The notes under the pieces are model-generated. The model did not search any database. It saw only the letters and a list, made by a program, of their open reading frames with translations, and was not told the origin of the DNA. This document shows positions 1 to 64,000 of a stretch of 64,000 nt of DNA, one piece after another. The DNA lies in the NCBI RefSeq assembly GCF_027579695.1, contig NC_083583.1, positions 5,519,705 through 5,583,704 of the forward strand. Reading direction: 5' to 3'. This DNA comes from Neoarius graeffei (lineage: Eukaryota; Chordata; Actinopteri; Siluriformes; Ariidae). A program made the position numbers and the translations under genes. Each line of letters begins with the position of its first letter. Position 1 is the first letter of the stretch.

Positions 1-800
1 CAGGACGGAGTCCACCGTATTATTTCACAGGGAGTCCCTGAGGTATTATACCACGGAGTCCCCGAGGTATTGTTTTTGGTGGGGTTCCTTTGTTTTTTTT
101 TGTTAGCGACATTACTGGAAAACAGCTGCACCAATCTTCATGCAACTTGCAGGATAGATGGGCGTTGGTCTCAAATAGAACCTCCAACATGTTGAGGGTC
201 ATCCGATCAAGGTCACCAAAAAGGTCAAAATCTTTTTTTTTCCGCGATGTCTTCCTTCACGTTCATCATATTTACTTCAAACCAAATTCAGAAATGTTCA
301 TCTTTCAATTCCGCTTCCATTGATAGGCTACATGATGGGTATCTCCCAGTTTTCTTTCAAACTTTCATTTGTTTGTTGACAGACAGACACAAACAATCTA
401 GTGTCTAGACAGTTGCACCGATTGACTTCAAATTTTCAGGGTAGGTGTGCAATGGTCCGTAGATTACCTGATTAAATTTTGGAGGTAATCAAGTCAAGGT
501 GAAGGTCACCAGAAAAGATCAACTTGTTGGTCAAAATAACATTTTCCATTAGAACTCAAAAACGGCTGCCGATAGACAGATGTTTACTATTATGAGCACA
601 CAGGAACTCCCATATTGCCTTTCATTTGGCACCATGATCTTTGACCTTGCGTGATCCTGAAAGGTGAAACTCAAGGTCACGGATTTTCAGAGGGCCGTCA
701 CTTGAAAACGGTTGATGGTAGACAGATATTTACCATTATCAACTTATAGGAAGTGCCATATGGGCTTTCATTTGCCACCAGGACTATAATCTGACAGCTG
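1..800. repeat. Divergent interspersed repeat built of ~130-150 bp modules
   Basis: No gene is seen. The segment repeats a degenerate module that opens near 'cagttgcaccgattgactt' and ends in 'aaggtcacc'-type text, at about 103-234 and 403-535, with related 'gacagat..ttaccatta' text at 575-760. Short phrases ('aaggtcaaggtcact') recur in the element at 45815-46250. It looks like an old non-coding transposable element, class undetermined. Open frames here are short and unconvincing. Confidence 0.5.
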
Positions 801-845
801 ATGATTGAGAAATATTACCATTATCAACATATAGGTATAAAATAA

Positions 846-1560
846 GTGCTGCTGGGAGAGGTTTGTTTCACAGTTATTCCACGAAACCGAGTCATACATG
901 AGCTGATGGCTGACGATGCGCGTAGCACCGAGTTGTCTATAATCCATGTACGACGAGATTGAGTGGAATAACTTATTCTATCCACATTCACTGGATTTTG
1001 GAAACAGAGCAATTTTGTTTTTAGCAAATTTGATAAATAAAAACTTCATACAAAACGTCTGACAAAATAATTTCCGCTTAGAATGTAAACAAACCGGTGA
1101 AATGACAGGAGCGATTTGTGAAAAATGCAATAATGCTTAAAATAAAAAAAAGATACGTTTTTACCATCAAATACTTTTATTGCATATTTTGTTGCTTTAT
1201 TTATTTATTTATTTGGGGGGGGGGGGTTGTTTTCAAGTAGGGTTTTTAATTTCGTCCTCAGTCAATTCAGCCACACGCTCCGCCATTTTCTTTAGTTTTT
1301 TTTTTTGATGGTTGGCAAACCAACTTAAAGGTGCATTACTGCCACCAACTGGGCTGGAGTGTAGAACAGGAGATTTATTTATTTATTTGGGGGGGTTGCC
1401 ACTATATTCTTTTAGCCATTTCTGTTTCTTTTAAAATGCTTGATAGTGATATATCTGACTTGATGCCCACCACCATTTTGTTTTTTCTCTACTCATGGTA
1501 TATAAGCTGATATCCTAGTAGTAGAGTAGCCAAACAGAGCACTTGATTGATCATACCCAG
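846..1560 (-). mobile_element. Non-autonomous DNA element, inverted relative of the copy at 59990-61012
   Basis: Segments at 870-1010 ('agttattccacgaaa' to 'gtggaataactt', then 'tatccacattcactgga') and at 1340-1365 and 1500-1550 ('gatatcctagtagtagagta') reappear in inverted order at 59990-61012. The ~110 bp between the two 'gttattccac'/'gtggaataac' motifs forms a small terminal palindrome. No transposase is visible. Exact ends are uncertain. Confidence 0.5.
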
Positions 1561-2690
1561 TGAACGTGAATAAAATAAATATACATCTCCCTTCTAAACG
1601 AAACGTTGGTAAAGACAAGGCTGCATCGTATTCCATCCTGTAGCAATCATAAGGACTATTCGGCTGGAATTAGTTTTCCAGACCGGTGTCTATTACCTGC
1701 TGATGTCTCTAATAATTAGGGTCGATTTGCACTGGATGAATCCCGCGAATGATGAAATACAGAAGAACGCCTCAGAGAAGCCACGTTTCCAAGGATTTTA
1801 AGGAAATCGCGTTCCTAGCACAGGTAGAGCCAACATGCGTGTTAACAAGTGGCAAAACAACCAGTGTTGCATTACAACAAGCTATGTTGGAAAAAAAAAA
1901 AAAAGAGTTTGCATGGAATCTTTAGTGTGATGGTCATCATGAAGACACCACGTCCGTTTCTTCTGAAGACGACGACGACTCCACACGTCATACAGCAACA
2001 GACAAAACCACCCACATCTCACTCATCCTCATGACGTGAACATGGTGTCAAAATCACACGTCAAATTTAATAAATGGATTTCTGACCTAACGCTGTATTT
2101 CTGGACCAGGAACGTGTGTCAGTGACTCGAAATTGACGTTCACCTGTCAGATCTCAGACAAATGATGGATGTTCTCGAGAAAGTCGGTCCAGCTGGTATC
2201 AAGATCAGATCCCGACCCGAAGTCAGAGCTCTGATATGGAGATTAGGCTTGCAAAATTGAAAGAGAACAATGGATGGATGGATGGATGCCTAACAAGTAG
2301 CTCATTCTGTCCCTGGAGTTAGGAATTCCAAAAAGAAAAGGGAAAAAAAGTATTTGGAATGACTTTAAAAAATATCAATACTTGAGATTTTAAGATATTA
2401 AAGATAGAGAGATTAAATCAAGTGAAGACACAATACTGGCCAGAACCTTCACTAACAGATGTTTTGATGCAGCTCAGGATGGGATGCTCCTCTCCTCTCC
2501 TCTCCTCTCCTCTCCTCTCCAAGACCTCTGAATCATCTTCAAATGCTCATTTATTCATTCATTCATTAGTTAATTGAGTAATTTTTAGTTAGTTCCAGAA
2601 TAAATGTGATATTAAAAAAGCTCCAACATGTTCACATGGATGTTTAAGTTGTGTAAAAGCTGTTGAAAGGAAGCCTGAGTGCAGGTTCAG
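1561..2690. other. No recognised gene; short microsatellites
   Basis: Only low-complexity tracts stand out: an ATGG run near 2269-2287 and a CTCCT run near 2488-2520. The small open frames lack start context, splice signals or any recognisable domain. Confidence 0.5.
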
Positions 2691-2699
2691 GCTCATGTC

Positions 2700-3060
2700 G
2701 TGATGCAGTTACAGAAATCTGAGGCGTTACAAAGTAACACAAAACAAACACGCACGACATGAATCGGGTGGAAAAGTGCGATTTGTTGCCACTTTCCCGC
2801 GTCAATAAACAGTTCCAGAGACCGCAGGGGGGATTATAACGCCTCATAAAGACAACAAGAGCATGACAGAAAGCAAGCCGCTTACCTTTCCACTTTCCGG
2901 CCAGGTAAACGCAGCGAGCCCGCACCGAGGTTTCTGAGGGAATCTCTCACATCGCACCCCGCACTTTGCCAAACGGTCGTCCAGCACGAGCGCCACGGTT
3001 ACCGTAATAAACACTGTAGGAGGGAACGAACATGGCGCCTGCTTTCAAAGGTAACCGTAA
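2700..3060. promoter_or_regulatory. CpG-rich segment, possible promoter/first exon
   Basis: The stretch is richer in G+C and CpG than its AT-rich surroundings. On the minus strand a good splice donor follows a purine-rich exon-like end near 2886 (reads GGAAAG|gtaagc leftward). On the plus strand an ATG at about 3032 opens a six-codon frame that runs into 'AAAG|gtaacc'. This could be a 5' non-coding exon, or two divergent first exons. In mammals chka lies beyond the 3' end of kmt5b, but nothing here can be identified as chka. Confidence 0.25.
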
Positions 3061-3204
3061 TACCTACAATACAAGCGCTTACTCCAGCCCTATTTTCGAC
3101 AACTTCCGTGCAGTTGCTTGATCTACCAGAATGTCAGCCATTTCAAAACTTTTCCAAACCACAGATTGTGCTCAACATTGAAGAAAGAAAACTCAAAATC
3201 AAAT

Positions 3205-3390
3205 TCTTCTTCTTCTTCTTCTGGCTGCCCCCGATTAGGGGTCGCCACAGCGGAACTTTCGGCTCCATTGCACCCGGTCTTCTGCATCCTTCTCTACCAC
3301 ACCTACCACTTTCATGTCCTCTCTCACCACATCCATGTATCTCCTCTTTGGCCTTCCTCGTTTTCGTTTGCCTGGCAGCTCCATCCTCAA
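3205..3390 (-). repeat. RTE-type LINE 3' end fragment
   Basis: The (TTC)n tract followed by 'gcccccgattaggggtcgcc' is, read on the minus strand, the familiar 3' end of fish RTE-like LINEs and their SINE partners ('ggcgacccctaa' then AAG repeats). The same 3' end occurs in plus orientation at 7611-7690. Non-coding and truncated. Confidence 0.5.
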
Positions 3391-3452
3391 CATTAGATTA
3401 GATTAGATTAGATTAGATTAGATTAGATTAGATTAGATTAGATTAGATTAGA
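3391..3452. repeat. (GATTA)n microsatellite
   Basis: About twelve perfect GATTA units sit directly upstream of a SINE head. Confidence 0.95.
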
Positions 3453-3836
3453 GGGCGGCACGGTGGTGTAGTGGTTAGCGCTGTCGCCTCACAGCAAGAA
3501 GGTCCCGGGTTCGAGCCCCGTGGCCGGCGAGGGCCTTTCTGTGTGGAGTTTGCATGTTCTCCCCGTGTCCGCGTGGGTTTCCTCCGGGTGCTCCGGTTTC
3601 CCCCACAGTCCAAAGACATGCAGGTTAGGTTAACTGGTGACTCTAAATTGAGCGTAGGTGTGAATGTGAGTGTGAATGGTTGTCTGTGTCTATGTGTCAG
3701 CCCTGTGATGACCTGGCGACTTGTCCAGGGTGTACCCCGCCTCTCGCCCGTAGTCAGCTGGGATAGGCTCCAGCTTGCCTGCAACCCTGAAGAAGGATAA
3801 AGCGGCTAGAGATAATGAGATGAGATGAGATGAGAT
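3453..3836 (+). mobile_element. tRNA-derived SINE, full length (GAGAT-tailed family), copy 1
   Basis: This is a near-consensus member of the window's dominant SINE. The head 'ggcggcacggtggtgtagtgg' region resembles a tRNA gene with an A box (tgtagtggttagcgc) and a B box (ggttcgagccc). A ~300 bp body follows ('gacatgcaggttaggttaac', 'tgtccagggtgtaccccgcc'), and it ends in repeated GAGAT. Transcription would be by RNA polymerase III and mobilisation by a partner LINE (family knowledge). Open frames across it are by-products of the repeat. Confidence 0.85.
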
Positions 3837-3848
3837 TTACATATACAG

Positions 3849-4151
3849 GGGCGGTACGGCAGTGTAGTGGTTAGCGCTGTTGCCTCACAGCAAGAAGGTC
3901 CAGGTTCGAGCCCCGTGTCCGCGTGGGTTTCCTCCACAGTCCAAAGACATGCAGGTTAGGTTAACTGGTGACTCTAAATTGAGCGTAGGTGTGAATGTGA
4001 GTGTGAATGGTTGTCTGTGTCTATGTGTCAGCCCTGTGATGACCTGGTGACTTGTCCAGGGTGTACCCCGCCTTTCGCCCGTAGTCAGCTGGGATAGGCT
4101 CCTGCGACCCTGTAGAACAGGATAAAGCAGCTAGAGATAATGAGATGAGAT
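3849..4151 (+). mobile_element. SINE copy 2, internally deleted
   Basis: Same family as copy 1 and in direct orientation only 12 bp after it. About 80 bp downstream of the B box are missing: the text jumps from 'gagccccgtg' straight to 'tccgcgtggg'. It keeps the GAGAT tail. Confidence 0.8.
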
Positions 4152-4170
4152 TGTCCAGTATTGCTTTTTG

Positions 4171-4395
4171 TCAGGCTAGGCTACTGCTCCTTCCCATCCT
4201 CTGTCCTCCTGTTACCCCTCCTCCCCCCAGCAAGGAGTTGTACAGTCTGGTGGCGTGAGGGACAAAGGAGTTTTTAAGTCTGTTCGTCCTGCGCTTAGGA
4301 AGGAGCATTCTGTCACTGAACAGGCTCCTCTGGTTGCTGATGACGGTGTGCAGAGGGTGACTGGCATCGTCCATGATGTTCAGTCGTCCTTCCAA
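4171..4395 (-). pseudogene. LINE (L2/Rex1-like) C-terminal fragment
   Basis: The minus-strand translation contains 'HPLHTVISNQRSLFSDRM' and 'NSFVPHATRLYNS', matching the end of the reverse-transcriptase ORF of fish L2/Rex1-type LINEs as I know it. Only ~70 residues remain, with no catalytic motif, so it is a dead fragment. The clade within non-LTR elements is not certain. Confidence 0.5.
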
Positions 4396-4762
4396 CATGC
4401 TCTGCATCTCTTCTCAGGATGTGCCCATACCATCTCAGTCTCATCTCTCTTAGCTTAATTCCCAAGCTTTGCACATGTGCTGTCCCTCTGATGTGCTCGT
4501 TCCTTATCCTGTCCAACCTCCCATCACAAACCTTAACATCCTCAACTCCGCCACCTCCAACTTTGCCTCCTGTCTCTTCGTTAAGGGTACGGTCTCCAAT
4601 CCATACATCACAGCTGGTCTCACTACTGTCTTATACATCTTACCTTTCACTTTTGCTGGGACTTTCCTATCACAAATGACTCCCGAAATCCTTCTCCAAC
4701 TGCTCCACCCTGCCTGCACTCTCTTTCTCACCTCACTATCGCAGCCCCCATTTTCCTGCACA
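4396..4762 (-). pseudogene. RTE-clade LINE reverse transcriptase, C-terminal remnant
   Basis: Two minus-strand frames carry 'KVKGKMYKTVVRPAVMYGLE', 'AELRMLRFVMG', 'DRIRNEHIRG' and 'LRWYGHILRR', a signature of the region after the RT domain in RTE-like elements. The pieces lie in different frames, so at least one frameshift is present. The catalytic YADD box is absent. Confidence 0.7.
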
Positions 4763-4772
4763 GTTGACCCCT

Positions 4773-5191
4773 AAATATTCCTGATCAATGTGAATTTATT
4801 GTAGGCTATGGTAGGGGGTATACCATACATCTACACACTACTCAAAGTCAGAATCCAATAAAATCCTAAATCTAGTTGCTACACAAAACTCTTACGTATC
4901 GTCACCTTATTACATCAGCGTCAGTGTTGTAGTCGAGTCACTAAACCTCTAGTCCGAGTCCAGTCTCGAGCCTCCAGTGTTCAAGTCTGAGTCAAGTCCA
5001 AGTCATTAAAGAAAATTTTGACTCGAGTCCGAGTCGAGTCCACTATTGATCTGAGTCTAGTCTGGCGCAAATGGCACAGCTGTCACACATACACACGCTC
5101 GAAAACACACTGATAGCTTTGAGTAGTGTGAAGATGTATGGTACATCCCATACCATAGCCTACAATAAATTCACATCGATCAGGAATATTT
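4773..5191. repeat. 74-bp inverted repeat (4773-4846 / 5118-5191)
   Basis: The left arm starting 'aaatattcctgatcaatgtg' and ending 'actactcaaa' returns in reverse complement at 5118-5191 with only a few mismatches. The right arm lies inside the GAGTC-rich element that begins at 4922, while the left arm is outside it. Confidence 0.8.
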
Positions 5192-5344
5192 AGGAAAAGG
5201 CTAGTGGCACTGATGTTTCACATCCATGTCAAAAACATAACACTCTCACAAACATAACATGCTAATGTGCTTTATTGTAACAAATGCACTTGTGTGCATT
5301 TCAAAAACATAAGCATGTTACACAAACATAATGTATCTCAAAAA

Positions 5345-5417
5345 CATATGTCCATCCATCCATCCATCCATCCATCATCTGTAACCGCTTATCCTGTGCA
5401 GGGTCATGGGCAAGATT

Positions 5418-5460
<43 letters not shown>

Positions 5461-5660
5461 CACAACTTTATTCATCACACACTTGTGAATTTCTTCTCTG
5501 CATTTAACCCATCTGAAGCAGTGAACACACACATGCATACACATAGGAGCAATGAGCACACACACATACCCAGAGCAGTGGGCAGCCATGCTAACAGCGC
5601 CTGGGGGAGCAGTCAGGGGTTCGGTACCTCGCTCAAGGGGACCTCAGCCCAAGGCCGTCC
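5345..5660 (-). repeat. Composite: (ATCC)n, (GAAA)n and a SINE/LINE tail fragment
   Basis: An ATCC run (about 5345-5373) and an AAAG run (about 5417-5460) bracket a fragment of a SINE/Rex-type 3' end ('taaccgcttatcctg'). The following segment, with 'catttaacccatctgaagca', 'agcagtgggcagccatg' and 'ggttcggtacctcgctcaag', is a common fish repeat. No coding content. Confidence 0.55.
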
Positions 5661-5664
5661 CATA

Positions 5665-6422
5665 TTAACCTAACTGCATGTCTTTGGACTGTGGGGGAAA
5701 CCCGAGCACCCAGAGGAAACCCATGCAGACACAGGGAGAACATGCAAACTCCACACAGAAAGGCCCTCGCCGGCCACTGGGTTTGAACCCAGAACCTTCT
5801 TGCTGTGAGGCGACCGTACTAACCACTATCCCAGCTGACTACGGGTGAAAGGCGGGGTACACCCTGGACAAGTCACCAGGTCATCACAGGGCTGACACAT
5901 AGACACAGACAACCATTCACACTCACATTCACACCTACGCTCAATTTAGAGTCACCAGTTAACCTAACCTGCATGTCTTTGGACTGTGGGGGAAACCGGA
6001 GCACCCGGAGGAAACCCACGTGGACACGGGGAGAACATGCAAACTCCGCACAGAAAGGCCCTCGCCGGCCACTGGGTTCAAACCCAGAACCTTCTTGCTG
6101 TGAGGCGACCATACTAACCACTATCCCAGCTGACTACAGGCGAGAGGCAGGGTACACCCTGGACAAGTCACCAGGTCATCGCAGGGCTGACACACACACA
6201 CACACAACCATTCACACTTACAGTCAATTTAGAGCCACTAATTAGCCGAACCTGCATGTCTTTGGACTGTGGGGGAAACTGGAGCACCCGGAGGAAACCC
6301 ATGTGGACACGGGGAGAACATGCAAACTCCACACAGAAAGGCCCCCGTCAGCCACTGGGCTCAAACCCAGAACCTTCTTGCTGTGAGGTGACAGTGCTAA
6401 CCACTACACCACTGTGCCACCC
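5665..6422 (-). repeat. Tandem array of truncated GAGAT-family SINEs
   Basis: Minus-oriented pieces of the dominant SINE lie head to tail. The junction 'actatcccagctgactac', where the SINE head meets the SINE body of the next unit, occurs at about 5825 and again about 6120, an offset of 295 bp. The first unit lacks its tail end, the second and third are nearly equal, and the third ends with a normal head (accactgtgccacc). Independent insertions would not share a breakpoint, so tandem duplication within a SINE is inferred. Confidence 0.75.
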
Positions 6423-6976
6423 ATCTCAAAAACAAAAGCTTTGATCCTGACACCATGGCAGGGAACTTGGATTTGGTTTGTTGTGCTATTGGCACTTGGG
6501 TGCATTTCAAAATGTTCCACAAACATTTTTCATCTAAAAAACCCAGCTCTGATTCTGACACCATGGGACTACATTGTTCCTGAACACGATGTACAAACAG
6601 GTGAATGTGCATTCTCTTGCATGAAATTATTATGGCATGTTACAAAAATTAAAGAAAAAATCCAAGTCCTCATCTCCAGTTTACAAGTCCGAATGCAGTT
6701 AATGCACAAGTCTGAGTCCGAGTCAAGTCATGAGTCCTTAAAATTAGGGCACGAGTAGGACTCGAGTCTGAGTCCTGGATTTGAGTACTACAAGCCTGGT
6801 CAGTGTCCAGTTTTTCTTCATGTCCTCTATATGGCCAAAAATGTGTAGACACCTAACCACCACACCTACATTCAAGATCTGCTTTATTAGGAACACCTGT
6901 ATCTTCATGAAGTTATCTAATCAGCCAATCATGTGGCAGCAGAATAATATATAAGATTATGTAGCTACAGATACAG

Positions 6977-7165
6977 AGGCGGCACAATGATGCGCTGGTT
7001 AGTACTGTCGCCTCACAGCAAGAAGGTTCCGGGTTTGAACCTCATGGCCAGTGGGGGCCTTTTTGTGTGGAGTTTACATGTTCTGCGTTTCCGTGTCTGC
7101 ATGGGTTTCCTCTGGGTGCTCCGGCTTCCCACACAATTCAAAGACATGCAGATTAGGTTGCACAA
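6977..7165 (+). mobile_element. SINE copy, diverged and 3'-truncated
   Basis: It has the head and first ~180 bp of the GAGAT-family SINE with many substitutions ('ggcggcacaatgatgcgctgg'), so it is older than the near-consensus copies. It is joined directly to RTE-like 3' text ('tagtgccggtaccaagcccgg'), which suggests a composite SINE that used an RTE tail. Confidence 0.65.
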
Positions 7166-7246
7166 ATCAGTGTATACTTAGTGCCGGTACCAAGCCCGGA
7201 TAGACTGGGGAGGGTTACATCAGGAAGGTCCTCCAGAGGAAAACCT

Positions 7247-7597
7247 CATCTCATCTCATCTCATTATCTCTAGCCGCTTTATCCTGTTCTACAGGGTTGC
7301 AGGCAAGCTGGAGCCTATCCCAGCTGACTACGGGTGAAAGGCGGGGCACACCCTGGACAAGTCGCCAGGTCATCACAGGGCAGACACATAGACACAGACA
7401 ACCATTCACACTCACATTCACACCTCCGGTCAATTTAGAGTCACCAGTTAACCTAACCTGCATGTCTTTGGACTGTGGGGGAAACCGGAGCACCCGGAGG
7501 AAACCCATGTGGACACGGGGAGAACATGCAAACTCCACACAGAAAGGCCCTCGCTGGCCCCGGGGCTCGAACCCAGGACCTTCTTGCTGTGAGGCGA
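7247..7597 (-). mobile_element. SINE copy, 5'-truncated, inserted in an RTE-type tail
   Basis: The SINE runs from its tail (7247) to just past the B-box region, where the tRNA head is lost. It is flanked by the 13-bp duplication 'cagaggaaaacct' (7234-7246 and 7598-7610). The target was an RTE-like 3' end that resumes at 7611 ('ataccaaatcaaatatg', then 'gcgacccctgatggg' and AAG repeats). Confidence 0.9.
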
Positions 7598-8320
7598 CAG
7601 AGGAAAACCTATACCAAATCAAATATGTGGAATAGATCCGCTATAGCGACCCCTGATGGGAGCAGCTGGAAGAAGAAGAGGATGTAGATATAGATCAAGA
7701 GCTTCATGTCATGTCTCGTGTCATGTCTGGTGTCATGTCAAACATCAGAAAGAAAATTGTGACTTTAATCATGGCATGGAGTGGTTCGAGCTACCAGGAA
7801 GGATATAGTTACTCAAATAATCACTCTTTACAACCGTGGTGAGCAGAAAAGCATCTCAGCATGCACAAAAGTGATGGATGAACTACAACGGCAGAACACC
7901 ACATCAGATTCCACTCCTGTAAGCCAAGAACCAGAATCTAAGGCTATCATGAGCACAGAATCACCAACACTAGACAGTTGAAGATAAGACAAACTAAAAA
8001 AAAAAATCACTTGGTATTGTTCCAGTCTTGATAACATCCATGATAGCCTCAGGTTCCTGTTCTTGTCTGACAAGAGTGGAACCTTCTGCCGTTGTAGCTT
8101 ATCCCTCAAGGTTTGATGTGTTGTGTGTTCTGAGATGCATTTCTGCTCATCATGGTTGAGTGATTATTTCACTTACTATAGACTTCCTTTCAGCTCAGAC
8201 CAGTCTGGACTTTCTCCTCTGATCTCTCTGATCAATAATGCGTTTCAGCCTGCAGACCCTCCACTCACACACAGGATGTCTTCACAATGTCTCTGTCACA
8301 CGACCCTGAGGGCAGCAATT

Positions 8321-8830
8321 AGAGGATTTTTTACTTGGACAGCAAGCTACAGTATTTAGTAATAAAAACAAACAAAAGCAGAACTTGTTTTCAAAAGACG
8401 CAATTTCGGTGGACCACAAAATGAACCCCAAATGAAGCATTCTGAGATTATCTCTGAGTACAGTTCACCTGTGGGCCACTTTAGAAGAATACAAGTTCAT
8501 GTGTTGTTTTCAGATAAGCACAAATAATCAATGTGAGAACTTAGAATGCTCAAAAGTGTTTAAAAGGTCAGTCATGACCTGAAAAATCGAGGGATAGAGA
8601 TAGAATTAAACAGAATGAAGAGATGTTCAGGTTTCATTCAGGGGCAAAACACATTTCATTGAGGGAACGCAAAGGCTAGGTTACAAAGTAATGCAATCAA
8701 GACTTCAGTGTAACACGACACACAGAGTGCTCTTTAACTAATATAATCCTTTACTTGACAAACTGTCTATAAATAACAACAACAAAAATAGTGTGCAAAC
8801 GTCTCTGGTCTAGAATCAACCCATGGGAAT
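8321..8830 (+). repeat. Old duplicated block D, copy 1
   Basis: Phrases such as 'ggacagcaagcta', 'ggaccacaaa..aatgaagcat', 'agaatgaagagatgttcagg' and 'tctctggtct' occur here and in the same order at 12105-12680. Similarity is patchy but colinear over ~500 bp. It is either an ancient local duplication or an unclassified repeat family. No ORF is conserved between the copies. Confidence 0.65.
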
Positions 8831-9154
8831 CAATATGGAGTTGCCCCTACTCTTCTGGGAAGTATTTCTACAAGATTTTGGAGTGTTTCTGAGGGGGTTT
8901 GTGCCATTTGAGTCAAAGGAGAATTTGTGAGGTCAGGTACTGATGTTGGATAAAAGGTCCTGACTAGCAAGCGGCATTCCAGTTCATCCCAAAAAGGTGT
9001 TTAATGGGGTTGAGGTCAGGGGTCTATACAGGATACTGGAGTTCCTCTATACTAAAAGAACATGGCTTTATGGACCTCGCTTTGGGCACAGGGGTACAGT
9101 GATGCTTGAACAGGAAACAGCCTTCCCTAAAATGTTGCAAAATTGGAAACAACG

Positions 9155-9446
9155 TTCATTCATTCATTTTCTTGACCACTTTCCCACTGCGGGTTGCAGG
9201 TGAGCTGGCACCAATCCCAACTGACCTAGTGCGAGAGGTGGGGTACACCCTTGACAGGTCGCCAATCTATCTATCGCAGGGCTAATATAGAAAGACAGAC
9301 AGCCATTCACACCTATCGGCAATTTAGTGTAGCCATTTGACATAATCTGCATGGACTGTGAGAGAAAACCCATGTAGGTACATGCAAACTCTGCACAGAA
9401 AAGCCCCAGACAATCAGCAAGTTCAAACCCAGAACCTTCTTGGAAG
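9155..9446 (-). mobile_element. SINE copy, strongly diverged
   Basis: The order of blocks is that of the GAGAT-family SINE ('gggttgcaggtgagctgg', 'ggtggggtacacccttgac', 'acccagaaccttcttg'), but many positions differ and the tail reads as ATTC repeats. An old copy or a sister subfamily. Confidence 0.6.
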
Positions 9447-9574
9447 CATCTTCTTTTTTTCCCCATAACCAGTAAGGGCTGTAAGGGCACCACTGATGGC
9501 ATTTTAACAGTCCATCACTGATGTGTCGAGGGCATTTAAACTTGGCAGAGCCCATCCCTCTCCAAGCTTGATCA

Positions 9575-9772
9575 TCTCATTATTATCTCTAGCCACTTTA
9601 TCCTGTTCTACAGGGTCGCAGGCGAGCTGGAGCCTATCCCAGCTGACTACGGGTGAAAGGCGGGGTACACCCTGGACAAGTTGCCAGGTCATCACAGGGC
9701 TGACACATAGACACAGACAACCATTCACACTCACATTCACACCTCCGGTCAATTTAGAATCACCAGTTAACC
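9575..9772 (-). mobile_element. SINE copy, 5'-truncated with target duplication
   Basis: This is the 3' half of the SINE only. It is bounded by perfect 11-bp repeats 'aagcttgatca' (9564-9574 and 9773-9783), the mark of target-primed reverse transcription that stopped early. Confidence 0.9.
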
Positions 9773-10124
9773 AAGCTTGATCAATGGACGATTTAGAGTA
9801 GTTGTACCATCATAGAAACTAAACAGTGAGGCTGCACCAAAAGATGTCAACACGACATGGCACAAGTGCAACTTCCCTTGGCGAAAGGTCCTGTTCATCA
9901 ATGATACAGCAAAGCTGAGATGGCCACAAGAACAAGTCGTTGCAGGAAGTGGTGCTGAGTAGACTTATCAGTTCTGTCATGTGGTGCATCATGGCCATTG
10001 GCTTGAGTAGAGCTCATCCACCCTTTTACAAATTTTGTTTTTTGTCCTGCTGGGTGTCGTGGACCATCTGTCCATGCAGCAGGTTGTATACGGTTACATG
10101 TTACACCTTCAGAGTAGTCAGTTA

Positions 10125-10303
10125 GCTAAACTGCATGTCCTTGTACTGAAGGGAAAACTGGAGCACCTGGAGGAAACCCATGTAGACAGGGGGAGAACAT
10201 GCAAACTCCACACAGAAAGGCCACTCATCAGCCATGAGGTTTGAACCCAGAACCTTCTTGCTAGGAGGCAACAGTGCGAACCACTGCACCACCATGCCAC
10301 CCC
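10125..10303 (-). mobile_element. SINE copy, diverged 5' half
   Basis: The segment from 'ctgcatgtccttgtactg' through 'accactgcaccaccatgcc' is the 5' half of the SINE in minus orientation with many substitutions. Confidence 0.65.
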
Positions 10304-10439
10304 CCAGGGGCACATACAAGTTTCTAAAATATCTTTGTGTGCTGTAGCGTTATAATCCTTCACTGGACCTAAGTGGCCCAAACACTGAAAAACAGTCCCA
10401 GACAAGACCATTATCCCTCCTTAGACTGAGAGTTTTTCG

Positions 10440-10645
10440 GACAGTGATGGATCAATGGTTAAGGCTCTGGGTTACTGGTCAGAAGGTCAGTGGTTCAATC
10501 CCCAGCACCACCAAGCTGCCAGTGTTGGGCCTTTAACCCTCTCTGTTCTGCTCCAAGGACTGTATCATGGCTGAACTTGTGCTTCCTCACAACCTGGGAT
10601 ATGCAAAGAAAAGAATTTCACTGTGCTGTAAGGTTCATGTAACAA
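10440..10645 (+). mobile_element. Second SINE type, tRNA-headed with a CR1/L2-like tail
   Basis: The head 'atcaatggttaaggctctgg', the B-box-like 'gtggttcaatcccc', and the tail 'aagaaaagaatttcactgtg' are typical of another fish SINE family whose 3' end is shared with a LINE. It differs from the GAGAT-tailed family. Single copy here, eroded. Confidence 0.6.
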
Positions 10646-10760
10646 AGAAATACTTCTTCTTGACTGCTGGGACTCTGCATTTTGGTAGGTGGCGTTCTCC
10701 TGGTATTCATCAAACCCAGATTCAATCCATCAAACTGCAAGCTGGTGAAGCATTGATTCA

Positions 10761-11024
10761 TCACTCCAGCTGACACTTGGTGTTGCTCATATTGATTTTC
10801 GGCTTGTATGCAGCTGCTCGGCCATGGAAGCCCATTTCATAAAGCTCCTGATGCACACTCCTTATGCTGATGCTGATTCCAGAAGCAGTTTGGAACTCTG
10901 TGGTGATTGACACAAGAGAGAATAGGCAATTTTTATGCACTACGCCCTTCAGCACTTGGCAGCCCCGCTCTGCGAATTTGGTCGAGCATTTCATGGCTGA
11001 CATGTTTCTCCTCGAAGCTTCCAT
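10761..11024 (-). pseudogene. Tc1-like transposase N-terminal fragment
   Basis: The translation contains 'VHQELYEMGFHGRAAAYKPK', the helix-turn-helix/linker region that precedes the catalytic domain in fish Tc1 transposases, which normally read 'MGFHGRAAAHKP'. About 87 residues remain. The downstream DDE domain is scattered and frameshifted toward lower coordinates. Catalytic aspartates cannot be placed. Confidence 0.7.
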
Positions 11025-11269
11025 TTCATTATAATTACACTGACAGTTGACCAGGGCAGAAATTTCATGAACTGAACTATGACAGTTCTTTGTTGAAAGA
11101 AACTGAATTCTTCAGTACAATCCATTCTACTGCCAGTGATTGCTTGATTTTATGCACCTGTTAACCATGCGTGCCACTGAAGCACCTGAACTCAGTAATT
11201 AGGAAGTGTGTCCACATTTTTTATTATTATGGCCACAATTTTGCCCAAGCTAATCAGACATAAGGTACG

Positions 11270-11402
11270 CCACCACACTTGCCAGAGCAGTTAGGTGCCT
11301 TGCTCAAGGGCACTTGAGCCAATCCTGCTGGTTCAGGGAATTGAACTGGCAACCGTTTTGACCCAAAGCTGCTTCTCTAACCATTTGGCTATGGCTTCCC
11401 CA
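11270..11402 (-). mobile_element. SINE fragment of the 'gcccttgagcaaggc' type
   Basis: 'ggtgccttgctcaagggcac' followed by 'attgaactggcaacc' and 'aaccatttggctatgg' is the reverse complement of the tRNA-headed SINE also present at 51695-51860 and 52128-52280. Confidence 0.6.
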
Positions 11403-12104
11403 CAAGCAGTCTCAAATCAATGACTTGAGCACATCAAATTAACTCAGATTCCTCTAAAGCGTTCCCCAAGCAAACAGTCTTCAGAGATGGTGACAGTACG
11501 GTTCATTTGTGGTTCATTTCATGGTCCACTTGATTCAGAGTTTGCCGCCTGGATAAAAAGAGTTTGCTGTGATCTGGAGCTTGTCATCTCACAAATATAA
11601 AATACTGTCATGGCTGCCCGTGGTGACACAACAAAGTAAGCAGTATTAGGTAGCAACATGATGAGGGTTCATTCCAAAAGAACTACAGCCACAATACAAG
11701 ATAAACAGCCTCAACGAAGCACGCTCAGTCTCGTTCAAGTCAACTTGGAAATAACCTCAGTGCTTTTGGTGCTCCCAATGCAAGCAGACTTAAAATGGAG
11801 TTTGTTCTTTTTTTTGGACATTTTACCAATTGATGAGCTCTCAGTGCACTAGTTAGTCACACCATGGCATCTTTAGAACTCGTAGCCCAACTGAATAAAA
11901 ACTGAATTATGGATAATGTCTTTCAAAATGGCTCAAAAAGAGAATCGGAGTGGAATATCAGAAGCGTCCAGCAGTGTTTATGGGTGCGGCGGCTCTCAGC
12001 TCTCCCAAACCTTGTCTTTGACAACAACAATAAACCAATATACTTAACTTCAATAGCATAATTGCCAGGGCCACAGTGTCTCTTTAATATGACCCCATGG
12101 GCAG
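11403..12104. other. No recognised feature
   Basis: No domain, splice pattern or repeat family is recognisable. A few phrases (11480-11560, 'ggttcatttgtggttcatt') resemble the edge of block D. Confidence 0.5.
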
Positions 12105-12680
12105 CCAGTAGAGTTCTTGGTGATGTATGGACAGCAAGCTATTTAAAAAAAAAAAGAGGCACACTGGGACCACTTTGTTTTCACAAGCCACGATCTGAAG
12201 TGGACCACAAACTTCAAATGAAGCATACTGAGACTATCTCTGAGTATGGTTCACTAGCGTGCCATTGTAGAGGAAGCAGAGTTCGTTTGTTGTGTGCACA
12301 TACGAACAAATCATCAACCCGAGACCACTTAGAATACTAAAGAGTGTACAAGCAACCACAATTTACATCATACACACAGTGATGGCCTCCTCTAGTGGAA
12401 AAGTCTATGCACAAAACAACCTAGGGCAAGAAATGAAATTAAATAGAATGAAGAGATGTTCAGGTTTCATTAAGGTGCCAAACAACCTTGACGACACACA
12501 AAGGCAAGATTGCAGGGTAATTATATCAAGACTTCAGCGTAACACAACACCCAGAGTGTGCTTTATAATCATAATACTAATATAATCATTTACTGATATA
12601 ATGGTACATAAATAAAAATAAAAAATAATCATAATTTAAAAAAAAAAGATGCAAACTTCTCTGGTCTGGAGTCAGCCCAA
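12105..12680 (+). repeat. Old duplicated block D, copy 2
   Basis: Colinear with 8321-8830 (see copy 1). This copy has extra A-rich runs and small indels; the right edge 'tctctggtctggagtcagcc' matches copy 1 near 8810. Confidence 0.65.
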
Positions 12681-12946
12681 AGCTGAAAGGTTTATCCACA
12701 GTACACACTTCTTCCTCATATCTTTCTACCTTATCCAGTACAGTAACACCTACACTATGAAAAAAAAATCCTTGTACATTTTGTACTTGATAAAAAAAAA
12801 GATTATCAGCTTCATTCAGAGTGGGAGCATCGAGTCAGTTTTATACAAGCCTGGAACATGTTTTATTAGATTTAGTGGCAGAATCACCACCTACAGCTCA
12901 GGAAGAGCCGGCGTGTGATTAGATTTCAAAAGACGACTCATAAACA

Positions 12947-13314
12947 GGCGGCACGGTGGTGTAGTGGTTAGCGCTGTTGCCTCACAGCAAGAAGGTCTGG
13001 GTTCAAGCCCCGTGGCCGGCGAGGGCCTTTCTGTGCGGAGTTTGCATGTTCTCCCCGTGTCCGCGTGGGTTTCCTCCGGTTTCCCCCACAGTCCAAAGAC
13101 ATGCAGGTTAGGTTAACTGGTGACTCTAAATTGACCGTAGGTGTGAATGTGAGTGTGAATGGTTGTCTGTGTCTATGTGTCAGCCCTGTGATGACCTGGC
13201 GACTTGTCCAGGGTGTACCCCGCCTTTCGCCCGTAGTCAGCTGGGATAGGCTCTAGCTTGCCTGAGACCCTGTAGAACAGGATAAAGCGGCTACAGATAA
13301 TGAGATGAGATGAG
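12947..13314 (+). mobile_element. SINE copy with target duplication
   Basis: Complete head, body and GAGAT tail with a ~10-bp deletion in the 'tcctccggtttcccc' region. The flanks 'ctcataaaca' (left) and 'ctcgtaaaca' (right) form a 10-bp target duplication with one mismatch. It belongs to the 'ttgaccgtagg' / 'ctacagataatg' variant, as does the copy at 36709. Confidence 0.85.
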
Positions 13315-13683
13315 ACTCGTAAACAACTGGCAGCTTGCCTTTGTTAGGTTAGAGGATAGCCAGGGTGTGCCATTAATTTTGACATTTTCAAGGATTACTA
13401 GGGATTTAATATCAGCATGACACTGTGTGAAAGCAGCCAACGGACTTACAGGTTTACTGTGTACCACGCTGTACAAGATGATGCCAATAAAATTGTTACA
13501 AAACTGCAGACAATTGTCTGATATCACGATATCACGCCCGACAGCTCAGAGTATATGATTAATAACTTAATAAATATATATTTAGGCAGGCACTCGATAA
13601 AAGTGGAGCTCCTGATGAGTGTAAAATGTGTTAGTAAATAATCCCGCGTAATTTTTTAAAAGGTAAATTAAAATGTGTTCTGC

Positions 13684-14230
13684 TGTTGGATGCTGAGATG
13701 CTTTTCTGCTCACCACGGTTATAAAGCGTGATTATATGAGTTACTATATCCTTCCTGGCAAAAAAAATTAAAAAAAAAAATCTTGACCCAATCTGTTCCG
13801 AGTTTCCCAAAAGCATCGCAGTGCAAAGATCATCGTTGAATGGTAGAGCTAGCAGCACAATGAACACTCTCTCTCCTAGTTAAGATGGTCTTAGCATAAA
13901 GAAGCTTTTGGGAAACCCGCCCCTGTCTATTTTCCTCTGACCTCTCTTATCAACAAGGCATTTTGGGTTGTTGTTTTTTTTCCACTCACAGAACTGTCGC
14001 TCCTTCCCTCGAATTTTTTTTCACACCATTTTTTCTGTGTAAACTCTAGAGACTGTTTGTTGTGTGTGAAACCCCCAGATCAGCAGTTTCTGAAATACTC
14101 AAATGAACCAGTCCGTCTGACTCGAACCAACACCCATTCCACGGTGAAAGAAAGTCACACTTTCACTGAGATCACAATGCTTCCCATTCTGATGTTTGAA
14201 CATTGTGAACATTAACTGAAGCTCTTGATT
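13684..14230 (-). mobile_element. MITE copy ('tttattaggaacacc' family) with a nested palindromic MITE
   Basis: 'gctgagatgcttttctgctcaccacgg' text and 'ccagatcagcagtttctgaaatac' place this in the same family as 6860-8320, reversed. At about 13803-13920 it is interrupted by a ~120 bp element whose ends are 'tttcccaaaagcatcg' and 'gcttttgggaaac'. A second copy of that small element lies at 23565-23690. Confidence 0.5.
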
Positions 14231-14408
14231 TGTATCTGCGTGATTTTTTTAAATGCATTTTATGATTTTTATCAGAAACAGTCCCCCAGACTAAGATTTG
14301 ATCCATTATGAGGATGTTACGGTACATACAGGACGCCTGAACAGTCAGGAGAGTAAAAGTACATCAACTTCATTTTTAATTTATTATTTACAGCATGTGC
14401 TTTACATG

Positions 14409-14788
14409 GGGTGGCACGGTGGTGTAGTGGTTAGCGCTGTCGCCTCACAGCAAGAAGGTCCAGGTTCGAGCCCCGTGGCCGGCGAGGGCCTTTCTGTGTG
14501 GAGTTTGCATGTTCTCCCCGTGTCCGCGTGGGTTTCCTCCGGGTGCTCCGGTTTCCCCCACAGTCCAAAGACATGCAGGTTAGGTTAACTGGTGACTCTA
14601 AATTGAGCGTAGGTGTGAATGTGAGTGTGAATGGTTGTCTGTGTCTATGTGTCAGCCCTGTGATGACCTGGCGACTTGTCCAGGGTGTACCCCGCCTTTC
14701 ACCCATAGTCAGCTGGGATAGACTCCAGCTTGCCTGCAACCCTGTAGAACAGGATAAAGCGGCTAGAGATAATGAGATGAGATGAGAT
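14409..14788 (+). mobile_element. SINE copy with target duplication
   Basis: Near-consensus, full length. 'tgctttacat' occurs immediately before the head and again after the GAGAT tail. Confidence 0.9.
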
Positions 14789-14976
14789 GCTTTACATGTT
14801 CAGAGTTACACTCGACACATTTTTTGATTTTAAAAACGCGGGCGATTTTATCCCAACCCTCCCACCTTCTTTTGTTCAATTAAGAACAACAAGGTTTGGA
14901 TGGGGGAGGGTGGGTGATTTGGGGTGGGGTCATGTGCACGCTGGAGGCGATTCTTAGACTTTAAACTGGTTTATAT

Positions 14977-15354
14977 CTCATCTCATCTCATTATCTGTAG
15001 CCGCTTTATTCTGTTCTACAGGGTCGCGGGCGAGCTGGATCCTATCCCAGCTGACTACGGGCGAAAGGCGGGGTACACCCTGGACAAGTCGCCAGGTCAT
15101 CACAGGGCTGACACATAGACACAGACAACCATTCACACTCACATTCACACCTACGCTCAATTTAGAGTCACCAGTTAACCTAACCTGCATGTCTTTGGAC
15201 TGTGGGGGAAACTGGAGCACCCGGAGGAAACCCACGCGGACACGGGGAGAACATGCAAACTCCGCACAGAAAGGCCCTCGCCGGCCACAGGGCTCAAACC
15301 CAGGACATTCTTGCTGTGAGGCGACAGCGCTAACCACTACACCACCGTGCCGCC
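14977..15354 (-). mobile_element. SINE copy, full length
   Basis: Near-consensus in minus orientation. The flanks 'actggtttatat' and 'actggcttatat' make an imperfect 12-bp target duplication. Confidence 0.9.
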
Positions 15355-16134
15355 ACTGGCTTATATATGAATTTTATATTTTACTGTATATATAATCTAA
15401 TTTATTTCATTTACCATCAGTAGTTTGGATATTCATGATTATCATCATCATTAGGGTTTTTTTTTAACTCCAAGTATAGTTATGCTGACTTCAGAAAATA
15501 CAGGGTTAGTCAAAATTATGTTAAAACTAACAGATTATTTTTCTCCTGCAGATAGACGTACACCATGGGTGACAGATTAAATGGTACTGTTGCTCGCTGG
15601 TTTTTGTGTGTTGAACACGATGGCAAACAGGTTGAGACTGTTCTGTAAATCATCTTGCACATCCATTGGTGCTTGAAAGTTTGTGAACCCTTTAGAATTT
15701 TCTATATTTCTGCATAAATATGACCTAAAACATCATCAGATTTTCACACAAGTCCTAAAAGTAGATAAAGAGAACCCAGTTAAACAAATGAGACAAAAAT
15801 ATTATCCTTGGTCATTTATTTATTGAGGAAAATGATCCAATATTACATATCTGTGAGCAGGGCCGTCGACAGGGGGGGACAACCGGGTATTTTGTCCCGG
15901 GCCCAGGCATGAGGGGGGGCCCAGAACTGGTCCCTCATGAAGATGCCATTAATCATTCTGTTTCATTTCAAAATGTGTTGATTTGGGGGAGAAAAATGTG
16001 CTATATTTGCATTCAATGAATGATTTCTGGTTCTTTTGCCTTTATTGTCTTCGAAAATCAAGAACCCACCTACCACCCCTAATGCAGAAATGGTTTGGTC
16101 TTTGATTAAGGCGCCAAATAACACGGCACTATAG

Positions 16135-16180
16135 AGATCTTGCAGTCACGTGACCGGAAAGTACACAACCGCCATCTTGT
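16135..16180 (+). repeat. Terminus related to the THAP element at 32973
   Basis: 'tatagagatcttgcagtcacgtgac' text followed by 'accgccatctt' parallels the left end of the element at 32973 ('tatagatccttttcagtcacgtgac', 'accgccatttt'). It suggests that a relative of that THAP-type transposon was captured inside the hAT element. The matching right end was not found. Confidence 0.45.
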
Positions 16181-16222
16181 CGGTCAAAAACACCGCTGAA
16201 TACTGCTGCACTCGTGTACAGA

Positions 16223-16536
16223 ATGGATCAATTTCAACCAACGGACTACACGGCTCATTTTTCTAATGAACAGATAACTAGATATATGTCTAAAATAAAC
16301 GAGCTACAGATTTGTGACCCTTATGGCTTACCGGACGGAGTTTTCACGACCGGATTTTGAACTGCCAGCGGAATACCCGGACGTGTATGATTATCTCATT
16401 AACTTTCCCTCGCTGTTCAGTGGTGAAGCACTGCGTGCTTATAAATCTCTGCACAGTTATCTTTACAGAAATTCAGGATTTGTCAGCGACTCAGATGTGG
16501 CATCTTGTAAACAAGAAAATAATCCTCACTGGATGG
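16223..16536 (+). pseudogene. Exon-like coding remnant captured in the hAT element
   Basis: An ATG at 16223 opens 'MDQFQPTDYTAHFSNEQITR', which runs to a stop near 16360. A second frame overlapping its end continues 'ELPAEYPDVYDYLINFPSLF' and 'ALRAYKSLHSYLYRNSGFV' and reaches a good splice donor (ATGG|gtaagt) at 16536. Together they read as one ~104-residue first exon with a single frameshift. The 'YPDVYDYLI..ALRAYKSL' pattern reminds me of transposon-linked proteins that also carry YqaJ-type nuclease domains, but this is memory, not a search. Confidence 0.4.
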
Positions 16537-17049
16537 GTAAGTCACTTAAGTATTGAGTATAGCACTGACCAGCCGATTATAGAATAGAATAAGGTAATTC
16601 CAAATCGTCCGTCTTGTTTACATGGATCTGGCGTTGGAGAGGTAGAGGCTTGGCAGTGGAGATTTGAGTGGCTGTTTGTATGTGTATATGTATGTGGCAA
16701 TCATATCCAAATGTTTTAGGCACGCTTGCTGAGCTGCGCTGAGCTGGACTCCGGTTAGCTGAAAGCCCGTGGAACGCTGCCTCTTGTTAATTAAACCTTA
16801 TTTTGTTGGAAATCATCCCGTGTAGATACGACGGCATGTGAAATTGCCAGCTAGATAGAGTTTAATGTAACGAATGGGCTATAAATGGGGTGTTTTGAGG
16901 TTAGTCTGTTGCAAAACATTAAACTTTCGCTTAGACTGGATACTCTTCAAACAATTCCCTTGCTCAAGTGAAAAATTATAGGCCTGTATGAAAAGCGCAA
17001 TTAATGAAAGTAGCCTAATAAGCCCTAAATGAATAAAACAACCTCTGTT

Positions 17050-17376
17050 TTATTGTTGTTGCTGACACGTTAAGATTTTGAAATCTTCTCGGTCCAGTTC
17101 TATATCCAGGGAACGTTGTAATCCTTTTGGTTTATCCGTAATAAACGTGTCAGCCCCCAGGTCAGATAGGCTAATGTTACGTGGTTGGGAGGGTGTCAAT
17201 TTTTTTTGTAACATTCTAAATCGAGTACGGAAAGGACGTGTATGAAAAACAAGACAAAAAAATACACTGAAAAACTCACTGTACACATCACTAGTGGTGA
17301 TGCTTCTATGTTCAGATTTTGGGAAAGCCATAACTCCGTTCTCATTGAGGCCCAGTTCCATCCCGTAAACAATCAT
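17050..17376 (-). pseudogene. Unidentified coding remnant inside the hAT element
   Basis: A 108-residue open frame on the minus strand includes 'SLSDLGADTFITDKPKGLQR', which looks protein-like rather than random. I do not recognise the family. Its position between the captured exon and the hAT C-terminus suggests it belongs to the same captured transposon. Confidence 0.25.
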
Positions 17377-17405
17377 TTTGGTTTATCAACTACCTGCGCT
17401 CAAAC

Positions 17406-17537
17406 ATGTCACAGGAGAGGCTCAATGGGCTGGCTATGCTCTCTATAGAGCGCGAACTTGCAAAGAAGCTGGACTTCAATGACCTTATTGACGACTTTGC
17501 CACAGCAAAAGTCCGGCGCATTGCATTTCGCACCTGA
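17406..17537 (+). pseudogene. hAT transposase C-terminus (dimerisation region)
   Basis: A 43-residue frame 'MSQERLNGLAMLSIERELAK' ending 'DLIDDFATAKVRRIAFRT' then a stop matches the end of hAT-family transposases, where 'RLxxLAxLSIE' marks the hAT C-terminal dimerisation domain. A polyadenylation-like 'aataaa' follows near 17591. The N-terminal zinc finger and catalytic core are absent. This fragment and the 8-bp duplication independently support the hAT call. Confidence 0.8.
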
Positions 17538-18032
17538 ACAGTTGCAGACTAAGGAAATGTTCAAACTGTAAATATGTTGAAATGTTGAAATAAAATGGTT
17601 GACTGTTATAATGGGCTTGGAATACCTGTTATTTAAGGGTTGGAGTGAATGGAGACTGTGAAAAGAGGGGTTGGGTGTGGGTGGTTGCTGTGTGGCGATG
17701 TGCGTGCGTGTGTGTGTGTGGGGGGCCCACTCAGATTATTTTGTCCCGGGCCCAGCCAAAGCTGTCAACGGCCCTGTCTGTGAGTGGCAAAAGTATGTGA
17801 ACCTTTGCTTTCAGTATCTGGTGTGACCCCCTTGTGCAGCAATAACTGCAACTAAACGTTTGCGGTAACTGTTGATCAGTCCTGCACACCGGCTTGGAGG
17901 AATTTTAGCCCGTTCCTCCGTACAGAACAGCTTCAACTCTGGGATGTTGGTGGGTTTCCTCACATGAACTGCTCGCTTCAGGTCCTTCCACAACATTTCG
18001 ATTGGATTAAGGTCAGGACTTTGACTTGGCCA

Positions 18033-18034
18033 TT

Positions 18035-18076
<42 letters not shown>

Positions 18077-18124
18077 CTAAACTTGCACAATCCACATATC
18101 AATGCACCTCATCTCATCTCATTC
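18033..18124. repeat. CA repeat plus SINE-tail duplicate inserted in the Tc1 gene
   Basis: The stretch (CA)n - 'cccctaaacttgcacaatcc' - 'acatatcaatgcac' - 'ctcatctcatctcatt' is almost identical to 18664-18745, where it forms the junction between the truncated L1 and a complete SINE. Here the SINE body is absent and Tc1 text resumes at once ('catctttaactattctttgg'). Confidence 0.85.
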
Positions 18125-18579
18125 ATCTTTAACTATTCTTTGGTAGAATGACTTGTGTGCTTAGGGTCGTTTTCTTGCTGCATGACCCACCTTCTCTTGA
18201 GATTCAGTTCATGGACAGATGTCCTGACATTTTCCTTTAGAATTCGCTGGTATAATTTAGAATTCATTGTTCCATCAATGATGGCAAGCCGTCCTGACCC
18301 AGATGCTGCAAAACAGGCCCAAACCATGATACTACCACCACCATGTTTCACAGATGGGATAAGGTTCTTATGCTGGAATGCAGTGTTTTCCTTTCTCCAA
18401 ACATGACGCTTCTCATTTCAACCAAAATGTTCCATTTTGGTCTCATCCATCCACAAAACATTTTTCCAATAGCCTTCTGGCTCGTCCATGTGATCTTTAG
18501 CAAACTGCAGACGAGCAGCAATGTTCTTTTTGAAGAGCAGTGGCTTTCTCCTTGCAACCCTGCCATGCACACCATTGTT

Positions 18580-18658
18580 TTTTTTCCAAATATATTTATT
18601 GGTCTTTTTGCATTATAGAATACTTTAACAATTGAACTACAGTCACAGATAGAACCTA

Positions 18659-18698
<40 letters not shown>

Positions 18699-19238
18699 CT
18701 AAACTTGCACAATCCACATATCAATGCACCTCATCTCATCTCATTATCTGTAGCCGCTTTATCCTTCTACAGGGTCGCAGGCAAGCTGGAGCCTATCCCA
18801 GCTGACTACGGGCGAAAGGCGGGGTACACCCTGGACAAGTCGCCAGGTCATCACAGGGCTGACACATAGACACAGACAACCATTCACACTCACATTCACA
18901 CCTACGCTCAATTTAGAGTCACCAGTTAACCTAACCTGCATGTCTTTGGACTGTGGGGGAAACCGGAGCACCCGGAGGAAACCCACGCGGACACGGGGAG
19001 AACATGCAAACTCCACACAGAAAGGCCCTCGCCGGCCACAGGGCTCAAACCCGGACCTTCTTGCTGTGAGGCGACAGCGCTAACCACTACACCACCGTGC
19101 TGCCTGTATTTATTATTTGTGTCTTTAAACAAGCCTTATTCCAATCCATTTCAGTTATGTCTTCTTGTATATCATCTCTCCAAGCATTTAACCTGTCCAT
19201 TGCTGAATCTCTAGAAGTAGATATTAGCAAATTACAAT
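18580..19238 (-). mobile_element. 5'-truncated L1-like retrocopy
   Basis: A perfect 15-bp target duplication 'atgcacaccattgtt' (18565-18579 and 19239-19253) brackets it. On the minus strand it ends with 'aataaatatatttgg' and a short poly(A) (the T run at 18580). Its upstream part reads 'SAMDRLNAWRDDIQEDITEM', similar in style to the C-terminal region of L1 ORF2. A SINE and a CA repeat lie inside it. Confidence 0.7.
18730..19104 (-). mobile_element. SINE copy inside the truncated L1
   Basis: Near-consensus full-length SINE. Unlike the other fresh copies it shows no obvious target duplication: left flank 'atatcaatgcac', right flank 'tgtatttattattt'. That fits with the adjacent junction having been copied to 18033. 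Confidence 0.85.
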
Positions 19239-20009
19239 ATGCACACCATTGTTGTTCAGTGTTCTCCTGCTGGTGGACTCATGAACATTAGCATTAGCCA
19301 GTGTGAGAGAGGCCTTCAGTTGCTTAGAAGTTACCCTGGGGTCCTCTGTGACCTCGCCGACTATTGCACGCCTTGCTCTTGGAGTGATCTTTGTTGGTCG
19401 GCCACTCCTGGGGAGGGTAACAATGGTCTTGAATTTCCTCCATTTGTACACAATCTGTCTGACTGTGGATTGGTGGAGTCCAAACTCTTTAGAGATGGTT
19501 TGTAACCTTTTCCAGCCTGATGAGCATCAACAACGCTTTTTCTGAGGTCCTCAGAAATCTCCTTTGTTCGTGCCATGATACACTTCCACAAACATGTGTT
19601 GTGAAGATCAGACTTTGATAGATCCCTGTTCTTTAAATAAAACAGGGTGCCCACTCACACCTGATCGTCATCCCATTGATTGAAAACACCTGACTCTAAT
19701 TTCACCTTCAAATTAACTGCTAATCCTAGAGGTTCACATACTTTTGCCACTCACATATGTAATATTGGATCATTTTCCTCAATAAATAAATGACCGAGTA
19801 TAATATTTTTGTCTCATTTGTTTAACTGGGTTCTCTTTATCTACTTTTAGGACTTGTGTGAGAATCTGATGATGTTTTAGGTCATATTTATGCAGAAATA
19901 TAGAAAATTCTAAAGGGTTCACAAACTTTCAAGCAACACTGTATGATGAATGTTTTGTGAATAAATGGTTTCCACCATTTAAGTCTTAACATAATTTTGA
20001 CTAACCCTG

Positions 20010-21856
20010 TACTTATTAAAAAGATTCAGCCGAATAAGAAAAATATATACCATACAACCCAAAAATATTACATTTAATAGATCTTAACCTTGAGAGGAAC
20101 AAAGAATCAGTAATTGCAAATGTCTTATTAAATTCTAAATTGGTTTAAAGAGGTGCTACTGTCTCTTTATGTCCTTGTCGCCACAAATATCCCTGCTGTG
20201 ACTGAGGGAACAACACGGGAAGTTGTCCCAGACCCAGGGGACCCACTGACATTTGAGATAAGCCTGTTTGATCAAAATATGTTGTCTAAAAGCTTCTGGC
20301 CAAAAAATATCGATCACATAACAAACTGCTGTTAATATTATTGACTAAAAAAAAAAAAATTACAAAATCCTGTCGGACTGAAATCCAAGGCCATGTATTC
20401 ATAATGCGCACTTAGAACAGATTGTTGACCTTTAGGAAGCAATTAAAAGAATTCTCTGCCTTGAACAACAACAGCTTGCATCGCTGGGGAAAAAATACAG
20501 CCGAAATGCAACGTAATGTCCTGACATCTCAAAACATGACCAGCTAAATGAACGCATTCACTCTCCCAGCTTCTGGTTCTCCTAAATAACAGGAATGTGC
20601 AACATGGTTCTGAATAATTGCTCTCATAATCATCAGTCCGCTGTGCAATTTAAGTACATTCAGTAATAATTGCTTGGAGATAATCATCTCTGTGTTTACG
20701 AGACGTGCTGAGAGCTCAGAGAAATCACACAGCGATATTAGGTGGTTGATGAAACATGTTTGTCTTCTTGGATGAGGAGTCAACAATGGCAAGTTGTATA
20801 TGAGTACTGTATGTAGTGCTCAGAAAGCTCCAGGACTGATGGATTGATGTTTCACATGTTCCCGCTGTGTCCATGTGGGCTTCATCCAGGTTCTCTGGTT
20901 TACTCTGACTGTCCAAACACATGGTGGTTGGTGGACGGGACCGTGAACTCTACCTGCATGTGAATGTGTGTATGCCGTCCTTACACCCAGGATCTATTCC
21001 CACCTCACAGTATTCCTGGGATCATCTCCAGATTCTCAGCCACACTGAACAGAATAACGCGCTTACTGGAAATTCATGTAGTGCCAATGCAGTGCCAATA
21101 ATTTTGCCTTGTGCTTTTGAAAAAAACAAAAACATGCAAATATTAGTCACAATGGAAGGTCATATCTATAATAAACTACGAGCACCCTCTTGTTGTTACA
21201 ATGCACTCCCGAGACATCACACATGTTCTTACCATTAGTTATCAAAATGCACAACACCGCATCGCTATATTTATCATGCATTATGAATTGTTAGCATCAT
21301 ATAATGTTTATAACATGCCTTATCACCAATTCCAAACAGCCCCATTTTGAAAAAAGAAAAAACACATTCTGAGACCTGATTTGATTTCTTCTCCTAAATA
21401 AATTAATTATACCAGAACGAAATACATCTTTAATGAATTTAATTAGAGCATTGTAGTGCCCCATCAGTCACCAAAACAGCGTTTTGCCATCTTCAGAACA
21501 TCTGCAGAATTCAAGGCTTACTCTCACAACAAGAACAGATCTTTATTCAGAAGACCTACGTCATACAATATGATTTTCAGTTGGGCTTTGGGAAAGGATG
21601 AAAAAAATATATATATACACATATACATAATAATAAAATACATATCATTAAAAACTACACTGAAGTAAACAGTTAGTAAGACATTCTAATAAATAATATG
21701 AACAAGAACATGACAATGGCAAAATAATGTTGAAAAAAAATATATATATATTATATATATATTATATATAAATAAAACTTTATTTAAAATAAAAATTAAA
21801 AGAACAAAGCGTAATTATTTAAGATAAAGGTACTTTTCACCGCTCTTTTAAATTTC
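20010..21856. other. No gene; AT-rich with an eroded SINE
   Basis: A very diverged plus-oriented SINE trace runs through about 20838-21055 ('ttcccgctgtgtccatgtgg', 'ttcccacctcacag'). AT-rich microsatellite tracts occur at about 21605-21640 and 21737-21775. No supported coding region. Confidence 0.5.
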
Positions 21857-22658
21857 TTAAAGCTAGACGGCCTTTCAGATTTTTCAAGTGTAGGTCATAA
21901 AAAGAATTTTCCCGACACCCAATTATTTTTGTTTAGTGGATCGAAAACTATTGAATTCAAATCATAGACTTCCAATTTTATTAGGCTTTTTAAAATAGAA
22001 CAATTCATGTATTTAAGGCCATGCAACCCTAAATTCTCGGCTATTTTTTCCCGCTTCACCATGACCCAATTCAAGATACTATGTCATGCATCACGTGGTG
22101 GGCTTTCCCTGTTCACGCAAGGCATTGTGGGATACAAATTTGAAACAGGAGAGAAAAATGGAGGACGTGAGTGTGCGAATGAAACGTGAAAGAGCGACTA
22201 CAGTGACAGAAAGAAAGCGAGAAGAAAAGACGTTATGTTCTATACGAAGGAAAGGAAACGCAGGACCAAACTAATAAATATGGGCGCTCAGCGAGCACCT
22301 CGGTGTGATCAGCTGTTCGTTTAGCGACAGAATGATGGAACTGTCAGTGCACGCTCAAAGGGAAACCTGTAGATGGCAGTAATGCAACACTGTGGATGCC
22401 AGCTGCCGTAAAACCCAAAAGAAGAAGAAGAAGGTAAACCTGCGCATGCGCACACGGACTTCCTCTGTCTGCTTGACTGCGCCAAGCGAGCGATTTCATG
22501 CACATTATTTGCTTTAATCCCCTCAAATTAAATAACTTCCCAGCCACAGAATGGCCTGATATTTTGTGAGATATTACAGAAATAAACAGATATCACAATC
22601 ACCACATTTCAGACGGAACTAAATTTCACCGATTTTATGAAAGGCCATTGAGCTTTAA
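21857..22658 (+). mobile_element. TTAA-flanked MITE, copy 1
   Basis: It starts TTAA-'agctagacggcctttcag' and ends in the imperfect complement ('aaggccattgagct'-TTAA), 802 bp. Internal landmarks shared by all three copies are 'cccgacacccaattattttt', 'cactgtcagtgcacgc'-type text, 'tgcgcatgcgcacacgg' and 'aacttcccagccacagaatg'. No transposase. The TTAA duplication suggests a piggyBac- or Kolobok-type helper, but the termini do not begin with the usual piggyBac CCC. Confidence 0.75.
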
Positions 22659-22969
22659 TAGTTGACAGTGATTGAATTTCCATCCAGTAAAGAGTTCCAG
22701 CTGTGTAAACACGAGATTTGAGATCTTAACAGACCCCAGTTCGTGTTAGATTTAACTGTTCTCATCATATTTTTATTGCGTGTAGTGTACTTATGGAAAT
22801 CTGCACCTTTAGAAAAACTTGATGTATCTTCACATAACTTTGTTATACATGTAGACACAGCGATGGTGTTCTCTTCATTGAGATAGGTCCACCCACTTGA
22901 GTTAATTCAGGATTAATTTGGCCACTTTCTTTGGAAAAGACCTCAAGAAACTAACCCACGGTTTTTATT

Positions 22970-23345
22970 ACCAGCAGGGTCGACTCCTGTAACATTCTCC
23001 TCACTCAACTTCCTTTAAAAAATTAAAAACACCAGCTGAAACTCAATCAAAATGCTGCAACAGCTCGAGCCCAAACCAAGAGAGCTGAGCACATTATTCC
23101 ACTGCTGAAATCGATTTCAAAGTGTTGCTTCTGGTCAATAAATTGCAAAATATCCTGGGACCTGAATACATCTCTGAAACGCTGAAGAGAAATATACAAC
23201 CAGGAGGTCTTTTCGATCTATATGTGCAGGTCAGGTGGTAGTGCCCTGAACCTAACCAAAACACGGTGAAGCAGCATTTCACTTTCATGAGACTCAAAGC
23301 TGGAATCAGCTCCTAGAACATCTTAGATGTTGGACTTTTTTAAAA
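22970..23345 (+). pseudogene. LINE (CR1/L2-like) C-terminal remnant
   Basis: Plus-strand translations in shifting frames give 'DSCNILLTQLPLK', 'FKVLLLVNKLQNILGPEYIS' and, further on, 'GEAAFHF', the order seen after the RT domain of CR1/L2-like LINEs ('..FKVLLLVYKALNGLGPxYIS..'). Multiple frame breaks; dead. Confidence 0.6.
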
Positions 23346-23402
23346 TCTAGAGTAAAAAAAAAAAATTCTAAAGCTTACCTCACTTGTTGCACTTATATAT
23401 AT

Positions 23403-23490
23403 CCATCCATCCATCTCTCTAGCTGCTTTATCCTGTCCTACAGGGTCGCAGGCAAGCTGGAGCCTATCCCAGCTGACTATTGGCGAGAGT
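23403..23490 (-). mobile_element. SINE 3'-end fragment with ATCC tail
   Basis: Only the last ~75 bp of the GAGAT-family SINE body remain ('gctgctttatcctgtcctac' to 'agctgactattggcgag'), but with an ATCC-repeat tail in place of CATCT repeats. Confidence 0.75.
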
Positions 23491-23564
23491 TACTTTCAAT
23501 AAAATAAAAATAGCCCTATTCCACAACTATAGTAATCCATATTATGTCAAGAACCGAATGGGGG

Positions 23565-23690
23565 TGGGTTTCCCAAAAGCCGCTTAACGCTAAAAGCATC
23601 TTAACTCGGAGACAGAGAGTTCATTGTGCTGCTCGCTCTACCACCGGTGATCTTTGTGCTGCAATGCTTTCGGGAAAATCAGGCCAGCTA
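23565..23690. mobile_element. Short palindromic MITE ('tttcccaaaagc' termini)
   Basis: 'gggtttcccaaaagccgctt' at the left and 'gcaatgctttcgggaaaatc' at the right form imperfect inverted termini. It shares internal text ('agttcattgtgctgct', 'gatctttgtgctgcaatgc') with 13803-13920 in inverted orientation. Confidence 0.6.
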
Positions 23691-23699
23691 AGTAAAGAG

Positions 23700-24540
23700 A
23701 AATGACATCCATTATTTATTTCAGACATGAAGGTCAGTTCGTCTGAAAAATTGCAAGGACTTTGAACGCACCTTCGAGTGCAGTTTCAAAAACCATCAAA
23801 TGCTCTGATGAAACTGGCTCTCATGAGGACCTGATGAAACGTTCTGATGAAACTGGCTCTCAAGACTTTCCTCTGCTGCAGAAGATAAGTGTATTCGAGT
23901 TACCAGACTCAGAAATCGCCAATTAACATCACCTCAGATTAGAACCTCCATGAATGCTTCATAGAGTTCAAGTAGCAGACAGATCTCAACATCAGCTGTT
24001 CGGAGGAGACTGTGTGAATCAGGCCTTCGCACAGTTGAATTGCTGCAAAGAAACCACAACTGAGGGAGACCAATAAGAAGAAGAGAAACGCTTGGGCCAA
24101 GAAACACAAGGAATGAACATTCGACCAGTAGAAATCTGTCCTTTGGTCTCACGAGTCCAAATTTGAGATCATTGATTCCAAAAAAAAAAAAATCTCACCA
24201 GTGTTTGTGAGATGCAGAAATGGGGACTGGATGGTATCTGCATGTGCGGTTCCTACTGTGAAGCCTAAAGGAGGAGGAGGTGCAATGGTGTGGAGATGCT
24301 TTGCTGGTGACACTGTTGGTGATTTATTCAAAACTGAAGACGCATTTAACCAGTATCACTACCATAGCATTCTGCAGTGACATGCCATCCCATCTGTTTT
24401 ACACTTAGTGGGAGCATCAGTTGTTTTTCAACAGGACAGTGACGCAAACCACACCTTCAGACACAGCAAGGGCTATTTAACCAAGAAGGAGAGTGAAAGA
24501 GAGCTGCCTCAGATGACCTAAACCCAACTGATTGGTTTGA
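23700..24540 (+). pseudogene. Tc1-like transposase pseudogene
   Basis: Plus-strand text follows the Tc1 transposase order. Around 24085-24120 it corresponds to the 'RNAWAKKHKEW' region, at 24255-24320 'GGGAMVWRCFAGDTVGDLFK', then 'VFQQDSDANHTF' (second acidic block). Stops and frameshifts occur in every segment and an A11-12 tract interrupts it at 24180. No terminal repeats were located with confidence. Confidence 0.7.
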
Positions 24541-24544
24541 GATT

Positions 24545-24720
24545 TTTTTTTTTGCCAGGAAGGATATAGTCACTCATATAATCACTCTTTACAACCGTGC
24601 TGAGCAGAAAAGCATCTCAGCATGCAACAGCAAGAGATGGCTACATTGGGTTCCACTCCTGCAGCCAAGAACAGGGAGCTTAGAATCAAGAACAAGTTCC
24701 TATTAAAGTGGCTGCTGAGT
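24545..24720 (+). repeat. Fragment of the 'gagcagaaaagcatctcagc' MITE
   Basis: 'ccaggaaggatatagtcact' through 'agcatctcagcatgcaacag' matches 7797-7865 closely; see 6860-8320. Confidence 0.6.
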
Positions 24721-25890
24721 GTAAATAATTATAATGAAGAAATAAATTGCATAAATAATTAACAAGATGTGTATAATACTTTACGAATGCATTATAACAT
24801 GTTGTAAATGTACTCATAAGTCATAACACACGATCTTAAAGTGCGAAGAGAATTTCATTATAAACATTGGAATAACGTGTAAGGGCTTTGCGTGTACAAG
24901 AATAACAAATGTGTTTAATGCCTTATAACACATTTATCGAACATATGGCCTTCAGAGAAAACGTGCGAGAATCCATTTCCTTTGAGAATTTTTTTTTTGT
25001 GGTGTTTTTGGGGATGGGGAAGAAACTTAAATAGGTTCTGAAGTATCCGCCCCATTTTATATAATTTTCTTAAAGGGTGCCAATAATTCTGGAGTGACTA
25101 AAGGAGGTACAGGAGTCCATAGTGATGGAGTGACAGAAGAGAAAGTTTGCAGCTGATCAGAAGGACAGTTGTTGAGAAGAGGTAATAATGAGGTTTGAGG
25201 AAACGCCAGCCATCTGGTTCTTCAAGAGAGGTTCTCGGAGGAGAACCTGAACCACAGAATGTTCTTCGATCTTCTCTGAAAACGAAGTGCAGCAGATGCA
25301 ATGGGAAGCTGTGAAAAGGTCACTTAGCATGAAACATGAAAAAGAAAGAACAGATTAAGCATTTATTCAGGGGGAAGGTGGGAGGGGGAAGGATATTGCT
25401 TTGACAAATGAAAAGAATACATCATTCCAAATTAATTAATTAGTGAATTAATAAGAAAGTACTTTCAAGTCGTATCAAAGAATTTGCTGTGTTTCTTGCT
25501 CGGCTCATGTGCTTGCTGTGATTGTCCCGTTTTCCACTGTGCAATTTTAGAACACGGAGCTTTCGAATGATAAGGAACTAGGAACATCACCATGGTAACA
25601 GGCTCCCATGGTGCAGCGGTGGGCAGGTGGGATGAAAAGGGGGTCTGCCGCATGCAGCAGGAGACTGCAACTACCGTGATTTCCAGGCTCAGACGGACAA
25701 AAACAAACAAATTCGGCCGTCGCTGTTATCTCCATCACAGGAGCACTGGGTCAATGTTTCAGTCCTCACTGATCACCTCGTCAGGATTTAAAGCAATTAT
25801 TTATTTATTTTCCAAATCTGAAAAACGGTGCAAAGACAGAAAGAAACGCAGGACGCAGAGCTTCAGAAAAGCGTCATGAGGGTTTAATTA
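24721..25890. other. No recognised feature
   Basis: Unique-looking, AT-rich sequence. Open frames up to 95 codons overlap on both strands and show no domain or splice structure. Confidence 0.5.
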
Positions 25891-28000
25891 ATTCTGATTT
25901 ACGCCACAGAGTCCTGGACTCTGGTTTGTTCAGAAGGTGTTTTAATACATCGCAATTCACCTCGTTGGACAGCAGACTTTCCACTCATAATAAACAGATT
26001 AAAAAGATAAATGTGTGTAATCATTAAACGATACGCTCAGGAGGCATTTATTTATTGTCTGGAAGGAGTCTCCGGTGTCCGCGCTTTGTAAGAGTCAGAA
26101 ATAAAGCTGCAACTGTACTGAGATCTTCAGAAAAGAGGAGTTTACGCTGCTTTGTGCTGGTTTTTTGTCTTAAAAGAAAGGGAAAAAAAGAGGCTGGTGA
26201 AGGAACAACTGTTTCTATCTGCTATCATACAAACCCAATTGCAAAAAAGTCAGGACGCTGTGTAAACTGCAAATAAAACCAGAATGTGACCATTTGCAAA
26301 TCATGGAAACTCTATATTTCATTTAAAATAGTACAAAGACAACATATCAAATGTTGAAACTGAGAAATTTGTTTTTTGAAAAAAATATATATGCTCATTT
26401 TGAATTTGTCGTTTGCAACATGTTTCAAAAAAGTTGGGACAGGTGTGTTTACCACTGTGTTGCATCACCTCTACTTTTAACAACACTGTAAACGTTTGGG
26501 AACTGAGGAGACCAATTGCTGTAGTTTTGAAAGAGAAATGTTGTCCCATTCTTACCTGATATACAATTTCAGTTGCTCAACAGTTCAGGGTCTCACATCT
26601 TTGTCGTATTTTGCTCTTCATAATATTTTGAATGGGAGACCGGTCTGGACTACAGCAGGCCAGTTTAGCACCCGGACTCTTTTACTACGGAGCCATGCAG
26701 TTTTAATACGTGCAGGAAGCAGTTTGTCGTTATCTTGCTGAAAGAAGGAAGGCTTTCGCTGAAAAAGATTTTGTCTGGATGGCAGCATATTGCTCTGAAA
26801 CGCGTTTCTATCATTCAGCATTAATGACGCCTTCCCAGATGTACAAGCTACCCATGTCATGTGCACTAATGCCCCCTCATACCATCACAGATGCTGCTTT
26901 TGAACTGTGCACTGATAACAAGCCAGATGGTCCCTCTCCTCTTTAGCCTGGAGGACGTGGTGTCCGTGATTTCTAAAAAGAATTTCTACTTTTGATTCGT
27001 CAGACCTCGGGACAGTTTCCCACTTCACCTCAGTCCATCGTAAAAGAGCTCAGGCCCAGAGAAGGGGGCGGGGTTTCTGGATATTGTTTATATCTGGTTT
27101 TAACTTGCATTTGTGGATGCAGTAATGAAGTGTTTTCACAGACGATGGTTTTCTGAAGTGTTCCTGAGCCCATACAGTGATTTCCACTACAGACACGTGT
27201 CTGCTTTTAATGCAGTGTCTCCTGAGGGCCTGAAGATCACAGGCTTCCAATGTCAGTTTTCAGCCTTGTCTCTTGCATACAGAGATTTCTCCGGATTCTC
27301 TGAATCTTTTAATGATATTATGGACCATAGATGATGTGATCCTCAAATTCTTTGCAGTTTTACATTGAGAATGTTTCATTATTCTTAAAAATTGCTGCAC
27401 TGTTTGTCTTTCACAGAGCGGTGAACCCAACCCCATCTTTACGTCTGAGAGACTCCGCCTCTCCGGGATGCTCTTTTTATAACCGATCATCTTGCTGACC
27501 TGTTGCCAATTAACCTAATTAGTTTTTTTTTTTGCATGAGAACTTTCAGTCTTTTGTTGCTCCTATCTCAACTTTTCTGAAATGTGTTGCTGACATCAAA
27601 CTCAAAATCAGCAAATATTTTTGAAAAAAAATAAAATTTCTCAGTTTTAACATTTGATATATTATCTTTAGACTATTTTCAGTGAAACATAGGGTTTCCA
27701 TGATTTGCAAATTATCACATTCTCTGTTTAATGTTTTACACAGCGTCCCAACTTTTTTGGATTTGGAGTGTGAGAACATGAACGCACAACATTAAAGATA
27801 GCTATAAATGGATTTAACAACAACAAAGAAATCATTATTGAATAAACGAAAAATTGTAATCGTGAGCACGTTGCTGTGGGACAAGAGGAATAAAACACTT
27901 CAGGACATGCTGTTGGAGGAAAATGCTCCTCTTCAGGGTGGTCAGAGGAACTCCGCTTCATTGCATCACCTGGTTAGTGATTTAACCATGACTGCAATTT
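25891..28000 (+). mobile_element. Family M repeat, copy A (split by a Tc1 element)
   Basis: Blocks 'aaggagtctccggtgtc..gcgcttt', 'ggtgaaggaacaactgttt..tagctataa' and 'aggaataaaacact..gacatgct' occur in the same order at 47845-50450 (copy B) and 54305-54860 (copy C). Here the left part ends at ~26225, a Tc1 element follows, and the right part resumes at ~27775. Non-coding; ends approximate. Confidence 0.55.
26226..27772 (-). mobile_element. Tc1-like transposon with decayed transposase
   Basis: The termini 'aaaaaagtcaggacgctgtg' (left) and the complement 'cacagcgtcccaactttttt' (right) head ~200-bp inverted repeats that also share 'gatttgcaaat' and 'acatttgatat' text. The minus-strand transposase pieces are an HTH part at 27490-27260 ('NLRITSSMVHNIIKRFRESG'), a linker at 27250-27050 ('ACDLQALRRHCIKSRHVSV') and a catalytic part at 26866-26618 ('LPSRQNLFQRKPSFFQQDND', 'VRVLNWPA'). 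Frame breaks between pieces make it inactive. Confidence 0.85.
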
Positions 28001-28570
28001 TTAAAATTTATTTCAGAATGACATACCCATACTTTTATCCATTTATAGTTACCTGTAAAGTTATGCAATATCCAATAAACAGGTTAACTCCTCTCATCAG
28101 CTCAGTTACAGTCGCTCCCTCACAAAGCTTTCGCCTCCAGCAGTGGATGGTTTCAGTGTTATTTTTGTCTGATCGAAGATCTGAATCACCGCATGCTCCG
28201 AGAGCAGGGTGGAATCATTTTTAACATTTTAGCGTCAACACCAAAACCTTTCACAACTCATCATCATCCTCTTCTCACCACACTGTGTTTAAAACAAAAA
28301 CAGAAATGTGACTCGGTTTGAGAAGGTGGGTCAGAGAGGAAAACCAGAGCACCTGAGAAACCTGATGAACTCCTCGAATTCAGGCTCACAGGAACAGCAG
28401 GGAGGTGCTGTAAACACGAGCAGATCGTTAGATGATCATTCAGGAGCTGGGCTCTGCTTGTGTGTGTTTACTGAACCAGGATTGTTCTGTCCCCATAGAC
28501 TGTCGTAGTCGTTTCTAGCGGTTGCTTTGATCCAAAACGACTTATAATCGAGACCGGATCAGGGTTCATA
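28001..28570. other. No recognised feature
   Basis: No repeat family, domain or splice structure identified. The open frame across the left part extends out of Family M text. Confidence 0.45.
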
Positions 28571-28572
28571 TA

Positions 28573-29100
28573 CACTACCGTTCAAAAGTTTGGGGTCACT
28601 TTGAAATGTCCTTATTTTTGAAAGAAAAGCACTGTTCTTTTCAATGAAGATCACTTTAAACTAATCAGAAATCCACTCTATACATTGCTAATGTGGTAAA
28701 TGACTATTCTAGCTGCAAATGTGTGGTTTTTGGTGCAATATCTCCATAGGTGTATAGAGGCCGATTTCCAGCAACTCTCACTCCAGTGTTCTAATGGTAC
28801 AATGTGTTTGCTCATTGCCTCAGAAGGCTAATAGATGATTAGAAAACCCTTGTACAATCATGTTAGCACAGCTGAAAACAGTTGAGCTCTTTAGAGAAGC
28901 TATAAAACTGACCTTCCTTTGAGCAGATTGAGTTTCTGGAGCATCACATTTGTGGGGTCGATTAAATGCTCAAAATGGCCAGAAAAACGTCTTGACTATA
29001 TTTTCTATTCATTTTACAACTTATGGTGGGAAATAAAAGTGTGACTTTTCATGGAAAACGCAAAATTGTCCGGGTGACCCCAAACTTTTGAACGGTAGTG
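28573..29100. mobile_element. 528-bp Tc1/mariner-type MITE, copy 1
   Basis: Perfect termini 'cactaccgttcaaaagtttg' and its complement ending 'cttttgaacggtagtg', flanked by TA on both sides (28571-28572, 29101-29102). No ORF. A second copy of exactly the same length lies at 49563-50090 and differs at only a handful of positions, so both are recent. Confidence 0.95.
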
Positions 29101-29179
29101 TAAGTAATGAAAACTACAGCTAAAACTCAGTGAAAAAATAATGTTAGTATCAGTGTGCAGGTGATTATAGGAAATCACG

Positions 29180-29900
29180 CGTACTGATTGGTCAAGAAAT
29201 TCAGACTACTTAATTATTCTCCAAAGGTGAAGTGAATATCGGTGATTAATATCTGAAACAAAGTCGAGGTTATTATTCCCCTATATTCACTGATTCTGAG
29301 CCAGATAATTGTTTTAGTATAAATACACAGGTGATTATTTTTAAAAACATATTTCAGTCTTCAAAAGCCACAAGTAAATGCAATAACTTGGCGGTGCAAA
29401 CTTGTGTCACTACACCGCATCACATAAAATCCTTTGTTTTTAAATTGATAAAATAAATCCCAATTCCACCTTCCCTTTGAATAGTTTTAGACCAAACCTT
29501 GTATCATCGTTATTGCTTTTAGGAACAGCATTTTCTTTCATCATTTGGAATTCTTCCTCACTTACGGTGACGAAACGATTGGACGCCATTTTGCCGAGTT
29601 GCTTGAGGTGATTATCGAGAAATGGTCTGAATTTCTTGACCAATCAATCATTGCGAGCAATTTTCTATAATCAACTCTTTATTTAAACTATTTCTCGATA
29701 ATCACCTCAAGCGACTCGGCAAAATGGCGGCCAATCGCTTCGTCACCGTAAATGAGGAAGAATCGCAAATGATGAAAGAAAATGCTGTTCCTAAAAGCAC
29801 TAAAGAGGTTTCATTTCACTCCTCGGGACAGTGACGGACTTGATCCAGAAGGTGGCAGTAATGTAACACTAGCTACAATTAAACTCCAAAGATGACGTTT
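29180..29900. mobile_element. Palindromic transposon fragment
   Basis: The arms 29515-29631 and about 29687-29801 are inverted copies of each other, ~115 bp with ~55 bp between. Both contain the start of the same coding frame (see 29440-29643). The left flank 'gattggtcaagaaattcag' is echoed by 'ctgaatttcttgaccaatca' at 29626-29646. It is probably a rearranged DNA transposon. Confidence 0.65.
29440..29643 (-). pseudogene. N-terminal fragment of a transposon protein (Crypton-like?)
   Basis: The frame contains 'MASNRFVTVSEEEFQMMKEN' then 'NDDTRFGLKLFKG'. This 'NRFxxVxEEE...N..T..G..LFK' layout resembles the N-terminus of Crypton-derived proteins of fish, in which the sentence continues with a tyrosine recombinase. 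Only ~50 residues are present and nothing catalytic. The assignment rests on pattern memory and is weak. Confidence 0.35.
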
Positions 29901-30876
29901 GCTGCGGAACACCTGAAAAACTGTAAAACACAAAAACTAGTCAAATTCTTCAAAATAAAAATACTTCTGCATTTGTAAAACTAAAACTAAACTGAAATTA
30001 AAACAACCACCACCGAAAGACGAAAAAAAAAAGGATCAGCTGTGAGCTCCTGCTCACTTATGTATCCCCCCCCCCACTCGCTTATGAGAATGCAAGCGAT
30101 CGAAGGAATCGGACACTTATGATGAATGTTGACTGCAACAAATAATGAACCCTGAAACAAGTAAGTAAAGAGCCGTGTCTCTCCCCAGGGGTTTCAAACA
30201 GCATCCTGCTAAACCGTCATTTTGAAATAGCATTTTGCTTCTTGAAGTGGAGTCAAAATCCACCCTATATGTTCCGTAAATACATTCAGTCGGTAAACTA
30301 GAAGTTGATGTGGGACAGACCTGAAAACGGTATACGCCGTATCGAACCCCAAGCTGAACCTCAATACCAAATATCAAGCAGTTGTGATTTGTGGTTGCTG
30401 AGAAAAATGTGATGAAAATTTTGTAAAGCCACGCAATACGTTTGGTAAATATATTCAGTCGGTAAACAGGAAGTCGACGTGCGACAGACCTGGCTATGAT
30501 TTGTGGTTTTCTTGGGGGAATAAATAAATAAATAAATAAAAGGCACAGAAAAAAATAGAAAAATTTTAAATAAATTACAAACGAATGTTTAAAAAAAAAA
30601 AAAAAAAATTACATCCAGTTTCAGCTAGCCATAATGACAAACCTCTGGGCCCTTTCCACCAAAATAAATAAAGAAATAAAATTAAATCTCAAAATGGTGG
30701 ACATGAAATGGACCAACACTGGAATGAGGAACAGTGCAAGGATGGTTTCATAGTTCCAGGTTAAGCAGGTATCTATCCAGAAAGCTTAGGATACTTTCAG
30801 TCGATAAAAGAAAATAGGTCTGCACACTGCTGGATACGCTCCAAAAAATAAACTTTATTTAATTAAAACAAGCAAC

Positions 30877-30903
30877 GTTTCGATCACCCTGGATCTTCAT
30901 CAG
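30877..30903 (-). ncRNA. Hammerhead-ribozyme-like core, left arm
   Basis: Read on the minus strand: CTGATGA, then a four-base stem GATC..GATC closed by 'caggg', then GAAAC. This is the conserved catalytic core order of hammerhead ribozymes, which are known in Penelope-like terminal repeats. Stem III and the cleavage site could not be placed with confidence, so activity is unproven. Confidence 0.4.
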
Positions 30904-31144
30904 GCATATGGGTAACAGGAAGAGGTTGTGGCCTATACCACATGACCCTGCTCTACACCCGCCCAGGCAAGGCACCCAAAGGTGCCAATCAATTAGACAG
31001 ACAGGTGTCTTAACCTGTACCAGTCATACAAAAGGCAAAACCAAAAAACATTTGCAAGTTTGAAAGATTAAAAAGATGTGAATATAGTACACCAACATAT
31101 AAAATACATATGTGAAAATCAATTACAAAAAAGGTTTTAAATCA

Positions 31145-31525
31145 GGGCGGCACGGTGGTGTAGTGGTTAGCGCTGTCGCCTCACAGCAAGAAGGTCCTGG
31201 GTTCGAGCCCCGTGGCCGGCGAGGGCCTTTCTGTGTGGAGTTTGCATGTTCTCCCCGTGTCCGCGTGGGTTTCCTCCGGGTGCTCCGGTTTCCCCCACAG
31301 TCCAAAGACATGCAGGTTAGGTTAACTGGTGACTCTAAATTGAGCGTAGGTGTGAACGTGAGTGTGAATGGTTGTCTGTGTCTATGTGTCAGCCCTGTGA
31401 TGACCTGGCGACTTGTCCAGGGTGTACCCCGCCTTTTGCCCGTAGTCAGCTGGGATAGGCTCCAGCTTGCCTGCGACCCTGTAGAAGGATAAAGCGGCTA
31501 GAGATAATGAGATGAGATGAAATGA
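31145..31525 (+). mobile_element. SINE copy inside the Penelope-like insertion
   Basis: Near-consensus and full length. Perfect 12-bp duplications 'ggttttaaatca' lie at 31133-31144 and 31526-31537. It inserted after the Penelope-like event. Confidence 0.95.
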
Positions 31526-31766
31526 GGTTTTAAATCAAAATACATATTCATTCCCTTAGGTGCAATGGTGTTCAAGGTATATATATAAAAAGCCTCGCGT
31601 CTTAAAAGGAACTTGCAAATGTTTTTTGGTTTTGCCTTTTGTATGACTGGTACAGGTTAAGACACCTGTCTGTCTAATTGATTGGCACCTTTGGGTGCCT
31701 TGCCTGGGCGGGTGTAGAGCAGGGTCATGTGATATAGGCCACAGCCTCTTCCTGTTACCCATATGC

Positions 31767-31793
31767 CTGATGAAGATTCAGGGTGATCGAAAC
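31767..31793 (+). ncRNA. Hammerhead-ribozyme-like core, right arm
   Basis: CTGATGA at 31767-31773 and GAAAC at 31789-31793. The intervening stem is one base pair weaker than in the left arm because of a C-to-T change (agatt instead of agatc). Confidence 0.35.
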
Positions 31794-32240
31794 GTTGCTT
31801 GTTTTAATTAAATAAAGTTTATTTTTTGGAGCGTATCCAGCAGTGTGCAGACCTATTTTCTTTTATTGTCTGACATTTTTGTCTGGCACCTGCAAAGAGT
31901 TTTTGGATGTGCGCACCCTACTCAAACGATTATACTTTCAGTCGAGCCAGATTTTATCAACCGTCTCCATCATTGAAAGAGTGATTGTAGATCTACAGAC
32001 TTGGTCAACTCGGTAATGAAAATTTTGTAAATCCACCCTATACATTTTGTAAATACCTTCATTCAGTCAGTAAAACAGGAAGTCAGTGTGCGACAGACCT
32101 GAAAACGGTATACGTGGTATAGAACCCCAAGCTGAAGTTTGGTACCAAGTGGCTATGATTTGTGGTTGCTGAGAAAAAGGGTTTCAGAGAGACAGAGGTA
32201 AACCAGTATACCCTCCTCCTTCGGAGCAGGGGTATAAAAA

Positions 32241-32972
32241 GCTAAAAAACCACAACAACTCTGGACAGGATACAGCTGAGCGGTTGAGGGATACGGGTCT
32301 TACTCAGTGACTCAAAAGAGACAAATTGGTGGTTCTGGGATTTCAAGGAGGTTTATGCCGAGGGTCATTTCTGAATTTTCTAAAACCTACCCATTGGGTC
32401 GAATGCTGATGACAGCTTTCCTTCCAGCATCTGAAAATAAACCTACAGACCGTATACTTTGTGAAAAGTTTTAATCTGAAAAATATCTTCATGGTTGTAA
32501 TAATTTTGCGGTGCTATAGTTCTTAAAACGAGTGCATGAGATTGACGTTTCACTTTCAATTCGTAGTTATTTGTAACAACTGAGCAACTTAAATGTGTTA
32601 GCTTAACATTTCTTACTCCGGCTAGCTACGTAGTTCACCACGAACTTTTTATCCGTTTCAATTGCAATCAGCAAGCTAATTCAATACACTGACTTAGCAT
32701 AACTTCTTTTACTTTTCCCCCGATTTTTACTTTTTTGCATTTTTCCACCAAAGAGAGAGATGAACGCTTCATGATGGTCACTTCTTTGGTTACGTAATTT
32801 AATTATGTAAAAATAGAAGTTTCTATTCTTTTCACCCCACTTTCTCTGTTTGAGACAAAACTTTTGCTCAAATGATACTGTGCATTTTTTTTAGCTCTAT
32901 TTAAAAAAATCATAGCACCCCCTGGTGGTTCGGAGATCCTAAATGACTACTAAAGTCATACCGCAACCCCGC
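32241..32972. other. No recognised feature
   Basis: AT-rich sequence with no domain or clear repeat boundary. The phrase 'agcaccccctggtggttcgg' near 32925 resembles MITE text, but no partner was found in the window. Confidence 0.45.
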
Positions 32973-33115
32973 TATAGATCCTTTTCAGTCACGTGACCTT
33001 GGTAAACGCGACCGCCATTTTGGACATGTAGTGGACTTCAGCTCGAATCGGTTTGAATGCAAGGAAGGCGACAAACATAAAAGAAAAAGGAGCGAGATGC
33101 AGAAAACTGTATTTA

Positions 33116-33406
33116 CTAGTTTACTGTAATTATGATCTGGCAGCTACTTACACCGGATCCAGTGTAAATAGCTGCCGCGAGCTAGCTGCCGGAGCCGCGG
33201 GCTAGCGCGCGCGCTTCCCGGCCGGAGCCGCGGGCTAGCGCGCGCGCTTCCCGGCCGGAGCTGCGAGCTAGCACACGCGCTCTCCCTCCCCGGCCAGCTG
33301 CGAGCTAGCGCGCGCGCTCTCTCCGGAACCTCGCACGTTGGCTCCGGCAGCTATTTACACTGGATCCGGTGTAAATAGCTGCCAGATCATAATTACAGTA
33401 AACTAG
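33116..33406. mobile_element. Foldback element with GC-rich core
   Basis: 61-bp arms (33116-33176 and 33346-33406) are inverted copies differing at about one position. Each arm itself contains a hairpin: 'ggcagctatttacac' and 'gtgtaaatagctgcc' around GGATCC. The 169-bp core is a GC-rich minisatellite of a ~35-bp unit with 'gctagcgcgcgcgc' blocks. The terminal bases 'ctag' are retained at both outer edges. No ORF. Confidence 0.8.
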
Positions 33407-33477
33407 AATGGAATGTTAACAGCAATGTAATGCCTTTTCTGGCTAATTTTATTCGTCTTACCTCCAACAAAGTGGTC

Positions 33478-33609
33478 ACTACACAAGCGTTGGTGTGCCG
33501 CTATCCATCTTCTCCGTCGGTCAGCATCTACCGGGATCCGATAAAATGATAACCCTTGCCTTGTTTGTTGATGGTTACTACATCCAGGTGCACAACAATA
33601 TAGTGGCAT
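33478..33609 (-). pseudogene. THAP zinc-finger exon, internally shortened
   Basis: From the ATG at 33609 the frame reads 'MPLYCCAPGCSNHQQTRQGL', 'SFYRIPVDADRRRRWIAA' and 'RLCSDHFVGG'. This is the C2CH THAP fold: Cys-x(2-4)-Cys near the start, then the Cys-x2-His pair in 'CSDHF', with the invariant Pro in 'YRIP' and Trp in 'RRRRWIAA'. The ~10 residues normally between 'WxxA' and 'RLCSxHF' are missing, probably an in-frame deletion. A splice donor (GGAG|gtaaga) follows, so this was a first coding exon. THAP domains bind DNA; here the gene remnant belongs to the surrounding transposon. Confidence 0.7.
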
Positions 33610-33740
33610 GATGGAAGTCTTGCTGAAAATAAACACTTTCTTTGCTGCCGTTCCACAATGTTGGCTGTGGTAAACTACTGGTAGTACATGTCCAAAATGG
33701 CGGCCGCGTTTGTCGTGACGTCACGTGAAAAGGGTCCATA

Positions 33741-34970
33741 ATGAACTACTTGTTGGGCATCCAAATAGTTCATTATCCCAAAAAGTTTGCAATACTGAAA
33801 TGGAGCCACTCGTCACACCAAACACTCACTCTTACATAAAACAAGACCAACTGTGTTTAATTTATTTTTACACTTAATTCACTTACATATTTACGAAGTA
33901 AAGGAAATGGAGTCTCACTTGCCGCCATTTGCTCACCGCATCATCTTTCTTTCCAGCCCATCATGTTGATTGCAGTTCTGGACGAAGTCTCGGAGCGCTT
34001 TCACTTTTGCTTTAATAGTTGAAATTGAATTTTTCAGGATGCCGTATTCTTTAGACAAATTCGTTGCTTTCTCGTTGCACTTTCAACGCGCCAAGATATG
34101 AGGTTATTCTTCGATAGCGTCACGTCCACACAGACGCAGCGGCACGCTTTGAACTGCTACTCATACACACATGGAGCATTAGGACTAATTACCATGCACC
34201 TGTTCCGGATTAGAGCACAATCACAGCATGTACTTATAAAGACCCTCAGTAACACACAGACTTTGTGAAGTTTATGCGTTGTACCTCGTGTCTCACATTA
34301 CCAAGCCTTTTGTAGCACTGTGTTGATATTCTGGTCTCCACCTTTGACATCCTGTCTGCGCCTCGCTTGATTTTTGATCACGGATTTGGATCTGTTTGCC
34401 AGCGTGTTGCGAAATAAAACTTTTCCAGCGATCGAGTCCGTCTATTGCCTGCATTTTCTGACAGATGGAGAGTATTTGACGTTTATGAGTCGCCATGACA
34501 ACAGTGCTGATGGAGTAAAGACTCAAGTAAAACTGCTTTTAGCTCGGAAAATAAAGTCCTTTAAAGGGATTTTTTTTTTTTTAAAGTCAGTGATCAGCGT
34601 TCTCGATAATTGTTAGCGATCGACACCCAAGCGAGGCTCGTTAAGCCTTTGTTTTATGGTGTTAATACGTACTGTTAACGTGACTGTGGACTTGATTACT
34701 TATTGCTTGTCTCTGGAGGAAGAGAAGTGCATGGATCAGTGATTGTTTTTTTTTGAAGACTCTGACTCATTGTTATCAAAAGGTAGGGACACAAACAATT
34801 CTTTATATGAGAAAGTTCGTAGTAAGAGAGTTTGTTACAGCGGTGTTGGTGTGTACCACCAATTTTCTACTTTATCATCAAAACAGGATTATAAAATTGC
34901 TTTAAAACGATCGTCATTGTTGGATACGGTGTTTGAAACCAAAACAAACAATATCACATGGTTCTTGAGG
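33741..34970. other. No identified gene; one protein-like frame
   Basis: A minus-strand frame at about 34293-34496 reads 'MATHKRQILSICQKMQAIDG', 'DRWKSFISQHAGKQIQ', which looks more protein-like than its surroundings and has an ATG at its start. No domain is recognised. It may be the first exon of a transposon gene, like those at 16223 and 33478. Confidence 0.3.
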
Positions 34971-35349
34971 TCTCATCTCATCTCATTATCTCTAGCCGCT
35001 TTATCCTTCTACAGGGTCGCAGGCAAGCTGGAGCCTATCCCAGCTGACTACGGGCGAAAGGCGGGGTACACCCTGGACAAGTCGCCAGGTCATCACAGGG
35101 CTGACACATAGACACAGACAACCATTCACACTCACATTCACACCTACGCTCAATTTAGAGTCACCAGTTAACCTAACCTGCATGTCTTTGGACTGTGGGG
35201 GAAACCGGAGCACCCGGAGGAAACCCACGTGGACACGGGGAGAACATGCAAACTCCGCACAGAAAGGCTCTCGCCGGCCATGGGGCTCGAACCCAGGACC
35301 TTCTTGCTGTGAGGCGACAGCGCTAACCACTACACCACCGTGCTGCCCC
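34971..35349 (-). mobile_element. SINE copy with target duplication
   Basis: Full length; perfect 11-bp duplications 'ggttcttgagg' at 34960-34970 and 35350-35360. Confidence 0.95.
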
Positions 35350-35360
35350 GGTTCTTGAGG

Positions 35361-36021
35361 TTTTCGATAAAATTAAATTTTAAAAATTGTTCTAACCTCT
35401 GCACGGCTTTCTGTACACCAGTTGAGTAAAATGTTCTAACGTAACGTCAATGTAATGTTCAGCTATTTGAATAAAAACTGAACTTTGTCTCCTTCCTGCA
35501 GTACAACTCGAGAGCCAAAGTGTGCTCCTGTTCCTCTTCAGTAAAGCAGAGAGCGGAAAAAAATAAACCCTGTGCTCTTTAGAGACTCGAGAACGTCTCC
35601 TGCCTCATCATCAAGCCAGAGCGAGAATCACAACCCGAGAGACTTCGGAAAAGAGCAGAACGGGATTAGATCACAGTTTATAAAGCGTGTTAGGGCCTCG
35701 GGGAAGAGCAAATGACAAAAATAAATCTCTCGGGAGACAAATATGAGATGAGCTTCTCTTCTTTACACGGCAAATGTATGAGATCAGAGCTCTTATACGG
35801 TTTTATTGGCAAATATTTCACCTTCAACCATCTGAAATGCGTCACAGTGCTTTGATTCAGTCAATTTTTCAGCAATCAGACAAAAACGTAATGCATAATA
35901 TTAGAAATGCCCTGCTGCACTGTAGGTCATCGGTGTTCACTGGAGTATTCGAGAGAAAACAGCGCCACCATGTGGAGCTCCATGATAATCACATGCTTGG
36001 AAAGGAAAAAGTCTTTCAAAT
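35361..36021. other. No recognised feature
   Basis: Unique-looking sequence between two SINEs; no supported coding region. Confidence 0.5.
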
Positions 36022-36034
36022 TACTTTTGCGATG

Positions 36035-36407
36035 TCTCATCTCGTTATTTCTAGCCGCTTTATCCTTCTACAGGGTCGCAGGCGAGCTGGAGCCTATCCC
36101 AGCTGACTACGGGCGAAAGGCGGGGTACACCCTGGACAAGTCGCCAGGTCATCACAGGGCTGACACATAGACACAGACAACCATTCACACTCACATTCAC
36201 ACCTACGCTCAATTTAGAGTCACCAGTTAACCTAACCTGCATGTCTTTGGACTGTGGGGGAAACCGGAGCACCCGGAGGAAACCCACGCGGACACGGGGA
36301 GAACATGCAAACTCCGCCCAGAAAGGCCCTCGCCGGCCACAGGGCTTGAACCCAGGACCTTCTTGCTGTGAGGCGACAGCGCTAACCACTACACCACCGT
36401 GCCGCCC
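36035..36407 (-). mobile_element. SINE copy with target duplication
   Basis: Full length; 13-bp flanks 'tacttttgcgatg' (36022-36034) and 'tacttttccgatg' (36408-36420), one mismatch. Confidence 0.95.
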
Positions 36408-36708
36408 TACTTTTCCGATGAATAAATAAAATTCCAAAATGTGAGATAAAGCAGAGAAACAGCACTGAATATAAACATTTTATTTCAATACAAGGGACTG
36501 TTCTTGCGCCTTTCCTTTTCACCTCGAACACGTCAGACTTCAGGTATTCCTCTGGAACTTGGTCTCAGATGATACTGTTGGATTATCAGGGGTGTAGTCG
36601 GGAAGCAAATGAGGAGGCGTCCAGAAGCTGAACAGCTTTGTGGTATGGTGTCAATGCAAACAGTCAGCTCGACACCAGCAAGCTTTAAGAAGAAATGAGT
36701 TTCTGTGA

Positions 36709-37085
36709 GGCGGCACGGTGGTGTAGTGGTTAGCGCTGTCACCTCACAGCAAGAAGGTCCGGGTTCGAGCCCCGTGGCCGGCGAGGGCCTTTCTGTGCGG
36801 AGTTTGCATGTTCTCCCCGTGTCCGCGTGGGTTTCCTCCGGGTGCTCCGGTTTCCCCCACAGTCCAAAGACATGCAGGTTAGGTTAACTGGTGACTCTAA
36901 ATTGACCGTAGGTGTGAATGTGAGTGTGAATGGTTGTCTGTGTCTATGTGTCAGCCCTGTGATGACCTGGCGACTTGTCCAGGGTGTACCCCGCCTTTCG
37001 CCCGTAGTCAGCTGGGATAGGCTCCAGCTCGCCTGCGACCCTGTAGAACAGGATAAAGCGGCTACAGATAATGATTTGAGATGGG
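36709..37085 (+). mobile_element. SINE copy with target duplication
   Basis: Full length, 'ttgaccgtagg' / 'ctacagataatg' variant. 15-bp flanks 'aatgagtttctgtga' (36694-36708) and 'aatgagtttccgtga' (37086-37100). Confidence 0.95.
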
Positions 37086-37100
37086 AATGAGTTTCCGTGA

Positions 37101-37708
37101 ATGCACAGGCCGAGAGTAACGTGGAGAGATCTAAAACCTGTACATACAACAAGAACTCCCTAGGATCAACTGTGAAAAAAATTCAGCAGACCTTTCGGAC
37201 ATTTTTTAGTTGTTGGAAAAAATCGAAATAAGTGTGAAAATGGCCAACATGGCTTTAACTCCGTGTTATTTCTCCACTGAAAGCCAACAGACAAGATTAC
37301 CCTCTGTGCAGGTCACAGATAGGACTGTGTTTAAAGAAAATACAACTAAAATTGACGCAGCTTTTAATCATTTCGACTGCAGTTCAGCCAAAGTAGGCGT
37401 CCCATGAACTTGCGGTCAACTCTGTGACGATGATTACATCTGCACGATTAACTCTGGTAAGCATTCAGCGTGAGGAAAGAAAGTGGCAGGCTACTCCCTG
37501 CATGCACGTGACCCTGGGCGATAAAAAGGTTGATACCAATGGACATAGCAAGCCAAAAAGCCCAAAATTTGTCAACTATGTGACGTCTAATTTAAGATAG
37601 ATTTAGCATTACCAATGCTGCTGCATACTGCAGTGCAGGCTACAATTCCATCAACAATGTCTACTGATGAAGCCCAATTCTAAACAACAAGCCATTTGAT
37701 CAAAATAC
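37101..37708. other. No recognised feature
   Basis: No domain or repeat boundary seen in this 600-bp stretch. Confidence 0.45.
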
Positions 37709-38220
37709 TTAAAGCTAGACGGCCTTTCAGATTTTTCAAGTGTAGGTCATAAAAAGAATTTTCCCCGACACCCAATTATTTTTGTTTAGTGACCAAAAGC
37801 TACTGAATTCGAATCACAGACGTCCAATTTTATTATTTTTACAAACAGAACAATTAATGAATTTATCTCCATGTGGCTCTAAATTCTCCCCTATTTTTTC
37901 CTGCTTCACCATGACCCGATTCAAGATACTACGTCATGCATCATGTGGTGAGCTTTTCCTGTTCGTGCAAAGCATTGTGGGGAAACAAATTTGAAACAAG
38001 AGAGAAAAATGGAGGACGTGAGTGTGCGAATGAAACATGAAAGACCGACGACATGAATGGAAAGTATAGAGGGCTTCCGGTGCCATGGATAGATAGGCAG
38101 CAAGGGTGAGGAGCTCTGACCACGCTTGAAAGTAACTTTTAAATTAACTGTCCAGTGGCCAATAAAACCCAATTTTATTAACGGGGAAAGGAGTATATAC
38201 GTTTTAGTTACAAACAGACG

Positions 38221-39105
38221 ATGAGCAAATCTTCAAGACAGAAGCCGAATTCTGCTCCACCGAACACAAGAAATACAATCGCCAACAAGTTAGCTGCAAT
38301 GGCGTCTCCTGCTAACCGTCCCTCCCAAGAAGAAGGAATATCAATGACCCAGTTAGTGCAAGAACTGTCTAAACAACGTGCCAGCATAAAGGAGGACATT
38401 TCCAGTCTCATCCAGGAATCTATCGGACCTCTACAAGCTTCTGTCGACGCCTTGCGAGAAACGGTGAATGGTTTTCAAACTCGCCTGACCGACGTAGAAA
38501 CTTTAGCAGGTGACAATTTCGAGAAAGTCACTGCAGCGGAGCTAGCCATTGACTCTCTACAAAAGCAGAATGCAGCACTGCTCGATTGCATTGAAGGTCT
38601 TGAAAACCGTTCACGCCGTCACAATTTGAGAATCGTAAATGTTTTAGAAGGCAGTGAAGGCAACCAAGACACTGTGGCATTTATGTCCAAAATGCTGATG
38701 GAGCTCACAGGCGAAAACCTATTCGACTCGGCGCCAGTCTTGGAGAGAGCGCATCGAGTAGGGAATGCCCCAGCGACTGCTGCGCAAAACCCACGAACAT
38801 TCCTGGTATGCTTTAACCGGTTTCAAGATAAGGAACGTCTCTTAAATTTTGCCAGGCAGAACACCTTGCAATACAAGAACGTCACTGTTCGGATTTACCC
38901 AGACTTCAGCACGAGTGTATTGAAGAAACGGAAGGGATTCAACGACATCAAGCACGCACTTTACTCAAAGGGGATAAAGTTCCGACTCCGGTTTCCAGCC
39001 ACACTACGTGTGTTCTTCGAAGGGGACACCCTGGACTTCGACACACCGGAGGAGGCACAGACATTCTATCACCGTCGGGTTATGGCGCCAGGTACCACAG
39101 AATGA
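38221..39105 (+). CDS. L1 ORF1p, RNA-binding chaperone
   Basis: A 294-residue protein in the layout of L1 ORF1p, which coats L1 RNA as a trimer and acts as a nucleic-acid chaperone in cytoplasmic particles. Residues ~1-40 are a basic, Ser/Pro/Asn-rich head. Residues ~41-130 form heptad-like helix with many Leu/Ile/Val and charged residues, consistent with the trimerising coiled coil. From residue ~132 'RRHNLRIVNVLEGSEG' begins the RRM, and 'ERAHRVG' at ~174-180 and 'RTFLVCFNRFQDKERLL' belong to it. The C-terminal domain (~215-285) has 'VRIYPDFS' and 'KGIKFRLRFPATLRV'. The start is the first ATG after the short 5' UTR. Length is normal for fish L1s. No frameshift is seen. Confidence 0.9.
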   Translation: MSKSSRQKPNSAPPNTRNTIANKLAAMASPANRPSQEEGISMTQLVQELSKQRASIKEDISSLIQESIGPLQASVDALRETVNGFQTRLTDVETLAGDNFEKVTAAELAIDSLQKQNAALLDCIEGLENRSRRHNLRIVNVLEGSEGNQDTVAFMSKMLMELTGENLFDSAPVLERAHRVGNAPATAAQNPRTFLVCFNRFQDKERLLNFARQNTLQYKNVTVRIYPDFSTSVLKKRKGFNDIKHALYSKGIKFRLRFPATLRVFFEGDTLDFDTPEEAQTFYHRRVMAPGTTE

Positions 39106-39770
39106 CAGCACCCAGGCTCTGGTTTACAGCCTGTCGAGGGTCAGTAACCTGCAGTGCTTGAACTCTGACTTAAACTCGCCATGCTTATGTCTACCCTACT
39201 GACTGTAATGACATATTTGGTACACATCAGGCCTTACCGGTCCTTCTATTCTCTCTATAATTTTTTTTTTTTTTGCAACTGTAATTTAATTCTAATGACG
39301 TGTGCCCACCTACTCAACAGCCTTAATGTGACAGTGGGGTTAGTGCACTTTAGTTGGCCTTCTCTCTCTCTCTCCTTTTCACTCCTTTTTTTTTTTTTTC
39401 TTCTTTCACGATAATTTTGGTGAACTCTACGACTACTTTGTTAACCATGATCATTAATCTCCACTCCAACTCAATGACAGTTTAACGGTCATTGCTCCAC
39501 AGCCTATAAGACGGTTTGGAATGTATCGGAAGACTCTGATATTATTAGAACAACGCCTGCAGTTTGTCTCTGTTCAGATGACAGACATAGGTATTGTATA
39601 TAGTTTGTTTAAAATGGGGAGGGCACTTTCAGGGGCTTGGATAGGTTTTTGTTTTATTAAAAGGGGACACACTGCCAAAGGGATTTATTTTTTCTTATGT
39701 GCATTTAAATACATGAAAACATTTTATTTAGTTATAGACTCATCTCATTACCTCCCATTTTTTCTCCTGT
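39106..39770 (+). other. L1 inter-ORF spacer
   Basis: 665 bp separate the ORFs, with T-rich runs near 39261-39275 and 39388-39400. The open frames inside it (up to 90 codons) are hydrophobic, T-rich translations without recognisable domains and are treated as chance. Confidence 0.6.
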
Positions 39771-42700
39771 ATGTCTTATTTGGATATGTCTGATGGTAAT
39801 ACACATAATGTCGGGCGTAATGTTTCCTCTTCACCAATACGATTTATAAGTTGGAACGTTAAAGGGCTCAACGGGCCAATTAAAAGAGCACGTGTCTTTT
39901 CCCATTTAAAAAAGTTAAAGGTGGGTCTCGCGTTTTTGCAAGAGACCCATATTACAGCTGCAGATCAGATTAGACTCAAGAAGAATTGGGTTGGTCAAAG
40001 CTTTCACTCCAGCTTCACTACTAAAGCGCGCGGGGTATCAATATTAATCCATAAAAGCATATTATTTACTCCATCCAAAGTAATCTGTGATCCTCAAGGC
40101 AGATTTCTAATTGTGCCAGGTTCTCTCTTCAACATCCCCATAATACTTGTAAATGCGTATGCCCCAAACTGGGATGACAGCAGCTTTATTTCTAAACTTT
40201 TCTCCCTCATACCAGACTTGGACACACACAGGCTTATCCTAGCTGGTGATTTTAATACTGTAATTGACCCGTCTATGGACCGTTCATGTCCTAAAACCCT
40301 TACCCGATCTAAAATGTCTCAAATACTTTCTGACTTAACACATAAGATTGGTTGTGTGGACCCATGGAGATTTTTATATCCCCAGAAAAAGGATTTTTCC
40401 TTTTATTCTAATGTACATCACACATACAGCAGGATAGACTATTTCTTTATTGACAAAACATTTCTCCCTGCTGTTGAGAAAGTTGAATATATGGCCATTG
40501 TAGAGTCCGACCACGCGCCTGTAATCCTTGATATAACATTTTCACAAAATCTTACACAACATAATACCTGGAGATTAAACACTGCCCTACTAGCTGATGA
40601 TAAATTCTGCAAACACATTTCAGGGGCCATAGATGAGTTTCTAGAATTCAACAGAAGTGACTCAATTTCTCCATCTACTCTGTGGGAGACACTAAAAGTT
40701 GTCATAAGAGGTGAGATCATTTCATACTCCACATCACGTAATAAGGAAAAGAAGCGGAAGGAGAGAGAGCTTATTTCAGCAATTAAAAAAATAGACCACC
40801 AATATTCTATAACCCCCACACCGGAGCTAAACAAAGTTAGAATTGAACTGAAAACTCAGTATGACTTGTTATCCCTGGAAAGAACTGAGAAGCACCTGCT
40901 ATGGTCCAAAGGACATTACTACGAGCATGGTGACAAAGCTAGCCGTCTTTTGGCCTATCAATTAAAAAGTAGAGCTGCCTCACGCCTGATCCCACAGATT
41001 CGTACATCTTCACAAGTATTAACCATAGACCCAAGGGAGATAAATGCCACCTTCAAAGAATTCTACTCAGAATTGTATACATCTACATTCCCACAAGACA
41101 CCTCAAACATGAAAGAGTTTTTAGATGACCTTGAATTCCCCTCTCTAGAAGACGCTGCGAGAGACGAGTTAGATAAACCTCTACAATTACAGGAAATTGC
41201 AGATGCCATTAAGAACATGCAGAATAATAAAACTCCAGGTCCTGACGGCTACCCTGTCGAATTTTATAAAAAGTTTAGTGCAAAGCTAGCTCCAATCTTG
41301 TCAGAAATGTATAATTACTCTTTAGAACAAAACACTCTTCCACATAGTCTTACTGAGGCCTCCATCTCACTCATTCTAAAACCAGGTAAGGATCCACTTG
41401 AGTGTGGTTCCTATCGACCAATCTCTCTTTTAAATACAGACGTTAAAATATTAGCTAAGCTCCTAGCTTTAAGATTAGACAAAGTCATATCTCCTATTAT
41501 CTCAATGGACCAGACTGGTTTTATGAGGAACCGACATCCTTTTGTAAATATCAGGAAATTGCTTAATGTTATTCACTCCCCAGCGTCCAGGGGGGTGCCA
41601 GAGGTGGTTGTCTCCCTGGACGCAGAGAAAGCTTTTGATAGAATAGAAATGCCTTACTTATTTGCTGTATTAGAGAGATTTGGCTTTGGTACTACATTTA
41701 TCTCTTGGATCAACCTGTTATACGCTTCACCCAAAGCATCAGTGCTGACTAACAGGGTAGCCTCTCAATTCTTTCATTTGTCAAGGGGCACCCGACAAGG
41801 GTGCCCCCTTAGCCCTCTGTTGTTTGCACTGGCGATTGAACCCCTGTCCATTAAGCTAAGATCTTCTACTAACATACAGGGCATCCATAGAATGGGAACT
41901 GAGCATAGGCTATCTCTCTATGCTGACGACCTTTTGCTGTACATTTCAGATCCAGTCAGATGTGTTCCTCTTATTATCAACTCTTTAAAAGAGTTTGGTG
42001 TGTTTTCTGGTTACAAATTAAACCTAGCTAAAAGTGAATGTTTTCCCATCAATACTTTGGCACTTCAACTTTCAGACAGTGAACTTCCATTCCGCATATC
42101 AAAATCTGGCTTTAGATACCTTGGTATAAATATCACCCGTTCTTTTCCTGATCTCTTCAACAAAAACATTACCCCTCTTATTAATAATCTAGAATCTGAT
42201 ATTAAAAGATGGTCTGCACTCCAATTATCACTTGCAGGTAGAGCGAACTGCATAAAAATGAATGTGCTTCCTAGATTCTTATATTTGTTTCAGTGTCTTC
42301 CTATCTTCCTTCCTAAGTCATTCTTTCAATCACTGAACAAGCTACTCTCTTCATTTCTATGGGACTGTAAAACCCCCAGAATTCGCAGGGAACTTCTGGA
42401 AAGGCCCAGAGATGTAGGCGGCCTAGCACTTCCCAACTTGAAATATTATTACTGGGCTTGTAACATACACAAAGTTATATACTGGTTTCAAACCCCAGAC
42501 GCAGACTGGTGCCAAATTGAGGCAAATTCTTGTCTATCCACTTCACTCTCTGTTTTGATAACGGCTAAACTACCACTATCACCCTCACATTTTACGTCCA
42601 GCCCAATAGTAACCTCAACTCTCAAAATATGGGCACAGTTTAGACAACATTTTAAACTCACAGAATTTTCCTTATACAGTCCAATCTGTAAAAACCACCT

Positions 42701-43604
42701 CTTTCCAGCTGCCCAGCTAGACCATACATTTACTGAATGGCAAAGGAAAGGTTTGGATAGGTGTGTTGATTTCTATATAGATGGTATTTTTGGTAGTTTT
42801 ACTGAAATAGCTGGCAAATACCAATTGCAACGTTCAGATTATTTTAGATACCTCCAGGTTCGACATTTCATGCGGACACTAAGCCCAACTTTCCCACACT
42901 TGCCAGTGGAATCAGGGCTGGAGAAGGTTCTGGGGATCAACATGGTACACAAAGGTCAAATTTCATCCATCTACAATTTAATCTCTTCCATTCAATGTGT
43001 AACACTAGATAAATTCAAAAATGACTGGGAGGAAGAACTGGGAACAGAAATTTCAGACACTATTTGGGAATATGCTCAAAATACAGTCAACGGCACAACA
43101 TCTTGTGCACGCCTGAGCTTAATACAATTCAAAGTTTTGCACAGGACATACTACACCAAATCAAAGTTGTCCAAGATATATCCAGACATTGAAGATAGGT
43201 GTGATCGCTGTAATTCACCTTCAGCTAACATGACTCATGCATTTTGGTCCTGCCCAAAGTTAATAGACTTTTGGTCAGATGTCTGCAAAACTTTGAACGA
43301 GGCGTTCGATACCAATATACAACCCACTGCAGAACTTGCCATTTTTGGAATAGTGGACCCTGAGATCCCAATGACATCCAAGCAAGTAAATGCTTTTGCT
43401 TTTGGCTCTCTTTTGGCTCGTAGAAGGCTTGTCTTACAGTGGAAATCCCCTCACCCTCCAAAAGCATCAACTTGGCTCAGTGACTTAATGCTTTTTCTAA
43501 AATTAGAAAAAATCAAATACTTCATCAGAGGATCAAAAAAATCATTTCATAAACTGTGGGACCCATTGATCTCATACTTTCAAACCCTTTCCACTCTCCC
43601 CTAA
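39771..43604 (+). CDS. L1 ORF2p: endonuclease and reverse transcriptase
   Basis: A 1277-residue intact protein that nicks target DNA and copies L1 RNA from the nick. The AP-like endonuclease occupies about residues 22-255: 'SWNVKGLNGPIKR' (N29), 'QETH' (E58), 'AGDFN' (D160, N162), 'SRIDYFFID' and 'SDHAP' (D247, H248), so the catalytic residues look complete. The reverse transcriptase covers about 450-780: 'LILKPGKDPLECGSYRPISL', 'DQTGFMRNR', 'SLDAEKAFDRIE', 'RGTRQGCPLSPLLF' and the catalytic YADD at 717-720. A C-terminal CCHC knuckle, C1144-x2-C1147-x8-H1156-x4-C1161, is present. The first ATG is used; M6 is an alternative start. The L1/Tx1 clade is inferred from ORF1 type and CCHC spacing; an RNase H domain is not seen. 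Confidence 0.95.
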   Translation: MSYLDMSDGNTHNVGRNVSSSPIRFISWNVKGLNGPIKRARVFSHLKKLKVGLAFLQETHITAADQIRLKKNWVGQSFHSSFTTKARGVSILIHKSILFTPSKVICDPQGRFLIVPGSLFNIPIILVNAYAPNWDDSSFISKLFSLIPDLDTHRLILAGDFNTVIDPSMDRSCPKTLTRSKMSQILSDLTHKIGCVDPWRFLYPQKKDFSFYSNVHHTYSRIDYFFIDKTFLPAVEKVEYMAIVESDHAPVILDITFSQNLTQHNTWRLNTALLADDKFCKHISGAIDEFLEFNRSDSISPSTLWETLKVVIRGEIISYSTSRNKEKKRKERELISAIKKIDHQYSITPTPELNKVRIELKTQYDLLSLERTEKHLLWSKGHYYEHGDKASRLLAYQLKSRAASRLIPQIRTSSQVLTIDPREINATFKEFYSELYTSTFPQDTSNMKEFLDDLEFPSLEDAARDELDKPLQLQEIADAIKNMQNNKTPGPDGYPVEFYKKFSAKLAPILSEMYNYSLEQNTLPHSLTEASISLILKPGKDPLECGSYRPISLLNTDVKILAKLLALRLDKVISPIISMDQTGFMRNRHPFVNIRKLLNVIHSPASRGVPEVVVSLDAEKAFDRIEMPYLFAVLERFGFGTTFISWINLLYASPKASVLTNRVASQFFHLSRGTRQGCPLSPLLFALAIEPLSIKLRSSTNIQGIHRMGTEHRLSLYADDLLLYISDPVRCVPLIINSLKEFGVFSGYKLNLAKSECFPINTLALQLSDSELPFRISKSGFRYLGINITRSFPDLFNKNITPLINNLESDIKRWSALQLSLAGRANCIKMNVLPRFLYLFQCLPIFLPKSFFQSLNKLLSSFLWDCKTPRIRRELLERPRDVGGLALPNLKYYYWACNIHKVIYWFQTPDADWCQIEANSCLSTSLSVLITAKLPLSPSHFTSSPIVTSTLKIWAQFRQHFKLTEFSLYSPICKNHLFPAAQLDHTFTEWQRKGLDRCVDFYIDGIFGSFTEIAGKYQLQRSDYFRYLQVRHFMRTLSPTFPHLPVESGLEKVLGINMVHKGQISSIYNLISSIQCVTLDKFKNDWEEELGTEISDTIWEYAQNTVNGTTSCARLSLIQFKVLHRTYYTKSKLSKIYPDIEDRCDRCNSPSANMTHAFWSCPKLIDFWSDVCKTLNEAFDTNIQPTAELAIFGIVDPEIPMTSKQVNAFAFGSLLARRRLVLQWKSPHPPKASTWLSDLMLFLKLEKIKYFIRGSKKSFHKLWDPLISYFQTLSTLP

Positions 43605-44699
43605 GACCACATATTGCGACCCGACATTAGCATCTATAAAAACTATACATACATCTGTGTATAAGATAAGTTAATGTACTGCACATGTAACTGCGCATAT
43701 ACATGAGTGTATGCACAATGTCCTCAGACATCTTCATTAGGAGCGAGACGTGCTATATCTTATTTTGATTTTAAGTTTTATTAATTTATTTACTTACTTA
43801 TTTTATTTATTTATTTTCTACCTTAATACATCTTATGTGCACATTTTTTTTTTTTAATTTCAATCATCACAAGGCAGTGTGTGTGGGAAGTAGGGGTGGG
43901 CATTGGATAGGTCTGTTTACTCTCTGTTTGTTAAAAAATCTATAAAACAAGAAGAATATGTACCATAATGGTTCTGTACGACCAAACTTTTCTTCAATAA
44001 AAAAAAAAAGAAAAAAAAAATGAATGGAAAGTATATACGAAGGAAAGGAAACGCAGGACCAAACTAATAAATATGGGCGCTCAGCGAGCACCTCGGTGTG
44101 ATCAGCTGTTCGTTTAGTGACAGAATGATGGAACTGTCAGTGCACGCTTAAAGGGAAACCTGTAGATGGCAGTAATGCAACACTGTGGATGCCAGCTGCT
44201 GTAAAACCCAAAAGAAGAAGGTAAACCTGCGCATGCGCACACGGACTTCCTCTGTCTGCTTGACTGCGCCAAGCGAGCGATTTCATGCACGTTATTTGCT
44301 TTAATCGCCTCAAATTAAATAACTTCCCAGCCACAGAATGGCCTGATATTTTTGAGATCGTACAGAAATAAACATACATCACAACGACCACATTTCAGAC
44401 GGCACTAAATTTCACCGATTTTATGAAATCGAAAGGCCGTCTCGCTTTAAAGATTACAGCCGCCAGGACTGTATTGCATTACAGGAATAGATAGTAGCTG
44501 GTCTATCAGTCACATAGTTGACATCTCACAAAATGATGTGTGATTCGTGTTCTATCCTGAAAAACATAAAAGCATTTGAGCGCGGCTCTGCTGTGGACCT
44601 TTTACGTGGGACGTGCTACTATTATTTGGCAGTATTTACAGTATACCAAAACCCAACATTCTTCATTTTTACCAAATTGCCCACCTCAAATTTCTCAGT

Positions 44700-45065
44700 A
44701 TTCACAGAGACTCTCAAATCTGCTCCAGCTCCGGTCACCACTGAGGGTCAGGACATCGAGGTGGTATAGAACTACCTGGGTGTCCACCTGAGTGACCAGC
44801 TTTGGTGGGACATGAAGATGGACAGCCTGGACAAAAAGGGACACATTCTCTGAGGGATGAGGCTGAACCTTTGGAGTGTGAGCTCCACTGCTATGAACGT
44901 TCTACAAGTGTTGTGTCAAAGCACCATCTTTGATTCTGCAATGATCTGAAACAACCAGCACCAGTAAAATCCTGTATAGACCTGGATCAGTTATGGGTTC
45001 CAGACTGGATGCAGAAAAGGTGGCAGCGGGGAACAGGATGCTGTCCAAACTCTTCCTCCGTCACT
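44700..45065 (+). pseudogene. LINE (L2/Rex1-like) C-terminal remnant
   Basis: Frames on the plus strand give 'NYLGVHLSDQLWWDMKMDSL', 'DKKGH' and, further on, 'SRMDAEKVAAGNRMLSKLFL', the 'YLGVHLDxxLxW..LxKKGxxRL' region after the RT of L2/Rex1-type LINEs. Stops interrupt it. It may be the same family as 4171-4395. Confidence 0.6.
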
Positions 45066-45814
45066 AAAGGAACTGCTTGGCCCCCTTAATTCTTGCTTGC
45101 AGCCATATTTTTAACAGAATGATCTGCTGCTGCTTTTTTTTTTTCTTTCTTAGGTTCTCTATTGCCTCCTTTGGGCTGCTCCAAGGCTGAAATTTCACAG
45201 CGCGGATGAAGTGTCTTATCTTATCACGCAGGCGGAGAAAACTAACAGGCAAGACGCCTCAAATGCAAATCAACATCATTCTATTTACATAAATTTACAT
45301 TATAAATCACTGAAATATTAATAAACAATTATTAAAACTGGCTTTTTTTTTTTTAATTTCTTACCCAAGTCTAGAAAGTACAACGTCGTCATTTATGCTG
45401 TCGGTTTTCTCCGCGTAACTTTTAGCGTATTTTATACAGAATTAATTAAAAGTCATGACACTTTCCAGCGACAGGATTCACAGAGAATTGTAGCTCGTTA
45501 CTAAGTTCCTCCTAAATGGTAATAAAAGCTTCTTCAAGGAGAGTCTTTTACGAAGTATTTCCAAAGCTGAGAAGCTGGGTGGAGCCTGTTACTATAGATA
45601 GAGTATTTCAACAAATGAACATTGACTGCAATTGGCTTATGTGGTTGCAATCTGGGCTGTAAATTAAAAAAATAAATAAAAAATTCTTGTTTTTTCTTAC
45701 CCATTCCTGTTAGTATTTTCCTTTCTTTCTTCCCCCTTTCATTATTTCTTTGTGTCTTAGTAGTTAGTATCTTCTTTCTTTTCTTTTCTTCAGACTTCCG
45801 AGTCTTCTTTTTAT
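45066..45814. other. No gene; pyrimidine-rich 3' part
   Basis: Unique-looking sequence, then a C/T-rich tract (about 45685-45810). The basic, Lys/Arg-rich minus-strand frame over it is a low-complexity artefact. Confidence 0.5.
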
Positions 45815-46250
45815 GCCTCCGCCACCTTAAGGTGCAGGAGGCATTATGTTTTTGGGTTGTCCGTGCGTGCGTCAGTCCTGAAACCTTGTGAACGCGATAT
45901 CTCAAAGGCTAATGAAAGGAATTTCACCATACTTTCACCATTTGTGCACTTTGGGACAAACATGAACTGATTAGATTTTGAGGTTAAAAGGTCTAAGGTC
46001 AAGGTCACTGTGAGGTCAAATGTCTGTCCGAAAACCTTGTGAACACTATCTCCAAGGCAGATGAAAGGAATTTCACCATACTTTCACCATTTGTACACTT
46101 GGGGACAAACATGAACTGATTAGATTTTGAGGTTAAAAGGTCTAAGGTCAAGGTCACTGTGAGGTCAAATGTCCATCCCCAAATCACAACTTAATAAGGC
46201 GTGTGGTCTACCAGGCGGAGGCGTCCCCATCGACGCCGCTGGTATAGAGT
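45815..46250. mobile_element. MITE with 'gcctccgcc' termini and an internal tandem duplication
   Basis: The left end 'tatgcctccgccaccttaag' and right end 'ccaggcggaggcgtcccc' carry complementary 'gcctccgcc'/'ggcggaggc' cores. Inside, a ~145-bp unit beginning 'aaaccttgtgaac' and ending 'gaggtcaaatgtc' is repeated twice (about 45883-46024 and 46031-46172) with few differences. Non-coding. Confidence 0.65.
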
Positions 46251-46745
46251 TCTATCTAGTCTTTCGTCCTTTCTAGCGTGCATTTAAGTGTTTTTTCCTT
46301 TCTGTTGTTTGGACTTTCTTATTCGTCTTTTTCCATTCAGTCTCTTATTAATTTCTCTTTTTTCTTAGCCCCCCCTTCCTTCTTATTTTCCCCTCTATTA
46401 GTTTTTTCCTTTTCCTTATTTCTCATAAGTTCTGTCTTCTTATGAGCATTTTGTTTCTTTCCCTTTATCTTTGTTTTTCTTTCTCTCTTTTTTCTTCCCA
46501 TCCTTCCTCCCTCTCTCTCTCACTCATTGGTATTTTCTCTTATTTTTTTCCTCCTTTAAAAAGCTTGCCATCATTAAATACATAAAATAATCTCTAGACG
46601 CAGCCGATTACGATGGTTTTTGCTTTTAGTGTTTAGGATTCCTGTGGATTAAACAGTTACTGAATCAGAACAAGAAAAAAAAAAAAAAAAAACCTCTTTT
46701 AGCCCTAATTTTTGAAGGAAACCTCTCCTAAATCAGGCGACTCAG
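46251..46745. repeat. Pyrimidine-rich low-complexity tract
   Basis: Dense TTTCTT/TTCCTT runs from about 46258 to 46560, then an A20-type run near 46675-46692. No coding content. Confidence 0.7.
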
Positions 46746-46751
46746 AGGTAC

Positions 46752-47262
46752 GTTTAGACTACGTTCAGACTGCACCCTGAAACGACCCATATCCGATTTT
46801 TTTTGCCCATATGCGATCTGTATCCGATTTGTTATTGACAATCTGAACGACACTGATCCGATTTTTTTCACGTGCGACCCAGGCCGCTTGGATATGTAGT
46901 CCTAATTCTGATGCATATCCGTTATTTTCACATGCGACTGCAGTCTGACGGGACAGGTCGCATTCATGCGACCTACACGTCATCAACAAGAGACAAACGT
47001 CACTATTCTGCGTTGGCTAATCCCGCCTCTTTGGAAGAGTGCGCTTTTTTTTTTTGTTTATGTATTACATAGATGTGCTTATTACGTGTCAATTTGCGCA
47101 GGCGGGACACTTTTGGGTCGTTTTCCGTTCATATTGGAGATCGCATACAAGTCTCATATAATTGGTAATGTGAACGGCCTAACAAAAAAAAAAAAAAAAA
47201 TCGGATTTCACAACAAATCGGATATGGGTCGTTTCAGGTTGCAGTCTGAACGTAGTGTTAGT
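46752..47262. mobile_element. hAT-like MITE ('ctacgttcagactgca' termini)
   Basis: Left end 'ctacgttcagactgcaccct' with 'gaaacgacccatatccgatt'. The right end is its complement ('aatcggatatgggtcgtttc', 'cagtctgaacgtag'). The inverted repeats are ~40 bp. The 'atccgat' motif recurs inside. No transposase. Confidence 0.8.
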
Positions 47263-47514
47263 TTCAGGAGTCTTTCTGAATCTGACTCCAACTGTTCAGG
47301 AGAAATCAAAAACGTTAAACAGCACTCGCTCTCTCTCACACCCAAATTCACAACAGGACTCAGAAGTGGTCATACTTTTCCCAACGGGACTTTATCTTCA
47401 TTTCAAGTATTCAAAACTTAAATAAAAACAAAGTTTTAAATAGTGAGCAACTTTTGCACATTTGCCACATTTTCTTTTCCATTTCAGTTGTACCCCAAAC
47501 CCTTATAAACAACT

Positions 47515-47550
<36 letters not shown>
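47515..47550. repeat. (CA)n microsatellite
   Basis: About seventeen CA units. Similar tracts lie at 18039-18074, 18664-18695 and 54262-54288. Confidence 0.95.
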
Positions 47551-47553
<3 letters not shown>

Positions 47554-48991
47554 TCAGAGCTGGAATCTTACCAGGGAACTTTACAGAGATAATAAACAGG
47601 GCAGAAACAGAGGATCGGCTGCAAGGTGACGGGAAACAAATCGGGAAGACGGGATGAAGTCCGGCTCACAGCTGCTGGTGATACGAAGCTTTAACGTCCA
47701 TCTTTAAGCATCACATGATATGCTTACATCACATCAACCAGCAGAGAGGAACAACTGGCGATGTCAGGGCCCTGATGCAAGGCACCTTGTGATGATCGAG
47801 GAACGAGTTCTCTTCCAATCTCTCTCAAACTGCAGCGCTGATCAATTCCGGATTCTGATTGGTCGGAAGGGGTTGATTCATTTTCTATAACAGCAGCTCC
47901 AAATCTCATTCACAATGGCTTTAAATAAAAACAAAGTGTAATCAATCTGTGAGGAGACGTTTATGGAAGGAGTCTCCAATGTCAGCGCTTCGTAATCTCC
48001 ATCCCCCCCCCCAACGTCTTCAGGACAGAATAGTTTACACTTTGTGATTTCTTGGTAATGAGACAAGCTGTGTTTTTGTGTCTTGTTAACTTTGAGAGCG
48101 AGAGGGAAAGAAAAAAAAAACGAGTCTGGTAAAGGAACGACCGTTTATAGCTGCTATAACAAGTGAAAACAGGAACCATCTTTTGCATTGAATGCAAAGT
48201 CAGATCCATAAGTATTTGGACAGTGACAAATTTCTGTACTGTTGCCTCTGTACACGCCTACAATGGGTTTGAAACGAAGCCATCAAGATAGCTAACAAAT
48301 ATTAACTGTTTAGGAGTTACAGCCGATTTTTACATAGCCCCTCCATTTTCACAGGCTCAAAAGTAACTGGACAATCAATAATCAGATTTATACTTGGATC
48401 CGAATACCATGGACTTCACCAAACACCGAGTTTCCTCCCTCAGGCCTTTACTGCAGCCGCCTTCAGTTGCTGCTTGTTTGTGGGGGTTTTCTGCCTTCAG
48501 TCAATGAAAAGCAGCTCAACTGGGTTGACTGACTCGGCCATTTAAGAACGTTCCATTTCTTTGCCTGAAGAAGCTCTTAGGTTTCTTTCGCAGGACGTTT
48601 TGGGTCGTGAAACACCATCTGATCAGTTTTGCAGCATTTGACTGAATCGGAGCCGAAAGTAAAGCTCTATACACTTCAGAATTCATCCTGCGACTTCTCT
48701 CAGCAGTCACATCACCAATAAACACCAGTCACCCAGTTCCAACGGCAGCCCCACACACCCAGATCCACCATGTTTGACAGAAGATCTCAAGCCCTTCCTT
48801 TCCTTCTCCATACTCTTCTCTTCCCATCACTCTGGTACAAATTCATCATGGTTTCATCTGTCCACAGAAGCCTGTCCCAGAACTAGGCCACCTTTCTAGC
48901 AAAGTCTAATTTGGCCTTTCTGTTCTTGAGCATTGGCAGTAATTTGCATCTTGAGGTCAACCCTGTATATTTACAAGAAAACCCTTCATTT

Positions 48992-49073
48992 TCTTTTTTT
49001 TTAAAGATATTTTTTGGGCTTTTTTCACCTTTATTGGATAGGACAGTGTAGAGACAGGACAGGAAATGAGTGG

Positions 49074-49104
<31 letters not shown>

Positions 49105-49183
49105 AGGGATCGGGAAATGACCTCGGGTCGGAATCGAACCCGGGTCCCCGGACTTATGGTACGGCGCCTTAGCCACGATGTCC
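48992..49183 (-). mobile_element. Third SINE type with GA-repeat body
   Basis: On the minus strand a tRNA-like head 'gacatcgtggctaaggcgcc' with B box 'gggttcgattccgacc' is followed by a (CT)n tract and a tail ending in A-rich text. The flanking duplication 'aacccttcattttctt' (left at ~48978, right at ~49187) is perfect, so the copy is young. It is the only copy of this family here. Confidence 0.85.
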
Positions 49184-49562
49184 CCAACCCTTCATTTTCT
49201 TGACTTGGCTACGTTTTGCGAGGGGTTTTTCCTTCACTAAAGAAGGAATTCAACAACCATCCACTTTAGTTGTCTTCCGTGGTCTTCCACATCTTTTGGT
49301 GTTCCTGAGCTCGCCAGTGCACTCCTTCTTTTCCTTCTCTTTAAAGCTGCACCATATTGTTGCGATGGCCTCTCCTAAAGTTCCTGCTGTCTCTCCGATA
49401 GGTCTGATTTGTTTTCAGCCTAATGATGGCCTCCTTCACTTTCACTTTGGACTGCATAATGAGAGTTCACATGAACAGCTAGGAATCAACTCCAGACTTA
49501 TACCCTGTGTCCAAAATCACTCACTACTCCCTATATAGGGAATTACTATATAGAGGACTATA

Positions 49563-50090
49563 CACTACCGTTCAAAAGTTTGGGGTCACTTTGAAATGTC
49601 CTTATTTTTGAAAGAAAAGCACTGTTCTTTTCAATGAAGATCACTTTAAACTAATCAGAAATCCACTCTATACATTGCTAATGTGGTAAATGACTATTCT
49701 AGCTGCAAATGTCTGGTTTTTGGTGCAATATCTCCATAGGTGTATAGAGGCCCATTTCCAGCAACTCTCACTCCAGTGTTCTAATGGTACAATGTGTTTG
49801 CTCATTGCCTCAGAAGGCTAATGGATGATTAGAAAACCCTTGTACAATCATGTTAGCACAGCTGAAAACAGTTGAGCTCTTTAGAGAAGCTATAAAACTG
49901 ACCTTCCTTTGAGCAGATTGAGTTTCTGGAGCATCACATTTGTGGGGTCGATTAAACGCTCAAAACGGCCAGAAAAATGTCTTGACTATATTTTCTATTC
50001 ATTTTACAACTTATGGTGGGAAATAAAAGTGTGACTTTTCATGGAAAACACAAAATTGTCTGGGTGACCCCAAACTTTTGAACGGTAGTG
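49563..50090. mobile_element. 528-bp Tc1/mariner-type MITE, copy 2
   Basis: Same termini and length as 28573-29100, flanked by TA (49561-49562, 50091-50092). Nested in the Tc1-like element of Family M copy B. Confidence 0.95.
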
Positions 50091-50450
50091 TATAAAGGCT
50101 GTCATTCCGAGACATTTAACATGATCTTTTTGTTAAAACAGCTTGAATTAAAGATAAAGGTCTCCACCTCAGTCACATCTTGACGGCTTCATTTCAAATC
50201 CATTGTGGTGGTGTACAGAGACAGAACCATAAAATGTCCAAATACTTATAGACCAGATTGTAGCTATAAATGGGAAATAAGAAACAAATGAAATTGTTGA
50301 CAAATTTGTCACGTAGAAGAGGATGAAAATGCTTCAGGAAGTCATGTTATAGGAAAACAAATCAACTTTGTCGTGGTAGTCGTAGTCCGTGAACGAGGCT
50401 GCTTCCCACCACCTCTTCGTTGATTATTTTCCTACAACAGCATTGTGCTA

Positions 50451-51690
50451 TTTAAAAACATAAATAAAAAAAAATTCCAATTTTCTACACAGAAGAGAGT
50501 GCGATTTTAAAAAGTACGACGCATTCGAGTCCTTAACTTGAGACTTTGCGTAAATCGTCTACAGTTGTTTCCGTGATCCATTTTCCTTTTTCATATTTAA
50601 AACAAAAATACACAACTTAACGATGATTAGTGCTATGATTAGGTTTAACATTTACAGAAAAGAGGTATTGAATGAGAACATGATCATTAGAGCTCACAAA
50701 TCATGCTCTGCGTTTGCCCATGATGACAAAAGATAATGCCGTATGTGAATCACACGCTCGGTTCATAACGACTCCAAGGTGCTTTCAAGATCAAAATATC
50801 CAGCGGAGTTGAAAATTGTCAAAATCAAAAAACAAAAAACCTCATTGGTGTGTGGAATGTTGCCTGGTGATGAGAAATTCACAGATGTCCCAATGTATGA
50901 GCACCTATGGCATGGAAGTCTGCCATTTTACAAATCCTACTCCAGAGAATTCACACGCAAAATTATTTCTCGCCATGACCTGCTCGCTCGGACGCAATGG
51001 CGTAGAGAATCAGCACCAATTACATTTCAGAAGGAAAAAAAAAAACACCAGTAAATAAAACAACGTCAGTTCTGTGCTCTATAGATACGCTTACAATACG
51101 AGAGTGTACGAAAGTGTATCCACGAAAAAAAAAAAAGCCCCATGGTGCTACATGACTCATCAGATAGGTTTCTTCAACTGATTCCAGCAGAGCAGAGCAC
51201 ACCATTTAAAAATAACATCAGACTGATGTCACGCAAGTATCATTACTTTACAAAACATTTACAAGACCAACGTCCGTATTAAGTGCATTTTAACAAGATA
51301 CAAAAGTTAATTAAAAGAAATACACTCATCCACTCTCTCCCCCCGTTCTCCCGTATCTATAGTGCGTGTGTGATCACGACAGACAAGAATTCCGACAATT
51401 TCTTGGAGAAAATAAATAAATAAATAAATAAAAACTGAACAAAAATAATTTGTTTCCTCAAAATTCACTTCCAACGCAAGTCTAAGAGCAGATGTTCGAT
51501 TTCCATACTAAACATTCACGTGAACGCATTTTCCCGAGAAAGCCTTTGAATTGTTTTGTCACGTGCTGTGTTACAGAGAAGAGCGCTATCTGCCCTCTTC
51601 CGCATACATTGCTAAACAGAAGCCTGGGATTGGCTAGCTATTTTAAAATTTCAAAAAAGTACAATTCAATTTTACATTATATTTACACAA
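50451..51690. other. No recognised feature
   Basis: AT-rich sequence with no domain, repeat boundary or splice pattern. It could include distal 3' UTR of kmt5b, but no clear leftward polyadenylation context was identified. Confidence 0.4.
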
Positions 51691-51694
51691 CGTT

Positions 51695-51860
51695 TGGGAG
51701 AAGTCATGGCCTAATGGTTTGAGAAGCAGCTTTGGGACCAAAAGGATGCCGGTTTGATTCCCTGGACCAGCAGGAATGGCTGAGGTTCCCTTTAACAAGA
51801 CCCTGGGTGTGTCGTACATTGCTCTGGATAAGAGCGGCTGTTAACGTAATGCAAAAATCA
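51695..51860 (+). mobile_element. tRNA-headed SINE with L2-like tail, copy 1
   Basis: Head 'catggcctaatggtttgaga', B box 'ggtttgattccc', 'gaccagcaggaatggctga', and tail 'ctctggataagagcggctg', a 3' end shared by many fish SINEs and L2 LINEs. Confidence 0.8.
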
Positions 51861-52127
51861 TTGACTTTAAGATGCGAGGTTTATATTTAGTTCTAATCAG
51901 CTATCCCAAATCTTTTGCAATGAACCTTGTGACAACAATGCGACCAGAACTCGGCTAACGATTTTCCAGTTTGCTCGCATCTTAAAGGCCTTGTGTTTGG
52001 ATTTCGGCGTCTAAGCAGCTGGTTGTCATTTGATCCTTTGTGCAAGATGAATGTCAACTTCTGCTAGCTTCATACTTAATAATTGAATACTAACTAGCTG
52101 AAGTAACAAATGCACTTTTGTTTTAAA

Positions 52128-52280
52128 CAAGACAGCCATGGCCTAATGGTCAGAGAAGCAGCTTTAGGACCAAAAGGTTGCCAGTTTGAGTCCCTGGACC
52201 AGCAGGAATGGCTGAAGTGCCCTTGAGCAAGGCTCCTAACCCCCAACTGCTCCCCAGGCTGCTCTGAATAACGTATTTGA
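52128..52280 (+). mobile_element. tRNA-headed SINE with L2-like tail, copy 2
   Basis: Same family and orientation as 51695-51860 ('catggcctaatggtcagaga', 'gcccttgagcaaggctcct'), with the tail degraded after 'gctgctctgaataac'. Confidence 0.8.
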
Positions 52281-52883
52281 GAACGATACAGGTCTGTCTT
52301 TATTAGAGAATAATAATTTTTAATACGAAACAATTTGTTTGTGTTTACTGATGTATCTGATGGTGTAATGATTGACACAAACTTCAGGAAACTTTTTACT
52401 GGATCGCTCCGTCAGAACAACGTTGGTAAGATTTTCCAAAACGAAAAAGACATCTTTCACGTCCGTCCTTTCCGCTTCAGCGAACTGGCTTTTGCGCCAG
52501 GCGAATTGTATTAACGTTTGGTCAAAAACTGTAAATGCTACAGCAACACCGTAAAGGTCTCACATCAGTCTCCTCCTCACACGTTTAGTGTTTTGGTTGC
52601 TGGTTTCGATTTACGTTCCACGGTTATATATTTTAAATTTGACATTTGCCCATAGACCACCATGGACTAAGTGCCATTTTAGCATAAAAAGTTTGCTATT
52701 TTACTATTCAGGGAAATGCTGAAATTCTTATCCACAGTAATCACACACAACGCTAGAGATACGGTGAAGAGAGAACAGACTGAAAATAAAAAGCTCAAGT
52801 TATTCCTTGAATGATGCATTTCTTTTCAGTGAAATGATAAAGTTAACCTGAAGTTTATGTACACGTGAATCTTAAATGTGAGC
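52281..52883 (-). other. Probable start of the kmt5b 3' UTR
   Basis: This segment follows the kmt5b stop codon in the sense of transcription. A minus-strand AATAAA is present near 52297-52303 (plus strand 'tttatt'), about 580 nt beyond the stop. Assignment is by position only. Confidence 0.35.
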
Positions 52884-62506
<9,623 letters not shown>

Positions 62507-62862
62507 CTAGTCGGAATGAAATCAGAACACAGCAGCCGTCATGGATTTCGTACGGCGCGCCCACATTTATGAACATCCATGTTTTCAGGAAAGACTTTCC
62601 AAATCACTGGTTTCTTTCTTTTTAAATAAAAACATCTGAAATCAGCGGCTTTATACAAATCATCCAAATCTGTATACATTTTCTACTTGTCTATAATAGA
62701 ATATTGATAAAATAACTGGCCAAAAATAAGATTTTCTAGGAAAAAAAACAAAAACAAACACCAGATCAACAATAAATAGATATTTTAGAATTCAAAAATG
62801 AACAATGTTTTATTCCTCCACATGGACAACTGGTTGACTTGAACTGTTTGTGATATTTCGAG
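62507..62862 (-). other. kmt5b intron, no recognised feature
   Basis: AT-rich intronic sequence upstream of the first visible exon. Confidence 0.6.
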
Positions 62863-63616
<754 letters not shown>

Positions 63617-64000
63617 GAGAGGTTTTAATCAATTCGGCCTGAAAGATACAAGCAGCACTCCATAAAGAAAATTAATGGTTTTTTTTTTACTTATTTATTT
63701 TTATTACAGCTCAAGCTTCCAGATATATAAAACAGAATCATGCTTTTTTTTGGACAAATATTAGACACCAATCATCTCCACATCCCTTTGATCATGACTG
63801 TAGTTGAACATGATCTTTATCCTGATTTCTATTACATGCTTAGCTTTCTGTAAAACTATTTTTAATGAAAGTTAAAAAAAAATAATAATAAATAAAGCCC
63901 GCCTCCGAAATCAGCCATCCACTACATTTTGTTCCGAAATGATATTTTCTGTAATTTTGGTCAACATTAACAATTTTAAACCTTATTATTTAATATTCAT
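63617..64000 (-). other. kmt5b intron, window edge
   Basis: AT-rich; no upstream kmt5b exon is recognisable before the window ends. Confidence 0.55.

Follow-up and report, generated by a model that had tools for sequence, protein, structure and literature searches.

A young full-length L1 in Neoarius graeffei with a small open reading frame terminating at the ORF2 start

How the second cistron of an L1 element is translated is a long-standing problem, and it is raised by a locus of the fish Neoarius graeffei, in which a complete L1 carries a small open reading frame whose stop codon lies at the start of ORF2. The window analysed here, that is, the whole 64,000-nt stretch at positions 5,519,705 to 5,583,704 of contig NC_083583.1 (assembly GCF_027579695.1), contains this element on its forward strand, to which all coordinates below refer. 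Taken as a whole, the locus is rather probably explained by a young L1 that was inserted by target-primed reverse transcription (TPRT) and whose ORF2 is reached via the small ORF.

The element spans 38069..44019 (5951 bp) between target-site duplications of 16 bp at 38053..38068 (left) and 44020..44035 (right), which are identical at 16 of 16 positions, the 16-mer at both flanks being ATGAATGGAAAGTATA. Outside the coding regions, it comprises a 5′ UTR of 152 bp (38069..38220), a 3′ UTR (43605..43995), and an AATAAA signal with a poly(A) tail (43996..44019). The copy appears complete because eight full-length copies in the genome, with nearly identical ends, share its 5′ start within a few bases. 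Within the 5′ UTR, the segment 38070-38121, which is 75% alike in the sister family F2, is a candidate promoter module. The sequence-only reading had proposed a complete L1 with two intact ORFs and a perfect 16-bp duplication, inserted into a TTAA-type MITE. Both proposals are borne out: the two ORFs are uninterrupted, the 16-mer stands on either side, and parts of the host MITE flank the element at 37709..38068 (left, with the inverted end TTAA...GACGGCCTTTC) and 44036..44450 (right). The accompanying suggestion that the MITE gives a clean empty-site reference holds in part. Paralogous empty MITE sites do exist, but they carry a stretch lost here (25 nt in two copies, 21 nt in a third); since the 16-mer runs across the deletion point on both flanks, the loss predates the L1 insertion.

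ORF1 (38221..39105; 294 aa) is of the L1 ORF1p type (RRM + CTD). It matches L1 ORF1p over the RRM/CTD region (E 1e-7) and has the coiled-coil/RRM/CTD make-up of that protein, the coiled coil being judged from sequence only; no L1 ORF1 model was matched in a Pfam search at E 0.01. Only two cysteines are present, without a CCHC knuckle. ORF2 (39771..43604) is uninterrupted over 1277 aa from the first ATG, or 1272 aa from the second ATG at 39786, which comparison with the sister family makes the more likely start. Residues 19-1243 align with human L1 ORF2p (E 5e-182, against 4e-20 for R2, PDB sequences only), and among PDB sequences this combination of APE-type endonuclease and reverse transcriptase (RT) is closest to L1 ORF2p. 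The endonuclease, YADD, and CCHC residues recognised earlier are all in place, in the endonuclease domain (39825..40535), the RT domain (41376..42134, YADD at 41919-41930), and a C-terminal C-x2-C-x8-H-x4-C motif (43200..43253) that begins at residue 1144, where a zf-RVT match falls slightly under the Pfam cut-off. The element also has the poly(A) end and target duplications at varying sites expected of an L1. Set against the traits of the sister Tx1 clade, dispersed sites and an ORF1 lacking CCHC speak for the L1 clade.

The species' own 2.34-Gb genome contains ten 3′ ends of this family (family A), belonging to eight full-length copies, one 5′-truncated copy, and one running into unread sequence. 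The genome search proposed in the sequence-only reading thus did find near-identical copies, the closest being 99.75% identical to the window copy (15 differences in 5913 sites), with seven private substitutions in the window copy and six in its relative. Insertion sites differ between copies, except for one pair that shares its site as part of a duplicated segment, and two of the eight full-length copies have an exact repeat of only 9 nt at their flanks. The 1277-aa ORF2 is kept in five of the eight full-length copies and broken in the other three. From the premise that truncation or mutation affects most L1 copies in fish, the family departs with respect to truncation, which is seen in one of the nine copies whose 5′ side can be read. 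With the direction of substitutions assigned by majority, shared substitutions are mostly silent (N:S 15:27; binomial p 3e-6 against 0.71 N), whereas private ones look neutral (30:14; p 0.74); CpG transitions make up 22 of 78 private versus 6 of 64 shared substitutions. This difference indicates that source lineages were recently active and that copies decay after insertion. The seven private substitutions of the window copy include three CpG transitions and three amino-acid changes (ORF1 R123C, ORF1 S234L, and ORF2 N277D); in a by-eye comparison, ORF1 positions 123 and 234 are R and S in the sister family. The insertion is young, as had been thought, and the notion of a possibly active source copy is upheld for the source lineages of the family, but nothing shows offspring of the window copy itself. 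Collectively, the ends, the 16-bp duplication, the poly(A), the open ORFs, the copies at separate sites, and the selection that is evident in shared substitutions and not in private ones indicate that the L1 is almost certainly complete and young, that TPRT placed it in an older MITE, and that it belongs to a very small family whose source lineages were active in the recent past. With ten copies found, mostly full-length, the family provides a compact model for the dynamics of L1s, in which source-lineage selection and neutral copy decay are both visible.

The inter-ORF region (39106..39770, 665 bp; extending to 39785 with an ORF2 start at 39786) is T-rich (37% T) and contains the small ORF (39521..39793), with 90 codons from its ATG in a frame open from 39458. 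It overlaps the ORF2 start in the stop-start sequence ATGTCTGA (39786..39793), composed of the probable ORF2 ATG and the small-ORF TGA; counted from the first ORF2 ATG, the stop lies at +20. In all nine L1 families compared, each represented by one copy from this one genome, the longest of the frames at the ORF2 ATG runs open for 69 to at least 120 codons and stops near that ATG, at offsets of -7, -3, +1, +5, +5, +5, +8, +13, and +17, the window offset being counted from the second ATG. The frame is open in all eight full-length family A copies, and its relation to the ORF2 frame differs between families. Its ATG is not conserved: GTG stands at the same place in F2 and L026, and the first in-frame ATG precedes the stop by only 28 codons in L026 and 31 in L048. 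L035, of the same family as L041, has only 71 open codons; copies of the L050 family have frameshifts within the small ORF, and some L041 relatives have stops within it. Titles and abstract openings, in a coverage that excludes most subscription journals, yielded no mention of a small ORF before ORF2 in fish L1s.

A stop at or a few nucleotides from a downstream AUG, found here in nine of nine families between -7 and +17, is a feature of coupled termination-reinitiation, for which AUG-nX-UGA with X of 2, 5, 8, and 14, UAAUG, and AUGA are among the forms listed (PMC5972666). The spacings here resemble these: X is 2 in three families, 5 in one, and 14 in one, another has AUGA, another X = 10, and in the remaining two the stop lies shortly before the ATG. 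In the translational relay that we propose, a dedicated, little-constrained frame of 70-120 codons, separate from ORF1, would be translated just upstream with its stop held at the ORF2 AUG, and ribosomes finishing it would reinitiate on ORF2; the small ORF would act through the position of its stop, not through its peptide. Ribosomes might gain access to it by reinitiation after ORF1, by an internal start, or on a separate or spliced mRNA. We hold this reading tentatively, at only a little short of an even chance, and prefer it to a third protein or frameshifting because selection on the peptide is not clear and the frame relation varies. That variation between families leads us to reject a frameshift fusion of the small ORF with ORF2. 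A calicivirus/influenza B TURBS-type site is likewise rejected, since TGGGA, which we take to be motif 1 of such sites, is absent within 120 nt upstream of the stop in all nine families. Structure downstream of the ORF2 start, as reported for SART1, does not recur consistently, the folding z being +0.16 for the window and -2.19 for F2.

The element might instead be an ordinary young L1, its open frame being a functionless by-product of a T-rich, stop-poor inter-ORF region, which we regard as a serious possibility, if somewhat under an even chance. Such an origin would fit the T content, the unconserved start codon, and the flat differences between families at the three codon positions of the small ORF (348/375/384), with no third-position signal, as compared with about 0.23/0.19/0.55 in ORF2 as a control. 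Moreover, a homologous block is common to five of the nine families, and these do not count as independent cases; in addition, the range of observation was widened after the fact: a stop 1-20 nt after the ATG, as fixed before the last four families were read, was found in two of these four, and the range of -8 to +18 was set afterwards. Yet at least 68 open codons ending within -8 to +18 occur at only 107 of 1982 other ATGs of the window (5.4%), against nine of nine families, and dinucleotide shuffles, which preserve the T-richness, give the same arrangement at 0.011-0.073 per family. Furthermore, the adjoining, earlier inter-ORF frame is not kept among copies, ranging from 22 to 78 codons in family A and from 60 to 90 in F2, whereas the small ORF is constant in length among the same copies; the earlier frame contains T-runs and is thus a lenient control. 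Indel lengths were not used as support: the small-ORF DNA alignment of two families has one-base gaps when pairwise, and first-half gaps of 3 or 6 in the multiple alignment.

It is also conceivable, though less likely, that the inter-ORF block serves ORF2 as a control element at the RNA or DNA level (a hairpin, internal promoter, splice acceptor, or IRES) and that the frame merely accompanies it. The block is conserved in families A, F2, L026, L040, and L041/L035, and over its first 45 codons divergence is lower than at the third positions of ORF2 and shows no codon bias. Within it lies a possible RNA hairpin of 12 pairs (39556..39591), with 97.2% of alignment cells paired and two compensatory pairs across six sequences, two of them from one family; these values were reached by 11-13 of 500 shuffles for the covariation measures, 31 of 500 for cells paired, and 414 of 500 for pair types. 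The folding z is -3.2 in the window, whereas three further families give only -0.95 to -1.27. Against such an element, the block is unrecognisable in L047-L050 (matches are limited to 27 and 40 nt in L047 and L049, and L048 and L050 have none), and the stop is still near the ORF2 start there. A control element and reinitiation from the small ORF can both hold together.

A coding role for the small ORF, as the gene of a third L1 protein (a hydrophobic peptide), is very unlikely and was rejected as the main reading: the frame open throughout family A, an N:S of 4:3 there (pN/pS 0.36, similar to ORF1), and T slightly enriched at second relative to third codon positions in five of nine families are offset by the flat codon-position differences, an N:S of 5:1 in F2 (pN/pS 1.3), T lower at second positions in the other four families, and no Pfam match for the three peptides tried.

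Human LINE-1, which is present in very many copies, likewise has two ORFs, with an L1-type ORF1p and with an endonuclease of the APE type, an RT, and a C-terminal Cys motif, and it also has a poly(A) and a target duplication of about 15 bp. The fish family differs in its ten copies found, mostly full-length, in the small ORF overlapping the ORF2 start, and in an inter-ORF region of 665 bp versus a 63-nt spacer in human LINE-1 (PMC5972666). Reinitiation from the small ORF, if true, would be a simple, testable answer for fish L1s to the question of second-cistron translation and a natural contrast to the mammalian spacer. The silkworm non-LTR element SART1 likewise has a stop-start overlap at ORF2, which couples ORF2 translation (Kojima et al. 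2005, cited in PMC5972666 and PMC2881922); in the fish L1s, coupling is proposed from the sequence, and the upstream frame is a separate small ORF behind ORF1, whereas in SART1 it is ORF1 itself. Several L1 families of the lizard Anolis also have few recent copies each, and one sub-clade has a short 5′ UTR (PMC5389967); about 40% of polymorphic insertions are full-length there, compared with eight of the nine fish-family copies whose 5′ side can be read. Finally, the AT-rich ORF2 and the diverse old lineages within one genome are shared with the fish L1 clade as described in PMC7140322, which compares base composition.

Window positions 38069–44019 hold a complete L1-type element. The sequence-only reading of it as an L1 with intact ORFs and a 16-bp duplication is right on the main points, and as an L1 the element adds a member to an already known kind. 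Both ORF1 (38221–39105) and ORF2 (39771–43604) are uninterrupted reading frames, the 3′ end consists of AATAAA and poly(A), and exact copies of the 16-mer ATGAATGGAAAGTATA lie on either side. ORF2 may start at its first ATG (39771; 1277 aa) or, more likely, at the second (39786; 1272 aa). In a protein search of the PDB, ORF2 residues 19–1243 aligned with human L1 ORF2p (E = 5e-182), the best R2 protein scoring E = 4e-20; the last quarter of ORF2 searched alone gave no PDB matches at 1e-5. RVT_1 and Exo_endo_phos exceeded their Pfam cut-offs, with zf-RVT slightly under its own. Alignment to the human enzyme located the endonuclease residues N in WNVKG, E in LQETH, D and N in GDFNT, D in YSRID, and D and H in SDHAP; the YADD motif was found as well. 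These residues have catalytic roles. ORF1 matches the RRM/CTD region of L1 ORF1p (E = 1e-7). In base composition, ORF1 has 48% GC and a CpG observed/expected ratio of 0.91, and ORF2 40% and 0.38.

The element interrupts a MITE whose inverted ends (37709 and 44450) are bordered by TTAA. Further MITE copies lie at 21850–22642 (89% to the joined flanks) and 55333–56072 (86%; a break follows 56072 and the last piece is at 56749–56792), and a fourth was found in the flank of another L1 locus, L030. The earlier proposal of an insertion into an older TTAA MITE stands, but that of a clean empty-site reference holds only in part: relative to the joined flanks, both other window copies carry 25 extra nt and L030 carries 21 nt, all absent from the L1 site. 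Each of the two 16-mers runs across the deletion, so these bases were already gone from the MITE when the L1 inserted. Outside the MITE ends is a perfect 15-bp inverted repeat, TGTCAACTATGTGAC (37570–37584 and 44509–44523), which may mark the termini of an older element that contains the MITE. Elsewhere in the window, a long purine-rich, GAAA-like simple-repeat tract (62766–63665) generates long spurious ORFs on both strands, and a 306-aa open frame rich in Ser, Asp, Glu and Lys (52884–53804, minus strand) looks like a host exon; it matched nothing in Pfam above cut-off or in the PDB at 0.01.

The near-identical copies to be expected of a young L1 were indeed found. With the whole element as query against its own genome (2.34 Gb, 38 contigs), 46 matches were obtained, 35 of 492 first-look candidates being scored; ten places, hereafter family A, are 98–100% alike, and the remaining scored matches are 67–80% alike. 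All such repeat copy counts are lower bounds. The 3′ end (43500–43995; 21 of 21 candidates scored) likewise matched ten places at 92–100%, and beyond these only fragments of at most 113 nt. The 5′ UTR matched eight places (8 of 8 candidates scored), which gives eight full-length copies; the ninth is 5′-truncated with its own 16-bp duplication, and the length of the tenth is unreadable because its 5′ side enters unread sequence. The 1277-aa ORF2 is open in five of the eight full-length copies (window, L009, L012, L014 and L015) and broken in three, ORF1 measures 294–295 aa in six and 310 aa in L012, with that of L010 broken, and four copies have the usual length of both ORFs together.

The full-length copies occupy separate sites, except for L010 and L011, which lie 20 kb apart on contig C13 and differ at 22 of 5908 sites; their identical flanks indicate that one arose through duplication of the L1-holding segment. 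Exact flank repeats measure 14–19 nt in six of the eight (16 in the window) and 9 nt in L011 and L013, the latter having a longer repeat with a mismatch; that of L015 consists largely of an A-run, and in other copies too the repeat edge is blurred by such runs. Over 38072–43990, pairwise differences range from 15/5913 sites (0.25%; window versus L009, its closest copy) to 73/5890 (1.24%). Seven substitutions (0.12%) are private to the window copy, so that its insertion may be dated, very roughly, to 0.1–0.6 million years ago if a rate of 2e-9 to 1e-8 substitutions per site per year is assumed. In counting substitutions in ORF1 plus ORF2, the C13 pair was treated as a single insertion and the base found in most copies was taken as the ancestral one; the neutral expectation is 71–72% replacement. 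Those shared by at least two insertions fall far below this, with 15 replacement and 27 silent changes (p = 3e-6), whereas private ones match the neutral expectation (30 and 14; p = 0.74); CpG transitions account for 22 of 78 private versus 6 of 64 shared changes. Such is the pattern of source elements that replicate under selection and of copies that decay neutrally. Three replacements are private to the window copy (ORF1 R123C and S234L, ORF2 N277D), and its open frames are therefore no proof that it functions; R123C and S234L are each a CpG transition, and the sister family has R and S at these residues (compared by eye).

That sister family, F2, comprises L028, L029, L030, L031 and L033, with 1271-aa ORF2s only 1–18 sites apart, plus L034 and L027; 846 of 1271 ORF2 residues are identical to those of the window. 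One copy (L028 with L046) is flanked on either side by the identical 15 bp ACACGTAAGAAATAG (read by eye). The examined part of F2 ORF1 is GC-rich and CpG-rich like that of the window (CpG observed/expected 0.92 versus 0.91), with ORF2 at 0.45 versus 0.38, the same split in both families. Close to the F2 5′ end, 56 nt (L046 1247–1302) are 75% alike to window 38070–38121; this module has CTTCCGG and GCCATG in common, the UTRs otherwise differing, and is a candidate internal promoter. The window endonuclease yielded 6138 candidates in the genome; among the 149 matches scored and listed, more than 50 outside family A lie in open frames of 1268–1283 aa. In this genome L1 is diverse and has been active recently.

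Between ORF1 and ORF2, a small ORF of 90 codons (39521–39793) overlaps the ORF2 start. It is kept at 90 codons in all eight full-length family A copies, including the broken ones, and at 86 in six of seven F2 copies; in the seventh, L027, a repeat, tRNA-like as judged by eye, is inserted at the small-ORF stop, adjoining the ORF2 start. By comparison, an early inter-ORF frame, which contains runs of T, ranges between 22 and 78 codons in family A and between 60 and 90 in F2. Families A, F2, L026, L040 and L041/L035 share a conserved block around the small-ORF start; they were picked by homology of ORF2 and block, not by frame openness, and are not independent of one another. The region upstream of ORF2 was also read in four (L047–L050) of 20 further copies, all four with a long open ORF2 and all counted; the block is hardly recognisable in L047 (27 nt) and L049 (40 nt), and none was found in L048 and L050. 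In each of the nine families read, the longest frame reaching the ORF2 start runs without a stop over 69 to at least 120 codons and closes at −7 to +17 from the ORF2 ATG; for the window this offset is counted from the second ATG, the one aligned with the F2 ORF2 start. Before L047–L050 were read, a stop 1–20 nt past the ATG had been specified; two of the four have it (both at +5), and the remaining pair end slightly upstream of the ATG (−7, −3). Taken widely enough to include these, the arrangement occurs at 107 of 1982 other ATGs (window 1–37500 and 44600–62500, both strands) and at frequencies of 0.011–0.073 in dinucleotide shuffles of each family. Exceptions are L035, which retains 71 codons, and several L050-family copies with frameshifts or stops. 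The L041 peptide found nine diverged, stop-free copies, L040 and L026 among them (35–55% identity, E 0.01–0.6; 82–116 open codons), and some closer copies have stops. Eight L048-family copies, query included, that match 87 or more of the 89 residues have 90–112 open codons; in the L049 family, 5 of 12 matches span 83 or more of the 87 residues stop-free (108–148 open codons), and others have stops.

A frameshift product was rejected as a common function, the frame offset to ORF2 varying between families. The peptide itself is hardly selected, as indicated by the even spread of differences over codon positions among five families (348, 375 and 384 in 842 codon comparisons; ORF2 control, window versus five loci of block-sharing families, about 0.23, 0.19 and 0.55) and by the replacement and silent counts (5 and 1 in F2; 4 and 3 in family A). 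Ribosomes ending the small ORF would instead reinitiate on ORF2, which we tentatively favour as the best single mechanism for ORF2 translation, at somewhat less than an even chance. Its weak points are a variable small-ORF start codon (ATG in A, L040 and L041, GTG in F2 and L026) and the several ATGs between ORF1 and the small ORF that ribosomes would have to pass. Two more are that a TGGGA motif was absent upstream of the stop in all nine families (120 nt searched) and that a hairpin in the conserved block is suggestive only.

If it works as proposed, the arrangement would be a novel form; no description of a small ORF before ORF2 was found in the literature searched, which was covered in part. 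ORF2 translation is reported to depend on ORF1 translation in SART1 and human L1 (PMC2881922), retrotransposons also given as cases of coupled stop-start, of which the typical forms are AUG-nX-UGA (X = 2, 5, 8 or 14), UAAUG and AUGA (PMC5972666). Here, X is 2 in the window (ATGTCTGA) and in L048 and L049 (ATGGCTAA), 5 in F2, 14 in L041 and 10 in L026, L040 has AUGA, and L047 and L050 stop just ahead of the ATG.
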